Shown: in pieces, positions 1-64,000 of the stretch
Layout: every line of letters begins with the position of its first letter
Numbering within the stretch: position 1 is the first letter of the stretch
Origin: Hydrogenimonas cancrithermarum
GTDB taxonomy: Bacteria > Campylobacterota > Campylobacteria > Campylobacterales > Hydrogenimonadaceae
Direction: 5' to 3'
DNA: 64,000 nucleotides
Assembly: GCF_030296055.1 (NCBI RefSeq)
Contig: NZ_AP027370.1
Span: 310,001 to 374,000 of the forward strand
Notes under the pieces: model-generated
Database searches by the model: none
Told to the model about the DNA's origin: nothing
Seen by the model: the letters and a program-made list of their open reading frames with translations, nothing else
Translations under genes and position numbers: made by a program

Positions 1-1336
1 TAATCAAACCGCCCAGAATGACATGGGAGCCGTCTTTGACGGTAACGACAGAAGCCATTTGACGGCGCTCGAGGTCAGGCGGCATCGTTCGGTTTTCGTT
101 CTCGTTGGTGACAGGATTGATCGTATCGCTTACGGAAGGGTTGATCTTCAACGTTATCGTACCGTCCGCAGCGATTTCGGGCGTGATATCGAGAAGAATA
201 CCGGCAAAAACGGAATCGATGATTTCGTTTTGAGCGACGGTACTGCCTCCTGTATTGCTCGTTGTCGTACTGTTCTTGATTTTGTAGAAATACTGTTTTC
301 CAACAGTGATCATCGCTGCCTGGTTGTTGAGTGTCAGGACTTTCGGATTGGAAACGGAGTGCACATCACCCTGTGATTGCAGAAATTTAATGATGGTACC
401 GATCTGTGCATTCATGACGATATCGGTGAAAGTAGCGATTTTACCAGGTACGAATTTACTGATATAGGGGGTGTCGCCCGCTCCCGGAAACGTTATTTCT
501 CCAACGTTTTCATTGGCTTGAAGGCGTTCACCGCTTATCGTGAAATTCTGAAGATTGTAAAGTTGTCGCCAGTCGATACCGGTCTCTTTGCCCTTACTCA
601 GTACGACGGCATACATCTTCACATCGATGAGGACCTGTTTGTGAAGCCGTTCTATAAGGTTGTCGAGATATCCTTCGACACGGTCGAGCTGCTTTTTGGT
701 TCCCGTGATCGTCACGAGCCCGGACTCTTTGTCGATGACCGGGTCTCCCGCTTTGTATTCATCTTCAGGGCGGTTGAGAATATCGCGGATCTGCTCTTGC
801 AATTTTGCCCAAAAGACAAATTTGTCGTTGGAGGTGACATCGATTCCGCTTTCCGACTCCCCCGAACTCATGTTGCTTGTTGAAACCGTACCGCTTCCGC
901 TCGTTGTCGTCTGCTGCTGATTGGCGACACCGCTGGCGAGCATGACACGGGTTTTGCTGCTGCTTTCGCGATCGGTGCTGATATAGTCGACATGGTAGGT
1001 TTTCGTCAGCAAATAGGAGATTTTGAGGATATTCCCATCGAGTGAATAGTTGAGATTGTGTTCATTCAGAGCGACCTGTAACACTTCCGGCAGTGTGACA
1101 TCTTTGAGCGAGAAGCGGTTTAAGCGTGTGCGTAGCCGTTTTGCCGCCTCTTTGTCTTTGACGATAAGCGTCAGATCGCACTGCTCCGCGAGTTGGTCGA
1201 TAAGTTCGGATATGCGGGTTCCCTGATTCGCTTTGATATTGAAAAGGTTGTCTTCACACGCTGCCTGCAGGCTGGATGTCAGGCCAAACGAAGCAGTGAC
1301 AACCGCTGCAAGAAGTGATAGTTTTATTTTTTTCAT
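1..1336 (-). CDS. Type IV pilus/MSHA-type secretin (PilQ/MshL family), partial
   Basis: This is an outer-membrane secretin for a pilus, MSHA or DNA-uptake machine. At least 445 codons are present and the 3' end lies outside the window. The start is ATG at 1336. It is followed by a signal peptide (MKKIKLSLLAAVV, cleaved after LQA), an STN-like domain (about residues 30-110), a low-complexity Ser/Gly/Thr linker, an N1-like domain and the start of the secretin channel core (VLIDVKMYAVVLSKG). It is the last gene seen in a minus-strand operon with PilP-, PilO- and PilM/N-like genes. The family is clear. Whether it serves pili, type II secretion or transformation (compare Campylobacter cts genes) cannot be decided without the missing ATPase, platform protein and pilins. 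Confidence 0.85.
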   Translation of the reverse strand, partial: MKKIKLSLLAAVVTASFGLTSSLQAACEDNLFNIKANQGTRISELIDQLAEQCDLTLIVKDKEAAKRLRTRLNRFSLKDVTLPEVLQVALNEHNLNYSLDGNILKISYLLTKTYHVDYISTDRESSSKTRVMLASGVANQQQTTTSGSGTVSTSNMSSGESESGIDVTSNDKFVFWAKLQEQIRDILNRPEDEYKAGDPVIDKESGLVTITGTKKQLDRVEGYLDNLIERLHKQVLIDVKMYAVVLSKGKETGIDWRQLYNLQNFTISGERLQANENVGEITFPGAGDTPYISKFVPGKIATFTDIVMNAQIGTIIKFLQSQGDVHSVSNPKVLTLNNQAAMITVGKQYFYKIKNSTTTSNTGGSTVAQNEIIDSVFAGILLDITPEIAADGTITLKINPSVSDTINPVTNENENRTMPPDLERRQMASVVTVKDGSHVILGGLI

Positions 1337-1354
1337 ACATTTCATTCCCGATCC

Positions 1355-1759
1355 TTACTTCACTAATAATTTTATTTTTTTGCTTTTCTGCCGCTTCAGA
1401 AAGACACGCGTACGCTCGCCGTTTCGAGTAAGCAGTACATAATTTTTCCCTACCTTGCTGACGGTAAAACCATTGACTTTGGAATTCAAAGAGTACCATC
1501 TTCGATTGATCTTCACATGGTTGTTTACGATTGCCGTCAAGACAAATCTGTAACGTCTTTTCTTCGAACGGTTTCCATGCAGTGCTTTCGCGTATTTTCC
1601 ATTCGGATAGATGAACGGGTCTTTCGCATTCACAATCTCTTTATCGGTGAGTCCGACACGTTCTTGCTTGATATCGTTGACAAGCTTGTCGATATCGTTG
1701 ATCGTTATTTCAGCATGAAGTATTGTCGCTGCGAAGAGGGCGATACCCACACTTTTCAT
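1355..1759 (-). CDS. Small periplasmic pilus-assembly protein, PilP/MshK-like
   Basis: A 134-residue exported protein whose ATG at 1759 overlaps the stop of the PilO-like gene (TGATG). The signal peptide is MKSVGIALFAATILHAE. The C-terminal part (NRRWYSLNSKVNGFTVSKVGKNYVLLTRNG split over about residues 85-120) has the look of the small beta domain of PilP, GspC-HR or MshK, which links the inner-membrane PilN/PilO pair to the secretin. Its place between the PilO-like gene and the secretin fits that role. A longer start (MGNQLL, 1777) is possible but lacks a ribosome site. Sequence similarity is weak, so the function rests mostly on position. Confidence 0.55.
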   Translation of the reverse strand: MKSVGIALFAATILHAEITINDIDKLVNDIKQERVGLTDKEIVNAKDPFIYPNGKYAKALHGNRSKKRRYRFVLTAIVNNHVKINRRWYSLNSKVNGFTVSKVGKNYVLLTRNGERTRVFLKRQKSKKIKLLVK

Positions 1760-2403
1760 CAATAGTTGATTCCCCATACCGATACCTTAAAGTTTGCTTT
1801 TATATTTTCGTCACTTTCCAGTTGTATATTGTAAATATCGACAACCAGCTCACTTTCTTCAATCTCGTTCATAAACCTGATCATGTTTCTATAGTTGCCT
1901 TCACAATCGACACCGATTTCGAGCACATGTCCGAAACTGTCTTCGTTGTTCACGAATTTATTGGAGATAAGCGAGATATCGATATTGTTTTTCTTGGCTT
2001 TCAACGCAATCGAGTCGAGAAACTTCGCCCAGTTTTTTTCGTTGAAGAGCAGCTCCGAAAGTGTCTGGATCTGGTAATCGGAGTATTCGTTGATCTCTTT
2101 GAGATCGCTGTAACGGATTTTCAGTTTCGCAATCTCATTTTGAAGTTTTTTGATTCGGTACCGCTGATCACCGTTGACTGTGACCGAAGAGAGGTAACTC
2201 TTTTCGCCACGGATTTTTTTCTCCAGCTTTTTCTGCTGTTTCAAATCTTTCTTCAGCTGTTTCTCGGTAATCGGAATGAGATAGGAGTACGATATCAAAC
2301 CAAAGACGGCAACAACCGCCAAGACCATAAGATAAAATTCACTCTCTTTTTTCTCTTCGAAGTAATTGTCCAGCTTTTCAAGCAGATCTTCCAATATTTT
2401 CAT
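1759..2403 (-). CDS. PilO/MshJ-like inner-membrane assembly protein
   Basis: A 214-residue protein with a cytoplasmic N-terminus, one transmembrane helix (about 24-45, FYLMVLAVVAVFGLISYSYL), a long coiled coil (about 50-105, rich in Lys/Gln/Glu) and a C-terminal ferredoxin-like region. This is the architecture of PilO/GspM/MshJ, which pairs with PilN in the alignment complex of type IV pilus and type II secretion machines. It overlaps the upstream gene by four bases (ATGA) and the downstream one by one base, so the four genes are translationally coupled. No catalytic motif is expected or seen. Confidence 0.65.
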   Translation of the reverse strand: MKILEDLLEKLDNYFEEKKESEFYLMVLAVVAVFGLISYSYLIPITEKQLKKDLKQQKKLEKKIRGEKSYLSSVTVNGDQRYRIKKLQNEIAKLKIRYSDLKEINEYSDYQIQTLSELLFNEKNWAKFLDSIALKAKKNNIDISLISNKFVNNEDSFGHVLEIGVDCEGNYRNMIRFMNEIEESELVVDIYNIQLESDENIKANFKVSVWGINY

Positions 2404-3944
2404 AATACAGTCACCTTTAAGTCACCATGATAGATACCGCTCTTCTCATCTTTGTAGATCTTGTCGATATCGGTATGGATCTTTCTTTCATATTTGTCGG
2501 TCAAATACTTGATGAATTGTGTAATCTTTTTTTCACTTCTTGAAAAGAGAGAAAGGGTAAAGGTATTGTCTTCATCGAAAACCTTGGTTACCTTGACATC
2601 GAATTTGCTCATATCGTTGCCGAAACTGACAATGGTTTTGGCTTTCATCGGATAGTTTACTTTCTTGTCGTAGATCGCGGCCAAAATCTTTTTCTTCGTC
2701 TCGAAGAGGTCATTTTCATCTTTGATTTTTGAGAGGATCTCGCTTTTCTGTTTTTTCAATGTTCCTATCTCTTTTTTGATGGAGCTTACGAGTGTATTGA
2801 GGCGTTTCTCCTCTTTTTTGAGTTTGTCATTGGTTATTTTCACATAGGTGTCGTAGGTGTAGTTGTAGACAGGAAGCGAAAGCGCCAAAACGACTGTCGC
2901 GGCAGTCGTGATGATGAATTGTCCGCTTCTTCGTGCGACAAATGGGGGAGGGCGGAAAAAGAGTGTGAAGTTGGGACTCTCTTCTCCCTCGATATCCTTG
3001 ATCGCTTCGAGCACACCGAGGTAATGGAACTGGTCGACGTACCACTCTCCCTTTTCCATCTCGTAATCGAAATCGAAATCACTCGATTCGATCCCCAGAT
3101 AGGTATGTGCATATTCGTTCAATCCCAGGACCGGCCCCGTTTCGGAACCGGTGTAGAACATGTCGATCTTCTCGATTTCAAATGCCCGTTTCGCATAGAT
3201 GAGAATATCGTTGACATAGAGGAATATCTCGCTGAAAAGCTTCATCAAATGATCTTGATAGTCGAAATTCGAAGTTTTCAGCCCCTCGTTCTGAAGCATA
3301 TCGTAGAATGCTTCCTCGTCGACTCGTTCACCGTGCAGTTCGCAGAAGCGTTCGTAAATGTTTTCAAATGAATATTTCAGAGATTTCGAGTAGAGATACT
3401 CTCCATCCCTGAAAAGGGCGAGAAAAGCGTCCTCTTTTTGAAAATAGAGATATCCGTGAACGCCGTAAGATTCGAGGATGTTCCGTTCGTAGATATTTTG
3501 TATCAGATAGGGTTTCGGATAGATATAATCGATATATTTAACCTGTTGCCTGATGGGGTCGAAAACATCCTGGACAACCTCGGGTTCCGCGACGAAGACA
3601 TGAAAAGAGCGCATCTTTTCGGTTTTCTGGCCCGGGATCTCGATATATCGGATAATATATTCAACGGCTTGGTCGAGACCGAGGTCATCGTAGGCTTTCA
3701 GTTCGATCGCATCCTGAAGATCCTCAGGCGGAATATTCACACTGATTTCGATAATGGACGAGATGAAGTCTTTGGAATCGAGTGTCGATATGACAAAATT
3801 TCTTTTGTCATACTGCAATTTGTCAATCTTTTGCAATGCATTGTTTACAAACTGATAGTAGACATTCTGGTATGCATTGATCGAAACTATTTTCTGAAAA
3901 CCTATGTTTTCATTCTCCAATGTTTCCCTTGATGCTTTAAACAT
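2400..3944 (-). CDS. PilM-PilN-like fusion (GspL/MshI-like assembly protein)
   Basis: A 514-residue protein. Residues 1-330 look like a divergent actin-fold PilM/MshI/GspL cytoplasmic domain. A single transmembrane helix follows near 345-365 (FIITTAATVVLALSLPVY), then a coiled coil (about 370-420) and a periplasmic PilN-like region. PilM and PilN are usually separate; here they are joined as in GspL. The start is ATG at 3944 with an AGAGG site; a TTG six bases further upstream is less likely. It is the first gene of the operon. In Campylobacter, membrane proteins of unknown function also follow era, which hints at a conserved neighbourhood. Family assignment rests on architecture and context. 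Confidence 0.6.
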   Translation of the reverse strand: MFKASRETLENENIGFQKIVSINAYQNVYYQFVNNALQKIDKLQYDKRNFVISTLDSKDFISSIIEISVNIPPEDLQDAIELKAYDDLGLDQAVEYIIRYIEIPGQKTEKMRSFHVFVAEPEVVQDVFDPIRQQVKYIDYIYPKPYLIQNIYERNILESYGVHGYLYFQKEDAFLALFRDGEYLYSKSLKYSFENIYERFCELHGERVDEEAFYDMLQNEGLKTSNFDYQDHLMKLFSEIFLYVNDILIYAKRAFEIEKIDMFYTGSETGPVLGLNEYAHTYLGIESSDFDFDYEMEKGEWYVDQFHYLGVLEAIKDIEGEESPNFTLFFRPPPFVARRSGQFIITTAATVVLALSLPVYNYTYDTYVKITNDKLKKEEKRLNTLVSSIKKEIGTLKKQKSEILSKIKDENDLFETKKKILAAIYDKKVNYPMKAKTIVSFGNDMSKFDVKVTKVFDEDNTFTLSLFSRSEKKITQFIKYLTDKYERKIHTDIDKIYKDEKSGIYHGDLKVTVL

Positions 3945-4064
3945 AAACAAAGCCTCTTATTACTTTTTATTTTGTAAATCGACCAACGACGATTCTAACC
4001 TAGTAAAACTTAAACATAAGTTCAAATTTAACAAGTTCTGGTTCAAATTGCCGTCGTACGGTAC

Positions 4065-4973
4065 TTAGTCGAAATCGTAGCCCAACTCGGAAAGCATCTT
4101 TTTGTTCTTCGACCAGCCGCTTTTGACCGAAACAAAAAGTTCGAGATAGATCTTCTTTCCTGAAAACTGTTCCATTTTCAGGCGGGCATCTCTTCCGATT
4201 CGTTTGATCGTCGATCCGCCTTTTCCGACCAGAATCATCTTTTGACTCTTTTTCTCGGCCACGATCGTCGCCTGGACACGATCAAGGCCGGGCCGCTCGT
4301 CGATCTTTTCAATGATCACGTCGGTTTCGTATGGAATCTCGTCACTCAGATTGTCGAAAATCGATTCCCGAATCATCTCTTTATAGATCTCCCGGATATT
4401 CGTCGTCGTCATCAACTCCGAATCGTACAACCATGGAGAGCAGGGCAGATCTTTCACGATCTCGTCCAACAGCTGATCCTTTCCGATCCCTTTCGTTACC
4501 GAAACGGGAATCAACGCCTCGAATCGATCCTGAAACGCCTGGTATTGCGCAATCTTCGAGAGCAGTGCTTCGTTACTCAACTCGTCGATTTTCGTGAGGA
4601 CGACGATATGGGGACGCCTGCCTGCATTGAGTTCCAGAAACTTTTTGTAATGGTCGAGCCTGTCATTCGCAGGTGCAAGAAAAAGTACGAGATCACAGTC
4701 ACCGATCGCCTTGATCGCTTCCGAGAGCATGAACTGGTTGAGTAGACGCTCTTTTTCATGGATTCCCGGTGTATCGACGAAGATGATCTGCGCATTTTCA
4801 TGCATCACGATAATGTTCATACGCTTTCTTGTCGCCTGGGCTTTCTTGCTCACCATCGCGAGTTTTTCGCCGACAAGCCAGTTGAGAAGCGTACTCTTTC
4901 CGGCATTCGGACGACCGACAACGGCTACGAAACCCGCTTTCGTCGGGCAATTAGAGGATATATCGGGCGACAT
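4065..4973 (-). CDS. era: GTPase Era
   Basis: Era binds the 3' end of 16S rRNA and helps mature the 30S subunit. The 302-residue protein shows G1 (GRPNAGKS), G3 (DTPG), G4 (TKID) and a C-terminal KH domain with the VGKGGSTIKRIG loop. Its length is normal for the family. I chose ATG at 4973 because AGAGGA sits five bases before it; ATG at 4979 would add two residues. The start lies inside the end of hslU, so the two are translationally coupled in the order hslV-hslU-era known from other Campylobacterota. Confidence 0.95.
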   Translation of the reverse strand: MSPDISSNCPTKAGFVAVVGRPNAGKSTLLNWLVGEKLAMVSKKAQATRKRMNIIVMHENAQIIFVDTPGIHEKERLLNQFMLSEAIKAIGDCDLVLFLAPANDRLDHYKKFLELNAGRRPHIVVLTKIDELSNEALLSKIAQYQAFQDRFEALIPVSVTKGIGKDQLLDEIVKDLPCSPWLYDSELMTTTNIREIYKEMIRESIFDNLSDEIPYETDVIIEKIDERPGLDRVQATIVAEKKSQKMILVGKGGSTIKRIGRDARLKMEQFSGKKIYLELFVSVKSGWSKNKKMLSELGYDFD

Positions 4974-6288
4974 CTTCATCCTCTACGATCGTATCGAGCT
5001 TACCATGAACATAATCGGCAGTAATCGTAAATGTTTTACCTCTGTACTCATCCGCATCGTAACTGATATCTTCAAGTACCTTCTCGATGACGGTATGCAA
5101 GCGCCTTGCTCCGATATCTTCGGTACGTTCGTTCGCCTGGAAACTGAGCTTGGCAATGGCACGAAGCGCATCCTCTTCAAAGAGAAGCTCCATCCCCTCG
5201 ACACCCAGAAGCGCCTGGTACTGTTTGATCAATGAATTTTTCGGTTTCGTCAGAATTTCGTAGAGAGCCTCTTCAGTCAGACTGTCCAATTCCACGCGAA
5301 GGGGGAAACGTCCCTGAAGTTCGGGGATCAAATCGCTTGGCTTGCTGACGTGAAACGCACCGGCGGCGATGAAAAGGATATGATCCGTATCGACCGGCCC
5401 ATACTTCGTATTGACGGTGCTTCCCTCCACGATCGGCAGGAGATCGCGCTGTACGCCCTCTTTGCTCGGGTCCTGCCGGCCGCTGTTTTGGCTTGAGACG
5501 GCGATCTTGTCGATCTCGTCGAGAAAGATAATGCCGCCTTCTTGTGCCCGACGCAGGGCTTCTTGCTTGATCTGCTCGTCATCGAGCAGACGTTCGCTCG
5601 CGGCCTGACGCAAAATGTTTCTCGCCTCTTTCACCGTAACCTCTTTTTTGTTCTCACGGCCGAGCGAACCGAAAACTTTGGCCAGGGATTCTTGTACCTT
5701 GCTCATCTCCGGGGGAAGATTGCTGTCACCCATCTCGATCTTCGGTGCCGGCATCTCCACTTCGATCTTCAGCTTGTCGAGCTCGCCTTTTTTCAGCTTC
5801 TCGCGCATACGTTCGAAACTCTTCGCATACTCCTGCTGCTTCGCTTCCGTCGCCCCTTTGGGAAGTGGCGGCAGCAGTTTCTCGATTATCATCTTTTCGA
5901 CATAGTCATCGATCTCACCCGCTTTGAGCTCTTTTTGTTCCTGTGTCACGAGGCTCACCGAAGTCGCGACCAGATCGCGAATCATCGACTCCACGTCACG
6001 TCCGACGAAGCCGACTTCGGTATATTTGCTCGCTTCCACTTTGACGAAGGGATAACCCATCATCTTCGCGAGACGGCGTGCAATCTCCGTTTTGCCCACG
6101 CCGGTCGAACCGATCATCAGAATGTTTTTCGGCATAATCTCATCCTGAATCTCCTGTGGCAACCGCATACGCCTGAAGCGGTTGCGCAGTGCGACGGCAA
6201 TCGTTTTTTTGGCATTGTGTTGACCAATGACGTAATTGTCGAGATATTCGACGATCTCTTTGGGTGTCATACTTTCCATTCGACTCAT
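4951..6288 (-). CDS. hslU: HslU, ATPase subunit of the HslUV protease
   Basis: HslU is the AAA+ unfoldase that feeds substrates into the HslV peptidase. The 445-residue protein has the N-terminal [15 protein letters not shown] segment, Walker A (GSTGVGKTE), the [19 protein letters not shown] pore/sensor region, a charged I-domain (about 110-240), Walker B ([10 protein letters not shown]) and the conserved C-terminus ending DVARYIL, which docks into HslV. Its start overlaps the hslV stop by ATGA. The length and all motifs are intact. Confidence 0.97.
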
Positions 6289-6821
6289 TTTTTAAGTTCC
6301 AGTGTTTTGATATTGTGGTTAGTGTAGATACAGAGGTCCGCGGCGATATGAAGGCTCTCTTCGACCAGTCTCTTGGGGTCCATATCGGCATGTTTGGCCA
6401 GCGCACGCGCCGCGGAAATGGCGAAATTCCCCCCGCTTCCGATGGCGGCGATTTTTCCGTCTTCGGGCTCCACGACGTCACCGTTGCCGCTGAGGATGAA
6501 AATATGCTCGTTGTTGAGAACGATCATCATCGCTTCCAATCGTCTTAAAACCTTGTCTTTCCTCCACGCTTTGGAGAATTCGATAACCGCTTTGAGCAGA
6601 TCCCCCTTGCGGCTTTGCAGAAACCCTTCGAACATATCGAAAAGGTTGAAGGCGTCAGCCGTGCTTCCGGCGAAGCCCGCCAGTACCTGTCCGTTGTGGA
6701 GCGTTCGGATTTTCGTGGCATTGCCTTTGAGCACGGCGTTGCCGAACGTCACCTGTCCGTCACCACCGATAACGGCATAGTCGTCCGATTTGTAAGCCAG
6801 TATGGTAGTCGCTTCGAACAT
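6285..6821 (-). CDS. hslV: HslV, peptidase subunit of the HslUV protease
   Basis: HslV is the proteasome-like threonine peptidase of the HslUV complex. The 178-residue protein starts [11 protein letters not shown], so the catalytic Thr is preceded by four residues rather than by the lone Met of the E. coli enzyme. The same leader is known from Helicobacter, and maturation must remove Met-Phe-Glu-Ala. The [10 protein letters not shown] and [11 protein letters not shown] blocks and the GSGGNFA motif are present. It forms an operon with rplI upstream and hslU downstream. Confidence 0.96.
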
Positions 6822-6824
6822 CCG

Positions 6825-7268
6825 TTACTCTCCGACCACTTCGAACTTCAGCTTCGCATGGATGCCGTGGCCCAGTTTGACGTCCGCTTCATAGACGCCT
6901 GTCGCTTTGATGGCGCCATCGAGATGAATGAGCTTCTTGTCGATTTCGATACCTTCTGCCTTGAGGGCGTCGGCCACATCGTGGTTCGTGATGGCACCGA
7001 AGAGCGATCCGTTGGCGCCAAGCTTTTTCGCAATGACGAGTGTGATGTTTTCGAGCTTTTTCTTCAATGCTTCGAGGCGTGCGATCTCGGCCGCTTCCTC
7101 TTCAGCTTTGCGTTTCTGATCTGCCTGCCACTCGGCGACCACATCGTCGGTCGCGACTTTGGCGAACCCCTTGGCGACCAGAAAATTTTTGCCGTAACCG
7201 TCTTTCACCTCTTTGATTTCACCCGCTTTTCCGAGCCCTTTGACATCTTTGATAAGTAAAACTTTCAT
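6825..7268 (-). CDS. rplI: 50S ribosomal protein L9
   Basis: A 147-residue L9 with the family start [18 protein letters not shown] and the N-domain sequence [11 protein letters not shown], joined by the long Lys/Glu/Ala helix (about 45-75) to the C-domain. The correct ATG is at 7268, preceded by GGAG; a longer reading frame begins at 7289 but adds residues foreign to L9. It leads the operon rplI-hslV-hslU-era, with three bases between its stop and the hslV start. Confidence 0.96.
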
Positions 7269-7360
7269 AAAATATTCTCCTTCGTTCAATTTATGGTGAT
7301 TATATCGAAAATAGCGTAAATTGGGCTATAATTCCAAAAAAACCGTGAATGGACTGTAAG

Positions 7361-9313
7361 ATGTTTGTACCCTTTACTTCGCCTGATTTCGACAAATTTC
7401 CCGACGCACTCAAAGCGCTGCTCGAAGAGAACGAATCGTCGATAAAATCACTGCTTCAGGAAAAAAAGAGAGATTACCGCTCGTTCGTACGCCCCTATAT
7501 GGAGACGTTCGAAAAAGTCGATCTTTTCTTTACGCCGCTTGCGCACCTCAACAGCGTCGAAAATTCGAAAAGAACACAACAGGCATACGAAGCTTCGCTT
7601 CCGCTGCTTTCGCACTATCACACAAAACTCTCCCAAAACCGGGAACTTTTCGAAGCCTTCTCCCAGATAACGGGCGAAGATCGTGCCCAGCAGGAAGTGG
7701 TTCGCCAGGAGCTTCGCGACTTCAGACTCTCCGGCGTGGATCTGCCCGAGAAAAAGAAGAAGCGTCTTGAAACGATCGATCTTAGACTGAGCGAGCTCAA
7801 CAACCACTTTTCGCAAAACCTGCTCGATGCCACCAATGCCTACGAGCTGATCATCGAGGATCCAAAAGATGTCGAAGGAGTGCCCGAAAGCGATTTGGAG
7901 CTGGCCAAAACCGAAAAAGAGGGCAAAACGGTTTGGAAGTTCACCCTGCAGATTCCCAGCTACATGGCCTACATGACCTACGGCCCCAACCGTAGCCTAC
8001 GTGAAGAGCTCTACAGAGCCTACGTAACGCGTGCACCAAAGAACCAGGCCATCATCGACGAAATCCTCCGGTTGCGGGACGAAAAAGCGAAAATCCTCGG
8101 TTTCGACCACTTCAGCGAACTCTCGCTGGCCACCAAAATGGCGCCGAAGGATGAGGCCGTTATCGGCTTTTTGAACGAATTGGCCGATGCGGCATTGCCG
8201 CATGCCGAAAAAGAGGTCGAAAAACTTCAGGCACTCGCAAAAGAGGATGGCATCGAAGAGCTCGAGAGCTACGATGTCGCCTACTACAGCGAAAAACTGA
8301 AAAAACGCGATCTCGATTTCGACGACGAGATGACACGCCCATATTTCGAGCAGGGCAGGGTACTTCAGGGCCTTCTGGACTTCGTGAGCGAACTCTTCGG
8401 CATCTCTTTCGAACCCGTGGATGTACCCGTCTGGAACGAAAAAGTCAAAGTTTTCGACCTGCAGGAGAGGGGTGAAACATTCGCCCGCATCTACTTCGAT
8501 CTGGAGGCGAGAAAGAACAAGCGCGGCGGGGCATGGATGAATGACTGGCAAACGCATCACGAGGATGAAAAGGGAGCAGAACATCCCGCATCGGCTTTTG
8601 TGGTCTGTAACTTTCAGCCATCGACACAGGCAACACCCTCACTGCTTCGGCACGACGACGTGGTGACACTTTTTCATGAAATGGGACATGCCATCCACCA
8701 TCTTTTCAGCAAAGTCAAAGAGCGTTTCGTCAGCGGTATCCACGGTGTGGAGTGGGACGCAGTGGAGTTTCCCTCTCAGTTTCTCGAGAACTTCGCATAC
8801 GAACGCAGCGTACTTGAGCGGTTTGCACGGCATCACGAAACCGGCAGGCCGATGCCGGAGACATTGATGCGGAAAATCAAACAGAGCAAAAATTTCCTGG
8901 CCGCCATGGGGATACTGCGCCAGATCGAATTTGCACTCTTCGATTTCATGCTTCACCAAAAGCTCTATCAAGGAGATGAAATCCAGGCACTGCTCGACAC
9001 ACTCAGAGCGCGTCTGGCGCTCATCAAACCGCCGAGCTACAACCGTTTCCAGTGGGGATTCGCCCATATCTTCGCCGGCGGATACGCAGCGGGCTACTAC
9101 AGCTACAAATGGGCGGAAGTTCTGAGTGCCGACGCCTTCTTCGCCTGCTTCGATAGCGGCAGGATCAGAACCGACAGGATGGACGGTTATAAACACTACA
9201 TTCTCGAGCGCGGTGCCAGCGAACCGATGCAGGAACTCTACCGTGAATGGCTGGGGCGCGGCCCCGACCCCAAAGCGCTGATGAAACTCTACGATCTGGT
9301 CGATGCACGATGA
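7361..9313 (+). CDS. M3 family zinc oligopeptidase (oligopeptidase A/PrlC type)
   Basis: A soluble 650-residue zinc metallopeptidase expected to degrade short peptides in the cytoplasm. The zinc motif is FHEMGHAIHH, with the third ligand Glu in the following EWDAVEFPSQFLENF helix, and the C-terminal SYNRFQWGFAHIFAGGYAAGYYSY block is typical of the M3A family. I prefer ATG at 7361, which gives the family-like start MFVPFTSPDFDKF; an ATG at 7349 is in frame but has no ribosome site. It is divergent from rplI, and its stop overlaps the start of the next small membrane-protein gene. Confidence 0.93.
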   Translation: MFVPFTSPDFDKFPDALKALLEENESSIKSLLQEKKRDYRSFVRPYMETFEKVDLFFTPLAHLNSVENSKRTQQAYEASLPLLSHYHTKLSQNRELFEAFSQITGEDRAQQEVVRQELRDFRLSGVDLPEKKKKRLETIDLRLSELNNHFSQNLLDATNAYELIIEDPKDVEGVPESDLELAKTEKEGKTVWKFTLQIPSYMAYMTYGPNRSLREELYRAYVTRAPKNQAIIDEILRLRDEKAKILGFDHFSELSLATKMAPKDEAVIGFLNELADAALPHAEKEVEKLQALAKEDGIEELESYDVAYYSEKLKKRDLDFDDEMTRPYFEQGRVLQGLLDFVSELFGISFEPVDVPVWNEKVKVFDLQERGETFARIYFDLEARKNKRGGAWMNDWQTHHEDEKGAEHPASAFVVCNFQPSTQATPSLLRHDDVVTLFHEMGHAIHHLFSKVKERFVSGIHGVEWDAVEFPSQFLENFAYERSVLERFARHHETGRPMPETLMRKIKQSKNFLAAMGILRQIEFALFDFMLHQKLYQGDEIQALLDTLRARLALIKPPSYNRFQWGFAHIFAGGYAAGYYSYKWAEVLSADAFFACFDSGRIRTDRMDGYKHYILERGASEPMQELYREWLGRGPDPKALMKLYDLVDAR

Positions 9314-9615
9314 GTGATTTGGAATTTTGGGGCTACGTTCTGGTGATCGGTTCGATTCTAACCTATATCTGCTGGGGGTTCGTCTTCGCCATTCAGGGCC
9401 TTCTGCTTCTGCACGGCCGGCCCGAAGCGGTGGCGTGGCTCAGAAAACGTTATCGTATCAGAGGTTTTATGCGTGAGTTGGTGGCATTCGCACCGATGCT
9501 CTTCATCTTTCACTTTCTGCTCGAAGTGATACCGAAATTTATAGGACTCGACGATGCCGTCATCAAGTTCAGTATCTCCGATCTGATCGAACGTGCCGAA
9601 GATGCTCTCAGTTAG
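9310..9615 (+). CDS. Small membrane protein of unknown function
   Basis: A 101-residue protein with two likely transmembrane helices (about 8-30, YVLVIGSILTYICWGFVFAI, and about 58-78, VAFAPMLFIFHFLLEVI) separated by a basic loop (RKRYRIRGF). The ATG at 9310 overlaps the stop of the M3 peptidase gene (ATGA), so the two are co-translated. A longer in-frame reading inside the peptidase gene is not credible. I do not recognise the family. Its 3' end overlaps that of the convergent nhaA by eight bases. Confidence 0.7.
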   Translation: MSDLEFWGYVLVIGSILTYICWGFVFAIQGLLLLHGRPEAVAWLRKRYRIRGFMRELVAFAPMLFIFHFLLEVIPKFIGLDDAVIKFSISDLIERAEDALS

Positions 9616-10774
9616 AATGCCTCGAAACGAAGCGGAAGAACAGGTACCCAGCCAAACCTGAGAAAAGGGAGCCGATCAGAATGCCCATCCGTTCATCCAC
9701 TTGTTGCAGGCATCCTTCTCCGCTACACTCGAACGCCAGCGAACCGATGAAAAGACTCATCGTAAAGCCGATACCTCCAAGCATCGCCGCACCATAGATG
9801 TGGCGCCATGCGACCCCTTCCGGCAGGGAACCGAGTTTCAAAGCCACCGCAAGGTAACTGAAAAGGAAGATTCCGATCTGCTTTCCGAAAAAGAGCCCAA
9901 ATGCGATTCCCAGCGTGATGGAGTCGGTAAAATCGCTCACCTTCACGCCGGAAAAATCGATGCCTGTATTGACAAACGCGAAAAGAGGCAAGATGATATG
10001 GTTGACCGGCCTGTAAAGCGAATGTTCCAAATGATAAAAACTCGCTTTGTTGTTTCTGATCGGAATGAAGAGTCCAAGCATGACACCGGCGAGGGTGGCA
10101 TGCACTCCCGATTTGAGCAGGGCGGTCCAAAGGACGATTCCGACGAGAATATACATGGTATTGTTGACGACACCGTAACGATTCATCGAAAAAAGAAGTG
10201 CAAGCATCGCCGCCGCAATCCCAAGGGCGAGCATCGAGAGTTGTGATGTATAAAAAAAAGCGATAATGACGATCGCACCGAGATCGTCGATAATGGCAAG
10301 GGTCAAAAGAAAGAGTTTGAGCCCTACAGGAACGCGTTTCCCCAAAAGAGAGAGAATCCCCAACGCAAATGCGATATCTGTCGCAGCGGGGATTGCCCAC
10401 CCTTTCATCGCGGCCGGATCGGACCAGTTGAAGAGGGCGTAGATGAGCGCAGGCGCTGCCATTCCGCCAACGGCCGCAAAAGCCGGAAGTGCGATTTTAC
10501 CCGGCTTGCCAAGCTCGCCTTCGAACATTTCACGCTTTATTTCGAGCCCCACCATGAAAAAGAAGAGTGCCATCAAGCCGTCGTTGATCCATAGAAGAAG
10601 CGGTTTTGCGATCGTCAATTCCCCAAAGCTGATGACAACCGGAATCTCCGTGAAAAGTTCATAATAAGATTTGAGTGGAGAGTTGGCTGCCGTCATTGCG
10701 ATCAAGGTCGCCAACATCAGCAAAATACCGGTCGAAGACTCTTTTTTGAAAAAATTGAAGAGGGTATCTTTCAT
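9608..10774 (-). CDS. nhaA: Na+/H+ antiporter NhaA
   Basis: NhaA exchanges external protons for internal sodium and controls sodium and pH balance. The 388-residue protein has about twelve membrane helices. The motifs LMALFFFMVGLEIKREM, the ATDIAFALG segment and LAIIDDLGAIVIIAFFY with the ion-binding Asp pair are all present. The C-terminus (SLFSGLAGYLFFRFV) is complete. A possible 37-residue membrane peptide lies 58 bases upstream on the same strand. Confidence 0.95.
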   Translation of the reverse strand: MKDTLFNFFKKESSTGILLMLATLIAMTAANSPLKSYYELFTEIPVVISFGELTIAKPLLLWINDGLMALFFFMVGLEIKREMFEGELGKPGKIALPAFAAVGGMAAPALIYALFNWSDPAAMKGWAIPAATDIAFALGILSLLGKRVPVGLKLFLLTLAIIDDLGAIVIIAFFYTSQLSMLALGIAAAMLALLFSMNRYGVVNNTMYILVGIVLWTALLKSGVHATLAGVMLGLFIPIRNNKASFYHLEHSLYRPVNHIILPLFAFVNTGIDFSGVKVSDFTDSITLGIAFGLFFGKQIGIFLFSYLAVALKLGSLPEGVAWRHIYGAAMLGGIGFTMSLFIGSLAFECSGEGCLQQVDERMGILIGSLFSGLAGYLFFRFVSRHSN

Positions 10775-10832
10775 TCTGCACCGAACCTTTTCACAATCTT
10801 TTCGAAAAGTTTAGCACAGATTCGACACTCGT

Positions 10833-10946
10833 TCATCCTTCATCACGGTTTTGAAGACTTTTTTGGTAAAGAAGCGAAATGAATACGACGACGGCGACGA
10901 CGAAAAAAACGGAGAAAATTTCCCAAAGCATATCAGACAGATTCAT
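10833..10946 (-). CDS. Putative 37-residue single-span membrane peptide
   Basis: A short frame, ATG at 10946 to TGA at 10833-10835. It encodes an N-terminal MNLSDMLWEI, a very hydrophobic run of about 15 residues rich in Phe and Val, and a polar tail ending QNRDEG. A GGGG stretch about seven bases before the ATG could serve as ribosome site. The layout (short amphipathic start, one helix, charged tail) is typical of small membrane proteins. It lies in the same direction as nhaA and may be cotranscribed. No homolog is recognised, and chance cannot be excluded at this size. Confidence 0.4.
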   Translation of the reverse strand: MNLSDMLWEIFSVFFVVAVVVFISLLYQKSLQNRDEG

Positions 10947-11090
10947 CGACCACCCCGGAAATTGGATGCGGTCCGCTCAGGGCCGCTGTTTTGAAGGAAA
11001 GCTTTTCATCGCTTTTTGGCAAGCCGGGCTTCCCGGATGCGCGAGCGCATGCCGTTTCGCCCGTACCGCTCGCACAGTGGGATACGCGTG

Positions 11091-12308
11091 TCACTGTTTT
11101 TTCCGAGCGTGCCCCTCGATAATGAAACGGAGCGCATTGAGGCGGATGAACCCTTCTGCATCTTTCTGGTTATAGACGGTATCCTCTTCAAAAGTACAGA
11201 ACTCCGGATTGAAGAGCGAATTGGGTGATTGTCGTCCCACAACGGTTACATTGCCTTTGTAGAGCTTCAAACGTACGTCGCCGTTGACATTGCCCTGCGT
11301 ACTGTCGATCGCGGCCTGCAACATTTCCCGCTCCGGTGCGAACCAGAAGCCATTGTAGATGAGTTTCGCATAACGCGGCATCAACTCATCTTTGAGATGT
11401 GCCTCTTCGCGGTCGAGTGTGATCGATTCGATGGCACGGTGTGCTTTGAGCATGATCGTCCCACCCGGTGTCTCGTAGCAACCTCGGCTCTTCATGCCAA
11501 CATAGCGGTTTTCGACGATGTCAAGACGTCCGATGCCATGCTTCTTCCCATATTCGTTGAGCTGCGTCAACATTTCCGCCGGTGTCAACGTTTTTCCGTC
11601 GATCGCGACCGGATCTCCGTTTTTGTAGGTGATCGTAATATACTCGGGGGTATCGGGAGCGTTTTCCGGACTCACCGTCCATCGCCACATATCCTCCTCG
11701 GGTTCGTTCATCGGATCTTCGAGAATTCCGCCTTCATAAGAGATATGAAGCAGATTCGCATCCATCGAATAGGGTGACTTTTTTCCGTGCTTTTCGATCG
11801 GAATACCGTGGGTTTCGGCAAACTTCAAAAGCTTTTCGCGACTGTTGAGATCCCACTCTCTCCAGGGGGCGATAATCGTGATATCCGGGTTGAGCGCCAG
11901 GTATCCCAGTTCGAAACGCACCTGGTCGTTCCCTTTGCCGGTCGCACCGTGGCTGACGGCGTCGGCACCGGTCAATTTGGCGATTTCGATCTGGCGTTTC
12001 GCGATCAGCGGGCGTGCGATCGACGTTCCCAGGAGGTATTCCCCTTCATAGATCGCATTGGCGCGAAACATCGGAAAAACATAGTCGCGAACGAACTCTT
12101 CACGCAAATCCTCGATGAAGATATTTTCCGGTTTTATGCCGAGTTTAAGCGCTTTTTCCCGTGCCGGTTCGACCTCTTCACCCTGTCCGATATCGGCTGT
12201 AAACGTGACAACTTCGCAGTTGTACTCATCCTGAAGCCATTTGAGGATAATACTGGTATCGAGTCCGCCGGAGTAGGCGAGAACGACTTTTTTGACCTCT
12301 TTTTTCAT
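11091..12308 (-). CDS. argG: Argininosuccinate synthase
   Basis: ArgG joins citrulline and aspartate using ATP in arginine synthesis. The 405-residue protein has the ATP-binding [15 protein letters not shown] signature near the N-terminus, [15 protein letters not shown]-type substrate residues (here [18 protein letters not shown]) and the [15 protein letters not shown] segment of type I ArgG. The length is normal. It is monocistronic in this window; upstream on the same strand lie the flagellar genes fliS and a FliT-like gene. Confidence 0.97.
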
Positions 12309-12365
12309 ACGTTTTTACCTCTGAGAGAAATTTGGGTTGATTTTATCCAAAAAGAGTTGAAAAGA

Positions 12366-12629
12366 TTATGAGTGAACGTCCAGTTTTTTTTCGGAAAAGG
12401 TCTCTTCCGAGTTAGTCAGAAATTTTTTTGCGGTTCGGACTTTTTTCATCTCGTCCAGAAGCTGCTTTTTTTTTATTTCGAAAAGTTGTTTCGCTTCCGC
12501 TATCAAAGCGAGTGCCGACTCCATTTCATCGAGATGTTCAAATTTCGGCATCTTCTCGAGCAAAGAGACGAGCTCTCGCTCATTCTCTTCGATCAGAGCG
12601 ATTTTGAACGCCTCATGCCAACGAATCAT
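12366..12629 (-). CDS. Small flagellar-locus protein, FliT-like by position
   Basis: An 87-residue, mostly helical and charged protein with no membrane segment. It begins MIRWHEAFKIALIEENE and is rich in Glu, Lys and Leu, as expected of a helical chaperone. Its start overlaps the fliS stop by four bases, the position held by fliT in Helicobacter and by a small gene of unknown function in Campylobacter. FliT-type chaperones bind the filament cap FliD. The sequence alone does not prove the family. Confidence 0.5.
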   Translation of the reverse strand: MIRWHEAFKIALIEENERELVSLLEKMPKFEHLDEMESALALIAEAKQLFEIKKKQLLDEMKKVRTAKKFLTNSEETFSEKKLDVHS

Positions 12630-12997
12630 TTTCCGGTGACTTCACGCCACGCTTCGAGCAATTCACGCGTCACATGCAAAACGATATCGATTTTTTCCGT
12701 ACTGTTTTCCAAATTGCTCTCATTCAAAAATTTGATCTGCTGGTTATACAGCCCCTCCAGATAGATTGCGACCTCACCCCCTTTTTTGGCGTCCAGAGAG
12801 TTGATGAGCTCGATAAAGACGGCAACCGCACGGTTGGTCCAGTAGACGCGTTTTTCGATATCACCGAGTTCGATCGATTTTTTGGCCAGAGAGCAGAAAC
12901 GAATAATGCCCTCATATAACATTTCGATCAGCTTTTCAGGAGACTCAATCTGAATATTGTTTTGTGTATATGTGCTATATGCAGCAGCTGCAGTCAT
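12626..12997 (-). CDS. fliS: Flagellin export chaperone FliS
   Basis: FliS binds the C-terminus of unfolded flagellin and holds it until export. The 123-residue protein has the family features AYSTYTQNNIQIESPEKLIEMLYEG near the start and WTNRAVAVFIELINSLD in the middle. ATG at 12997 is preceded by AAGGA; a frame from 13027 adds ten non-family residues. It follows flaG directly, whereas in related genomes fliD usually lies between the two. Confidence 0.92.
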   Translation of the reverse strand: MTAAAAYSTYTQNNIQIESPEKLIEMLYEGIIRFCSLAKKSIELGDIEKRVYWTNRAVAVFIELINSLDAKKGGEVAIYLEGLYNQQIKFLNESNLENSTEKIDIVLHVTRELLEAWREVTGK

Positions 12998-13043
12998 TTC
13001 AAATCCTTTTTCATCTATTTTTTGCATCCTTGCAAAAAGTTTT

Positions 13044-13427
13044 TTAACCTTTTTTGTCGAAAATCATCCCGACAAGCTCACGCATTTTGGCCGCCAGGCG
13101 CATCGCCTCTTCCGAAGGGATTTTGCGTATCTCCTGATCCGTACTTGTGTCGATGACCGAAACGTACATCTCTTCGACTTTGTCGTTGAAACCGAATCGT
13201 ATACTGGTATTGAGCGGATTCATCTCTTTGTTGAGCTGGTCGGTGATCTCCTGCAGCTGCTTTTTCAATTTTTGCGTATCGGCTTTCCGTTCGCTCTGTT
13301 GCACCTCTTCCCGTGCCATCTGCTGAGACGATTTTTGTGTCTGCGACACCGTTTTATGAGCGTTCCCGACGCCATGAGACGTTGTCGGCTGCGGCTGTTG
13401 GGAGCGCATAGTATTAAATATTTCCAT
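13044..13427 (-). CDS. flaG: FlaG family flagellar protein
   Basis: A 127-residue protein with a Gln/Ser/Thr-rich N-terminal half and a conserved C-terminal FlaG domain (LNKEMNPLNTSIRFGFNDKVEEMYVSVID, then EIRKIPSEEAMRLAAKM). FlaG proteins affect filament length in Campylobacter and others. The chosen ATG at 13427 has AAGGA eight bases upstream; the longer frame from 13475 would begin inside the sigma-28 promoter region. Downstream is fliS, so flaG-fliS-fliT-like forms a short operon without fliD. Confidence 0.88.
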   Translation of the reverse strand: MEIFNTMRSQQPQPTTSHGVGNAHKTVSQTQKSSQQMAREEVQQSERKADTQKLKKQLQEITDQLNKEMNPLNTSIRFGFNDKVEEMYVSVIDTSTDQEIRKIPSEEAMRLAAKMRELVGMIFDKKG

Positions 13428-13458
13428 CGTTGAATCCTTCAAATGATGCTCTGTAGAA

Positions 13459-13485
13459 GTATCGGATGCATTCAAAATTTGTTTA
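13459..13485 (-). promoter_or_regulatory. Sigma-28 (FliA) promoter of flaG-fliS
   Basis: Read on the minus strand, TAAACAAA and TCCGATAC are separated by 11 bases. The known FliA consensus is TAAAGTTT-N11-GCCGATAA, so both elements and the spacing fit. The transcript would start about 25 bases before the flaG ATG, which is expected for a late flagellar gene. Confidence 0.65.
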
Positions 13486-13518
13486 GGGCATTTCGATTAT
13501 AATGTCGTATCTACTGGC

Positions 13519-13577
13519 GGCGGGGCATTCCCCGCCACAGGGCGAAGTGTCAGTGAAAGGAATTTTTGCTGACGCTT
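13519..13577 (+). promoter_or_regulatory. Two hairpins in the leader of the rsmD-flgI operon
   Basis: The first hairpin is GGCGGGG-CATT-CCCCGCC (13519-13536). The second is AAGTGTCAG paired with CTGACGCTT (13545-13577) around a 15-base loop. Both lie between a TATAAT-like -10 (13497-13502) and the ribosome site of the first gene. Neither is followed by a T-run, so they are not plain terminators. A role in translation or mRNA stability is only an inference. Confidence 0.4.
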
Positions 13578-13602
13578 GTTTTGGAAAAAAGGAGAGTTTC
13601 AG

Positions 13603-13965
13603 GTGAAAATAGCCTTGCAGTGCCACTCCATACTGATCGAAAAAAGTTTGAGAAAATTTCTCAAAAATTTTCTCGTCCCCGAACATCAGGCACAAATCAT
13701 AGTTTCCGACCATCCCGTACACACCAAACTCCCTGTTCTGCGTATCGGGCTCGATGCCGATGCGGACCTGAAAAAACCTTTTTCAAGATCACAACTCATG
13801 ATCAGATTGGAAGAGAAGCTTCACAATTATCGAAACAAAGAAGCGCTTCGGGCTTTCACGATCGAAGAGGATCCCTCCCTTGAGGAGAAGATCGAAGTGG
13901 CCACACGCAGTTTCGTACAGGAACTGACATCCCTTATCAAAGAGCATTATGAAAAGAGACGATAA
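13603..13965 (+). CDS. Conserved hypothetical protein upstream of rsmD
   Basis: A 120-residue soluble protein starting at GTG 13603 with GGAG nine bases upstream; an ATG at 13576 is also in frame but poorly placed. The N-terminal half (VKIALQCHSILIEKSLRKFL) looks like the alpha/beta start of a response-regulator-like fold, but no phosphoacceptor set is evident. The C-terminal half is a charged helical region. It overlaps rsmD by 17 bases. Campylobacter jejuni has an uncharacterised gene at the same place before its rsmD-flgI genes. Function unknown. Confidence 0.65.
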   Translation: MKIALQCHSILIEKSLRKFLKNFLVPEHQAQIIVSDHPVHTKLPVLRIGLDADADLKKPFSRSQLMIRLEEKLHNYRNKEALRAFTIEEDPSLEEKIEVATRSFVQELTSLIKEHYEKRR

Positions 13966-14545
13966 AACATTGACGACGAAGATTATCGGAGGGAAATACC
14001 GTGGAAAGAAAATTTCTCTGCCCGCAAAGACGGTTACGAGAAGTTCGAAAGCCCGTCTCAAAGAGTCGCTTTTCAACACCCTGCAATTCGATCTGATCGA
14101 CCGTAACTTTATCGAGATGTTCGGCGGCAGTGGATCTGTAGGGCTGGAAGCGATTAGCAGAGGTGCCAAACGGGCATGGTTTGTCGAGTTGGACCGTGAT
14201 GCGGTGAAAACCCTTCGCAACAACTGTGAAAGTATCGACAAAGAACGGTGTGATATCCGTTTCGGCGATGCCTTTGAGATAGTGCCAACCATTTTGTATG
14301 ACCTCGAAAGAAGCGGCGAAAAAACGTATCTCTATATCGACCCGCCTTTTTCGATACGAGAAGGGCATGAAGATATCTACAGCAAAGTCATCGAGTTGAT
14401 GAGATCGATCGACCCAAAAGTCATCCATATGATCATCGTTGAGCATATGACGAAAGTACCGTTTCCCGAGACAGTCGGTGCTTTTGAAAAAGTGAAATTC
14501 AAGAAATTCGGGAAAAGCTCACTCAGTTACTACTCGCCAAAATAG
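13949..14545 (+). CDS. rsmD: 16S rRNA m2G966 methyltransferase RsmD
   Basis: RsmD methylates G966 of 16S rRNA in the 30S subunit with S-adenosylmethionine. The 198-residue protein has the RsmD start (TTKIIGGKYRGKKISLP), RPTSSKAR-like region (RSSKARLKESLFNTL), the SAM motif MFGGSGSVGLEAISRGA and the catalytic motif DPPF. It overlaps the upstream gene and is followed after 68 bases by flgI, as in Campylobacter. Confidence 0.93.
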   Translation: MKRDDKTLTTKIIGGKYRGKKISLPAKTVTRSSKARLKESLFNTLQFDLIDRNFIEMFGGSGSVGLEAISRGAKRAWFVELDRDAVKTLRNNCESIDKERCDIRFGDAFEIVPTILYDLERSGEKTYLYIDPPFSIREGHEDIYSKVIELMRSIDPKVIHMIIVEHMTKVPFPETVGAFEKVKFKKFGKSSLSYYSPK

Positions 14546-14613
14546 TGGAACGCTATTTGCTTTGTTGACGATAACCGATCTAACCGGTTACAAAACAGAG
14601 CGAAAGGTTTCCA

Positions 14614-15675
14614 TTGAGACGAACGCTATTTTTTCTGCTACTGCTTTTTCCACTGCTTGGTCATGCCGTCAAGATCAAAGAGATCAGCAATATCATTGGC
14701 GTACGGGACAACCAGCTTATCGGATATGGACTTATCGTAGGCCTCAACAAAACCGGTGACGGTACCACCTCCAAATTCACCCTTCAGACAATCGCCAACA
14801 TGCTTCAGAGCATGAATGTCAAACTCGATCCGAAAGACATCAAATCGAAAAACGTCGCAGCCGTCATGGTAACGGCGACACTTCCACCTTTTGCGAGACA
14901 GGGAGACAAAATCGATGTCGTCGTCTCGTCAATCGGCGATGCCAAATCGATCGAAGGGGGTACACTGCTGATGACACCTCTCAAAGGTGTCGACGGACGG
15001 ATCTATGCGTTGGCACAGGGATCGGTGACGATAGGCGGCCGCAACGGCAGAGGGACAGGAACGCTCAACCACGCCACGGCCGGGCGTATACCTGCCGGTG
15101 CACTTGTGGAACAGGAAGTGGCGTTCGACCTCTATTCACAGAGACAGGCGACACTGAGCCTCAAAGAAGCCAATTTCAAAAATGCCGTCGCCATTCAAAA
15201 CATTCTCAACCGGTTTTACAAAGAGCATGTCGCCATAGCCGTCGATGCCAGAACCATTCGTCTAAAAAAACCGCAGCGAATGAGCATGATCGAATTCCTC
15301 GCGACAGTCGGCGACCTCTCTATCGACTATAGTAACAGGCAGCGTATCGTCATCGACGAACGTACCGGAACGATCGTATCCGGTGTCGATATCGAAGTCG
15401 AACCGGTCATGATCACACATGGAGACATTACGATACAGATTGAAGAACAGCGTACTCTCCCATCTTTGAAAAAAGGGAGCAATGGCGTCAATATCGGAAA
15501 CGATCTGCAGCTCCAACCGGACAACAACAAGATCGTGACAAAAAATGGAGCGACGACAGTCGCAAATATCGCACGCTCCCTGAAGAAGCTGGGTGCTTCT
15601 CCAAAAGATATCATCTCCATCCTGGAAGCGATGAAAAACGCCGGTGCCATCCACGCCGACCTACAGATCATATAA
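14614..15675 (+). CDS. flgI: Flagellar P-ring protein FlgI
   Basis: FlgI forms the peptidoglycan-level ring around the flagellar rod. The 353-residue protein starts at TTG (14614-14616) after AAAGG. It has a signal peptide (RRTLFFLLLLFPLLGHA) and the family blocks KEISNIIGVRDNQLIGYGLIVGLNKTGD, ARQGDKIDVVVSSIGDAKSIEGG and the C-terminal VANIARSLKKLGASPKDIISILEAMKNAGAIHADLQII. It leads flgJ-like, flgM, flgN-like and flgK. The mature protein is complete. Confidence 0.96.
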   Translation: MRRTLFFLLLLFPLLGHAVKIKEISNIIGVRDNQLIGYGLIVGLNKTGDGTTSKFTLQTIANMLQSMNVKLDPKDIKSKNVAAVMVTATLPPFARQGDKIDVVVSSIGDAKSIEGGTLLMTPLKGVDGRIYALAQGSVTIGGRNGRGTGTLNHATAGRIPAGALVEQEVAFDLYSQRQATLSLKEANFKNAVAIQNILNRFYKEHVAIAVDARTIRLKKPQRMSMIEFLATVGDLSIDYSNRQRIVIDERTGTIVSGVDIEVEPVMITHGDITIQIEEQRTLPSLKKGSNGVNIGNDLQLQPDNNKIVTKNGATTVANIARSLKKLGASPKDIISILEAMKNAGAIHADLQII

Positions 15676-15692
15676 AATAAGGAGGAGGAACG

Positions 15693-15968
15693 ATGAATCA
15701 ACTTCATATCAACGAATATCAACGACCTCTCCCCAATACCGGAGGGAGTGAAAAAGCGGTGCTGAAGGAGCAGACGGACGCTTTTGAAGCGATCGTTCTC
15801 AAAATGCTTCTGGACAAAGCGATGCAGACGGATGACCATCTGCTACCCAAAGACCCGGGCAGAGATATCTACAGATCGATGATGAACGACGAAAGAAGCA
15901 AACAGCTCAGTGGCAACTTTGGATACAGCGAGCTTTTGTTTAATTATCTAGTAGAAAAAAATTCTTAA
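15693..15968 (+). CDS. Rod-binding protein, FlgJ N-terminal-domain type
   Basis: A 91-residue protein equivalent to the rod-binding half of FlgJ, without the muramidase domain, which is usual in this phylum. The key stretch is [19 protein letters not shown] followed by [19 protein letters not shown] strong ribosome site (GGAGGAGG) precedes the ATG. It probably caps the growing rod in the periplasm. It sits 17 bases after flgI. Confidence 0.85.
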
Positions 15969-15991
15969 CAAAGACGAAATTTTGCCGATAG
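15966..15991 (+). promoter_or_regulatory. Probable sigma-28 promoter of flgM
   Basis: TAACAAAG and GCCGATAG are separated by 10 bases, against a consensus of TAAAGTTT-N11-GCCGATAA. The -10 half matches at seven of eight positions; the spacing is one base short. A FliA promoter before flgM is known in enteric bacteria, where it makes the anti-sigma factor respond to its own target. Confidence 0.5.
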
Positions 15992-16022
15992 TATAATTAA
16001 GAAGATTCTATCAACGGCAAAA
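15980..16022 (+). terminator. Hairpin between the flgJ-like gene and flgM
   Basis: TTTTGCCG (15980-15987) pairs perfectly with CGGCAAAA (16015-16022); an inner ATAG/CTAT pair extends the stem across a small bulge. It overlaps the proposed -10 and flgM start site. It could end readthrough from flgI or act in the flgM leader; there is no T-run, so termination is uncertain. Confidence 0.4.
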
Positions 16023-16031
16023 GGATGCAGA

Positions 16032-16244
16032 ATGATACGAAATATCGGTTCCCAGAACAGTGGAACGATCATTAACAACGATACGCAAAAAAATGATGTG
16101 CAGAACGCAAAAAACATCGAAAAACAGGCGCTTGAGCAGCAAAACCGCGTCGACGGACTGAAAAAGCAGATCGAAAACGGAGAATACTCCATCGATCTGG
16201 ATGCCACGGCAACCAGAATGGCACAGGAGCTCAAGCCCGAATAA
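16032..16244 (+). CDS. flgM: Anti-sigma-28 factor FlgM
   Basis: A 70-residue FlgM, short as is typical of the phylum. It would hold sigma-28 inactive until export or until the hook is complete. The C-terminal part NRVDGLKKQIENGEYSIDLDATATRMAQEL is the conserved sigma-binding region (the IxxGxYxID pattern). AAGGATG precedes the ATG. It lies directly before the FlgN-like chaperone and flgK. Confidence 0.88.
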   Translation: MIRNIGSQNSGTIINNDTQKNDVQNAKNIEKQALEQQNRVDGLKKQIENGEYSIDLDATATRMAQELKPE

Positions 16245-16255
16245 AAAGGGAAATC

Positions 16256-16684
16256 ATGCTGAAACACTACCTGGACAAGGCACTGGAAGATCTCGATACC
16301 TTGATCAATCTGACACAGATGGATATTGACGATATCAAGGCGGCAAGACACGACGAGATGTTCGACCGCATCAAAACGAAGGAGCATACGCTTCTGACGT
16401 TCGAAAACAGAAAATCCTTGATCGACAACGAGATCACCAATATCGTCAAAACGAATCCGGATAGTGAGTTGGAAGAGCTGCTTGGAGAAGATATTCGCCG
16501 GCAGCTCGAAGAACTTCGCACGAAACTCGAAGAGCTGCAGGAGATCAATCGCTATTATGCACGCTTCGTCATAACCGTCGGAGAGTTCTACAATGCGCTC
16601 TATGAAGAGATGCTTCCGATAGAGAAAGATGGATACACCGGCAAAAATGCCAAGGCAGCTTCACTTATCGAAGTAAGGGCATAA
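16256..16684 (+). CDS. FlgN-like flagellar chaperone
   Basis: A 142-residue, almost wholly helical coiled-coil protein (LDKALEDLDTLINLTQMDIDDIKAARHDEMFDRI, then long Leu/Glu heptads). FlgN chaperones bind the hook-filament junction proteins FlgK and FlgL. The position between flgM and flgK is the one held by the flgN homolog of Campylobacter. Sequence identity within the family is low, so context carries weight. AAAGGGA precedes the ATG at 16256. Confidence 0.7.
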   Translation: MLKHYLDKALEDLDTLINLTQMDIDDIKAARHDEMFDRIKTKEHTLLTFENRKSLIDNEITNIVKTNPDSELEELLGEDIRRQLEELRTKLEELQEINRYYARFVITVGEFYNALYEEMLPIEKDGYTGKNAKAASLIEVRA

Positions 16685-16687
16685 ACG

Positions 16688-18490
16688 ATGGCCTCCATCT
16701 TCAACGCTCTCAATATCGGCTACAGCGGCCTTAAAACTTCACAAATCGCGATCGATACGACCGGCCACAATATCGCCAATGCACAAAACCCCGACTACAC
16801 GCGCCAGCGTGTGGTCATCGAACCGAACACACCGCTCAATACAACTCCCGGCGATATCGGCCTGGGTGCGAAAATCACGGAAATCGTCCGGGTTCACGAT
16901 GAATTCGTCTACAAACGCCTCAAAAACTCGTCTACCAGCAATGAGTACAATCAACTGCGCCAGGAGACAATGGACGAAATATCCAGCTATTTTCCGGAAA
17001 TCGACAAAAACGGCATCTATAACGGTATGCAGGATTACTTCGATGCCTGGAACGATTTTTCCAAAAACACCGACGACAGTGCATTGAAAACCAATCTCGC
17101 GCAGCAGACGAGAACCTTTACCGCCACCATCCGCGATACACGGGCACAGATCGCCTCGGTCCAGACTAGGCTGGACGACCAGCTAAAAACCTCCATCGAT
17201 GAAATCAACAGACTCGGAAAACAGATCGCGGAACTCAATGTCCGCATCAACACGGACGAAGCCGGAGGGGACAATGCCAACGATCTGCGTGACCAGCGGG
17301 ACAAACTCGAGCTGGCACTGAGCAAACTGGTCGACATCGCCGTTTCGAAAGGTGAAATGAAGCCGGACATGACGACAGACAGGCATCTCATCGAATCTGG
17401 AGGCGAATATCACCTGAGCATCGGGGGCTCCTCCTTCGTGGATGGGAACACGTTTCACCCTCTGGTCCTCGACAGGCCCGAAGGCAGCGGATTCAGCGAC
17501 GTCTACTACCAACGGCAGGATTATGTCAAATTCGATATCACCGACTATATTCATGGTGGAAAAGTCGGAGCCATACTTTCGCTTCGGGATGGCGACATTC
17601 AGCAAATTCTGGATGAACTCGACAGCTTTGCATCGAGTCTGATTTTCAATACAAACAACCTCTATGCCGCACACGCGACGACCCAGATGAGCGGCAGTAC
17701 CGAAATTGCACCGAATCAGACCATTCCGGAATCGGAACTCCCGATCGAAGAAGGGTCCTTTTTCGTCAAAATATACGATATCGACGGCAATGAAGTCGCA
17801 AAAAGAGAGATCGTTCTCACCCCGGAGATGACCTACGGGGAGATCGCCGCACGGATCGAAGATGCGGATATCGACGACAATGGAGACAATCTGAAGGGCA
17901 ACGATGTCGACAATTATCTCACGGCATCGGCCGACGGAACATTTCAAATCTCCATGGACTCCACCAAAGCCAGAGAGGGGTATACCTTTGCGATCGAGGA
18001 GGCCGATCCGGAAAATCCGACGCTCTTTGCAGGCGTATTGGGGCTCGAACGTTTTTTTGACGGCAGTGATGCAAAAAATATCACGCTCAACAAATCGCTC
18101 GACGGCAATCCGACCAGGATAGGAGGAAACGCTGCGCCGATTTCCGGAGACAACCGTATGGCCAACAGTATGATCGAACTGCAGTATAAAAAGATCGACT
18201 TTTACAAACCTGCAGATTCAAACACCCATTTCGCGAAAGAGACACTAAGCGGATTTTTCAGAATGAGTGTCACAAACGTTGCGAATACGACTGCGGCGGT
18301 CCATTCGGCCGCCGAGACATCCCAGTCACTTCTCAACGCTGTCGTCAACGAATTCGACAGTATCAGCAAAGTCGATCTCGACGAAGAGCTGACCAATCTC
18401 ATGAAGTATCAGACCGGCTATGGCGCAAGTGCGAAAGTCATTACGACCATCGATCAGATGATTCAGACACTGCTGGGAATCAAACAGTAG
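16688..18490 (+). CDS. flgK: Hook-filament junction protein FlgK (HAP1)
   Basis: FlgK joins hook and filament. The 600-residue protein has the N-terminal signature IFNALNIGYSGLKTSQIAIDTTGHNIANAQNPDYTRQRV, a coiled-coil region, a variable middle domain (about 230-480) and the C-terminal rod-like segment SKVDLDEELTNLMKYQTGYGASAKVITTIDQMIQTLLG. The gene is complete, three bases after the FlgN-like gene, and ends the flagellar operon. Confidence 0.95.
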   Translation: MASIFNALNIGYSGLKTSQIAIDTTGHNIANAQNPDYTRQRVVIEPNTPLNTTPGDIGLGAKITEIVRVHDEFVYKRLKNSSTSNEYNQLRQETMDEISSYFPEIDKNGIYNGMQDYFDAWNDFSKNTDDSALKTNLAQQTRTFTATIRDTRAQIASVQTRLDDQLKTSIDEINRLGKQIAELNVRINTDEAGGDNANDLRDQRDKLELALSKLVDIAVSKGEMKPDMTTDRHLIESGGEYHLSIGGSSFVDGNTFHPLVLDRPEGSGFSDVYYQRQDYVKFDITDYIHGGKVGAILSLRDGDIQQILDELDSFASSLIFNTNNLYAAHATTQMSGSTEIAPNQTIPESELPIEEGSFFVKIYDIDGNEVAKREIVLTPEMTYGEIAARIEDADIDDNGDNLKGNDVDNYLTASADGTFQISMDSTKAREGYTFAIEEADPENPTLFAGVLGLERFFDGSDAKNITLNKSLDGNPTRIGGNAAPISGDNRMANSMIELQYKKIDFYKPADSNTHFAKETLSGFFRMSVTNVANTTAAVHSAAETSQSLLNAVVNEFDSISKVDLDEELTNLMKYQTGYGASAKVITTIDQMIQTLLGIKQ

Positions 18491-18493
18491 ACG

Positions 18494-19300
18494 ATGCGAT
18501 GCCCTTGTATCAGCCTGGGACTGCTTGTCGCCCTTTTTCTGTTCTCTTTTATGGGACCGCTACTCTACACCGTCAGTCCCTTTGACCTGCACCCTGAAAC
18601 ACTTCTTCTTCCCCCGTCGGCCGAGCATCCGTTAGGAACGGATCGCCTGGGCCGCGATCTGCTCGCACGTTTGATGCAAGGGGGTAGAGTCTCTTTGATT
18701 ATCGGTATAGGAAGTGCTCTCATCGCTTCGATGCTCGGACTGATCATCGGCATCACAGCGGGGTTTTTCAGAGGGGCGGTCGACAAAAGTTTCGTCATAC
18801 TTGTCGACCTCTTTTTGACGTTTCCGACATTCTTTCTGCTACTGGCGCTCGTCAGCTATGTCGAAGCGTCGGTCTGGGTTCTCATTTTCGTTATTTCGGT
18901 AACAGGATGGATGACAATGGCGAGAATGATCCGGGCAGAAAGTTTTTCCATTGGAGAAAAACCCTTTATCAAGATTCTCAAAATCGCCCGGATACCTGCG
19001 ACCAAAATCATTCTTAAATATTTCGCCCCTCTGCTGGCCCCTATCTTTTTCGTCAGTTTCACTTTCGGTGTGGGAGGTGCGATTTTGAGTGAGAGTGCAC
19101 TCAGCTTCCTCGGTCTCGGTATTACGCCTCCGCAGATGAGCTGGGGGAGTCTGATAAGTGAAGGGAAAGAGGTGATGGAGATTGCATGGTGGATCAGTTT
19201 CTTTCCGGGCCTGATGATCTTTCTTGTCACTTTCTCGCTGATGCAGATTTCGGATTATCTGCAAAGCAGGACGAATCAAAAAGAGGTGATCGGTCAGTAA
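18494..19300 (+). CDS. Orphan ABC transporter permease, DppC/OppC/YejE type
   Basis: A 268-residue inner-membrane permease of the binding-protein-dependent peptide/nickel family. The marker LGTDRLGRDLLARLMQGGRVSL is present after the first helix, followed by about five more helices and the EAA-like loop (RAESFSIGEKPFIKILKIARIPATKIILKY). The C-terminal SFLGLGITPPQMSWGSLISEG is typical. It begins three bases after flgK. No partner permease, ATPase or binding protein is present in the window. The substrate is unknown. Confidence 0.85.
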   Translation: MRCPCISLGLLVALFLFSFMGPLLYTVSPFDLHPETLLLPPSAEHPLGTDRLGRDLLARLMQGGRVSLIIGIGSALIASMLGLIIGITAGFFRGAVDKSFVILVDLFLTFPTFFLLLALVSYVEASVWVLIFVISVTGWMTMARMIRAESFSIGEKPFIKILKIARIPATKIILKYFAPLLAPIFFVSFTFGVGGAILSESALSFLGLGITPPQMSWGSLISEGKEVMEIAWWISFFPGLMIFLVTFSLMQISDYLQSRTNQKEVIGQ

Positions 19301-20007
19301 CGACCGAGCGCACGCTCCAGATCTTCTTTTGTATCGATGCCGAAACTCTTCGTTTCCACTTCCGTCATCGCGATCGCATAGCCGTGCGAAAGTGCACGCA
19401 ACTGTTCCAGCTTTTCGATATGTTCAAGCGGGGCGTGCGGCAGACTGCAAAAACGTCCGAGCATCTTTCTCGTATAGCCATAAAGACCCAGATGCCCTTT
19501 ATATCCGTCAAATCCACCATCTCTGTCGTAGGGAATGATGCTTCTTGAAAAGTAGAGGGCGAATCCACTCTCATCCGTCACCACTTTGACGAGATTCGGA
19601 TCGATCGCATCCTCTTTTGCGATCGCTTTGTAAACGGAGCAGATCATAACGCGGCTGTCGTTTTGGTAGGCGTGGACCAGCTTTTTCAGTTTTTCGACAA
19701 CATCCGCTTCGATGAAAGGTTCATCTCCCTGCACGTTGATGACGATTTCACTCTCGTCAAGTCCCAAACGAGCCGCCGCTTCGTTGATGCGATCCGTACC
19801 GCTTTGATGTTCGCTGCTCGTCATGACCGCTTTGACACCGTGCGCTTTACACACTTCGAGAACCTCTTCCGCATCGGTTGCCACCGCGACATCGTCGACC
19901 GATGCGACTGCACGAGCCGTGGCCACAACCATAGGAACACCACCTATCTCCGCCAATACTTTCTTCGGAAAACGTGTCGAGCCCAAACGTGCAGGGATAA
20001 TAATCAT
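19294..20007 (-). CDS. kdsB: 3-deoxy-manno-octulosonate cytidylyltransferase (CMP-Kdo synthetase)
   Basis: KdsB activates Kdo with CTP for the LPS inner core. The 237-residue protein has IIPARLGSTRFPKKVLAEIGGVPMV at the start, the SGTDRINEA motif and VINVQGDEPFIEADVV; the PYDRDG and LGLYGYTRKML stretches are also typical. The length is normal. Its 3' end overlaps the convergent permease gene by seven bases; its 5' end faces trmN6. Confidence 0.95.
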   Translation of the reverse strand: MIIIPARLGSTRFPKKVLAEIGGVPMVVATARAVASVDDVAVATDAEEVLEVCKAHGVKAVMTSSEHQSGTDRINEAAARLGLDESEIVINVQGDEPFIEADVVEKLKKLVHAYQNDSRVMICSVYKAIAKEDAIDPNLVKVVTDESGFALYFSRSIIPYDRDGGFDGYKGHLGLYGYTRKMLGRFCSLPHAPLEHIEKLEQLRALSHGYAIAMTEVETKSFGIDTKEDLERALGRY

Positions 20008-20054
20008 CGGTCCAACCTTTTTTGCTATAATTTTATCAAAAAAAGGCGCTACAT

Positions 20055-20747
20055 TTGCTTTTCTACCAACCGCAGGACGGCTACTGTTTCAACAGCGACT
20101 CCATTTTTCTCTATGATTTCGCCGCATCTTTTTCGCCCAAAGGAAGAGTGCTCGACGTAGGGAGCGGTGTCGGAGTCATCGGCCTGCTGTTAGCACGTGA
20201 CTTTCCCATCGAACTCACGATGATAGAGAAGCAGGAGAAGATGGCTTCACTTGCGGAAAAAAATCTTGAAACCAACAAGATTACAGCCAACCTTCTCCGA
20301 AGCGATTTTCTCGAATACCAAGGAGGCGAACCTTTCGACTTCATCGTCTCCAATCCCCCTTTTTACCATGGAGATGTCGTCCAGAGCCGGAACAGCCATA
20401 TCAATGCCTGCCGTTATAACACGCACCTTCCGATCGAACCTTTTTTCAAAAAGGTGGCTTCGCTGTTACTGCCTCGGGGACACTTCATCTTCTGCTACGA
20501 TGCATCGCAGCTCCCCGAACTTCTGGTGACGCTCGAAAAAGTCGCCCTTCGGGCCGAGGATATTCGCTTCGTTCATCCGAAAGCCGACCGTCCCGCCAAG
20601 CTGGTGATGATCCATGCGAGAAGAGGTTCGAGATCCAAAAGCAGGGTTCTGCCGCCTTTTATCGTCTTCGAGGGGGATCGCTACATGCCGGAAGCGCAGG
20701 AGATTTTCAAAAGAGCGGGGACACATACGATAAAATGTCAGATTTGA
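20055..20747 (+). CDS. trmN6: tRNA1(Val) A37 N6-methyltransferase-like (TrmN6/YfiC family)
   Basis: A 230-residue SAM-dependent methyltransferase. The start is TTG at 20055, with AAGG upstream and a TATAAT at 20026-20031. The N-terminal QPQDGYCFNSDSIFLYDF matches the family pattern, then comes the SAM loop VLDVGSGVGVIGLLLA and the catalytic NPPF (FDFIVSNPPFYHGD). The family methylates A37 of tRNA-Val or similar targets; the exact target here is inferred. It leads a tightly overlapping operon through trpC. Confidence 0.8.
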   Translation: MLFYQPQDGYCFNSDSIFLYDFAASFSPKGRVLDVGSGVGVIGLLLARDFPIELTMIEKQEKMASLAEKNLETNKITANLLRSDFLEYQGGEPFDFIVSNPPFYHGDVVQSRNSHINACRYNTHLPIEPFFKKVASLLLPRGHFIFCYDASQLPELLVTLEKVALRAEDIRFVHPKADRPAKLVMIHARRGSRSKSRVLPPFIVFEGDRYMPEAQEIFKRAGTHTIKCQI

Positions 20748-21121
20748 TTGAAAAAGAGGGCTTCGGTTACGCTTTCGACCCGAAAGCGTGTGAAACATGT
20801 GCAGGCAACTGCTGTATAGGCGAAAGCGGCCATATCTGGGTACCGGTCCAGAAGATTCCCGAGATGGCGGCCTTTTTAAAAATGGGCAGCGACGAATTCA
20901 TTAAGCGCTACTTGGAAAAAGTAGGGTATCGTTTCAGTATCAAAGAAAAGGTGGTTGTCGAAGGTGAGTACGACTGCATTTTCTACGACCGGGAAAAACG
21001 GCGCTGTACCATCTATCCTGTCCGCCCCCTGCAGTGCAGGACTTTTCCGTTTTGGGACTATTTTAAAGAAAACGAAGAGGAATTGAAAAAAGAATGTCCA
21101 GGTATCTGTCCACACTCCTGA
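20735..21121 (+). CDS. YkgJ-family cysteine-cluster protein
   Basis: A 128-residue small protein with the CxxCxxxCC cluster (CETCAGNCC, about residues 15-23) and a second conserved part, CTIYPVRPLQCRTFPFWD. The family is thought to bind zinc or an iron-sulfur cluster; the role is unknown. The gene overlaps the end of trmN6 by 13 bases and the start of the next gene by 28 bases, so the group is translated as a unit. Confidence 0.85.
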   Translation: MSDLIEKEGFGYAFDPKACETCAGNCCIGESGHIWVPVQKIPEMAAFLKMGSDEFIKRYLEKVGYRFSIKEKVVVEGEYDCIFYDREKRRCTIYPVRPLQCRTFPFWDYFKENEEELKKECPGICPHS

Positions 21122-22392
21122 TTGCACTGTTTCTGTTGACCGGATGTTCCTCAAAAACGGTGAATCCTCCGGCAGAGGAGGGCAATCCAAAAAGCCATGT
21201 CAAACCATTCGAATATGAGTATGACTACATCATCCATGCCCTTTACTACAAAGACCACGGCAAATATGCCAACGCCTATGTTCTGTTTGAAGAGCTTTAC
21301 AAAAAGACCGAAAATCTCGAATACAAAATCGAAGCGCTCAAACTGCTCATCGGCATGCAGCAATACGAAGAGGCGTACAGACAACTCACCACCCTGCTGA
21401 AGAGATACCCGAAGAATGCCGAACTCTACCGCCTCCTCGCAGTGACGGACCTGAAGCTGAAAAAAGTCGACGAAGCACTCGAAAGTGCGAAAAAAGCCCT
21501 TGCACTCGAACCGGACAATATTCAGGATATCGATCTGGTCGCATCGATCTATCTTCTAAACGGCGCATTTCAAAAAGCCTACGATACCTATAACAGCTAC
21601 TATATCCGTCACCACGATGACGAGAGTGTCGTCAAAATGGCATCCATCCTGTACCATAAACTCAAGAATCCCCAAAAAACGATCCAGCTGCTGGAAACAC
21701 ACAGCAAGATGATCGGATGTGGCGAGCGGGTATGCGTTTTTCTGGCTGAACTATACCGGCGAAACAACGACCTGGAGAGTCTTGCATCGGTCTATGCACG
21801 TCTCTACGACTCGACGGGAGCGACGGAATATGCCCAGAAAGCGGCGGAAATCTACGCCTATCAGAAACAGTTCGGCAAAGCTGTGAAGCTGTTGGAATCT
21901 TCCGGTGCCGACGACAATCTTCTTCTGGCAATCTACAAACAGACAAAAACGTTCGACAAGGCCGCGAAACTGGCAAAACGCCTCTACGACGAGACGCTCG
22001 ACCCGGTGTGGCTGGCGGAGTACGGAATCCTGCTCTACGAAGCCGCCCCAAAGAAAGATGATCCGAAACTCTTGGCGAAAGTGATTCGAAATCTTTCGAA
22101 AGCGTTCAAAGAGGGTGTGAGCGATCCACTCTATTACAACTATCTGGGCTATCTGCTCATCGATCATGACATCGATGTCCAGTGGGGGATAGAACTCGTG
22201 AAAAAAGCGCTGAAACTCGAACCTGACTCCGCTTTCTATATAGACTCGCTGGCATGGGGGCACTACAAGCTCGGTGAGTGCAAAAAAGCGTATAGCGAAA
22301 TGGAAAAGGTCATAAAGAAACTCGGTCTCGAAGATGAAGAGATCAAGAGCCACTGGAACAAAATTCAAAAATGCAGGAGTAGAAAAAAGTGA
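21094..22392 (+). CDS. TPR-repeat lipoprotein
   Basis: A 432-residue lipoprotein with a signal peptide and lipobox (LLTGCSS, Cys near residue 18). At least seven TPR-like repeats follow, for example [33 protein letters not shown] and [33 protein letters not shown]. It should sit on the periplasmic face of a membrane and bind other proteins. Genome-wide these resemble the BamD/PilF-type scaffolds, but no specific partner is evident. The trpC GTG start overlaps its stop. Confidence 0.85.
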
Positions 22393-23180
22393 TTCTCGAT
22401 GAAATAATCGCCCGTACAAAAGTCGATCTGGAACGTAAAAAAAAGGAGTTTCCGCTCGAATGGCTCGGACGTTCGCTTGCCTACAACCCTTTTCCACCAA
22501 GAGATGTCCATAAAGTATTGAAGTCGACGAAAGAAAATCCCTATCGCATTATCGCCGAAATCAAAAAAGCGAGCCCATCGAAAGGGGTGATCCGCGAAGA
22601 TTTCGACCCGCTGACGATCGCCAAAGCGTATGAAGAGGGCGGAGCGGATGCGCTCTCGATATTGACCGAACCCCACTACTTCAAAGGGGATATCGAATAC
22701 CTGACACAGATCCGCCGCTACGTCCCGATGCCGCTTCTGCGGAAAGATTTTATCATCGACAAATATCAACTCGTCGAAGCACTCGTCTACGGTGCCGACT
22801 TCGTCCTGCTCATCGCGAAAGCGCTCACGCGCAAACAGCTAAAAGAGCTACTCGAATATACGTGGCATCTGGGCATGGAGGCTTTGGTGGAGATACACGA
22901 CAAAAAGGACCTCATCAAAGCGATCTTTGCCGGCGCCAATATTATCGGCATCAATCACCGCAACCTCGAAACTTTCGAAATGGATATGAGCCTCAGCGAA
23001 CGGCTTATTCCCCTCATTCCCAATAGCAAGATCATCGTTGCCGAAAGCGGCATCTATGAACATGAGCAGGTCAAACACCTTCACGACGTTGGAGCTGACG
23101 CTTTTTTGGTGGGTGAACACTTTATGCGCCAGGACGATATCGCCAGTGCATTGAAAAAGCTCAAGGGCGAAACGGTATAG
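22389..23180 (+). CDS. trpC: Indole-3-glycerol-phosphate synthase
   Basis: TrpC closes the indole ring in tryptophan synthesis. The 263-residue TIM-barrel protein starts at GTG (22389), overlapping the TPR gene stop. The family motifs [46 protein letters not shown] and [13 protein letters not shown] are present, with the phosphate-binding ESGIYE and [12 protein letters not shown] near the end. No other trp gene is nearby, so trp genes are scattered in this genome. Confidence 0.95.
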
Positions 23181-23197
23181 AGGGTTTCACCCGAAAG

Positions 23198-23239
23198 TAT
23201 CTTCACTCTTCATGAACGAGTCCGCGAAGAAATCTCCTC
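23198..23239 (-). repeat. Intergenic repeat, copy A, with conserved hairpin
   Basis: Read on the minus strand, this 42-base stretch aligns with 37260-37300 at about 31 positions with one gap. The most conserved part is GGA(C/G)TCGTTC(A/G)TGAAGAG, flanked by CTTC, which folds into a small stem with a fixed loop. An outer imperfect pair (TTCACCCGAAAG and CTTTCTTCGGGTGAA, 23185-23265) encloses it. The block lies between trpC and the phosphoribosyltransferase gene and may also stop transcription from both. Confidence 0.45.
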
Positions 23240-23299
23240 TTGCTCGGGGACCTTTCTTCGGGTGAAGCATTCGAAACTATCATCTTTAGTCGAAAACGA

Positions 23300-23947
23300 T
23301 CATGAATGCCTCGCCTTTTCCAGCAATTCGATCACCTCTTCATCGCTCGTCTGGTCGAACCGTTCGTAGTGTGCACCGACAGCCCAGAAAGGCTCTGGTG
23401 TCTGCAGAACGACAACACGGTCCGCCAGGCGCTCCATCTCCGGAAGCGTATCCGACGGTGCCACGGGAACGGCTACGACGATGGAAGCCGGGTTTTGCTC
23501 TCTTATCGCCGCCAGCGCGGCTTTCATCGTATACCCCGTTGCGATGCCGTCGTCGATCAGTATGACGGTTTTTCCGGCAAGATTTTCAAGCGGATTCTGA
23601 GAACCCCGATAACGCTGCTGCCTTCGATGCAGCTCTTCACGCTCTTTCGCGACGACTTCGTCCAGATACGACTTTCCGATACCGAGCCGGTAGACCGCAT
23701 CTTCGTTCAAAACGACACGCTCCGGTTCTCCCTCGACCAATGCCCCTATCGCGAACTCCTCATTGAACGGCGCGCCAAGTTTCCGTACGATGATGACATC
23801 GAGCGGCGCATGGAGCCGTTTTGCCACTTCATACGCCACCGGCACGCCACCGCGGGGAAGTGCCAGAACGATCGGGTTTTCAAACGGCCCTATCGTTTCG
23901 AGTGCATCGGCCAGCTTTTGTCCGGCCTCTATTCTGTCTTTAAACAT
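23300..23947 (-). CDS. Phosphoribosyltransferase-domain protein
   Basis: A 215-residue soluble protein of the PRTase fold. The PRPP-binding loop VILIDDGIATGYTMKAAL is intact, and the N-terminal LALPRGGVPVAYEVAKRLHAPLDVIIVRKLGAPFNEEFAIGA is shared with a widespread stress-linked subfamily often fused to dienelactone hydrolase domains. The substrate base is unknown. It is monocistronic with AAGGAAT upstream of ATG 23947. Confidence 0.85.
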   Translation of the reverse strand: MFKDRIEAGQKLADALETIGPFENPIVLALPRGGVPVAYEVAKRLHAPLDVIIVRKLGAPFNEEFAIGALVEGEPERVVLNEDAVYRLGIGKSYLDEVVAKEREELHRRQQRYRGSQNPLENLAGKTVILIDDGIATGYTMKAALAAIREQNPASIVVAVPVAPSDTLPEMERLADRVVVLQTPEPFWAVGAHYERFDQTSDEEVIELLEKARHS

Positions 23948-24123
23948 ACTATTCCTTTCAATGAATAATCTTCACTTAAGATATAGCATATTTTAAGAAA
24001 AATTTCAACTATTTGGAGAGCGGTTTGCACGGTCATGGTTCGGACGCGCGAGCCCATTTTTGAATGCGCTTGGCGCCGAAAGTAGTTCAGTGGTCTTACG
24101 CACCATACAGTGCGCAGAGTCGA

Positions 24124-24573
24124 TTATCTGTTCAAGAGCTCTTTGGCGATCTGGTTGATCACTTTGCCTTCGGCACGGCTTCCGATTTTCGCTTTCGCGG
24201 CACTCATCACTTTTCCCATATCTTTCATCCCTTCCGCACCCGTTTCGGCAATGATCTCTTTTAGAATCTCACGGACTTCATCCTCGCTCATCGGTTCAGG
24301 GAGGTAGCTTCGCAGAATCTCCAGCTCCTTTTCATTCTGTTCGACGAGATCTTCGCGTCCACCCTCCCGAAACTGTTCTATCGCATCGTTGCGCTGCTTG
24401 ATCTGCTTGACGATAATCGCTTCGATATCGGCATCGGTCAACTCTTTGCGTTCATCCACTTCGATCTGTTTGATCGCACTCATCACAAAACGGATGACAC
24501 CCCGTTTGAAGCTGTCTTTCTCTTTCATCGCCGTTTTGAGATCGGCCTGCAGTCTCTCTTTCAGTTGACTCAT
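24124..24573 (-). CDS. GatB/YqeY domain protein
   Basis: A 149-residue protein of the YqeY family, related to the tail domain of the amidotransferase subunit GatB and thought to bind tRNA. The start MSQLKERLQADLKTAMKEKDSFKRGVIRFVMSAIKQIEVD and the LRSYLPEPMSEDEVREI and DMGKVMSAAKAKIGSRAEGKVINQIAKELL blocks are typical. ATG at 24573 has AAAGGA upstream; a frame reaching 24798 crosses the flgH promoter and is not credible. It is divergent from flgH. Confidence 0.9.
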   Translation of the reverse strand: MSQLKERLQADLKTAMKEKDSFKRGVIRFVMSAIKQIEVDERKELTDADIEAIIVKQIKQRNDAIEQFREGGREDLVEQNEKELEILRSYLPEPMSEDEVREILKEIIAETGAEGMKDMGKVMSAAKAKIGSRAEGKVINQIAKELLNR

Positions 24574-24589
24574 GGAGCTATCCTTTTGG

Positions 24590-24606
24590 TTGGAACAGTT
24601 TTTGCT
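24590..24606 (+). promoter_or_regulatory. Sigma-54 promoter of flgH
   Basis: TTGGAACAGTTTTTGCT carries the essential GG (24592-24593) and GC (24604-24605) exactly ten bases apart, with the T-run before GC typical of RpoN promoters in Campylobacterota. The start site would lie about 40 bases before flgH. Basal-body and hook genes of this phylum are known RpoN targets. Confidence 0.7.
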
Positions 24607-24656
24607 ATGACTGTTGGTAAATTGGTCCTGAATTATACCAAAAACGAGGAAGTAGA

Positions 24657-25370
24657 ATGCGAAAAGTGGAGAGTTTGGCGATATTGTCGCTTTTAATGCT
24701 CTATAACGGATGCAGTACCCACCAAACAGACGCAAAAATCGACTTTCAACCGCCGAAATATGTAGAACAGACACCCCCTTTGGAGCCCAGAAGCGCACTA
24801 TACAACCCGGGAAGTCTCTTCGGAAGAGGAGACAGCCCCGTCTTCTCCGATAAAAAAGCGATGAATGTCAACGATATCGTCACTGTCGTCATAAACGAAA
24901 ACATACTCTCCTCTTCCAGCGGTACAAAAAAACTTTCAAAAACGACAGGAGACAAACTCGGCGGAGGCGTTGTGACAGCCGGTGGAGGCGGTTTGCTCGC
25001 AAATGTGGCGAACCAGGCGAACAAGCTGACGAATATCGGGATGCAAATCGACTCTTCGACAAGCTTCAACGGAACGGGAACACATCAACGTACCGAAAAA
25101 TTCACAACAACCGTATCGGCCCGAATCATCAAAATTTTGGATAACGGCAACTACTTCATCGACGGAAGACGGGAGATGCTGCTCGACGGCCAAAAACAGA
25201 TACTTCACATAAGCGGTGTCATACGTCCGAACGACATCACCCAAACCAACCAGATCGACTCGAAATATATTGCAGATGCGAAGATTCTCTACGAAACGCA
25301 GGGCGATATCAAAGAGTCGACGGAGAGAAACTGGGGAACCAAGGCGGTTGAATCGATCTGGCCTTTCTAA
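24657..25370 (+). CDS. flgH: Flagellar L-ring protein FlgH
   Basis: FlgH is the outer-membrane lipoprotein ring of the flagellar basal body. The 237-residue protein has a lipobox-like LYNGCS (Cys near residue 19) and the family blocks GSLFGRGDSPVFSDKKAMNVNDIVTVVINEN, FTTTVSARIIKILDNGNYFIDGRREMLLDGQKQILHISGVIRPNDI and the C-terminal IKESTERNWGTKAVESIWPF. It stands apart from the other flagellar genes, under its own sigma-54 promoter. Confidence 0.95.
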   Translation: MRKVESLAILSLLMLYNGCSTHQTDAKIDFQPPKYVEQTPPLEPRSALYNPGSLFGRGDSPVFSDKKAMNVNDIVTVVINENILSSSSGTKKLSKTTGDKLGGGVVTAGGGGLLANVANQANKLTNIGMQIDSSTSFNGTGTHQRTEKFTTTVSARIIKILDNGNYFIDGRREMLLDGQKQILHISGVIRPNDITQTNQIDSKYIADAKILYETQGDIKESTERNWGTKAVESIWPF

Positions 25371-25924
25371 TGTAGTTTTTGTGCGGCCATGGAAGCCATC
25401 AGCGCCTTCTGCCCATTCGGTTTGCGGATATACGACTCTTTGTATTCGATGATATAGAGGGAGCAGAAAACATGCAGAAGTTCGTTCTTCTCCAGCAAAA
25501 AAAAGGGATTCCCCGGCGCTCCCTCGTTGGCATCGTCCTGGACAAACGTCTCAAAAAGCAGTAATCCCCCCGGTTTCAGATGTGTCAGCATCAGAGGGTA
25601 GAGGTTTCGGTTGAGATAGTTGAAACAGAGAATCGCATCGTATCTCTTTTTCAGACCGCATGCCTCTTCCAAATCCATTTCGATGGCACTGACTCCCGGA
25701 ATTTTTTCCAAAGCCTCCAGTGCCAGATCACTCCATTCGATCGCGTCCACATGACAGCCCTGCGCGGCAAGGGGTTTTGCATGCCGCCCCATCCCGGCAG
25801 CGATATCCAAAACCTCTCCTCTGCCGATCCGCTCCAGATACGCGAGCAAAAGAGGGCTCGGTTTTTGTGCAGGAGGAGCACTTTTGTATTTATCGTTCCA
25901 CTTTATCTTGTCTTCGATCATCAT
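25367..25924 (-). CDS. SAM-dependent methyltransferase, TehB-like
   Basis: A 185-residue class I methyltransferase. The SAM loop is VLDIAAGMGRHAKPLAAQG, followed by the acidic VDAIEWSD and the YDAILCFNYLNRNLYPLM stretch. The ATG at 25924 overlaps the stop of the FIST-domain gene upstream (ATGA), so the two are made together. The substrate is unknown; resemblance to TehB-type small-molecule methyltransferases is general. It ends head-to-head with flgH, overlapping by four bases. Confidence 0.75.
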   Translation of the reverse strand: MMIEDKIKWNDKYKSAPPAQKPSPLLLAYLERIGRGEVLDIAAGMGRHAKPLAAQGCHVDAIEWSDLALEALEKIPGVSAIEMDLEEACGLKKRYDAILCFNYLNRNLYPLMLTHLKPGGLLLFETFVQDDANEGAPGNPFFLLEKNELLHVFCSLYIIEYKESYIRKPNGQKALMASMAAQKLH

Positions 25925-27486
25925 CCATCCTTCTGTACGATCGCCATCGCTCCACAAACTCTTCCCTCGCTCACGATTCCTACCGTACTGATGCGAAGGG
26001 TTATATCTTCCCCTGCCAATGGATCGAAAAGACGCCCCACCTTTATGAGTTTTTCACTCTTCAAACCATCCTGAAAAAGTGAGACGATCCATCTATCCAA
26101 CAGAGTGAGATCACGGCTGCCGCCAAGTTTGAGCTCGATACCGAGCAGCCTCTCCGCCATGGCATTGCAGTGCTGAAGCTGCAAATCTTCGTCATAGAGG
26201 AGAATGCCGTAGGGGACTTCATTCATCAAGACCCGTAACGCTTCTTCCTTGACCTGCATCTGTTCAAGCATCTGAGAGGTCAGGTGTGCCAAACCTTTAC
26301 GAAGAAGTGTCTCCTCTTCAAGAATCGGCAGTTGGCACGGCATGCATCGCTCAGTCATTCCATCTTCGAACTTCTCACTCTCTTTTTCCCCAAAAGCGAC
26401 GACGACCATAGCCTGGTTCAGCAGCCTGTAGCGGCTCTCTTTGCCGATGATCTCCCCATATCCGCAAACACCTATCACTTCCGCCTCTTTGCAGAAATGC
26501 TCGATCTGCCGGCGCAACAGGTTGCCCGTCACTCTTCGGCGGGCCGAATCCGCAAAAACCTGAATCGTTTCGATCTTCGAATCCGATGGAAATTCTGGCA
26601 AGCAACAGGAGGAGAGCGCCAACTGATCGGAATCGAGATATCCAAAACGGCACAAAGAACCCTCCGGCACGTCACCCGTATAGCGTATCGAGCCATCTTC
26701 GTACAAAGCGGTGGCCTGTCTCGCCGAGTATTCCGATCCCTCTTCGACGACCAGTGAAATATCGGTGCCCGAGCGGGGAAGCCGGCGCACGAACTCTTCT
26801 CCGAGGTAGTTTCGATAAAGTGTTGCTGCGGGGATTCCCTCGATCCTCTCGACCACATTTCCCGAAGCCTTTGTCACCCTCATTTTCGGCCCCACCATCT
26901 CCAACTCTTCGAAAAGCTCTATCGCCACTTCCAGCTCCTTTCCGCTAAAAGCGACAGCGACGGCACCGCTTCTCAATATCCGATCGTCGTGCAGCACGAA
27001 AGTTTCGAAAAACTTTCCGTTGTCGGCAGCGATCAGGCCGCAAAAGGGAAGATCGCGAGATTCGCGAGAGAAGCCTCGTGAAAGTGTGTCGGCATTGAAC
27101 TTCAACCCATCCGTATAGAGCAGAAGAAATTTCGTATCGCGCCTCGCCACTTTTTTCGCCAAAAGTTCACCTGCCTGGCATGCGGTCTCCTCCGATATGT
27201 TTTCTATGGCGAAAGAGGTGATTTTGCTCTTTTGGAACGTGGTGATCGTAATGAGTGTCTTATAGGTCGAAACCGCTTCGTTTTTTATCTCTCCATCGGT
27301 GGTGACACCCACCACAACGGCTTTTGGAAAAAAGATTTTTATCTCCCGCAACACTTTCTCCAGCATCGTTTCAGATATTTGGCCGCTGAAGAGCTGAATA
27401 AAGAGAGATTTGGCACTGTTTATCTCATCTGTCGGTAAAAGGTGAAAGGTCAAAGCCGATTCGTAATAGATGGAGTATGTTTGCAT
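25921..27486 (-). CDS. FIST-domain sensor with C-terminal PAS-like domain and no output domain
   Basis: A 521-residue cytoplasmic protein. Residues about 30-230 match a FIST-N domain (FPKAVVVGVTTDGEI, LLYTDGLKFNADTLSRGF, FCGLIAADNGKF). A FIST-C domain follows at about 235-385 (FVRRLPRSG, AEVIGVCGYGEI). A short helix then leads into a PAS-like domain (about 412-521, LMNEVPYGILLYDEDLQLQHCNAMAERLLGIE). FIST domains are predicted small-ligand sensors, usually linked to kinases, cyclases or chemoreceptors. Here the protein ends after PAS, so it must signal through a partner. The methyltransferase gene directly downstream is coupled to it. Confidence 0.8.
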   Translation of the reverse strand: MQTYSIYYESALTFHLLPTDEINSAKSLFIQLFSGQISETMLEKVLREIKIFFPKAVVVGVTTDGEIKNEAVSTYKTLITITTFQKSKITSFAIENISEETACQAGELLAKKVARRDTKFLLLYTDGLKFNADTLSRGFSRESRDLPFCGLIAADNGKFFETFVLHDDRILRSGAVAVAFSGKELEVAIELFEELEMVGPKMRVTKASGNVVERIEGIPAATLYRNYLGEEFVRRLPRSGTDISLVVEEGSEYSARQATALYEDGSIRYTGDVPEGSLCRFGYLDSDQLALSSCCLPEFPSDSKIETIQVFADSARRRVTGNLLRRQIEHFCKEAEVIGVCGYGEIIGKESRYRLLNQAMVVVAFGEKESEKFEDGMTERCMPCQLPILEEETLLRKGLAHLTSQMLEQMQVKEEALRVLMNEVPYGILLYDEDLQLQHCNAMAERLLGIELKLGGSRDLTLLDRWIVSLFQDGLKSEKLIKVGRLFDPLAGEDITLRISTVGIVSEGRVCGAMAIVQKDG

Positions 27487-27599
27487 AAGACCCTTTTAAT
27501 ATCCGAACCCGCTGGACGGGTAGAATGTGTATCAAATTACCTTATAATCGGTATTTAAAGCAATTTGGTTTAGTATAACAGACCAAAGTGGAGGAAAAT

Positions 27600-27872
27600 G
27601 TGACGCTGAAGATACAAAACGAAACAATCGAACTCGAAAAGGTGAGTCAACTCTATCCAGCTGCCATCATCAGATATGCCGACGGAACCGTCACACCGAT
27701 CTCTCTGGAGTGGTTCGACGAAATGGCGAACAGCGATGTCGATCTACTGCACTATGCCATCTGTGTCCATTATAAGGACAAAGAGAAAAAACCTTCGATA
27801 TTTCCCTACGAAACCCGGGAAAAACTGGAAGAGGGGATCGGAGAAATCGCCAGGCAGGTCAATCCGGCCTGA
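27600..27872 (+). CDS. Conserved hypothetical small protein
   Basis: A 90-residue acidic soluble protein with no recognised domain (features TLKIQNETIELEKVSQLYPAAIIRYADG and SLEWFDEMANSDVDLLHYAICVHY). The start is GTG at 27600 with GGAGG six bases upstream; another GTG at 27588 is in frame but would contain that ribosome site. It is divergent from the FIST gene and converges with nspC. Confidence 0.65.
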   Translation: MTLKIQNETIELEKVSQLYPAAIIRYADGTVTPISLEWFDEMANSDVDLLHYAICVHYKDKEKKPSIFPYETREKLEEGIGEIARQVNPA

Positions 27873-27875
27873 CCA

Positions 27876-29012
27876 TCACGACAATCTGTTTTTGAAATCC
27901 TCATAGCCGAACGTCCGAACGATCTTCAATTCGTCCTCTTTCGTCCAAATCGCGATGGATGGATGCTGCACGCCGTTGAATGTCGTGCTTTTGACCATCG
28001 TGTAGTGGATCTGGTCTTCGAAGATGACCTTGTCGCCGATTTTGAGCAGTTCGTCGAAGCTGTAGTCGCCCATGATATCACCGGCCAGGCAGGTGTTGCC
28101 GCCCAAACGGTAGGTGTAGGGCTTTTCTCCCGCCTCGCCTGCGCCGCGCACTTCGGCCCGATAGGGCATCGCCAGCGTGTCAGGCATGTGTGCTTCGGCC
28201 GAAACGTCAAGGATGGCGATATCCATACCGTTGTGGACAATATCGAGCACCGAAGCGACCAGCGGCCCCGTCTGCCACCCGACAGCTTCGCCGGGTTCCA
28301 AATAAACCGTTACATCGTTATGGCGTGTTTTGAAACCGCGAATCACTTCGATGAGGCGGTCGACGTCGTAATCTTTACGGGTGATGTGATGGCCGCCGCC
28401 AAAGTTGATCCATTTCATCTTGGGGATATAGTCGCCGAATCTCTCTTCGAACACCGCCAATACCCCTTCGAGAGCATCGACATTCTGTTCGCAGAGCGCA
28501 TGGAAATGCAGGCCGTCGAGATCCTCCAGAATCGCCGGGTCGAAGTTGGCAATCGTCGTTCCCAGGCGACTGTAGAGCCCACAGGGGTTGTAGAGGTCGA
28601 CGGGGGCGGAGGAGAACTCCGGGTTGACGCGGATACCGCAGGAGATGTCGGGATTTGCCGCTTTGGCCTTTTTCAAAAACCTTCGCACCTGCTGCGGCGA
28701 GTTGAAGACGAGGTGGTCGCTGACTCTTGCAATCTCCTCGATCTCTTCTTCTTTGAAAGCAGGGGAGTAGGTGTGTACCTCTTTGTTCATCTCCTCACGT
28801 CCGAGTTTCGCTTCATGCAGGCCGCTGGCGCTGGTACCGCAGAGATATTTCCCGACCAGATCGAAGGTACTCCACATCGCAAAGCCTTTGAGAGCGAGCA
28901 ATATCTTCGCACCGCTCTCTTTCTGAACACGGTCGAGGATCTTGAGATTTCTCTCAAGAAGCACCTCTTCACAAACGTAACAGGGAGTTGGAACTGTGCT
29001 GAAGTCGATCAC
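27876..29012 (-). CDS. nspC: Carboxynorspermidine/carboxyspermidine decarboxylase
   Basis: NspC is a PLP enzyme of the alanine-racemase fold that decarboxylates carboxyspermidine (or the nor form) to the polyamine. The 378-residue protein has the PLP lysine in ILLALKGFAMW, the HFHALCEQN and NFGGGHHITRKDYD motifs and a YLEPGEAVGW segment. The start is GTG at 29012, overlapping the dehydrogenase stop by four bases; the longer frame from 29042 is not family-like. With its neighbour it forms the alternative spermidine route known from Campylobacter and Vibrio. Confidence 0.93.
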   Translation of the reverse strand: MIDFSTVPTPCYVCEEVLLERNLKILDRVQKESGAKILLALKGFAMWSTFDLVGKYLCGTSASGLHEAKLGREEMNKEVHTYSPAFKEEEIEEIARVSDHLVFNSPQQVRRFLKKAKAANPDISCGIRVNPEFSSAPVDLYNPCGLYSRLGTTIANFDPAILEDLDGLHFHALCEQNVDALEGVLAVFEERFGDYIPKMKWINFGGGHHITRKDYDVDRLIEVIRGFKTRHNDVTVYLEPGEAVGWQTGPLVASVLDIVHNGMDIAILDVSAEAHMPDTLAMPYRAEVRGAGEAGEKPYTYRLGGNTCLAGDIMGDYSFDELLKIGDKVIFEDQIHYTMVKSTTFNGVQHPSIAIWTKEDELKIVRTFGYEDFKNRLS

Positions 29013-30208
29013 TTTCCGGGATCCATCTCGATGACATGCCAAGGAAGGCCCTGCCTATTCAGTTCGTCCATGAAAGGGTCGGGATCCATCTGCTCCATAT
29101 TGATCGTACCGGGTTTCATCCAAACACCTTCACACATCAGTTTCGCCCCGATCATCGCCGGTACGCCGGTCGTATAACTCACACACTGGGCGCAGACCTC
29201 TTTGTATGCCTCCTGGTGGTCGCAGATGTTGTAGATGTAAATTTTGCGTTTCTTGCCATCTTTGACCCCCTCGCAGACGACGCCGATGTTGGTTTTGCCT
29301 TTCGTACGGGGGCCGAGAGTGGCAGGATCGGGCAGCAACGCTTTGACGACATGCAATGGAATCACTTTGCAGCCGTCCACTTCGATAGGATCGATGCGGG
29401 TAAGACCGATATTGTCAAGAACTTTGAGGTGCATGAGGTAACTTTCGCCAAAGGTCATAAAGAAGCGAATGCGTTTAAGCCCCTTGATATTCCTGACCAG
29501 CGACTCTTCCTCTTCGTGATAGAGAAGATAACTCTCTTTTGGACCGATTTCGGGGTAGTCCCAGACCATCTTGATCTCCATCGGCTCCGTTTCGATCCAC
29601 TGGCCATTCTCCCAGTAACGCCCCTTGGAGTTGACTTCGCGGATGTTGATCTCGGGGTTAAAGTTGGTGGCGAAGGGATAGCCGTGGTCGCCCGCGTTAC
29701 AGTCGAGAATGTCGATGGTGTGGATTTCGTCGAAGTAGTGTTTCTGGGCGTAGGCGCAGAATACGTTGGTCACACCCGGATCGAACCCGCTGCCAAGAAG
29801 CGCCATCAGGCCATGGGCTTTGAAATCGGGATCTTTGGCCCACTGCTCCTTGTACTCGAACTTCGCCGTGTCGGGGTGCTCATAGTTGGCCGTGTCGAGG
29901 TAGTGGACATCCGTCAGCAGACAGGCATCCATAATGGTGAGGTCCTGGTAGGGGAGGGCGACATTGATGACGACATAGGGTTTTACCTCTTTTATAAGCT
30001 GCACGAGGGCTTCGACGTCGTCGGCGTCGACCTGCGCCACATCGATCTCCTTGCCCTCTTTCTCTCTGATCTCGTCGCGGATCTGCTCACACTTGCTCAA
30101 TGTTCGGCTGGCAAGCGTTATATGCTCGAAGATATCGCTGTTTTTCGCACACTTGTGGGCCACCACGCGCCCGACGCCGCCGGCACCGATAATCAACACT
30201 CTGCTCAT
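29009..30208 (-). CDS. Carboxynorspermidine/carboxyspermidine dehydrogenase (saccharopine dehydrogenase family)
   Basis: This enzyme condenses aspartate semialdehyde with a diamine, using NADPH, to carboxy(nor)spermidine. The 399-residue protein has an N-terminal Rossmann motif (VLIIGAGGVGRVVAHKCAKN), the LGSGFDPGVTNVFCAYAQ active-site region, and the C-terminal YTTGVPAMIGAKLMCEGVW block. It is cotranscribed with nspC, which fixes the pathway. Whether the main product is spermidine (putrescine as acceptor) or norspermidine cannot be told from sequence. Confidence 0.92.
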   Translation of the reverse strand: MSRVLIIGAGGVGRVVAHKCAKNSDIFEHITLASRTLSKCEQIRDEIREKEGKEIDVAQVDADDVEALVQLIKEVKPYVVINVALPYQDLTIMDACLLTDVHYLDTANYEHPDTAKFEYKEQWAKDPDFKAHGLMALLGSGFDPGVTNVFCAYAQKHYFDEIHTIDILDCNAGDHGYPFATNFNPEINIREVNSKGRYWENGQWIETEPMEIKMVWDYPEIGPKESYLLYHEEEESLVRNIKGLKRIRFFMTFGESYLMHLKVLDNIGLTRIDPIEVDGCKVIPLHVVKALLPDPATLGPRTKGKTNIGVVCEGVKDGKKRKIYIYNICDHQEAYKEVCAQCVSYTTGVPAMIGAKLMCEGVWMKPGTINMEQMDPDPFMDELNRQGLPWHVIEMDPGK

Positions 30209-30306
30209 GAAAATCCTTTTGTGTGGAGGTAAAAATAGATTGACATCATTATAGCATTTAGACTACTATACACGATTGAAAATGGCGATAAAAAAGGGAA
30301 GAACGG

Positions 30307-31248
30307 GTGAAAAAAGCAGTCATATTAATGAATATGGGTGGGGCCTCCAATCAGGCTGAGATCGAAGTGTTTATGAAAAATATGTTCAACGACCGACGCA
30401 TCATCGGAGCACCGCCCTTTGTCCGCAAAAATCTCGCCGACTACATCACTGCCACACGCTTGGGAGAGGTCAAAGAGAATTACGAGAAGATCGGCGGCGG
30501 ATCGCCACTCCTTGCCATCACCGAACGCCTGAAAGAGAAGTTACAGGCCCGCATCGACGATGCGAAGGTAGAGATCATCATGCGGTATACACCTCCGTTC
30601 GCACAGGATATTCTGAGACGTCTTAAAGCAGAAGGAGTCGAAAAGCTCTACCTTATCCCGATGTACCCGCAGTTTTCGACCACCACGACAGCATCGTCGA
30701 TCGAAGATATCCGTACTGCGGCGAAAAAGATCGGCTACCACCCTACGATGGTAAGTACACTTCACTATTACGATTTCGAACCCTACCTCGAGAGTGTGGA
30801 AGAGAAAATCATCGAAACACTCGGGGGCGAAGATCCGAAGTCGCTCAACCTCGTCTTTTCGGCCCATGGCCTGCCGGTACGTGTCATCAAACGTGGTGAT
30901 CCGTATAAAAAGCAGGTGGAAGCCGAAGTGAAAAAACATGTGGAGAGGCTGCGCGAAAAGGGGATCGTCTTCAACCAGGTACATCTGGCCTATCAGTCGA
31001 AAGTGGGGCCGCTCAAATGGCTGACACCGTCACTCGAGAGAATGCTTGAAGAGATCAAGAACAAAAGGGTGCTGATCTATCCGATTTCGTTTACGATCGA
31101 CAACTCCGAAACGCTGTTCGAACTCGATATCGAGTATAAAGAGGTGGCGGATAAACTGAAGTTTGAAACATACAAGGTGTGTCGCTGCCCGAATGACTCG
31201 GAAACGTTTGTCCGAGCGCTTGAGCTGCTATATCGTCGAATGGTATAG
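30307..31248 (+). CDS. hemH: Ferrochelatase
   Basis: HemH inserts ferrous iron into protoporphyrin IX at the last step of heme synthesis. The 313-residue protein starts at GTG (30307) with GGGAAG upstream. Family marks are ILMNMGGASNQAEIEVFMKNMFND, PMYPQFSTTTTASSIEDI, the catalytic SAHGLPVRVI histidine and the conserved Glu in PISFTIDNSETLFELDIEY. It appears monocistronic. Confidence 0.95.
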   Translation: MKKAVILMNMGGASNQAEIEVFMKNMFNDRRIIGAPPFVRKNLADYITATRLGEVKENYEKIGGGSPLLAITERLKEKLQARIDDAKVEIIMRYTPPFAQDILRRLKAEGVEKLYLIPMYPQFSTTTTASSIEDIRTAAKKIGYHPTMVSTLHYYDFEPYLESVEEKIIETLGGEDPKSLNLVFSAHGLPVRVIKRGDPYKKQVEAEVKKHVERLREKGIVFNQVHLAYQSKVGPLKWLTPSLERMLEEIKNKRVLIYPISFTIDNSETLFELDIEYKEVADKLKFETYKVCRCPNDSETFVRALELLYRRMV

Positions 31249-31360
31249 GAATCGGTGCAGCACGGTCTGGCTGCATGCAAACCTAACAGTGAGAAGAAGA
31301 GAGTGTTGGCGTAGCCGAATGGGCTCCATTCATTTGGTGGTTTGGTAGCGCTTGGGCACC

Positions 31361-31678
31361 TCAACCTGCGGAGAGTTCAAGATATTCGGTCGCAACCCGC
31401 TGCAGATAATCACAGAGTACGTGGCGTTTGTGTTCGAGTACGGGAATCTCTTTGATCTCATCCTCTTTTTCATGATAGAGTTCGATTCCCCGTTCTATCA
31501 TTTCCGTGAGAAGTTCATCCGAGACCTCATCGGACGTCATATGCATATCATCGAGCAGACATTTCACGACACCCATACCTACGATTTTCGTATAAGGATG
31601 ATTGCGTATCATCGTTCTGAGGCGCGGATATTTCGTGCCGATGATCTTGACGACTCTTGCATTGAGTTCATGCATCAT
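31361..31678 (-). CDS. Conserved hypothetical protein
   Basis: A 105-residue soluble, helical protein (MHELNARVVKIIGTKYPRLRTMIRNHPYTKIVGMGVVKCLLDDMHMTSDEVSDELLTEMIERGIELYHEK). GGAGGAAA lies before the ATG, a good ribosome site. No domain is recognised. It faces the glycan cluster across a 190-base gap and lies tail-to-tail with hemH, with 112 bases between that hold only a small GAATGG-GCT-CCATTC inverted repeat (31317-31331). Confidence 0.6.
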   Translation of the reverse strand: MMHELNARVVKIIGTKYPRLRTMIRNHPYTKIVGMGVVKCLLDDMHMTSDEVSDELLTEMIERGIELYHEKEDEIKEIPVLEHKRHVLCDYLQRVATEYLELSAG

Positions 31679-31868
31679 TAACGTTTTCCTCCTTTCATTT
31701 CAATTCAATGGTATCTATTTTTCATTCTACCCGATTCCGGTTACGGTTCAATAACAAAGTAGAGAGTGGAAGTGCAGAAGAGTTTATATTTTATCTAAAT
31801 TAAACTAATAGATCAAGCCCTGATTTTTTTGCTAAAATAGCATCATCATTTAACGCTTCAGGACCATA

Positions 31869-33359
31869 ATGCCAAAAACAGCACGCTACGATACACTTTC
31901 AAACCTTCTCATTCTGCTTTTTCTTTTGACGGCCTACCGAATCTTCATGCTGACACAGGCCGCGTCGAGTATCGATCTTTACGCCGATGAAGCCTACTAT
32001 TGGGGGTGGGCGCAGCATTTCGACTTCGGGTACTACTCCAAACCGCCGATGGTGGCATGGCTCATCATGCTCGCCACCTCCATCTGCGGTGACGGCTTCG
32101 TCTGTATCAAGATCGCATCGCCCATCGTCTACATCTTTACCACGCTAAACATCTACTTCCTCGCCAAAGAGCTTTTCGACGAGAAAGTGGCTTTTTACAG
32201 TGCCGTCGCTTTCATCACGCTGCCAGCGGTCTGGCTCTCGTCTCTCATCATCTCAACCGACGTGCCGTTTCTCTTCTTCTGGTCGTTGGGTATGCTCTTT
32301 TTCGTCAAAGCCCTCAAGAGCGACAGCTGGCGCGACTGGCTCGTCACCGCCTTGGCGGGAGGCGGAGGACTGCTCAGCAAATATACGATGATCATCTTCG
32401 TCGTTTCGGCCTTCGCATACCTCGTCACCTCGAAAACCCACCGGCACCATCTGAAAAATCCTAAACTTTATGTGACGATGGGATTGGCGGCACTCATCTA
32501 TCTACCCAACCTCTACTGGAACTATACCCACGAGTTCGTCAGTTTCAAACATACCGAAGACAATGCCCACCTCGAAGGAGAACTTTTCCATCCCGGGCGG
32601 ATGTTCGAGTTTCTCGGCGCACAGTTCGGCGTTTTCGGCCCCATACTTTTTGGGTGGCTCCTTGCCCTTCTGCCGCGCTACAAAACGCTGAAACAGAACG
32701 AAAGCTATACGCTGCTATGGTGGTTCGTCCTCCCGTTTTTCGCCCTGATTCTCACGATAAGCCTCCTTTCGCGTGCCCATGCCAACTGGTCGGCGCCGAT
32801 GTATGTCGCTTCGACGCTCCTCGTCGTTTCGTGGCTGGTACTGCATGGCCGAAAGCGCTGGCTCGCCGCCGCTATCGGCATCAACGTGCTGTTGGGCGTG
32901 GTTTTTTACCACTACCACGACATCACCGAAACGCTGCAGATCGAACTGACACGAAAAACCGACCCTTACAAGCGGGTACGGGGCTGGAAAGAGCTCGGCA
33001 GAGAAGTCGAAGCCATACTGAAAGAGCATCCGGAGGCGAAACTTCTCTCCGACGACCGCAAAACGATGGCGGAGCTCATCTACTATATCCATCCGCATCC
33101 GTTCGATGCCGTCAAATGGAACCCGAAACATACGCTTCTGGACCATTATGAACTTACAACGTCGCTTCAAAAACAGCTGGGGGAAGAGTTCGTCTATGTC
33201 ACGGACCGCGAAGAGATTTCAGACGTGAAAAAAGCGTTCGAAGAGGTCGAAAAGATCAAGACAATCGTGATTCCGCTCTATAAAGATTATAAAATGGTCT
33301 ATCATGTATACTATCTGAAACATTTCAAAGGCTACTCACCAGCCGGCACATCAAAGTAG
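31869..33359 (+). CDS. ArnT/PMT-like (GT39) membrane glycosyltransferase 1
   Basis: A 496-residue integral membrane glycosyltransferase of the PMT_2/ArnT clan with about eleven helices. The family catalytic loop lies after the first helix ([31 protein letters not shown]), with its acidic pair. The C-terminal 130 residues are soluble and probably periplasmic. Enzymes of this clan move a sugar from a polyprenyl phosphate donor to lipid A, protein or another glycan on the periplasmic side. It leads the cluster with ugd; a TTG/ATG alternative is not needed. Confidence 0.85.
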
Positions 33360-33373
33360 AGGGTATACAAACT

Positions 33374-34705
33374 ATGAAATTGAGTATGGTAGGAACGGGC
33401 TACGTAGGCCTCGTCACGGGCACCTGCTTCGCCGAGATGGGCAACAGCGTCATCTGCGTCGATATCGATGAAAACAAAATCGAAAACCTCAAAAACGGAA
33501 TCATCCCTATTTATGAACCGGGCCTCGAGGCGATGGTCAAAGAGAACCACGCCAAAGGCACACTCACGTTCACGACCGACATCAAAGAGGCGCTGGAGGC
33601 AACCGACGTCATATTCATCGCCGTCGGCACCCCGCAGGGCGAAGACGGCAGTGCCGATCTGCAGTATGTTTTGAAAGTGGCGGAAGAGATCGGAAAGCAT
33701 ATGACGCATGAGATGATCGTCGTCGACAAGTCGACCGTTCCCGTAGGAACCGCCGACAAGGTCAAAGAGACGATCCAAAAAGAGCTCGATAAACGAGGGG
33801 TCAACATCCCTTTTCATGTCATCAGCAACCCCGAGTTCCTGAAAGAGGGTTCGGCCATCGAAGATTTCATGAAACCGGACCGCGTCGTCATCGGGGCCGA
33901 GAGCGAGAAGGCGATGGAGGTGATGAAAGATCTCTACGCCCCCTTCACCCACAACCACGAACGTTTCATCGCGATGGATGTGCGCAGTGCCGAAATGACC
34001 AAATATACCGCCAACGCCATTCTCGCCACCAAGATCAGCTTCATGAACGAGATCGCCAACATCTGCGAGCGTGTGGGTGCGGACGTCAACAAGGTACGCA
34101 TCGGGATCGGAAGCGACAGCCGCATCGGCTACAGCTTCATCTACCCCGGCTGCGGCTACGGCGGAAGCTGCTTCCCCAAAGATGTGCAGGCACTCAACAA
34201 GATCGCACAGGATGCGGGTTACGAACCCCGCATCATCCAGGCGGTCGAAGCGGTCAACAAAGACCAGAAAAAGGTCCTGGCCGACAAGGTGGTCAAACGA
34301 TTCGGCGAAGACCTCACGGGCAAGAGATTCGCCATATGGGGGCTTAGTTTCAAACCCGAAACCGACGACATGCGCGAAGCGAGCTCCATCACGATCATCG
34401 ACGAACTGACGAAACGGGGGGCGAAGATACGCGCCTACGACCCCAAAGCGATGGAGGAGGCGAAGCGCCACTACCTCAAAGACAACCCGAATGTCGAATA
34501 CACCAAGAGCAAATACGACGCCCTCGACGGAGCCGACGCGATGCTGCTGGTGACGGAGTGGAAAGAGTTCAGAAGCCCCGATTTCGACGAGATGAAACAG
34601 CGTCTCGGGCAGCCGATCATCTTCGACGGGCGCAATCAGTACAATATGGAGAAGTTAAAGAAAAAAGGGTTCGAGTATCATCAGATCGGGGTGCCGGAAG
34701 TTTGA
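33374..34705 (+). CDS. ugd: UDP-glucose 6-dehydrogenase
   Basis: Ugd oxidises UDP-glucose to UDP-glucuronate with NAD. The 443-residue protein has the Rossmann start [23 protein letters not shown], the [11 protein letters not shown] block, the [14 protein letters not shown] motif, and the catalytic cysteine in [15 protein letters not shown]. The length is normal. Its product would supply a uronic-acid precursor for the neighbouring glycosyltransferases. The next gene starts inside its stop codon. Confidence 0.95.
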
Positions 34706-36279
34706 ACCGTATAACCGCCGCCGATTTCGACAGAAACCTGGAACGTTACGGACATTTCGCGCTCGCCATCGTTGTCTATCTCAGCTTTTTTTTCAATCTC
34801 GGAAGCGTTCCCCTTTTCGATCTCGACGAAGGGGCTTTCAGCGAAGCGACACGGGAGATGCTGGCTTCGGGCAACTACATCACCACATATCTCGGCGGTG
34901 AACTCCGTTTCGACAAGCCTATCCTGATCTACTGGTTGCAAGCAGCCAGTGTCAAGCTTTTTGGACTGAACGAATTTGCCCTCCGCCTGCCGTCAGCCCT
35001 TGCCGCTACGGCCTGGACCCTGCTGCTCTACGCCTTTTCCAAGCATCTTTACGGGCGAAAAACCGCACTTCTCAGTGCCGTTTTCATGGCTTCGGCACTC
35101 CAAATCAGCGTCATCGCCAAAGCGGCCATCGCCGATTCCCTTTTGAATCTTTGGATCGCGGGAAGTATGTTCGCCATTTTCCTCTACATCCAGAATCGCG
35201 AAAAAAAGTGGCTATACCTCACCTTTGCGGCGATCGCTCTGGGTGTTCTGACCAAAGGTCCGGTCGCGGTCATGGTTCCGTTCGTCGTCACGTTTCTCTA
35301 CTTCGCGATCAAGCGCGATCTGCTCTTTTGGGCCAAATCGGTTTTCAATCCGGTCGGTATCCTGATCTTTCTGCTGATCGCCGGGCCGTGGTACTGGCTG
35401 GAGTACCGGGAGCAGGGGATGAAATTTATCGAAGGTTTTTTCCTCAAACACAACCTGTCGCGTTTCGAAAACTCTTTCGAGGGGCACAGCGGCTCGCTTC
35501 TTTACTATATCCCGGTTCTTCTCGTCGGCACGATGCCCCATACCGGTATCCTGCTCGTCGCTTTTGCTCAAATCAAAACCTGGTTCAGGGATGAGCGCAT
35601 CCTCTTTCTGACGCTCTGGTTTGGCTTTGTCTTCATCTTTTTCTCCTTTTCCGGAACGAAGCTTCCGCACTATGTCATCTACGGCTATACACCGCTATTC
35701 ATCCTGATGGCGCTGGGGTTTGAAAAGGTTCGCTCGTCTCTTTGGATCGTCCTTCCGCTTGGAATTTTGATGACGGTTCTTCTCTTCTTGCCGGAGATTG
35801 CGCAGGCATTGTTGCCGACGATCAAAGATGAATTCGCCAAAGCTTTGATCCTCGAGGGAAAGGGGCTCTTCGGTTGGCGTTACAAGATGGAGATCGCCAT
35901 ACTTTTCATGGCGTTGCTGATCGTATGGAAGATGCGCTACGGAAACTTCACCAAGGCGGTTCTCACCTCCGCCATCTCGCTTCTTCTCGTGAACGGAACG
36001 ATTCTTCCCACCTATGCCGCACTTGCCCAGCAGCCTGTCAAAGAGGCAGCGCAATTTGCCAAAAAACATCATCTTGATGTCGTGATGTGGGGCATCAATA
36101 TGCCCAGTTTTATGGTATACTCCGAGAAAATCGTCCCCAGACGCGCCCCCAAAGCGGGTGAACTCGTATTGACGAAAGTAACGAAACTACAAGAGCTCGA
36201 GAGCTATCAGCCCATCTTTAAAAAGTACGGCATCGTCATCGTACGTGCCGGCAAACCAAAAAGAGATAAAGGAATTTGA
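34702..36279 (+). CDS. ArnT-like (GT39) membrane glycosyltransferase 2
   Basis: A 525-residue polytopic membrane protein closer to classical ArnT than the first copy: the loop [40 protein letters not shown] carries the DE and E/R pattern of the active site. About twelve helices and a soluble C-terminal domain follow. The start is TTG at 34702, overlapping the ugd stop (TTGA) with GGAAG upstream; the open frame extends back into ugd, but that part is a shadow. It probably transfers a sugar from undecaprenyl phosphate to an envelope acceptor. Confidence 0.88.
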
Positions 36280-37238
36280 TGAAACTTTCGGTTGTCATTC
36301 CCGTGATGAACGAAGAGGATAACATTGCACCGCTTTTCGATGCGGTCAGAAAAGCCCTCATAGGCATCGACTACGAGCTGATTATGGTCGACGACGGCTC
36401 CACGGACCGCACGGTCGAACGGATGAAAGAGCTGGCCGACGAACGCACCAAAATCATCGTCTTCAACCGCAATTTCGGCCAGACAACGGCAATGGCAGCG
36501 GGCATCGAAGAGGCGCAGGGCGACCTCATCGCCACACTCGACGGCGATCTGCAGAATGACCCGGCCGATATACCTATGATGATCGCCAAACTTGAAACAG
36601 GAGGCTGGGATCTGGTCGCCGGACGCCGTGCCAAGCGTAAAGACGGTATGTTTCTACGCAAGATCCCCAGCAAGATCGCCAACGCCATCATCCGAAAAAC
36701 AACCGGCGTCTACCTGCACGATTATGGTTGCACGCTCAAAGTCTTCAAACGCGATGTCGCAAAAAACCTCGGCCTCTATGGAGAGCTGCACCGTTTTATC
36801 CCGGTACTGGCCAAGATGTACGGTGCAAAGATCACCGAAGTCGATGTCCGCCACCATCCACGCATTCACGGGGAGAGCAAATACGGTATCGGCCGCACTT
36901 TCCGCGTCATCAGCGATCTGCTGCTGATGCTTTTCATGCAGAAGTACCGCACAAAACCGATGCATCTGTTCGGCACACTCGGTGTGCCGATGCTCAGCAT
37001 CGGTCTTTTGATTGACGCCTATATGTTTGTTCTCAAACTTTTTGGCGAAAGCATCGGCCAGCGTCCTCTGCTGACACTCGGTGTTTTGCTCACACTCGGC
37101 GGTATCCAGCTCATCACGACCGGTTTTGTCGCGGAGCTGATCATGCGAACCTATTTCGAGTCGCAGAACAAAAAACCCTACACGATCAAAGAGATCTACG
37201 TCGGCAAAGCGAACACCGAGGACACCTCCTCTTCTTGA
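36279..37238 (+). CDS. Polyprenyl-phosphate glycosyltransferase (GT2, DPM1/ArnC/GtrB type)
   Basis: A 319-residue protein with a cytoplasmic GT-A domain (VVIPVMNEEDNIAPLFDAV, MVDDGSTDRTVERMKE, the DXD region ATLDGDLQNDPADIPMMI) and two C-terminal membrane helices. It should load a sugar from a nucleotide donor onto undecaprenyl phosphate for use by the two ArnT-like enzymes. The ATG at 36279 overlaps the stop of the previous gene and has AAAGGA upstream. The last residues (NTEDTSSS) are encoded by the hairpin-rich end of the gene. Confidence 0.92.
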   Translation: MKLSVVIPVMNEEDNIAPLFDAVRKALIGIDYELIMVDDGSTDRTVERMKELADERTKIIVFNRNFGQTTAMAAGIEEAQGDLIATLDGDLQNDPADIPMMIAKLETGGWDLVAGRRAKRKDGMFLRKIPSKIANAIIRKTTGVYLHDYGCTLKVFKRDVAKNLGLYGELHRFIPVLAKMYGAKITEVDVRHHPRIHGESKYGIGRTFRVISDLLLMLFMQKYRTKPMHLFGTLGVPMLSIGLLIDAYMFVLKLFGESIGQRPLLTLGVLLTLGGIQLITTGFVAELIMRTYFESQNKKPYTIKEIYVGKANTEDTSSS

Positions 37239-37259
37239 GAGGAGTCTCGCCCTCGGTGA

Positions 37260-37300
37260 GAGGAATCCCTTCACGGAGTCGTTCGTGAAGAGAGGGAATA
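37260..37300 (+). repeat. Intergenic repeat, copy B, with conserved hairpin
   Basis: The partner of 23198-23239. It contains CTTCACG-GAGTCGTT-CGTGAAG, a 7-bp stem with an 8-base loop that is nearly the same in copy A. Just upstream, nested pairs CACCGAGG/CCTCGGTG and CTCCTC/GAGGAG (37215-37259) overlap the end of the glycosyltransferase gene. The block lies between two genes of one operon and so may act as an attenuator or processing site. Confidence 0.45.
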
Positions 37301-37307
37301 TCCCATT

Positions 37308-38177
37308 ATGAAAAAGTTCAAACTTCTTCTCAAAATTTCTCTGACCATCGCGGCACTCTGGTTCGTGCTGCGAAAGGTCGATATCGGCCAACTCAAATTT
37401 TCACTGCAAAGTGCCGACGCTTTCTGGCTCTTCGCGGCCTTCATCCTCTTCAACCTCTCCAAAATCGCCAGTGCTTTCCGGCTCAATATCTACTTCGAAG
37501 CGGCCGGCCTGAAACTGTCACAGGGCTACAACCTCATCCTCTACTACGTCGGGATGTTCTACAACCTCTTTCTGCCGGGCGGTATCGGCGGTGACGGCTA
37601 CAAAATCTACCTGCTTAACCGTCACTACAAACATGGGGTCAAACCACTTTTCCAGGCGGTCCTGCTCGACAGGCTGAGCGGCCTCGCGGCATTGGCGTTC
37701 TACGCCTCTCTGCTCTTCGCTTTCAGTGACTATGCGAATCTTCTGGGTTCATGGACGGCATGGATATCGCTCGGTCTGGCCGTTACCGTTTTTCCCATCG
37801 CTTATATCGCGACAAAATGGCTCTTTGGCATTTTTTTGAAGGTTTTCAACACCACGATGCTCTGGGGGCTGGGTGTCCAGCTGCTGCAGCTTCTATGCGC
37901 CTGGGCCATTGTAAAGAGCCTCGCGATCGACCATGCCATGCTGGAGTATTTGACGCTCTTCCTCGTTTCGAGCGTCGTCGCCGTCCTGCCGCTCACCATC
38001 GGCGGGGTAGGGGTACGGGAGCTCACATTTCTCTATGGCCTCGGATATATCGGTGAAGAACCGAGCCTCGGCGTCACCTTCTCCTTTCTCTTTTTCATGA
38101 TAACGGCACTCTCATCGTTGATGGGTCTCTTTCTGCTCAATCGGGTGACACAAACTCCAAACAAAGAGGTCCCGTAA
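37308..38177 (+). CDS. Flippase-like membrane protein (UPF0104/AglD-MprF N-domain family)
   Basis: A 289-residue protein with about eight membrane helices. The motifs YYVGMFYNLFLPGGIGGDGYKIYLLNRHY and the LPLTIGGVGVRELTFLYGLGYIGEEPSLG stretch mark the lysylphosphatidylglycerol synthetase transmembrane/UPF0104 family, thought to move lipid-linked substrates across the membrane. In this cluster it could flip the polyprenyl-phosphate sugar made by the GT2 enzyme. Substrate assignment is inference from neighbours. Confidence 0.85.
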   Translation: MKKFKLLLKISLTIAALWFVLRKVDIGQLKFSLQSADAFWLFAAFILFNLSKIASAFRLNIYFEAAGLKLSQGYNLILYYVGMFYNLFLPGGIGGDGYKIYLLNRHYKHGVKPLFQAVLLDRLSGLAALAFYASLLFAFSDYANLLGSWTAWISLGLAVTVFPIAYIATKWLFGIFLKVFNTTMLWGLGVQLLQLLCAWAIVKSLAIDHAMLEYLTLFLVSSVVAVLPLTIGGVGVRELTFLYGLGYIGEEPSLGVTFSFLFFMITALSSLMGLFLLNRVTQTPNKEVP

Positions 38178-38180
38178 ACT

Positions 38181-39245
38181 ATGCACGCACTACAGTTCAT
38201 CGCCCTGGACGAAGCCGCTTTACAAGCCATCGAAATGGCGAATCTGAGCAAGCACACGAAAGTTGTCGCACCGACACCCGAACGTACCATGAAAACAGCC
38301 GACACCGGCCGGCTTCCCGTCTTCGTCGTCTCCTCGCTGGACGATCGGATGGAAAAAGCCATCCGCTCTTTTCAGGGCCGAGGCCTCCTGCTCTTTCCCG
38401 AACCGGAGCGCACGGGACCGATGACGGAAAACGTTTTGAAAAGCGGCCTCGTTCCGATACCGGTGAAACTGGAGTCGCTGGCGACACTCTCCTTTTCTCA
38501 CGCCGTCAAAAGTGTCGAAACGCTCTTCCTGGAAGCGACGCCAGAAGATTTTATGCTGGGAGCCGAAGATCATTTCGACGTTCTAAAACCCCATACCTTC
38601 AATCGATTCTATCATGCAGAAGGCAGACATCTACGCGAAGCGGTCCTGCGCATGGCACACAGAGCGAGAACGCTTCGCCGGATCGAGGGTATCGCCTACA
38701 CGCTCCAACTGCCGGCCGATACGCCGCTCTTTGCACTCGACGAGGCGCTCGACGTACTGGAGATTGCCGTACCCCCCGAAACACCCCTGCTGTTCGCCAT
38801 ACGGTTCGATAAGGATACCGCGTCTCACGTCAAGATCAGCGCCTGTATCGGTAGTCAGACACACATGACATCCGACATCCAGACACGAATCGATGCGCAG
38901 CCGACTTATCTTGGCAAAACCGCCGTCGTCGTGGAGAGTTTTGCCGCCAACGAAATCGATGAAAAACTTCTCGAAGCTCTCTGCCGCGACAACGGCATCG
39001 AGCCGGAAGATGCCGACAGGCTTTACGACATCCTCTACCTTCGCACCGACGAGACAGCCTCTTTGATGCGGCATCTTCGCGAGAGCCGAAACACCGAAGA
39101 GCGCATCGACGCCATCGCCAAAGCACTGACCGACGGATTTATCGACGTAAAGATTCTGGAGGAACTGGCCATACTCTACCGGCTTCCGCCCGATGAGATC
39201 ATCGCACGGGCCAATGGGTTGAAACCCGCCGGAAGCCCATCGTAA
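38181..39245 (+). CDS. Unrecognised protein; proposed degenerate FtsZ/tubulin-fold protein without GTPase motifs
   Basis: A 354-residue soluble protein, last in the glycan cluster, four bases after the flippase-like gene. I do not recognise a named family. Residues 131-225 follow the FtsZ pattern closely: HFDVLKPHTF stands where FtsZ has DFADV-T-M, then AEGRHLREAVLRM where FtsZ has GE-RA-EAA. RRIEGIAYTLQLP matches the strand giving GVLVNITG. DEALDVLEIAVPPETPLLFAIRF matches NEAA-II-EAVDP-ANIIFG. HVKISACIG matches VRVTVIATG. The N-terminal 130 residues are shorter than the FtsZ GTPase domain and lack the GGGTGTG loop. An extra helical tail (about 250-354) follows. The fold call is my inference and unproven. 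Confidence 0.5.
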   Translation: MHALQFIALDEAALQAIEMANLSKHTKVVAPTPERTMKTADTGRLPVFVVSSLDDRMEKAIRSFQGRGLLLFPEPERTGPMTENVLKSGLVPIPVKLESLATLSFSHAVKSVETLFLEATPEDFMLGAEDHFDVLKPHTFNRFYHAEGRHLREAVLRMAHRARTLRRIEGIAYTLQLPADTPLFALDEALDVLEIAVPPETPLLFAIRFDKDTASHVKISACIGSQTHMTSDIQTRIDAQPTYLGKTAVVVESFAANEIDEKLLEALCRDNGIEPEDADRLYDILYLRTDETASLMRHLRESRNTEERIDAIAKALTDGFIDVKILEELAILYRLPPDEIIARANGLKPAGSPS

Positions 39246-39251
39246 AGTTGT

Positions 39252-40004
39252 TCATTCCATATCTTCGACACACCGGAAATAGCTCCTATGCTCCTGTTCG
39301 CTCGTCGCGACGGAGCCGACGCTGAAACCCACCACATAGGCTTCGTTATCACCGAATTCGTCGTCACTCCAATAGTACTTCAAATGCATCGGTCCGAAAA
39401 TCGACTTGTTGACGGCCGGTTTGACATAGTTGTAGTTGACGATGGCATAGAGCTCGTCGAGGGTGGGAAGACGCATCTTCCTCTCTTCGCAATAGGCCTG
39501 TGCTCCTTCGAAGGGAAGCTTGAGGTTACGTCTGGTTTTCTTCTCTATCGATTCCCAGATAATCCCATTGCGGCGATCCACCACCCGTCCGTCGGGAAGT
39601 TTTTCGAAACCCTCGTCCGACTGCATCACCTTTGCCTGGTTCGTACAGATGAGATGCGCTTTGACCCATTTTGGCGTCGGCGTAATGTCTCCGTCCTGCA
39701 GATAGAAGGCAAAGGCCGGAATATCCTTGTTGTTGACGAAATACTCGTTTTCATGCCGGATCATCTTCACGATCCGTGCCTCACCCAACGTGTTGCCGCT
39801 CCAGTAGCGCTTATCTTTTCCAAATTTTTCCGTCTCTCCACGAAGCGGAAAAAGTTCCCATATCTCCGGTACACGCCATCCATTGCCGAGTTTCTGCCCG
39901 CACACATTGCGTGCCTGGAAATAGTCGTAGGTTCCATCTACTTCCCTGAACTCGCCGGCAAAGAGCAATAGTGCCGACACCATCGTTATCAAGACAGATC
40001 GCAT
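39252..40004 (-). CDS. Exported protein with two DUF1566 (Lcl C-terminal-like) domains
   Basis: A 250-residue secreted or periplasmic protein with a signal peptide (MRSVLITMVSALLLFAGE). Two tandem DUF1566-like units follow: the first around YFQARNVCGQKLGNGWRVPEIWELFPL and RYWSGNTLG, the second around AQAYCEERKMRLPTLDELYAIVN, KYYWSDDE and SYFRCVE. The family is common in exported proteins of aquatic bacteria; no reaction is known. It is divergent from the NUDIX gene by 18 bases and tail-to-tail with the FtsZ-like gene. Confidence 0.8.
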   Translation of the reverse strand: MRSVLITMVSALLLFAGEFREVDGTYDYFQARNVCGQKLGNGWRVPEIWELFPLRGETEKFGKDKRYWSGNTLGEARIVKMIRHENEYFVNNKDIPAFAFYLQDGDITPTPKWVKAHLICTNQAKVMQSDEGFEKLPDGRVVDRRNGIIWESIEKKTRRNLKLPFEGAQAYCEERKMRLPTLDELYAIVNYNYVKPAVNKSIFGPMHLKYYWSDDEFGDNEAYVVGFSVGSVATSEQEHRSYFRCVEDME

Positions 40005-40022
40005 TGCAGTATAATCCTTTAT

Positions 40023-40475
40023 ATGAAACTGAGTGCAGGTATTTTACCATTTAAACAAGATCCCGACGGAATAAAAGTCTACCTCGTCCATATGGGCGGC
40101 CCTTTCTGGAAAAAGAAGAAGCGGTCGTGGAGTATCGTCAAAGGGGAAGTGGAAGAGGGAGAAGATCTTCTGCAGGCGGCAACACGGGAGTTTTTCGAAG
40201 AGACAGGGCAGAGGATCGATGGAGATTTTTTTCCGCTTGGCGACGTCAAGAGCTCGAACAAACGAATTCATGCCTGGGCTGTGGAGGTGGAGCCTTCGAC
40301 CGAGATACGATCCAATACATTCGAGCTTGAATGGCCACCGAAGTCGGGGAGGGTGATGCAGTTCCCGGAAGTGGACAGGGCGGCATGGTTCGGCCTCGAA
40401 GAAGCGAAAGAGGTGATTGTCGCTTCCCAGATTCCATTTCTCGAGCGGTTGGCTGAGCTTCTTCGAAAAAACTAA
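40023..40475 (+). CDS. NUDIX hydrolase
   Basis: A 150-residue NUDIX protein. The Nudix box is complete (GEVEEGEDLLQAATREFFEETGQ, with the REFFEE core) and the preceding GPFWKKKKRSWSIVKGEV block resembles a bacterial subfamily of predicted NTP or dinucleotide pyrophosphohydrolases. The exact nucleotide substrate is unknown. It starts at ATG 40023 and is followed by a lipoprotein gene. Confidence 0.88.
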   Translation: MKLSAGILPFKQDPDGIKVYLVHMGGPFWKKKKRSWSIVKGEVEEGEDLLQAATREFFEETGQRIDGDFFPLGDVKSSNKRIHAWAVEVEPSTEIRSNTFELEWPPKSGRVMQFPEVDRAAWFGLEEAKEVIVASQIPFLERLAELLRKN

Positions 40476-40545
40476 CGCGACTGCAAAAGTATTTTACAGC
40501 TTGCATTTGACTATAATGCACGAAAATTTACAGAAGGAAATGTGT

Positions 40546-41070
40546 ATGAAAATCAAACTGTTGGCGGCACTCTTCGCCTCGGCGCTTCTCATGAGCGGCT
40601 GTAACAACAAAGTGGAAGAGAAACCTCTTATCGAGGTGAAAGAGGGGAGAGTCGCACCTGCAATCGAAGTGGGAAAACCGTTCGAGTCGGGAACGTTGAA
40701 GGATCAGTTCGGGAAAGAGGGCAGTGTTACACCCGATACCGAAAAAGTGATTATCGTATTCGGTAAGGCGACAGGCCATCTGGTCAAAGAGTACCTCAAT
40801 ACCAAACCCAACGATTTCCTGGCGAAAGAACATGTCGTCTTCATCGCGGATGTAAGCGGTATGCCTTCGATGATCCTCAAATATGTCGCACTTCCGGACC
40901 TGCAGAAGCACAAATACCCGATCTATCTGATTCTCGATGAAAAAATTTCCGAGAAGTTCAGGAACGAAAAATATAAAGATTACATTATGGTGGTAGACCT
41001 CGACCACGCTATCGTCGAAAAGGTGGATTTCGTCACGAGCGACAAAGACCTCGAAAACGCCATAGACTAA
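40546..41070 (+). CDS. Lipoprotein of unknown function
   Basis: A 174-residue lipoprotein with the lipobox LLMSGC (Cys about residue 17). The mature part has alternating strands and helices (KVIIVFGKATGHLVKEYL, HVVFIADVSGMPSMILKYVALPDLQKHKYPIYLILDE) that suggest a thioredoxin-like fold, but there is no CxxC pair. ATG at 40546 follows GAAGGAAA; a longer frame from 40417 begins inside the NUDIX gene. Its 3' end overlaps the convergent rnz by four bases. Confidence 0.7.
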   Translation: MKIKLLAALFASALLMSGCNNKVEEKPLIEVKEGRVAPAIEVGKPFESGTLKDQFGKEGSVTPDTEKVIIVFGKATGHLVKEYLNTKPNDFLAKEHVVFIADVSGMPSMILKYVALPDLQKHKYPIYLILDEKISEKFRNEKYKDYIMVVDLDHAIVEKVDFVTSDKDLENAID

Positions 41071-41987
41071 ATCTCTATCTGCATAAAATCATACGCCACT
41101 TCGACGTTACCGTCGAAATGGCGCTTCGCTTCCTCCACCAACTCCGAAACTCTTCCTTTTTTATCGTATCTTGGGCTGATATGATTTAATATGAGCCATT
41201 CCACCCCCATTTTCTGTGCCGCTTCGGCCAACTGCTTCGCCGTGGTGTGTTTGAATTTTCTGGGCAGATGGTCGAAATCGTACTGTGTGTAGGTCGCTTC
41301 ATGGATCATGAGGTCGTACGGCGCGAAAGGTGAAAATAGAAGGGGGTCGTCGTTGTCCCCACCGATGGCGATGCGTCTGCCCTTTTTCGGCACACCGACA
41401 AGATCTCTGCCGTCGATCGAACGCCCGTCGGGCAGCTTCACCGTTTCGCCCCTTTTCAGTTTCGAATAGAGTGGCCCTTCCGGAATCCCGAGAGCCTTGG
41501 CCTTTTCGATATCGAACCGTCCGGGCGTATCGTCGAAAATGACGACAAAGCCATACGATGTGATTGAATGAGAGAGCTCGACGACAACGATACGCATTCC
41601 CTCGAAACGCATTGTCGTATCTTTCGAAATCTCGAAGATTTTCAGATCGAAGGGAAGGTTGAGCTGTGAAAATTTCATGACCGTTTCGAGCATCTCCTTG
41701 ATGCCGGGCGGGCCGTAGATCTCCAGCGGCATTTCGGCTCTTTGCATCCCTTTGGATGCCAAAAGCCCGCAGAGCCCGTAGACATGGTCACCGTGTAGAT
41801 GCGTGATGAAGATACGGGAGAGGTTGTAGGCACTGAGACTCGTTTTGAGAAGCTGATGCTGTGTCCCTTCACCGCAATCGAAAAGCATCCAGGCTTTGGA
41901 GTTTTCAGGCTGAAGGGCGAGGGCGGAGACATTTCTGTTTCGTGTCGGGACGCCGGCCGAGGTTCCCAGAAATATGATCTTGTTCAT
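41067..41987 (-). CDS. rnz: Ribonuclease Z
   Basis: RNase Z cuts tRNA precursors at the 3' end. The 306-residue metallo-beta-lactamase-fold protein has the start IIFLGTSAGVPTRNRNVSALAL, the zinc motif THLHGDHVYGL, and the later ligands in MIHEATY and LILNHISPRYD. The length is that of the short bacterial form. Its start overlaps the xerH stop by four bases, so it is coupled to the recombinase gene. Confidence 0.95.
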   Translation of the reverse strand: MNKIIFLGTSAGVPTRNRNVSALALQPENSKAWMLFDCGEGTQHQLLKTSLSAYNLSRIFITHLHGDHVYGLCGLLASKGMQRAEMPLEIYGPPGIKEMLETVMKFSQLNLPFDLKIFEISKDTTMRFEGMRIVVVELSHSITSYGFVVIFDDTPGRFDIEKAKALGIPEGPLYSKLKRGETVKLPDGRSIDGRDLVGVPKKGRRIAIGGDNDDPLLFSPFAPYDLMIHEATYTQYDFDHLPRKFKHTTAKQLAEAAQKMGVEWLILNHISPRYDKKGRVSELVEEAKRHFDGNVEVAYDFMQIEI

Positions 41988-43063
41988 TTGCTGCCCCCTC
42001 CTGCGATATCGTCCATGACGCTAGCCGCCTCTTTGAGCCGTTCCTTGTCGAAATGGGTATAGATTCGCGACGTATCGAGACTGGCGTGTCCCAGCGCCTC
42101 CTGCACCAATACGAGGTCTCTCTTTTTAAGGTAGAGCATCGTTGCGAAAGTGTGGCGCAGCATGTGGGCACCGTTCTTCTCTTTCCGTATACCTGCTTGC
42201 ATCAATATCTTCTCAACGATGCGGCTGACATAGGCCTGGGTGAGGGGAGTACCCTTTTTGTTGCAGAAGAGCCAATCGCTTTCGCATTGGCGCAGTTGCA
42301 TCCATTCGGATAGATATTCATTAATATGAGAAGCTTTGATCATGACGACACGCGCCTTGTTCCCCTTGCCGGTGATGCGGATGAGATAGATGTCGCCTTC
42401 GGGAATCAGATCTTTGGTTTTGAGCTGGAGCGCTTCGCCGACGCGGATGCCGGTAAAGAGGATCAGTTTGATCAAAAGACGGTTTCTGGCCGCCACGGCC
42501 GTCTGAAAGGGATGGGTTTCGATCGCTTCGAGAAAGCGTTCGACTTCGGCTTCTTGCATGTAAGAGGGGAGTTTGGTACCGCTTTTACCGGACAAACCGC
42601 CCCAGTTTTTCAGCTCGATACCGTAATGGTGAGCTTTCGAGTCCATATCGCCGTTTTGTTTGTCGATATAGCCGAAAAAGTTGATCATCGCGATACGGTA
42701 GTTCTTTTTGGTCGCATCCGAAAGAGTCGCGGTCGCCGAAGCCAGAAAGTCGCTGATGAGCTCTTCGTCGATCTCTTTCATCGAAGCGAGCCCGAGATCG
42801 GTCAGATAGATGTAAAGTTTTTCCAGAGGCTTGTAGTAGGTATTGATGCCGATCAGCCCTGCATTTCGCGCCTCTTTGGCAAGACGTGAGAGTGTCTCTA
42901 TACCATCGACACCGGTACGCAGCTGCGCGATGATACGCGCGAGCATTTGCGGGTCGTTGACCTGGCGGTTGGAGAGCGAATTGAGCTTGGAGTGCATGTA
43001 GCGGCCCATCCAGAAAAGCAGTGTTTTGTCGAAGCGGTTTTCGAAATCGAGCGGGTATCGCAT
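41984..43063 (-). CDS. xerH: Tyrosine recombinase XerH
   Basis: XerH is the single Xer recombinase of Campylobacterota, which resolves chromosome dimers at the difH site. The 359-residue protein has an N-terminal core-binding domain and a catalytic domain with Arg in LFTGIRVGEAL, the HMLRHTFATMLY box, GHASLDTSRIY with the His and the nucleophile Tyr, and the Lys-containing beta hairpin ITGKGNKARVV. A dif-like palindrome lies 35 bases upstream of the ATG. The arrangement xerH-rnz is coupled. No other integrase-type features (attL/attR, cargo) are visible. Confidence 0.9.
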   Translation of the reverse strand: MRYPLDFENRFDKTLLFWMGRYMHSKLNSLSNRQVNDPQMLARIIAQLRTGVDGIETLSRLAKEARNAGLIGINTYYKPLEKLYIYLTDLGLASMKEIDEELISDFLASATATLSDATKKNYRIAMINFFGYIDKQNGDMDSKAHHYGIELKNWGGLSGKSGTKLPSYMQEAEVERFLEAIETHPFQTAVAARNRLLIKLILFTGIRVGEALQLKTKDLIPEGDIYLIRITGKGNKARVVMIKASHINEYLSEWMQLRQCESDWLFCNKKGTPLTQAYVSRIVEKILMQAGIRKEKNGAHMLRHTFATMLYLKKRDLVLVQEALGHASLDTSRIYTHFDKERLKEAASVMDDIAGGGSK

Positions 43064-43097
43064 AGTCAGAATCCTGTGTCATGGAAATAGATTCAAA

Positions 43098-43125
43098 AGT
43101 ATTGAAAACTATAATTTTCAAACTA
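43098..43125. other. difH-like chromosome dimer resolution site
   Basis: The site is AGTATTGAAAA, a 6-base centre CTATAA, and TTTTCAAACTA. The inner seven bases of each arm (TTGAAAA/TTTTCAA) are perfectly inverted and the outer ones partly, as in 11-6-11 dif sites. It lies 35 bases upstream of xerH, which is where difH is reported in many members of the phylum. It probably marks the replication terminus. Confidence 0.7.
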
Positions 43126-43217
43126 TATTTTATCGCCATCATCTTTAAAATCAGCTTCACAACCTGCATGATCAAATGTTCACTTGGCGATTAATATATT
43201 ATTAACGATTGTTCATC

Positions 43218-43223
43218 TATAAT
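43218..43223 (+). promoter_or_regulatory. -10 element of the TetR-family gene
   Basis: TATAAT, 60 bases before the ATG. Around it the heptamer GTTCATC occurs at 43211 and again at 43247, and an AT-rich inverted repeat TTAATA-TAT-TATTAA lies just upstream; these could be operator parts for the regulator itself. No clear -35 is seen. Confidence 0.4.
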
Positions 43224-43282
43224 AGCGTCGTCAAAGAACAGTCGTTCATCCACCAAAAACCAATATATGGGGATTTCACAGA

Positions 43283-43876
43283 ATGCCGAAACAGAAAAAC
43301 ACAAAGCAGAAAATCATCGATGCGGCGATCGAATTGATCGCTAAGCAGGGGTACAGAGGTGCATCGGTGCGAAAAATCGCCGCTGCCGTAGGAATTAGAG
43401 AAAGTGCCATTTACAACCATTTCAGAAACAAAGAAGAGATACTCAAACAGATCATTTCAGAGATTTTCGTCACCCCTTTCGAGTTCAAAGACCTGGAAGA
43501 GAAAGCGAAAAAAGGAAAGTCGTTTCTGCATCAGTTCGTTGTAGCCTATAAACTGATATCGTTCGACAAAAAGAAAGAGAAACTCTTCAGAGTGTTGATG
43601 ATCGAGCTTTTTCAAAACAAGGGGTTGAGGGAAAGTTTTCTGCAGGAGTTTCACCAAAAGGATATTCAGCAGCTATCCAAGGCACTCTTTATCATGATGC
43701 AGGAGGGGTTGATACGTTCAGGAGACCCGATGTTCATGGCGCAGGAGTTTCTCGCTCCCCTCTTCTACATCAGGCTCCAGGTGTCGCTGCTACGCATCGA
43801 TTCCAAATCGACGGCACCCATTGCGACACAGTTTGAAAAACATGCCGATTTTTTCTGGGAGAGTGTAGCGCTTTGA
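43283..43876 (+). CDS. TetR/AcrR-family transcriptional regulator
   Basis: A 197-residue repressor-type protein. The N-terminal helix-turn-helix (KQKIIDAAIELIAKQGYRGASVRKIAAAVGIRESAIYNHFRNKEEIL) is typical. The C-terminal ligand domain is helical and not close to a known subgroup. It is divergent from xerH and converges with the LapD-like gene, so no regulated operon is adjacent apart from itself. Confidence 0.9.
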   Translation: MPKQKNTKQKIIDAAIELIAKQGYRGASVRKIAAAVGIRESAIYNHFRNKEEILKQIISEIFVTPFEFKDLEEKAKKGKSFLHQFVVAYKLISFDKKKEKLFRVLMIELFQNKGLRESFLQEFHQKDIQQLSKALFIMMQEGLIRSGDPMFMAQEFLAPLFYIRLQVSLLRIDSKSTAPIATQFEKHADFFWESVAL

Positions 43877-43883
43877 GCCAGCG

Positions 43884-45776
43884 TTACGCGAACATGACGT
43901 AGCGAATCGATGCCGACATCAGATGGGGTATCTCCTCTTTGCTGACACCGGTGATGATCAGCTGGATATCAAGGCTGGCAAGAAGTGTAAGCAAAGCGTT
44001 CTGTGAAGCGGTATCCAGGTCAAGATAGAGAGATGTATGCATTTTGATATATGCCGGAGCCGTATATTTCAAATAGCTGTAATCTCCGTTTTCAGCGCTG
44101 AAATGGTTGATTCCGAAACGAATTCCGCTTCGCCGGAGAGCAGCGGATATACGCTCCACGACAATCGGATCGAGAGAGAGCAGATCGTACTCCGATATTT
44201 CGACAAACAGACGTCCGCGAATATTTTTCGAAATCTCTTTCACCGACTTTTCGAAATGAAAAAACTTATCGCTCTCCTCCAGCATGTCCGCGATCAGCTC
44301 GAAAGAGATCGTTTGCTGCGAAAAATGGTGCTGTTTCATATATTCGATCTCGAAATTCATAAGATCGTACTCCATACCCAGCTCTATGACAACGGGCACA
44401 TAATCACCATATTTCAATATTTTCGATTCGTATGCAATGTTGAACGAGAGTGTATATGAGACCTCTTTGTTCGTTTTTAGGTCGACGATCGGATCGAAAT
44501 GGGGCTGGAGCCGTCCCTCTTTCAGTGATTTACTGATGATCTGGCGCCACTGCATCTTTCCCGCCACAACGGCAGGCCTGTCACTGCCATCGAAAGCGAC
44601 GATACGGTTCTCATGATAGAGTGACGCTTGCGAAAGTGCTGCATCCGCACAGCTCAACAACTCGCTCACATGTGATTTTCGCACATATTCGCATATTCCG
44701 ATACTCAGATAAAGAACTTCTCTCAAACCACTTCTGTCACTCAAAACCAGAAAATCTTTAATGATATTTTCCGCCAGGTCTTTTGCCGTAATCGCATTGT
44801 AAACCGGCAGTACCAATCCAAACTCTGTACCGTTGATACGGCATATGATGGGTTCATGGACCATTTCACACGATTTTTGCAAGATCGATGTGAATCGCAT
44901 AAAAATATCGTCCACTCTCTTGTGCCCTACTCTTTTATTGGCATACGGAATCCCGTTGATTCGAATCAAAACCAGTACACCACGCGACCGGCTGTCGTTT
45001 GCCAGCAGGTATTCAGGCAGTTTAACCTGAAAATAGCGCCGGTTGAAAAGGCCGGTAAGATAGTCGTAATAGAGTGTATCCTGACATTTTTTCATCGCTT
45101 CGGAACTTCTTTCATAGAGCTCTTTGACCCGTTTCACCATCGAATTCATCGTGATAACCACATTTTTCAGCTCCGGAGAAGTTGGAAGCTCTTTTTGGAT
45201 TATAAAACGGTTATGGCTGATTCCCTCAGCCTGATTTCGGATATTTTCCAAAGAACGTAACAGAATACCGAGAACGAAATGAAGAATCACGAGCCCCAAA
45301 ACGCCGAAAAAGATGAAAAGATAGAGTGTATATTTGAAAAGTTCGAAGAGCTGTGTATATGCGTCTGCTTTGTCCGCCCGTACGAGAACGACACCGAAGG
45401 ATCTATTCTTCCCATCTACAAAGTTTTCGGCAATCATTGTATGAATGCCGACAAAATCGGCGAACCAGAAAGGTACATTACCGATATCCGGTTCTTTCGT
45501 TTTGCGATAGACAGGAAGTCTCTCCATACTTTCAAACTCTATCAGCGAATAAGCCCCACTCTCGAAAAGCGTATCGATGATCTCCCGAACTTTCTCTTTC
45601 TCTCCATTGACCGCTCCGATGGAAAGACTCAACGCAAAAGCCGTATTTTTCGCTTGAACGTTGAGCTGTTCTTCGATATAACTTTTCGTTTTGAAAAAAT
45701 TGATACCCAATACACCACCGAGAAGCAACAAGAGAAGCACGGAGACATAAATTCCGATTTGCTTATAGAGTGTCAA
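43884..45776 (-). CDS. LapD-like c-di-GMP receptor with degenerate GGDEF and EAL domains
   Basis: A 630-residue inner-membrane protein: helix 1 (about 7-28), a periplasmic LapD/MoxY-type domain (about 30-148), helix 2 (about 150-172), a HAMP region, then GGDEF and EAL-like domains. The GGDEF core reads NGTEF (in RINGTEFGL), so cyclase activity is unlikely. In the EAL part, the family EAL triplet is replaced (SYTLSF follows the LQPHFDPIVDLKT block) and the DDFG motif reads NHFS, so phosphodiesterase activity is unlikely too. This fits LapD, which binds c-di-GMP and sequesters the protease LapG outside the membrane. No lapG or adhesin gene is in the window. Confidence 0.8.
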   Translation of the reverse strand: MTLYKQIGIYVSVLLLLLLGGVLGINFFKTKSYIEEQLNVQAKNTAFALSLSIGAVNGEKEKVREIIDTLFESGAYSLIEFESMERLPVYRKTKEPDIGNVPFWFADFVGIHTMIAENFVDGKNRSFGVVLVRADKADAYTQLFELFKYTLYLFIFFGVLGLVILHFVLGILLRSLENIRNQAEGISHNRFIIQKELPTSPELKNVVITMNSMVKRVKELYERSSEAMKKCQDTLYYDYLTGLFNRRYFQVKLPEYLLANDSRSRGVLVLIRINGIPYANKRVGHKRVDDIFMRFTSILQKSCEMVHEPIICRINGTEFGLVLPVYNAITAKDLAENIIKDFLVLSDRSGLREVLYLSIGICEYVRKSHVSELLSCADAALSQASLYHENRIVAFDGSDRPAVVAGKMQWRQIISKSLKEGRLQPHFDPIVDLKTNKEVSYTLSFNIAYESKILKYGDYVPVVIELGMEYDLMNFEIEYMKQHHFSQQTISFELIADMLEESDKFFHFEKSVKEISKNIRGRLFVEISEYDLLSLDPIVVERISAALRRSGIRFGINHFSAENGDYSYLKYTAPAYIKMHTSLYLDLDTASQNALLTLLASLDIQLIITGVSKEEIPHLMSASIRYVMFA

Positions 45777-45969
45777 ATTAAAACCTTGTATCTATAGGAT
45801 ACATTCTCCTTCGAAGGCTGTGCCAAGCAAAGTTTCAAGAGATACCCTATTTGTGGATTTCAACAATTGTATATAAAATTTGATTATCTAAATCTTAAGG
45901 AAAGTGTGCCGACAGACGCGTATTCATCGGTATCACATTGAAGATTTACATTGGAAGTATAAAAGCCAA

Positions 45970-46009
45970 CCTGCCGGCATCTCTTCGGATGCAACTCATT
46001 GCCGGCAGG
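45970..46009 (-). terminator. Terminator hairpin after the rhodanese gene
   Basis: CCTGCCGGCA (45970-45979) and TGCCGGCAGG (46000-46009) form a perfect 10-bp stem with a further GCAT/ATGC pairing inside. On the minus strand it is followed by TTGGCTTTTA. It lies 15 bases beyond the rhodanese stop. Confidence 0.65.
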
Positions 46010-46024
46010 AAATTACATGGAATT

Positions 46025-46396
46025 TCAGTTATCAGGTGTATAGGGGACCAGTTCGAAACCGATGGTGTTGAGGTAAAAGACACCGCCATCGAGATTCACG
46101 GCATTGTAGCCATTCTGACGGAGAAAGTTCGTGACCATGCGGGTACGGCTTCCCGTACGGCAGATAAGCCCTACCAGCGTCTCTTTGTCCGCAATTTCAT
46201 GATACGCTTCGAGAAATTTGTCTACATCGTAATTTCCGAAATCGTCGAAAAACGTAATACATTTCGCGCCAGGAACTATTCCGGTCTGCCGCCACTCCAT
46301 CTCGGTACGGATATCGATAATCTTCATCGTTCCGTTTTCCAGCATCTCTTTGGTCGGACGGATGTGGACCGCCTTGCTGATCTCTTCGGGCGTCAT
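46025..46396 (-). CDS. Rhodanese-domain protein
   Basis: A 123-residue single-domain rhodanese. The active-site loop is CRTGSRTR with Cys as sulfur acceptor (LVGLICRTGSRT), preceded by IIDIRTEMEWRQTGIVPGA and followed by YNAVNLDGGVFYLNTIGFEL. ATG at 46396 has AAAGGAAA upstream; a frame from 46459 is longer but lacks such a site. It may transfer sulfur or detoxify; the substrate is not predictable. Confidence 0.9.
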   Translation of the reverse strand: MTPEEISKAVHIRPTKEMLENGTMKIIDIRTEMEWRQTGIVPGAKCITFFDDFGNYDVDKFLEAYHEIADKETLVGLICRTGSRTRMVTNFLRQNGYNAVNLDGGVFYLNTIGFELVPYTPDN

Positions 46397-46483
46397 ACTA
46401 TTTCCTTTTGCGAATTTTTGCGCAATTTTATCATCAATCTTCTCAAATGTATTAAACAAACGAAACTATTTCTTCAATTTAAG

Positions 46484-46918
46484 CTATGTTTCGTCTCGGT
46501 CGAAATTTTTTAGAAGGGTACGATAGCGGTCGACACCCATGAAGCTCTTTTCAAGACGCCATCTCAGAATAAATTCGACAATCTGGTCTTTCAACACTTC
46601 ATCGAGATTCTCCACCCTGCCGAAATAGCCGAGACTTATGTTTTTTGCCCGCTTTTTTCCATCCTCCTCTATATAGGTTATCGCGATGATCTGGGCATAT
46701 TTCCCCTCCGATATTTTGCCGATCGTTTTCTGATTCAGCGAAATCCCGGAAAGATTGATCGCTTTGAAATCGAAAAGTTCTTTGAAATCCATGACTTTTC
46801 CGGAGAGTTTGAGCTGAGCGAAGAGCTCTTTCAGACGCTTGAGATTCTTTTTGCGTTCGATCTCGTAGGATGAAATTTCATTTGCCAGTGCCTTGAGCCG
46901 GTCGATTTTACTACTCAT
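46484..46918 (-). CDS. Conserved hypothetical coiled-coil protein
   Basis: A 144-residue soluble protein. The N-terminal third is a charged helix (SSKIDRLKALANEISSYEIERKKNLKRLKELFAQLK); the rest is a mixed alpha/beta domain (AINLSGISLNQKTIGKISEGKYAQIIAITYIEEDGKK). ATG at 46918 has GGAG and AGGA before it; ATG at 46930 is the alternative. No family recognised. It is divergent from the second NUDIX gene. Confidence 0.6.
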   Translation of the reverse strand: MSSKIDRLKALANEISSYEIERKKNLKRLKELFAQLKLSGKVMDFKELFDFKAINLSGISLNQKTIGKISEGKYAQIIAITYIEEDGKKRAKNISLGYFGRVENLDEVLKDQIVEFILRWRLEKSFMGVDRYRTLLKNFDRDET

Positions 46919-47010
46919 TTCCTGCTCCATATTAAAAAATATTACCCTATTCTATCGACTTTTTATGGTAAAATCAACACTTCATTAAGTAGTTGGAATC
47001 AAGGAAACAT

Positions 47011-47433
47011 ATGTCCATCAAGACACCCTATCTCGCCACCGACAGCATTATCGAATGTTTCGACCGAAAAGGCGATTTTCAGGGGATCGTTCTGATCGAA
47101 AGAAAAAACCGTCCACACGGGATCGCCCTGCCCGGCGGATTCGTCGAAGTCGGAGAGAGTGTCGAACATGCCTGTATCCGAGAGATGAAGGAAGAGACCG
47201 GGCTCGATATCGAATTGAGGTATCTGCTGGGTGTCTACTCCGATCCGAAGAGGGACCCGCGCTTTCATACGGCTTCGGTCGTTTTCGTCAGCCATGCCGA
47301 AGGCATTCCCGTCGGCGGCGACGATGCCAAAACGGCAAAACTTTTTCATCTTTCGGCCATTCCATGGGAACGGCTGGTTTTCGACCACGAAAAAATATTG
47401 AAAGATTATCTCCACCACAAGGAAACCTGCTGA
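47011..47433 (+). CDS. NUDIX hydrolase, ADP-ribose pyrophosphatase-like
   Basis: A 140-residue NUDIX protein with a complete box ([24 protein letters not shown]) and the [18 protein letters not shown] stretch seen in ADP-ribose and 8-oxo-dGTP hydrolase-like members. ATG at 47011 has AAGGAAAC upstream. The stop precedes the murA start by two bases, so the two are coupled. The exact substrate is uncertain. Confidence 0.9.
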
Positions 47434-47435
47434 TC

Positions 47436-48698
47436 ATGGATTACCTATCGATTTCCGGCCCCTCACGTCTAAGTGGGACCGTTACGATCTCCGGTGCCAA
47501 AAACGCCGCTCTCCCTCTCATTGCAGCCACCCTTCTATGCAACGAACCCTGTACCATCGACAACATTCCCGACGTCGCCGACATTCGTACCCTCTTGAAA
47601 CTGCTCGGCAAACTCGGAAGCGAATTCGTTTTCGAAGAACATACTCTGAGTATCGACAACGAAGAGATCACCAACACCACCGCGACTTACGACATCGTCA
47701 AGACCATGCGTGCGTCTATCCTGGTTCTCGGCCCGCTTCTGGCACGTTTCGGGCGATGCGAGGTGAGCCTGCCCGGCGGCTGCGCCATCGGGCAGCGTCC
47801 GATCGACCTGCACCTCAAAGCACTCGAACAGATGGGTGCACTCATCGAAATCAAAAACGGTTACGTCGTTGCTACCGCCCCGGAAGGGCTTCGCGGAGCG
47901 CGTATCATTTTCGACAAAGTGACCGTAACCGGCAGTGAAAATATCATTATGGCGGCTGCCCTGGCAAAGGGAAAAACGGAACTCATCAATGTGGCGAAAG
48001 AGCCCGAAGTGGTTCAGCTGTGCGAAGTCCTGCGTGATGCGGGGCTACAGATCGAAGGAATCGGTACCGACGAGCTGACGATACACGGAACCGACAGAGA
48101 ACCACTCTGTTTCCAACCCTTTTCGATCATTCCCGACCGTATCGAAGCCGGCACCTATCTTTGTGCCGCAGCCATCACCTACAGCTCTATCAGACTCGAA
48201 AATGTCCGGGCCGACCATCTTGACGCCGTAACGGCCAAACTCCATGAAGCGGGATGCCGTATCGAAAACGATACAAAAACCATGACGATCTATCCGGCTG
48301 CCAGGCTCAAAGCGTTCGAGATCTCCACGACGGAGTACCCAGGATTTCCCACCGATATGCAGGCCCAGTTCATGGCACTTGCGACCCAGGCCGAAGGGGT
48401 GAGCATCATCGAAGAGAGGCTGTTCGAAAACCGTTTTATGCATGTGAGCGAACTTCAGCGGCTGGGTGCCAGTATCCACCTCAAAGGCAATACCGCAACC
48501 CTCAACGGCCCGATCCAGCTTCTCGGTGCAGATGTAATGGCGACCGATTTGCGGGCGAGCAGCGCACTCGTTCTGGGTGGCCTGGCGGCAAGCGGCGTTA
48601 CGAACGTCCACCGCATTTATCATCTAGACCGTGGATACGAACGCTTACATGAGAAACTGAAAGGTCTCGGTGTCGACCTTGAAAGATTGAAGGAGTAG
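47436..48698 (+). CDS. murA: UDP-N-acetylglucosamine 1-carboxyvinyltransferase
   Basis: MurA starts peptidoglycan precursor synthesis by moving enolpyruvate from PEP to UDP-GlcNAc. The 420-residue protein has the start [34 protein letters not shown], and the catalytic Cys in [15 protein letters not shown], the residue alkylated by fosfomycin. [14 protein letters not shown] and [15 protein letters not shown] are also present. ATG is at 47436; the long open frame that extends upstream belongs to the NUDIX shadow. Only a Cys-type enzyme is predicted, so fosfomycin sensitivity at the target is likely. Confidence 0.96.
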
Positions 48699-48709
48699 TT
48701 TCTACTCCT
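48691..48709. terminator. Inverted repeat at the convergent murA/hspR ends
   Basis: AGGAGTAG-TTT-CTACTCCT, an 8-bp perfect repeat covering both stop codons. It has no T-run on either side. A bidirectional terminator is possible but weak. Confidence 0.35.
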
Positions 48710-49079
48710 CTTCGAAGATGATGATTTCGTAGTTGTTTTTGGCGATAATGGCACGATGACTCGGAATGACCGTATCGTTGTTGGCTTTCTCGAGCTCTTC
48801 TCTCAACGAGTCGATCTCTTTTTGCATCGCATCGATCTTCTCTTTGAGCTGCATGATGATATCCACACCCGCAAGGTTGACACCCAATTCGCGCGTCAGA
48901 CGTAAAATCAGTTTGATACGATCGATATCGCGCTGTGAGTAGAGACGCATACGCCCCTGTGTCCGTGAAGGCTCGATAAGCCCTTCCCTCTCATACTGCC
49001 TGAGTGTCTGGGGATGGATATTCAACACCTTCGCCACTACACTGATCAAATAGACCGGTTCATCATAACTGTGCATCAT
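48702..49079 (-). CDS. hspR: Heat-shock repressor HspR (MerR family)
   Basis: A 125-residue MerR-type regulator. The DNA-binding part ([46 protein letters not shown]) has the HspR pattern, and a coiled-coil dimerisation helix follows ([22 protein letters not shown]). In Helicobacter and Campylobacter, HspR represses cbpA-hspR and the groESL/dnaK operons. It overlaps the cbpA stop by four bases and shares its promoter. Confidence 0.92.
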
Positions 49080-49978
49080 TCACCTCCCGGAAGTTTCTCT
49101 TCCATCATTTTAGCAAGTTCGGGGTCGAGATCCTCGACTTTCGGCAAGACAATGTTGGCAATCAAGTAGAGATCGCCTTTCACTTTCGTCTTGCGATTCA
49201 TGACACCCAGCCCTTTGACACGGAATTTCTGACCGTTTTTGGTGTTTTTCGGAACTTTGAGCGTGATCTCTTTCTCCAATGTAGGAACCTTGATTTTTCC
49301 ACCGAACATTGCTGTTTTCAACGGAATATCGATCGTTTTATAGAGGTCGTCCCCTCGTCTCTCGTATTCAGGGCTCGGCGCCACTTCGATTTTCAGAAGC
49401 AGATCGCCACGCTGTCCATTGTAACTCTTGCCTTTTCCGCGGATACGCAAGGTCTCCCCGGTTTTGACACCGGCGGGAATGCGGATATCGAAATTTTCAC
49501 CATTGACGGAGATGCTGTGGGTTCCTCCGAGTGCCGCGACATTGAACGGTATCGTGATCTTCGCATGGATATCCAAATCGGGCGTACCCATGCCACCCAT
49601 GTCGAATCCGCCGAATCCGCCACCGCTGAATCCACCGAATCCCCCGCGTGCGGAACCGCCGCCGAATCCGCCGAACCCTCCGCCGAATATGTTGCGGAGA
49701 ATCTCGTCGAGGTCGACATTGGCACCCTGTCCCTGCGCGAAATCATGGAAGTTCTGACCGCCGAATATCTGATCGCCGAACTGGTCGTACTGTTTCTTCT
49801 TCTCAGGATCGCTCAGAACTTCATACGCAGCATTGATCTCTTTGAACTTCTCTTCCGCTTCAGGGTCTTTGTTGATATCGGGATGGTATTTTCTCGCTAA
49901 TTTCCGATAGGCACGTTTGATTTCGTCGGCGCTTGCGTTTTCGCTAACACCCAATGTTTCATAGAGGCTTTTACTCAT
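49076..49978 (-). CDS. cbpA: DnaJ-family co-chaperone CbpA
   Basis: A 300-residue type II DnaJ protein. The J domain ([42 protein letters not shown]) has the HPD tripeptide; a long Gly/Phe-rich stretch (about 95-140) follows. The two C-terminal beta domains follow (about 145-300), without the cysteine zinc repeats of true DnaJ. ATG at 49978 has GGAAGGAG upstream; a start at 49993 is possible but not better. It forms the heat-shock operon cbpA-hspR. Confidence 0.93.
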
Positions 49979-50010
49979 GCCCACTCCTTCCAACTAACCA
50001 ATTTTGCATA

Positions 50011-50050
50011 ATTATATCACAATAGTTTAGTCAAAGTCAATCAACTTTGA
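50011..50050 (-). promoter_or_regulatory. cbpA-hspR promoter with overlapping inverted-repeat operator
   Basis: On the minus strand, TTGACT (50035-50040) and TATAAT (50011-50016) stand 18 bases apart. A perfect inverted repeat TCAAAGT-N6-ACTTTGA (50031-50050) covers the -35. HspR operators (HAIR: CTTGAGT-N7-ACTCAAG) are of the same general form, though the half-site differs. Autorepression by HspR is the obvious reading. Confidence 0.6.
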
Positions 50051-50116
50051 TCATAAAAACATAATCATACCTACTCTCTTTTTCATTCGGTTTTGGACAA
50101 ATTGGAGTGAGTGGCA

Positions 50117-50137
50117 CGGTGCGGAATCTCCGCACCG
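50117..50137 (-). terminator. GC-rich hairpin downstream of purH
   Basis: CGGTGCGGA-ATC-TCCGCACCG, a 9-bp perfect stem with a 3-base loop, 14 bases after the purH stop. The minus-strand tail (TGCCACTC) has no T-run, so it may slow decay rather than terminate by itself. Confidence 0.4.
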
Positions 50138-50151
50138 GGAAGTAGAGAGGT

Positions 50152-51687
50152 TTAGTGAAGAAAGTGGCGTACGCCGGTAAAGTAGAGTGCGATGTCGTGT
50201 TCGTCGGCCGCTGCGATCACCTCGTCGTCACGGATCGAACCGCCCGGCTCGATAATGGCTTTGATGCCCGCGGCCGCCGCCGCATCGATCGAGTCGCGGA
50301 ACGGGAAGAACGCTTCGCTCGCCATCGCCGCACCCGTGACGTCGAGACCCATCTCTTCCGCCTTTTTAAGTGCACATCGCGCGGCATCCACTCGGCTCGT
50401 CATCCCCATCCCGACGGCGACCATTGCACTGTTTTTGACGTAGACGACGCAGTTTGACTTGGTCAGAGCCGCCACTTTGTAGGCGATTTCCAGGTCTTTC
50501 ATCTCCTGCTCGCTCGCCTGTCGTTTTGACTTGCACTCGGCTTTTTCGATCTCTTCCTCTTTCACTTTGTCGGCATCCTGGTAGACAAAACCGCCGGAAA
50601 TGTGTTTGAAGTCGTACGCGTCATCGCTGACGATCAGCTTGTCGCTGCCGTACTCGAAGAGTTTGATACGCTTCTTGGAAGCGAACACCTCCTGGGCCTC
50701 CGGTGTAATTTGCCCGGCGATGATCACTTCGAGGAAGATCTCGTTCATCTTCTGAGCCAATGCTTTGTCGACGACACCGTTGACAGCCACGACACCGCCG
50801 AAAGCCGATACCGGGTCACACTTGAGCGCATCGACGTAAGCATCGATCAGGTTGTCGCGGATCGCGAAGCCGCATGGGTTTCCGTGCTTGACGATACAGA
50901 CGGCGTTTTCATCCCCGAATGCCGCTGCGATCTTCACTGCACCGCTGATATCGGTAAGGTTGTTGAAGCTCGCTTCACCTTTGAGGGTTTTGAAGTTTTT
51001 GCTGAAAAAGTCGTCGAACTCGTAGAGCGCACCTTTCTGATGCGGGTTTTCGCCATAACGGGTGTTGAAAACTTTGTTTCCGACGATAAACTGTTTTTCT
51101 CCGAAACCTTCGTTGAAGCGCTTATTCATATAGTTGGCGATCATACTGTCATACGCCGCCGTATGTTCGAACGCCTTGATCATGAGGCCACGGCGCATCT
51201 GAAGCGTATTCTGACCGTTTTTGAGCGCTTCAAGCACCGGCACGTAGTCGTTCGGATCGGTCACGATGATAACGTCGTTGAAATTCTTCGCCGCACTGCG
51301 CACCATCGCGGGCCCGCCGATATCGATATTTTCGATGATTTCATCGAAATCGTCGGTACGCTCGATCGTCGCCTTGAAAGGGTAGAGATTCACGCAAACC
51401 AGGTCGATTCCGACAATCCCATGCGCTTTCGCCGTCTCGACATGCTCTTCAAGATCGCGCCGATGCAAAATACCTCCGTGAACATACGGATTCAGCGTCT
51501 TGACACGCCCGTCAAACATCTCCGGAAACTTCGTCACTTCGCTGATATCGATCGCCTTGACGCCGTTCTCTTTGAGAACCTTCAGCGTACCGCCGGTCGA
51601 AACGATCTCGAAGCCGAGCGCTTCCAGCCCTTTGGCAAACTCCACCACACCTGTTTTGTCACTTACACTCACCAACGCTCGTGCCAT
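50152..51687 (-). CDS. purH: Bifunctional AICAR transformylase/IMP cyclohydrolase
   Basis: PurH does the last two steps of IMP synthesis. The 511-residue protein has the N-terminal cyclohydrolase ([53 protein letters not shown]) and the C-terminal transformylase ([47 protein letters not shown]-like [13 protein letters not shown]). The length is normal. It is downstream of purL on the same strand. Confidence 0.97.
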
Positions 51688-51723
51688 TGTCCAGTCCTTC
51701 TTCTTTATTGTTGCATTCTCATG

Positions 51724-51742
51724 AAAACGGCCCGGGTGGGCC
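51724..51742 (-). terminator. Hairpin between purL and purH
   Basis: GGCCC-ACCC-GGGCC on the minus strand followed by GTTTTC. The stem is strong but the T-run short. It may reduce readthrough from purL into purH. Confidence 0.4.
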
Positions 51743-51755
51743 TACGACGTAAAGG

Positions 51756-53966
51756 TCAGATATCCTGTTCGATAATTCGCTTGAACGTATTGAAGTAGAG
51801 ATCGTTCAGCTTCTCCATCGACATTTCGACGTCGTTGAGTTTCACTTTGTCGCCGCCGACCGATCCGATCGCCTCGCACTTCAATCCCCGTTCTTTCGCC
51901 ATTTCAGCCACAGCGTCGACATTCTCCGACGCCACTTCGAGCACTGCACGTGCGAAGCTCTCGCTGAAAATGTTGATATCTTCACCAAGATCGGCTTTGA
52001 CATCGGCCCCCATACCGCCGACTGCCGCCATTTTCGCGATTGCGATGGCCAAACCGCCGACATTGAGATCTTTCGCCGCTTTCAGCAACCCTTTTTTGTT
52101 CGCTTCGATCACGAGATCCCAAAGTGCCAGCTCTTTATCGTAATCGATCTGCGGCAGCGTACCGCCCGTGACTTTGAAGAGCTCTTTGAGATAGAGACTG
52201 CCACCGAACTCTCTGCGTGTTTCGCCGATAAGCAGGAGTTTGTCACCCTCTTCCTGAAAAGATGAAGGCAGCACATTGTGCTGGGAATCATTGACGCCGA
52301 CCATGCCGATCGTCGGGGTCGGGAAGACGCTGACGCCGTTGGTTTCATTGTATAAAGAGACGTTGCCGCCCGTCACCGGCGTATTCAGTTTCGCACACGC
52401 CTCCTTGATCCCTTCGCATCCCTGCGCGAACTGCCACATCACCTCCGGGTTTTCCGGATTGCCGTAGTTGAGACAGTCGGTAATCGCCAGCGGACGTGCA
52501 CCGCTCATCGCAACGTTTCGGCCCGACTCGATCACCGCCGCCGCCGCACCCCCTTTGGGGTCGATGTAGCAGTAGCGCGGATTACAGTCGGAACTCATCG
52601 CGATCGCACGGCCGTTCTCCTTGACGCGGATCACCGATGCATCGAGTTTTCCGCCGTTTTTGATCGTGTTGGTCTGCACCATCGAGTCGTACTGCTCGTA
52701 AACCCATGCTTTGTCGACAACTTCGATCGATTTGACCAGCGATTCGAACGCCTCCTGGTTGGAGGGGAGTTCATATTTGTCAATATCAATATCTTTGATC
52801 TCATCCAGATATTTCGGGCGTGCCGTCGGGCGGTCGAGTACCGGCGCCTCCTCGCTGACCGGATCGACCGGCACTTCAGCCACCTTCTTCCCGTGCCAGT
52901 AGAGCTCCATCAATCCCGTATCGGTCACCTCGCCGATCACCGCACAATCGAGCTCCCACTTTTCGAAAATTTCGATGATTTTATCTTCCGTCCCTTTGCG
53001 CGCACAGATCAGCATCCGCTCCTGCGACTCGCTCAGCATCAGATCGTACGGTGTCATCCCCTCTTCGCGCATCGGCACTTTGTCCAGATCCATCCGCATA
53101 CCGCTGCCGCTTCGCCCCGCCATCTCGAACGAGCTGGAGGTCAAACCTGCCGCACCCATATCCTGGATACCCACGACATAGTCGGTCTTGAAAAGTTCCA
53201 GACACGCCTCGAGCAGCAGTTTTTCGGTAAAAGGGTCACCGACCTGTACCGTCGGACGAAGCGATTTGGACTCTTCGGTGAAGCTGTCGGAACTCATCAC
53301 CGCGCCCCCCAGGCCGTCGCGGCCGGTTTTGGAACCGACATAGATAACCGGGTTGCCGACACCTTCGGCTTTGCCGTAGAAGATTTCGTCCGCTTTCGCG
53401 ATACCCAACGTAAAGGCGTTGACGAGAATATTGCCGTTGTAGCTGTCGTCGAAGAACGTTTCGCCGCCGACGGTCGGAACACCCATACAGTTGCCGTACC
53501 CGCCGATACCTGCGACGACGCCGCGCACGAGGTGGCGCTGATAGGCTGCCGACTGGTCATCACCGCGGACACGTCCGAAACGAAGGGCATTGAGGTTCGC
53601 CACCGGGCGCGCACCCATCGTGAAAACATCGCGCAAAATACCGCCGACACCCGTTGCCGCCCCCTGATAGGGCTCGATGAAACTCGGATGGTTGTGACTC
53701 TCCATCTTGAAAACCGCCGCATAACCGTCACCAATATCGATAACACCGGCATTCTCGCCCGGCCCCTGAATTATCCACGGCGCCTCGGTCGGGAAGCCGC
53801 GCAGATATTTCTTGCTCGACTTGTAACTGCAGTGCTCGCTCCACATTGCACTGAAAATACCAATTTCTACGATATTCGGAAGCCGCCCCAATATCTTTTT
53901 AATATGTTCGAAATCCTCTTCGGAAAGTTTGTGTGCCTTCAAAATCTCGGCGATATCCTGTTGCAT
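51756..53966 (-). CDS. purL: Phosphoribosylformylglycinamidine synthase II
   Basis: PurL amidates FGAR to FGAM in purine synthesis. At 736 residues it is the short PurL form that works with separate PurS and PurQ, neither of which is in the window. The ATP/substrate motifs [52 protein letters not shown] and GNVSLYNE are present. It starts with [20 protein letters not shown] and is complete. Confidence 0.96.
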
Positions 53967-54503
<537 letters not shown>

Positions 54504-54511
54504 TTCCTGAA

Positions 54512-54540
54512 CAGGGCGGTTTTTCGCCCTGCTTTATCTC
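54512..54540 (+). terminator. Rho-independent terminator of the cold-shock gene
   Basis: CAGGGCG-GTTTTT-CGCCCTG, a perfect 7-bp stem with a 6-base loop, followed by CTTTATCT. It begins eight bases after the stop codon. Confidence 0.75.
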
Positions 54541-54574
54541 CTGCTACCCTACTTTCTTTTATCAACTCGAACCA

Positions 54575-55246
54575 TCATTCTTTCAGTTTGTCCAACTCTC
54601 CGGTTTTGACTATCACGCCGTTATGATCGGCAATCGCATAGACGACACCTCGATTTTTCGCACTGTCCAAGGCATTCTCGGCGATCGTCAGCATCGTGTT
54701 AAGATAGATGTGGACACCATGCATCGTCACACCCCCACAATGTATATCGTAAGCAAGTGGTTTACCGTTGATTTGGCATGAAGAATCTTCGATGCATCTG
54801 CGAATGTGAGAGATGATATTGGGAAGATCCTTTTCGGCACAGTCGCTCAAGAGAATGAAAAAGCCGGAGCCACCGAAACGCCCGACTATATCGCTCTCCC
54901 TTACGCATGACGTGATACTTTTGTAAAGATGCTCCAAAACGGTATTTCCGATCGCAAAACTTTTTCGAACATTGATCTTCTCCAGAGCATCGATATCCAC
55001 GACAAGAAGGCTCATCGGCCATTTTCTTCTTCTGGCCTGCTTGATCTGAATATTCGACATCTTGACGAAAAAGGCATAATTGTAGGCACCGGTGACATCA
55101 TCTAGCCGCATACTCTCGTGCAGGGCTTTTTTTAGCTGCTCATTTTCTTCTCTATATGCTTTGAGCTGTTTGAACTGTTTGAGATAAAATAGTAAAAACG
55201 CGGAAATTGTCAATACAAGGAGAATGGTCGTTAAGGCTATTGACAC
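54575..55246 (-). CDS. Membrane-anchored degenerate GGDEF protein
   Basis: A 223-residue protein with one N-terminal membrane helix (about 4-24, LTTILLVLTISAFLLFYL), a short coiled coil and a GGDEF fold (DDVTGAYNYAFFVK, PMSLLVVDIDALEKIN, VGRFGGSGFFILLS). The signature reads GGSGF, lacking both the acidic residue and Glu needed for cyclase activity, so it is probably inactive, perhaps a receptor or GTP-binding regulator. It has no EAL domain. The gene converges with cspA and is divergent from nothing nearby; upstream is a 234-base gap to glmS. Confidence 0.8.
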   Translation of the reverse strand: MSIALTTILLVLTISAFLLFYLKQFKQLKAYREENEQLKKALHESMRLDDVTGAYNYAFFVKMSNIQIKQARRRKWPMSLLVVDIDALEKINVRKSFAIGNTVLEHLYKSITSCVRESDIVGRFGGSGFFILLSDCAEKDLPNIISHIRRCIEDSSCQINGKPLAYDIHCGGVTMHGVHIYLNTMLTIAENALDSAKNRGVVYAIADHNGVIVKTGELDKLKE

Positions 55247-55453
55247 CAGTTTTTTTTCCTCTCCTGGGCATAATCGATTCTGTTTCTGTTTAAAACATTA
55301 TACTTTCAAAAGCTATGGAATGCAATGGTTTTGAAGGCCAAAAAGAAGAAAAAGTCGCCGTGGAAAACAGAGAAAATTTTCTTCTGTTTTCCAAAGACGG
55401 ATCATGGATTTTATACAACATAAACCGGTTTATTTAGATATACGCACCACCGA

Positions 55454-55482
55454 AGGCGTTCCAATTCTTTTTTGGAACGCCT
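55454..55482 (-). terminator. Hairpin at the end of glmS
   Basis: AGGCGTTCCA and TGGAACGCCT form a perfect 10-bp stem around a 9-base A-rich loop (minus strand), overlapping the glmS stop codon. The tail after it (TTCGGTGG) lacks a T-run. The rest of the 234-base gap (55247-55480) is AT-rich and shows no gene. Confidence 0.45.
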
Positions 55483-57280
55483 ATTCGACCGTTACACTTT
55501 TGGCAAGGTTTCTCGGCATATCGACATCGTTGCCGAGACGTATAGATATCTCCATGGCAAGTAGCTGTTCGACGACCATCATCTCGAAAAATTCCAGCAT
55601 CGGATGTTTGTGCGGATGGGTCAGTATGAAGTCATCCGCCAATTCGAACATTTCAGGAGAAATGGAGAGAATCGTCGAATCGCGGGCACTCAGCTCCTCG
55701 ACATTGCTTTTTGTCTTTTCATAAAGCAGAGTTTTTGGCATCAGCGCGATTGTAAAGAGTTCGGCGTCGGCCAACGCGATGGGGCCATGTTTCATCTCAC
55801 CGGCAGGATAGCCCTCCGCATGCAGATAGCTGATCTCTTTGAGTTTGAGTGCACCTTCGAGTGCAAGAGGGAAGAAGATATCGCGTCCGATAAAAAAGAA
55901 TCCGTGCCCGTGAAGGTAGCGTTTGGAGAGGCGTTTGCACTTTTCATGCACATCCAAGGCTTTTTGAAGTACTTTGGGAACATAACTCATAAACCTGAGT
56001 TCCTCTTTGACGGTATGGTTGTCGAGTGTCGCACGTTTTTTCGCAAAAAATATGGAGAGCATCCAAAGTACCATCACCTGCGTTGCAAACGCTTTGGTAC
56101 TCGCGACCCCCTTTTCGATACCTGCCCGCGTCAGAATCGTCGCATCGGCCAAACGTACGATGGAGGAGTTGTCGACATTACAGATTGCAAGCGTCTTGAG
56201 CCCCGCTTTTTTTGCCATTTTGAGCGCTTCGAGGGTATCGGCCGTTTCACCACTTTGGCTTATGACGATAAACAGGGTATCGGAGGTCAGAAGCGGCTCT
56301 TTGTAACGAAACTCGCTTGCGATCTCGACATTGACGGGCATTTTGGCCTGACGTTCGAAAAGATAGCTCGATGTGAGAGCGGCATGGTAACTGGTACCAC
56401 AAGCACAGAGTTTGATGCGCGAAATACCTTCGAGAAACGTTTTTCCAAGTTCTTCGAAAACGATGTCGTCATCGAGGACCCTGCCGATCATCGTATCGCC
56501 CATCACCTGATACTGCTCGTAAATCTCTTTCTCCATAAAAAAGCGATAGCCCCCTTTTTGCGCCGTCAGTTTATCGCCGGAGAGGGAAACGAACTGTAAA
56601 GCATCGGGCTCGGAATGGATGAGGTCGGGGGTCGCATACCCAATCGTGCCATCTTCCATGTAGGCGACCTCTTCCGCTTCTCCGATAAGCGGTGCGTCCG
56701 AAGATGCGAAAAAGACCTCACCCTGACGGTTTCTGCCGATTATCATCGGAGAACCTTTACGGGCAAAAAATATCGTATCCGGAGCTTTTTGAGTGATCAG
56801 CAAAACGGCATAAGCACCATCGAGTTGATCGATCGTCGCTTTGAAAGCGGAAAAAAGATCGCTGTGACGCTCGATCTCCTTTTCGAAAAGATGAACGATC
56901 ACCTCCGTATCGGTCTGGCTCAAAAAGGTTACACCGTCGGCTTCTAGCATCGCTTTGATTTCCCGATAATTTTCGATGATACCGTTGTGAACGACATAGC
57001 TGTACTCGCCCATGTGAGGGTGTGCATTGAGTTCCGTCGGTTTGCCGTGTGTCGCCCAGCGTGTATGGCCTATCCCGACCCCCGGTCCTTCCGTCTCGAA
57101 ATTTTTCGTTTTTTCATCGAGGTTGCTCAATTTTCCGACAGCTTTAAACGACTGAATCTTTCCGTTTTGCATAACGGCGATACCCGCCGAATCGTACCCG
57201 CGGTATTCAAGTTCACGCAAACCTTCGATCAGCTGGCGCTTGATCTCTCTTTTACCGATATAACCGACAATTCCACACAT
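55481..57280 (-). CDS. glmS: Glucosamine-fructose-6-phosphate aminotransferase (isomerizing)
   Basis: GlmS makes glucosamine 6-phosphate from fructose 6-phosphate and glutamine, at the start of amino-sugar supply for murein and LPS. The 599-residue protein has Cys next to the start Met (MCGIVGYIGKREIK), the GHTRWATHG motif of the glutaminase, and two SIS domains (ACGTSYHAAL, SQSGETADTLEALK). The end is DVDMPRNLAKSVTVE, as in the family. No riboswitch-like leader is recognisable in the 11-base gap to mnmE. Confidence 0.97.
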   Translation of the reverse strand: MCGIVGYIGKREIKRQLIEGLRELEYRGYDSAGIAVMQNGKIQSFKAVGKLSNLDEKTKNFETEGPGVGIGHTRWATHGKPTELNAHPHMGEYSYVVHNGIIENYREIKAMLEADGVTFLSQTDTEVIVHLFEKEIERHSDLFSAFKATIDQLDGAYAVLLITQKAPDTIFFARKGSPMIIGRNRQGEVFFASSDAPLIGEAEEVAYMEDGTIGYATPDLIHSEPDALQFVSLSGDKLTAQKGGYRFFMEKEIYEQYQVMGDTMIGRVLDDDIVFEELGKTFLEGISRIKLCACGTSYHAALTSSYLFERQAKMPVNVEIASEFRYKEPLLTSDTLFIVISQSGETADTLEALKMAKKAGLKTLAICNVDNSSIVRLADATILTRAGIEKGVASTKAFATQVMVLWMLSIFFAKKRATLDNHTVKEELRFMSYVPKVLQKALDVHEKCKRLSKRYLHGHGFFFIGRDIFFPLALEGALKLKEISYLHAEGYPAGEMKHGPIALADAELFTIALMPKTLLYEKTKSNVEELSARDSTILSISPEMFELADDFILTHPHKHPMLEFFEMMVVEQLLAMEISIRLGNDVDMPRNLAKSVTVE

Positions 57281-57291
57281 AAACTATATCC

Positions 57292-58635
57292 TTATTTTCC
57301 CAAACAGAATTCGCCAAACATTTTATCCATAATATCATTAAAATCCACTGGTTTCGATATGGAGCTGATGGCGGAAATCGCTTCGGTGAGGTGGAAGGTG
57401 AAGATTTCAAGTTCCCCCGTAAGCAGCGGTGTTTTAGCCTCAGCAACCGCTTCTTTCGCACGTTTGACCGCTTCGATCTGACGTGAGGAGATCAGAAGAA
57501 GTTCGTCTCCCTGAGCCATCCGGGAGAGTCTTTTTTCGAGTGCAGAGACAATCTGTTCGCCTTTGTTCTCCCGGCTCAGGCGCAGAGGCTTGAAAGGTTC
57601 GATCTTTTCGGTATCAAGCATTTGTGGCAGATCGGTCTTGTTGAGTGCCACGATCATCTCCTTCTCATTCATGTACCGCTCGATCAGAAGCAGAATCTTC
57701 TCATCCTCCTCGTCCCAGGGCCGGCTCGCATCGAACATTGCAATGACGATGTCGCTCTGTTCAATCGCAGCGACAGAGCGTTCGATACCGATCTTTTCGA
57801 TGGCATCGGCCGATTCGCGAATCCCCGCCGTATCGACGATACGGACCAGATGGCTTCCTATGCGTATCTGTTCTTCGATCGTATCGCGTGTCGTACCCGC
57901 GATTTCGCTGACGATGGCGCGCTCATAGTTGAGCAACGCGTTGAGAAGAGAACTCTTGCCAACGTTCGGCTTGCCGATGATCGCCACTTTGAAACCTTCG
58001 ATCAAACCTCGTCTACGTTCACTCGAACTGACAATGCGTTCGATTTCACGCTCGATCTCTTCGAGTTGATGGGCCATATTTTCGAGCATGTCTTCGGGAA
58101 GATCCTCTTCGGCATAGTCGATCGTCACTTCGGCAAATGCGACGGCACGTAGCAGTTTTTCCCTCATGTCGTCCACAAATTTTTTAAGTTCCCCTTTCAT
58201 TTGACGCGCCAGGATTTTCGCAGCATCCTCGCTTTTCGCCTCGATCAGTTTGGCGATCGCTTCCGCTTCGGTGAGGTCGATGCGTCCGCCAAGAAAGGCA
58301 CGGCGTGTAAATTCACCCGGTTCCGCTAGCCTTGCGCCATAATCCAGGACCGTTTCCAGAATCTTTTCTGCCACAATCGTACCGCCATGACACTGAAATT
58401 CGACAATCTCTTCCGTCGTGAAACTGTTGGGGGCTTTGAACCAGATGAGAATCGCTTCGTCGATCAGTTCGTCGTTTGTGTCGTATAGAGTACACAGGTG
58501 GGCATGTCGGGGGATAAAAGAGGTTTTTTTCGTAATTTTTTCGGCAATGGCGAGTGCCTCATCGCCGCTGACGCGGACGATGGCGACCGATCCCACCCCG
58601 GTGGCGGTGGCAACGGCCGCTATGGTATCGCTCAT
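57292..58635 (-). CDS. mnmE: tRNA modification GTPase MnmE
   Basis: MnmE works with MnmG to modify the wobble uridine of several tRNAs. The 447-residue protein has the folate-binding N-domain (TIAAVATATGVGSVAIVRVSG), the GTPase motifs GKPNVGKSSLLNALL, DTAGIRES and NKTD, and the C-terminal CLGK (family C[IL]GK) box. It is the last gene of the rpmH-rnpA-yidD-yidC-jag operon and overlaps jag by four bases. Confidence 0.97.
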   Translation of the reverse strand: MSDTIAAVATATGVGSVAIVRVSGDEALAIAEKITKKTSFIPRHAHLCTLYDTNDELIDEAILIWFKAPNSFTTEEIVEFQCHGGTIVAEKILETVLDYGARLAEPGEFTRRAFLGGRIDLTEAEAIAKLIEAKSEDAAKILARQMKGELKKFVDDMREKLLRAVAFAEVTIDYAEEDLPEDMLENMAHQLEEIEREIERIVSSSERRRGLIEGFKVAIIGKPNVGKSSLLNALLNYERAIVSEIAGTTRDTIEEQIRIGSHLVRIVDTAGIRESADAIEKIGIERSVAAIEQSDIVIAMFDASRPWDEEDEKILLLIERYMNEKEMIVALNKTDLPQMLDTEKIEPFKPLRLSRENKGEQIVSALEKRLSRMAQGDELLLISSRQIEAVKRAKEAVAEAKTPLLTGELEIFTFHLTEAISAISSISKPVDFNDIMDKMFGEFCLGK

Positions 58636-59507
58636 CTGCGCTCCATAAACTCGTTGATAATGATATAGCGGCCGCCTTCACGGTTGGTGCGGACGGCGAC
58701 ATATTTGTCCGGAAAAAACTCCCGCAGCCGTTTCAACGCAATCTGCACGAGTATACCGTCGAGAACTTTGGTCTGTCCACGTCCCTCGTTTTCCACCCGC
58801 TCGACGATCGGCTGCAGATAATTCTCGATCATCACCTCCTGGTTTTTCAGGAACTCGGCGATCTCGAGACGCAATTTATAGCCGTATTTGCCGTGAATCC
58901 AATTGTAGAGAAGATAAGCAAGCGCTTTGTAACGGTACCCCTCCTTCCCGATCAACAATGCGGCATCGGCACCGTTGAACTCGATCAGAAGAGTCTCCTC
59001 GTCGTAAGCGCTGACACGAATCGGTTCGATATCGAAACAGGCGGATGCGAAGAGTCCGTTGATTTCGTGTTCGACTTCAACGGCCACCGTATGAATATCG
59101 GGGGATTCGGTATAGAAATTATCGAAAATCTCATCCTCTTTTTGAAGAGACCTTTCTTCGGGTTTGGACTCACCGGAGGAAGCGATCTGGCTTTCAGCAG
59201 GTTGTATCGTTTCTTCCATAACGGATTCCGAGGGCTCTTCCACTTTCGAAAGCGCTCCAACCTCTTCCCTGTTTTCCTCTGCTTCCACTTTCGAAAGCTC
59301 TGCCGAAGATTCGAGAATGTCAGATTTTTCCTGAACTTCTTTTGAGCATGCCGCGACGATGATCGCCGATTTGCGCCCAAATCCGAGAAAACCTTTCGAA
59401 GGATTCTGGACAATCTGGATATCCAGCTCCGTAATCGAGCAGGAGAATGCTTTGGCCGCTTCGGCATACGCCTCTTCAAGTGTCGGAGCTTCGAACTTTT
59501 TCATCAC
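58632..59507 (-). CDS. jag: Jag/KhpB RNA-binding protein
   Basis: A 291-residue RNA-binding protein with an N-terminal Jag domain (FEAPTLEEAYAEAAKAFSCSITELDIQIVQNPSKGFLGFG), an acidic Ser/Glu-rich linker (about 55-140), a KH-II domain (NGADAALLIGKEGYRYKALAYLLYNW) and a C-terminal R3H domain (about 230-291, RLREFFPDKYVAVRTNREGGRYIII). Homologs act with KhpA as global RNA chaperones. The two adjacent ATGs at 59507 and 59504 are equally possible; the first overlaps the yidC stop. Confidence 0.92.
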   Translation of the reverse strand: MMKKFEAPTLEEAYAEAAKAFSCSITELDIQIVQNPSKGFLGFGRKSAIIVAACSKEVQEKSDILESSAELSKVEAEENREEVGALSKVEEPSESVMEETIQPAESQIASSGESKPEERSLQKEDEIFDNFYTESPDIHTVAVEVEHEINGLFASACFDIEPIRVSAYDEETLLIEFNGADAALLIGKEGYRYKALAYLLYNWIHGKYGYKLRLEIAEFLKNQEVMIENYLQPIVERVENEGRGQTKVLDGILVQIALKRLREFFPDKYVAVRTNREGGRYIIINEFMERR

Positions 59508-61105
59508 TCCGCCTTTTTATGCTTTTCCAACATTCTGTTGATAAGTAGCTGTTGTGCGACGGAGAAGATGTTATTGGTGAGCCAGTAAAGTACCAGACCG
59601 GCAGGGAACGTGACAAAGAAGAAGGTAAAGATAACAGGAAGCCATTTAAATATCTTCTCCTGCATCGGATCGGTAAAGTTGTTCGGCGTAACACGCTGAT
59701 GCAACCACATCGATGCACCCATCAAAATAGGCAGTACATAATAAGGATCCATGACCGAAAGATCGTCGATCCACAAAATCCACGGCGCTCCCTTGAGTTC
59801 GATCGCATTCAGAAGAACGCGATAAATCGCGAAGAAAACAGGAATCTGCAAAATCATCGGCAGACATCCGCCAAGCGGATTCGCCTTGTGCTTCTTGTAA
59901 AGTTCCATCATATGGGCGTTCATTTTCTGCGGGTCGCCCTTGTACTTCTTCTGAATCTCTTTGATCTTGGGCGCCAGCTCTTTAAGGCGGTGCATCGAAA
60001 CCATCCCTTTGTAGGTCAGAGGATAGAGCAAGATACGGATGAGAACCGTCAGTGCGACAATCGTCCAGCCCCAGTTGGGAATAAAGCTGTGCAGCCACAT
60101 CAAAACTTTGAACATCGGTGCCGCGATAAAGGTGAACCAGCCAAACTCGATAATCTTGGTCAACTCCGGATGAATCGCCTGCAAAATCTTGAACTCTTTC
60201 GGCCCGATATAGCCGTGCATTGTAAACTGGTTTCCCTCTCCTTTGACGAAGAGGATCGGGTTCTCTTCGGCATCTTTGTTGATGACGACATCCATCCCTT
60301 TTTCGAAATCGTAAAAAGCGGTTGCATAGTAGCGGTCGAATGCGACGGCGATACGCGCTTTTCTGAACGATTCAGTCCCTTTGGCATCTCCGTCATCGAT
60401 GATCGTCAGCGTCCCGTCCGCCTCTTCCACCATAACACCGTGCACGGTATAGTTATCGATACGAAGGTCCGGACGTACGCCTGGGGAAATGAAGTAAGGT
60501 TTCGGTTCACTCATCTTGATTTCGACATCGTAATGGTGGTCCGGATAGATCGTAACCCGTTTTTCGACAATCAAACCGTCAAGATTTTGTCTGAAAAGTA
60601 TTACACCGGGGCCATCGGTACCGATATCGAGTTTCGATACCGACACACTGTAAGGCGTCTTGAAGGCGAGTTCGTTGAGTGCAGGATCACTGAATCGGAT
60701 CTCGAGCGGTTTGGGAATGCGCGGAGAGTTGAAAAGTTTAAGCTCTTCACCCTCTTCCGTTCTGTACTGCCTATCTTTGAGATACATTTGAGAAATACGT
60801 CCGAGCCCGTCGAACTCGATCCTAGCGTTCGATGTCTCGACTGTCGCGATGACATCCGCCAATGCCGTCTCCACTGGCTGTGTACGCTCTACGGGTTTGG
60901 TCGATACTTCACTTCCGGCAGCGGCCCCAGCGGGTTGGAGCTCACGCTGTTTCGCTCTATCCTGGACCGCAGTCTGGACTGTTATGTTTTTATCTGCTAT
61001 ATGCTGCGGTTTGGGCATGAAAAAGTAGTCATACCCGATAAAAACGAGCAGCGAGAGCACGGTTGCGATGACAACACGTGTCTGTGTATTCATATTCTCT
61101 ATCAC
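59504..61105 (-). CDS. yidC: Membrane protein insertase YidC
   Basis: YidC inserts and folds inner-membrane proteins, alone or with Sec. The 533-residue protein is of the Gram-negative type: an N-terminal helix (VVIATVLSLLVFIGYDYFF), a large periplasmic domain (about 30-325), and five C-terminal helices with the conserved Arg-containing loop (TVLIRILLYPLTYKGMVSMHRLKELAPKIKEIQKKY). Its start (ATG 61105; second ATG 61093) overlaps yidD. Confidence 0.96.
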   Translation of the reverse strand: MIENMNTQTRVVIATVLSLLVFIGYDYFFMPKPQHIADKNITVQTAVQDRAKQRELQPAGAAAGSEVSTKPVERTQPVETALADVIATVETSNARIEFDGLGRISQMYLKDRQYRTEEGEELKLFNSPRIPKPLEIRFSDPALNELAFKTPYSVSVSKLDIGTDGPGVILFRQNLDGLIVEKRVTIYPDHHYDVEIKMSEPKPYFISPGVRPDLRIDNYTVHGVMVEEADGTLTIIDDGDAKGTESFRKARIAVAFDRYYATAFYDFEKGMDVVINKDAEENPILFVKGEGNQFTMHGYIGPKEFKILQAIHPELTKIIEFGWFTFIAAPMFKVLMWLHSFIPNWGWTIVALTVLIRILLYPLTYKGMVSMHRLKELAPKIKEIQKKYKGDPQKMNAHMMELYKKHKANPLGGCLPMILQIPVFFAIYRVLLNAIELKGAPWILWIDDLSVMDPYYVLPILMGASMWLHQRVTPNNFTDPMQEKIFKWLPVIFTFFFVTFPAGLVLYWLTNNIFSVAQQLLINRMLEKHKKAE

Positions 61106-61440
61106 GATTGGCCTTTCGAAAAAATATTTTTAATCACTCTGCATCCATTGGACTCGGGCACATACCAAAACGTGATGTTCGGAAGTTTTTTACCCTTCTG
61201 GATGGCAGTAAAATGGTTACATGAGATTTTCGGATAGTCGATACCGCCGTCAAAAAGCTGGTTGCATCGGAGTATCCTGAGTGTGGAGGAAAAAAGTGCT
61301 TTGAAAATGTTTGGATTGGTTTGAATCTGCCATTTGGCATACTCGGAGCAGGTCGGGTAGTATCGGCAGCTTCCAAATCCCAAAAGTGTCAAATACTTCT
61401 GGTAAAACTTCAAAGATCCCGATAGTACCTCTCTGATCAT
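61102..61440 (-). CDS. yidD: Membrane protein insertion efficiency factor YidD
   Basis: A 112-residue amphipathic protein with the family core FYQKYLTLLGFGSCRYYPTCSEYAKWQI and LRILRCNQLFDGGIDYP. YidD helps insertion of membrane proteins, and its gene nearly always lies between rnpA and yidC as here. It overlaps both neighbours by four bases. Confidence 0.93.
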   Translation of the reverse strand: MIREVLSGSLKFYQKYLTLLGFGSCRYYPTCSEYAKWQIQTNPNIFKALFSSTLRILRCNQLFDGGIDYPKISCNHFTAIQKGKKLPNITFWYVPESNGCRVIKNIFSKGQS

Positions 61441-61772
61441 CTCATAGCCTCATTGCCAATATCCAATCGTTTGATCGCCCGTCTGAACGCTTTTTCAAGC
61501 TCGCTGAAAGGAACGTCGAGTATCGGTGGCTTCGCCACCAGGACATACTCGCCATCTTTCAGCATCGGGGCCATCCTCAAAAAAAGTGCCCGAAGCCGAC
61601 GTTTGGCCCGGGCCCGCTTGACGGCATTGCCGATCTTTTTACTGGCGACAAAGCCGACACTGCATCCCCTCTTAGGTACCGCAAAAAGCACAAACGCCTT
61701 GTCATGCCAGCGCTTGTTCGATTTGTAAACCCTGTTGAAGTCGGCGGTACGCTTGAGAGAATCGAAGTGAAT
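61437..61772 (-). CDS. rnpA: Ribonuclease P protein component, probable ATT start
   Basis: The protein subunit of RNase P, which trims tRNA 5' ends. The full family length (111 residues) is reached only if translation starts at ATT 61772, which overlaps the rpmH stop (TAATT). The reading then begins [22 protein letters not shown], aligning with RnpA of relatives. The first standard codon is GTG at 61691, inside the conserved region (VLFAVPKRG). The family signature KRARAKRRLRALFLRM is intact. Between ATT and GTG there is no ATG, GTG, TTG or CTG in frame, and a TAA lies 15 bases further upstream. Confidence 0.85.
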   Translation of the reverse strand: MHFDSLKRTADFNRVYKSNKRWHDKAFVLFAVPKRGCSVGFVASKKIGNAVKRARAKRRLRALFLRMAPMLKDGEYVLVAKPPILDVPFSELEKAFRRAIKRLDIGNEAMR

Positions 61773-61906
61773 TAAACCGCCAATCGCTTACGACCTTTGG
61801 CACGGCGTGCATTGATGATCTTGCGTCCGTTTTTGGTCTTCATGCGTGTTCGGAAACCGTGTGTACGCTTACGCGGAGTGTTATGTGGCTGATAGGTTCG
61901 TTTCAT
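61772..61906 (-). CDS. rpmH: 50S ribosomal protein L34
   Basis: A 44-residue L34: [20 protein letters not shown] at the start and AKGRKRLAV at the end, the family pattern throughout. It is the first gene of the operon. AGGACAG lies before the ATG at 61906. It was too short for routine frame lists but is certain. Confidence 0.97.
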
Positions 61907-62255
61907 CTATCTGTCCTTTACCTGTTTAGATTTAAGCCCGATATTTTAATTAAAATTCGCTTAATAGGAGATTAGGGGGTTCTTGTAACGAAGAACGTTT
62001 TTTGCACTTCAACAGGAGTCGATATGTAAACGGACTCGGTTGTCACCCTGCCTTTGAAAGAGATGGCCCAGTCTCGATGACATACCACCGTTCTATGCCC
62101 TGTCGGTTTTACACTTTTCTGTTTCTATACCATGATGAGCCTCTTCTCTCCTGCATCCGGTTACCAGGATCCAGCGACTACATTTTAACGGCCGGGGGAT
62201 GTTTTGGAACAATAGCATCGTATAATAGCATAGACGAATAGAAGGTAAAGGCTAT
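61907..62255. other. Divergent intergenic region between rpmH and the ECF sigma gene
   Basis: The 349 bases must hold the rpmH promoter (AT-rich at 61930-61970, no sharp boxes) and that of the sigma gene, where TATAAT occurs at 62221-62226 with a poor -35. A weak hairpin GTTCTT-N6-AAGAAC followed by GTTTTTT (61979-62003) points along the plus strand, but nothing upstream would use it. A 79-codon open frame from 62002 starts at TTG without a ribosome site and looks non-coding. Confidence 0.5.
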
Positions 62256-62810
62256 ATGGAAATCGTGGATTCACAAATTCTTGACCGGCTCATCGATGGC
62301 GACAAAAAGTGCTGGAACCGGTTTGTCGTAGAGTCGGCATCGCTGATCAGAGCCATGGTATACAAAACGATGTCTGCCTATACCACCGTGAATCCATCGG
62401 AGGTCGATGATGCCGTGCAAAACGTCTATTTCAGACTTTTGAAAGATGATTGCAGGTTGCTCAAAAGCTACGACAGAGAGAAGGCATCGCTTTCAACCTG
62501 GCTCGGGCTCATCAGCCGAAGCGTGACGATCGATCTGATTCGAAAAAGAAGAAACCATCTTTCGCTCGACGAAGATCTGGCATCACCGCAACAGCATGCA
62601 ATTCCCACCGATGGCACCATCGATTTGCCCAAAGGGTTGCTTTCCGAAAGACAGGAGCTGATACTGCGCATGCTCTTCGACAAAGAGATGGGGCCGGATG
62701 AAGTCGCGGATGTTTTAGGCGTAGAGATTCAAACCGTCCGTAGCGCGAAACACAAGGCAATCGAAAAACTGAGAAGATATTACGAGGCCACACATAAGGA
62801 AAAATCATGA
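62256..62810 (+). CDS. ECF-type RNA polymerase sigma factor
   Basis: A 184-residue sigma-70 family protein with only regions 2 and 4. Region 2 is at about 20-90 (PSEVDDAVQNVYFRLLKDD, SLSTWLGLISRSVTIDLIRKRR) and region 4 at about 125-175 (LPKGLLSERQELILRMLFDKEMGPDEVADVLGVEIQTVRSAKHKAIEKLR). It is followed by its likely anti-sigma factor with a four-base overlap. AAGGTAAAGG lies upstream of the ATG. Confidence 0.92.
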   Translation: MEIVDSQILDRLIDGDKKCWNRFVVESASLIRAMVYKTMSAYTTVNPSEVDDAVQNVYFRLLKDDCRLLKSYDREKASLSTWLGLISRSVTIDLIRKRRNHLSLDEDLASPQQHAIPTDGTIDLPKGLLSERQELILRMLFDKEMGPDEVADVLGVEIQTVRSAKHKAIEKLRRYYEATHKEKS

Positions 62811-63280
62811 ATGAAAAAGCTCTCTGGGAAGCATTCAAAAACGACAAAAACGCCGTTTTGCAACAATGCCCCGACATCAACGACCTGGCCGCCTATATCG
62901 ACAATCGGCTGAGCGACGATGAAAAGAAGAAGATGGAAGAGCACCTCAACAACTGTCCGAAGTGTCTGGAGAGTGTGCTTGCCATAAAGCAGTTGCAATA
63001 CGACATCCCCGCGCATCTGGAAGATATTTCCAAAGCACAGGCTCTTTTGGTTGCAAAATCTACCGCCAATGAACCTACAAAAAGGTTCCCCGCTTCATGG
63101 ATGGCCGCATCGGTGGTTTTCGTTCTGCTTTCGTTCGGCGGCTATGTCGCGGGAAAAGGCACCTATATGGCAACGGATGAGACACTGCAGGCTTTTTTGG
63201 AAAACGACTTGCAACCCATCGCTTCGGTTATGGGTGAAACTACGATACCTGACTTTTTCGAATTGGGAGAGATACAATGA
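62807..63280 (+). CDS. Zinc-finger anti-sigma factor, membrane-bound
   Basis: A 157-residue protein with a zf-HC2-type N-terminus (CPDINDLAAYIDNRLSDDEKKKMEEHLNNCPKCLESV, with the H-x3-C-x2-C pattern), a single membrane helix (about 100-118, WMAASVVFVLLSFGGYVAG) and a short periplasmic tail. It should hold the adjacent sigma factor until a periplasmic signal arrives. Overlaps on both sides show a translationally coupled operon. Confidence 0.88.
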   Translation: MNEKALWEAFKNDKNAVLQQCPDINDLAAYIDNRLSDDEKKKMEEHLNNCPKCLESVLAIKQLQYDIPAHLEDISKAQALLVAKSTANEPTKRFPASWMAASVVFVLLSFGGYVAGKGTYMATDETLQAFLENDLQPIASVMGETTIPDFFELGEIQ

Positions 63281-63756
63281 AAACGAAACTGCTTTTGATC
63301 CTTTTGGCGGCTTCACTGGGGTTCAATATTTTTTTCACCATCGGCTATTTCAGTGCCAAAAAGCATCTTGGCAAGGCAAAAACGTTTGAAGCGCGGGTTG
63401 CCCTGGCAGCCGAAAAACTCTCTCTCGATGAACGACAGAAAAATCAGCTCTTTTCGATCATTAAAACATCGCGCGAAAAAATACAGCAGCTGAAACGGGA
63501 TCAGAAAAAAACCGTACAGCTCTTCAAGTCGGAATTCGAAAAGTCGTCCCCCGATATCGAGAGACTCAAAAAGGCAATGCGTAAGATCGAGAACGAGCGA
63601 AAGCGGGTGCGAAGCGAAATCGCCGCACAATGGAAAACGTTCTTCGAATCACTCTCGGACAAACAGCGAAAGAGAGTCATGAACATGCTTGCCAGACATC
63701 CGGAACTCAGAAAAAGACTTCTGATACCCTCCATGGGAACAGACCGTGCGATTTGA
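63277..63756 (+). CDS. Spy/CpxP-like periplasmic protein (heavy-metal sensor type)
   Basis: A 159-residue protein with an N-terminal signal anchor (KTKLLLILLAASLGFNIFFTIGYFSA) and a long helical body (KLSLDERQKNQLFSIIKTSREKIQQLKRDQKK). The LTxxQ-like LSLDERQ pattern appears near the start and LSDKQRKRV near the end. Such proteins act as periplasmic chaperones or metal/stress sensors (compare CnrX, ZraP, Spy). It is third in the sigma operon and might signal to the anti-sigma factor. Confidence 0.75.
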   Translation: MKTKLLLILLAASLGFNIFFTIGYFSAKKHLGKAKTFEARVALAAEKLSLDERQKNQLFSIIKTSREKIQQLKRDQKKTVQLFKSEFEKSSPDIERLKKAMRKIENERKRVRSEIAAQWKTFFESLSDKQRKRVMNMLARHPELRKRLLIPSMGTDRAI

Positions 63757-64000
63757 CGAAGCAAGACATCTGCTCAGCCGTACATCGTTCGGCATCCGTC
63801 CAGAAGATCTGACAACGATGCAAACTTTTTCATACGAAGAGGGGGTGGAAAGTCTACTCGACAAACATTATGATGCAACAGCGGTCGAAGCTCCGCAATG
63901 GATTGGTGAACCACTTTTAAAAAGACGCATCAAAGATCTTTCCCCGACAGAGCGTGCCGCACTCAGACAAAAACAGAGGAAGAAAGGCATCGAACTCAAA
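63746..64000 (+). CDS. DUF1800-family protein, 5' part
   Basis: The first 85 codons of a protein whose start (GTG 63746, MRFDEARHLLSRTSFGIRPEDL) matches the DUF1800 family, large proteins often paired with DUF1501 sulfatase-like proteins. It overlaps the Spy-like gene by 11 bases and continues beyond the window. Function is not established; the place in a sigma/anti-sigma operon suggests it is induced by envelope stress or metals. Confidence 0.8.
   Translation, partial: MRFDEARHLLSRTSFGIRPEDLTTMQTFSYEEGVESLLDKHYDATAVEAPQWIGEPLLKRRIKDLSPTERAALRQKQRKKGIELK

Follow-up and report, generated by a model that had tools for sequence, protein, structure and literature searches.

Divergent members of the FtsZ superfamily that carry added C-terminal regions were described as FtsZl1 and FtsZl2 (Makarova and Koonin 2010, PMC2875224). 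FtsZl1 has an FtsZ-like GTP-binding N-terminal domain and a coiled coil, with no recognisable FtsZ C-terminal domain, and its S6-T7 region does not fit (PMC2875224). In plants, the chloroplast division inhibitor ARC3 binds to FtsZ and inhibits assembly of the ring; its C-terminal domain controls the interaction (PMC5855766). The C-terminal face of FtsZ itself, around helix H10, is the polymerisation (plus-end) face of the molecule and a common target of MinC, SulA and MciZ (PMC11938149).

The protein dealt with here, termed pseudo-FtsZ, is encoded in the 2.38 Mb genome of Hydrogenimonas cancrithermarum, within a 64-kb stretch of DNA that was analysed as a whole (the window; G000:C1:310001-374000). 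It is the mirror case of FtsZl1, as it keeps the FtsZ C-terminal domain and has lost the GTP site. With FtsZ (TIGR00065; PF00091 plus PF12327), especially that of the Campylobacterales, it has in common the T7/H8 segment and the complete C-terminal globular domain, about 118 residues in register. It differs in the absence of the T1 and T4 GTP loops, an N-terminal domain about 90 residues shorter, the loss (in Hydrogenimonas) of the T7 catalytic residues, the missing conserved C-terminal FtsZ peptide and the addition of a helical tail. By analogy, ARC3 can be regarded as the nearest working precedent, since it is related to FtsZ, has an added region at its C-terminus and exists beside functional FtsZs. 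The likeness is one of architecture and would extend to regulation by analogy; ARC3 is a plant protein with MORN repeats, of which Pfam scans revealed none in the pseudo-FtsZ family. In the literature searched, which most subscription journals lay outside, no report turned up of a conserved FtsZ paralog from bacteria that has the C-terminal polymerisation half but lacks the GTPase site, nor any account of such a family or of FtsZ paralogs in Hydrogenimonas or the Campylobacterota.

The locus, its distribution and its neighbours

The features of the locus are collected in Table 1. The pseudo-FtsZ gene starts 3 bp downstream of the stop codon of a flippase-like LPG_synthase_TM gene, and the two are likely co-transcribed. 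The second of the two PMT-family genes in the table probably has its true start about 150 bases further in.

Table 1. Genes of the locus and segments of the pseudo-FtsZ protein, with positions in the window.
Feature	Position	Strand	Basis
PMT-family membrane glycosyltransferase	31869..33359	+	Pfam PF13231 E=2.6e-35
UDP-sugar dehydrogenase-like protein	33374..34705	+	named from translated sequence, without domain scan
PMT-family membrane glycosyltransferase	34558..36279	+	Pfam PF13231 E=6e-21
GT2 glycosyltransferase	36276..37238	+	Pfam PF00535 E=6.5e-34
Flippase-like LPG_synthase_TM protein	37308..38177	+	Pfam PF03706 E=3.4e-32
Pseudo-FtsZ gene, 354 aa	38181..39245	+	ORF; orthologs in 9/18 Hydrogenimonas genomes; purifying selection
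Residues 1-100, reduced alpha/beta N-terminal domain (suggested)	38181..38480	+	AlphaFold2/DSSP; sequence (no T1/T4 glycine loops); hhalign negative for FtsZ GTPase domain
Residues 101-118, long helix at FtsZ helix H7 position	38481..38534	+	DSSP; hhalign match starts at 109
Residues 119-139, FtsZ T7 loop/H8 equivalent	38535..38597	+	hhalign alignment, residue reading, A7 search
Residues 140-226, FtsZ C-terminal domain	38598..38858	+	hhalign, DSSP, profile searches
Residues 227-354, all-helical tail	38859..39242	+	DSSP; tail profile searches

The count of Hydrogenimonas orthologs includes the window's own, and the eight others are 47-65% identical to it. A second host group, one other family of the same order, was reached by an ortholog-profile search; its members, from genera g4 and g55 (L013, L014, L021, L022 and L023), are 23-28% identical. 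No further relatives appeared at strict thresholds in samples of about 400 genomes each from the class, the order and the phylum, and tblastn found none in phages. Since only Hydrogenimonas and one other family were found in these samples, the pseudo-FtsZ family is narrow and patchy. Scans with Pfam, NCBIfam, PHROGs and PADLOC assigned the window protein to no significant family, and none of their families covers the pseudo-FtsZ family. Pairs of orthologs have a dN of 0.2-0.36 and a dS above 1 (against L004, dN 0.29 and dS 1.56, giving a dN/dS well below 1), which argues that pseudo-FtsZ is kept by selection and is no pseudogene in decay; the lowest dN falls on residues 118-226, the FtsZ-like core. 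A canonical ftsZ coexists with the pseudo-FtsZ gene in genomes of both families, in agreement with the preliminary description of this DNA, which had suggested a dead paralog that could cap or regulate FtsZ.

That description had also tied the protein to the membrane glycosyltransferases of an envelope-glycan operon, and here the outcome was divided. The flippase-like gene does lie directly upstream in every Hydrogenimonas locus with enough upstream sequence. In the second family, however, the neighbours are other genes, encoding a TlpA-like thioredoxin (two genomes), a response regulator (one) and a glycogen synthase (one), and in four genomes of Hydrogenimonas the GT2 and flippase-like genes are retained with no pseudo-FtsZ gene behind them. 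No constant partner gene was found across both families. Given these other neighbours and the four operons without the gene, the glycan link is weak and local, and perhaps amounts to shared transcription only.

The FtsZ-like core

The claim that the protein follows FtsZ segment by segment was borne out for residues about 109-226, a stretch that begins as H7 ends and closes with the last strand. When the family was compared with 30 Campylobacterales FtsZ sequences by hhalign, the profile-profile search that had been proposed as a check, family columns 109-224 were paired with FtsZ 194-317 (Prob 94.5, E 7.9e-8, score 64.1); all 200 column shuffles stayed at or below 27.4 and the reversed profile reached 22.2. 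A core-only profile built from family members alone, with no canonical FtsZ included (A7; residues about 97-228), had canonical FtsZ as its best non-family match in the majority of the 120 genomes searched in the order, with alignments that usually span positions 9-126 of 132 in a register running from H7 to the last strand (E=1.2e-8 for the host's own FtsZ, E=5.0e-11 for the best FtsZ). For genomes that another search also listed, the two sets of coordinates agree. When whole genomes were searched with the profile of the entire family (A2), it picked up a second protein in nine of ten g55 genomes at 2e-8 to 1e-6. These proteins proved to be canonical FtsZ, sharing 66-76% identity with the host's FtsZ, and GGGTGTG was present in those whose sequence was read; in another genome A2 reached 2.5e-10, also with FtsZ. 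One member, L023, matches NCBIfam TIGR00065 ftsZ by itself (E=0.0023, residues 130-243 to 211-334) and PF12327 FtsZ_C at E=0.02.

These profile matches to canonical FtsZ, the hhalign result against shuffles and the NCBIfam match of L023 together lead us to read residues 119-226, on sequence grounds, as a true FtsZ T7-to-C-terminal-domain segment. The g55 members are the sequences that bridge the Hydrogenimonas proteins to FtsZ; a Hydrogenimonas-only profile found the same register (169-219 to 266-317) with a score of 27.9, which is shuffle level. The window protein gave no match to NCBIfam ftsZ at the cut-off of 295.2 bits, the best family member scoring 17.3 bits, and phmmer with one distant member found no match in the PDB. 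Against PDB sequences, A7 placed FtsZ near the top (E 0.046), the first match (E 0.0089) being a short one of Ras type.

Two AlphaFold models, with mean pLDDT of 70 and 75, were obtained from a seq alignment of seven sequences. After the helix at 101-118, DSSP assigns a strand at 140-147, a helix at 151-163, a strand at 169-178, a helix at 183-196 and strands at 203-209 and 216-223, so that the predicted order over 140-223 is that of the FtsZ C-terminal domain (strand-helix-strand-H10 helix-strand-strand). Pseudo-FtsZ thus retains the C-terminal domain in full, the T7/H8 segment before it and the last part of H7. Foldseek, run with both models, returned no significant E-value; FtsZ had the top TM-score, 0.40, among the 50 PDB matches listed per model, and a phage tubulin had 0.43 among the matches listed from a viral fold library, likewise with an insignificant E-value. 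The fold matches, from the structure prediction and fold search that had been suggested, are therefore taken only as support for homology.

The helix equivalent to H10 carries E188 and E194 without exception in the 13 family members. Of the 30 FtsZ sequences, 17 have E at the position corresponding to the first and 9 at that corresponding to the second. The T7 loop had to be placed anew. It had been equated, as DFADV, with HFDV, which in fact aligns with the next helix; the T7 equivalent is at about 123-130, where the window protein has DFMLGAED and FtsZ has DINLDFAD. The NxDxxD motif is missing from the window protein, the catalytic Asn and Asp being replaced by Met and Gly; in one distant genus the Asn is likewise gone but the middle Asp remains (EIDIDHKD, EIAADHED).

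The N-terminal part and the helical tail

The N-terminus is as short as had been stated: T7 is preceded by about 118 residues, compared with about 212 in the FtsZ of the host (G000:C1:428435-429589). None of the 13 family members has the Gly-rich T1 and T4 (GGGTGTG) loops, both of which that FtsZ carries. With their length, the first 100 or so residues are too short for a GTPase domain. Profile homology and the absence of the motifs together uphold the description of a diverged FtsZ paralog without GTP-binding motifs, and from FtsZ biochemistry we infer that a protein without the GTP loops cannot be a self-sufficient GTPase filament former.

The models, at moderate confidence, predict a small alpha/beta domain with strands at 3-8, 44-49, 69-73 and 91-95, and the N-terminal 100 or so residues are suggested to be a shrunken FtsZ GTPase domain. 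Since no sequence homology was found for this part, that reading is drawn from the predicted fold order, the top FtsZ/tubulin TM-scores of 0.40-0.43 and the example of a separate mini-FtsZ of 243 aa. A different small alpha/beta domain, fused to the FtsZ C-terminal half, is a doubtful alternative. It would account for an hhalign signal to the FtsZ GTPase domain that is at shuffle level (10.5 against a shuffle mean of 11.9) and for PDB profile matches confined to designed proteins and weak L7Ae-type ones, but the predicted order (strand-helix-strand ... strand-helix-strand-helix-strand, then the H7-like helix) matches that of a shortened FtsZ domain, the best listed TM-scores in both fold libraries come from full-length FtsZ/tubulin alignments, and the 243-aa paralog has undergone a similar shortening. 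This alternative concerns the N-terminal part only and is compatible with a role in regulating FtsZ.

The mini-FtsZ (G535, L135:1753-2484, minus strand) adjoins Mla-like ABC transporter genes and resembles pseudo-FtsZ in that its GTP loops are deleted while T7 (LKVDFNDFKHLM) and the C-terminal domain are intact. Unlike pseudo-FtsZ, it is plainly FtsZ (TIGR00065 E=1.5e-16), with its T7 residues kept and no helical tail. The pseudo-FtsZ family profile does not recognise it, and it is therefore probably a separate reduction. Other unusual FtsZ paralogs were also encountered. In G030 (L134:1421-1996, plus strand), a protein of 191 aa resembles the FtsZ N-terminal GTPase domain only (GIGGGGCKM, TGGGVTGGT; TIGR00065 E=1.3e-25) and lacks a C-terminal domain. 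G026 (L133:1941-3476, plus strand) has a second paralog of FtsZ, with what looks like a membrane segment at its N-terminus, that is split by a frame change or stop; it is flanked by the genes of an AAA ATPase and a DUF262-like protein, a setting that may be mobile or defence-related. In G029, an intact ftsZ is directly followed by a truncated tandem duplicate (L123:1282-1932, plus strand), which shows that duplication gives rise to fragments of this kind.

The helical tail, put at about 100 residues in the preliminary description, is present and somewhat longer, at about 125 residues that are all helical by DSSP of the model. Across the family, Q234, K246, N271, D277, Y282, Y286, E327 and L335 are invariant, and conservation of the tail is nearly equal to that of the core. 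Tail searches (A5) returned no significant relatives outside the family, the matches to Vps16 and designed proteins being insignificant, and the tail thus appears, from its sequence, to be unique to pseudo-FtsZ. Behind it, the distant g55 members L022 and L023 have an extra C-terminal region of about 90 residues that is absent in Hydrogenimonas. A faint MinC_N (PF05209) match at the start of the tail (window 38865-39005, residues 229-275, E 0.07) is probably due to chance; it was rejected, at 13.7 bits against a cut-off of 27.3, as it occurs in three of 13 members (best E 0.011) and is not shared.

Possible roles of pseudo-FtsZ

Because a normal ftsZ is present in the same genome, pseudo-FtsZ probably works by binding a component of the division machinery and not by making filaments of its own. 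By analogy with ARC3, its most likely role would be that of a non-catalytic regulator of the FtsZ ring that acts through its FtsZ-like polymerisation face, a reading to which we assign a probability of roughly one half. The face, made up of the T7-side loop, H10 and the following strands, would bind an FtsZ subunit at its exposed nucleotide face, capping or sequestering that subunit without completing a GTPase site; alternatively, pseudo-FtsZ could compete for the binding partners of the FtsZ C-terminal face. The tail would serve as a localisation or control part. Homology to FtsZ, loss of the GTP site, coexistence with ftsZ, the strongest selection on the core, the invariant E188 and E194, the use of this face by polymerisation and by MinC, SulA and MciZ, and the ARC3 precedent speak for such a regulator; the loss of the T7 catalytic residues in the window protein and the dispensability of the gene, which half of the Hydrogenimonas genomes lack, speak against it. 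More tentatively, with the odds somewhat against it, this would be the first bacterial family of GTP-dead FtsZ paralogs to serve as a dedicated filament cap or sequestering subunit, with the novel tail regulating it and coupling division to envelope or other signals, as an independently evolved counterpart of plant ARC3.

The surface of the protein is strongly diverged, so that it may no longer bind FtsZ, and the near-core conservation of the tail means that the main function might reside there. The main rival to an FtsZ-ring regulator is that the FtsZ C-terminal domain was exapted as an interaction module of an envelope or regulatory complex unrelated to FtsZ and division, which in Hydrogenimonas would be that of the glycan operon. 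This is unlikely in our view. The strong divergence of the core from FtsZ and, in Hydrogenimonas, the close linkage to the flippase gene fit it, as do the varied neighbours elsewhere and the dispensability of the gene, evident from the half of the Hydrogenimonas genomes that do without it; yet the core has the lowest dN and holds the FtsZ register throughout, and the two families share no constant partner gene.

An improbable alternative is that pseudo-FtsZ mimics the FtsZ C-terminal face as a decoy that titrates inhibitors, either cellular ones of the MinC type or those of phages. That face is the hotspot of FtsZ inhibitors (PMC11938149) and the gene is patchy within a single genus, but the defence library gave no match, the neighbourhood is not defence-like, and the presence of MinC_C shows no correlation with the gene (weak evidence, the MinC matches being partial). 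It is scarcely credible that the protein is unrelated and resembles FtsZ by chance or convergence. Taken by itself, the window protein matches no Pfam family significantly and the Foldseek E-values are insignificant, as would then be expected; against this, whole-genome profile searches reach FtsZ at E 5e-11 over the full core in the same register and shuffles fail to reproduce the match, which refutes the reading for residues about 109-226.

Should binding of pseudo-FtsZ to FtsZ prove true, regulators of the ARC3 type would have arisen in bacteria too, and the family would provide a probe of the FtsZ polymer interface that is natural and genetically encoded. Should it prove false, pseudo-FtsZ still shows that the FtsZ C-terminal domain is reusable without nucleotide binding.
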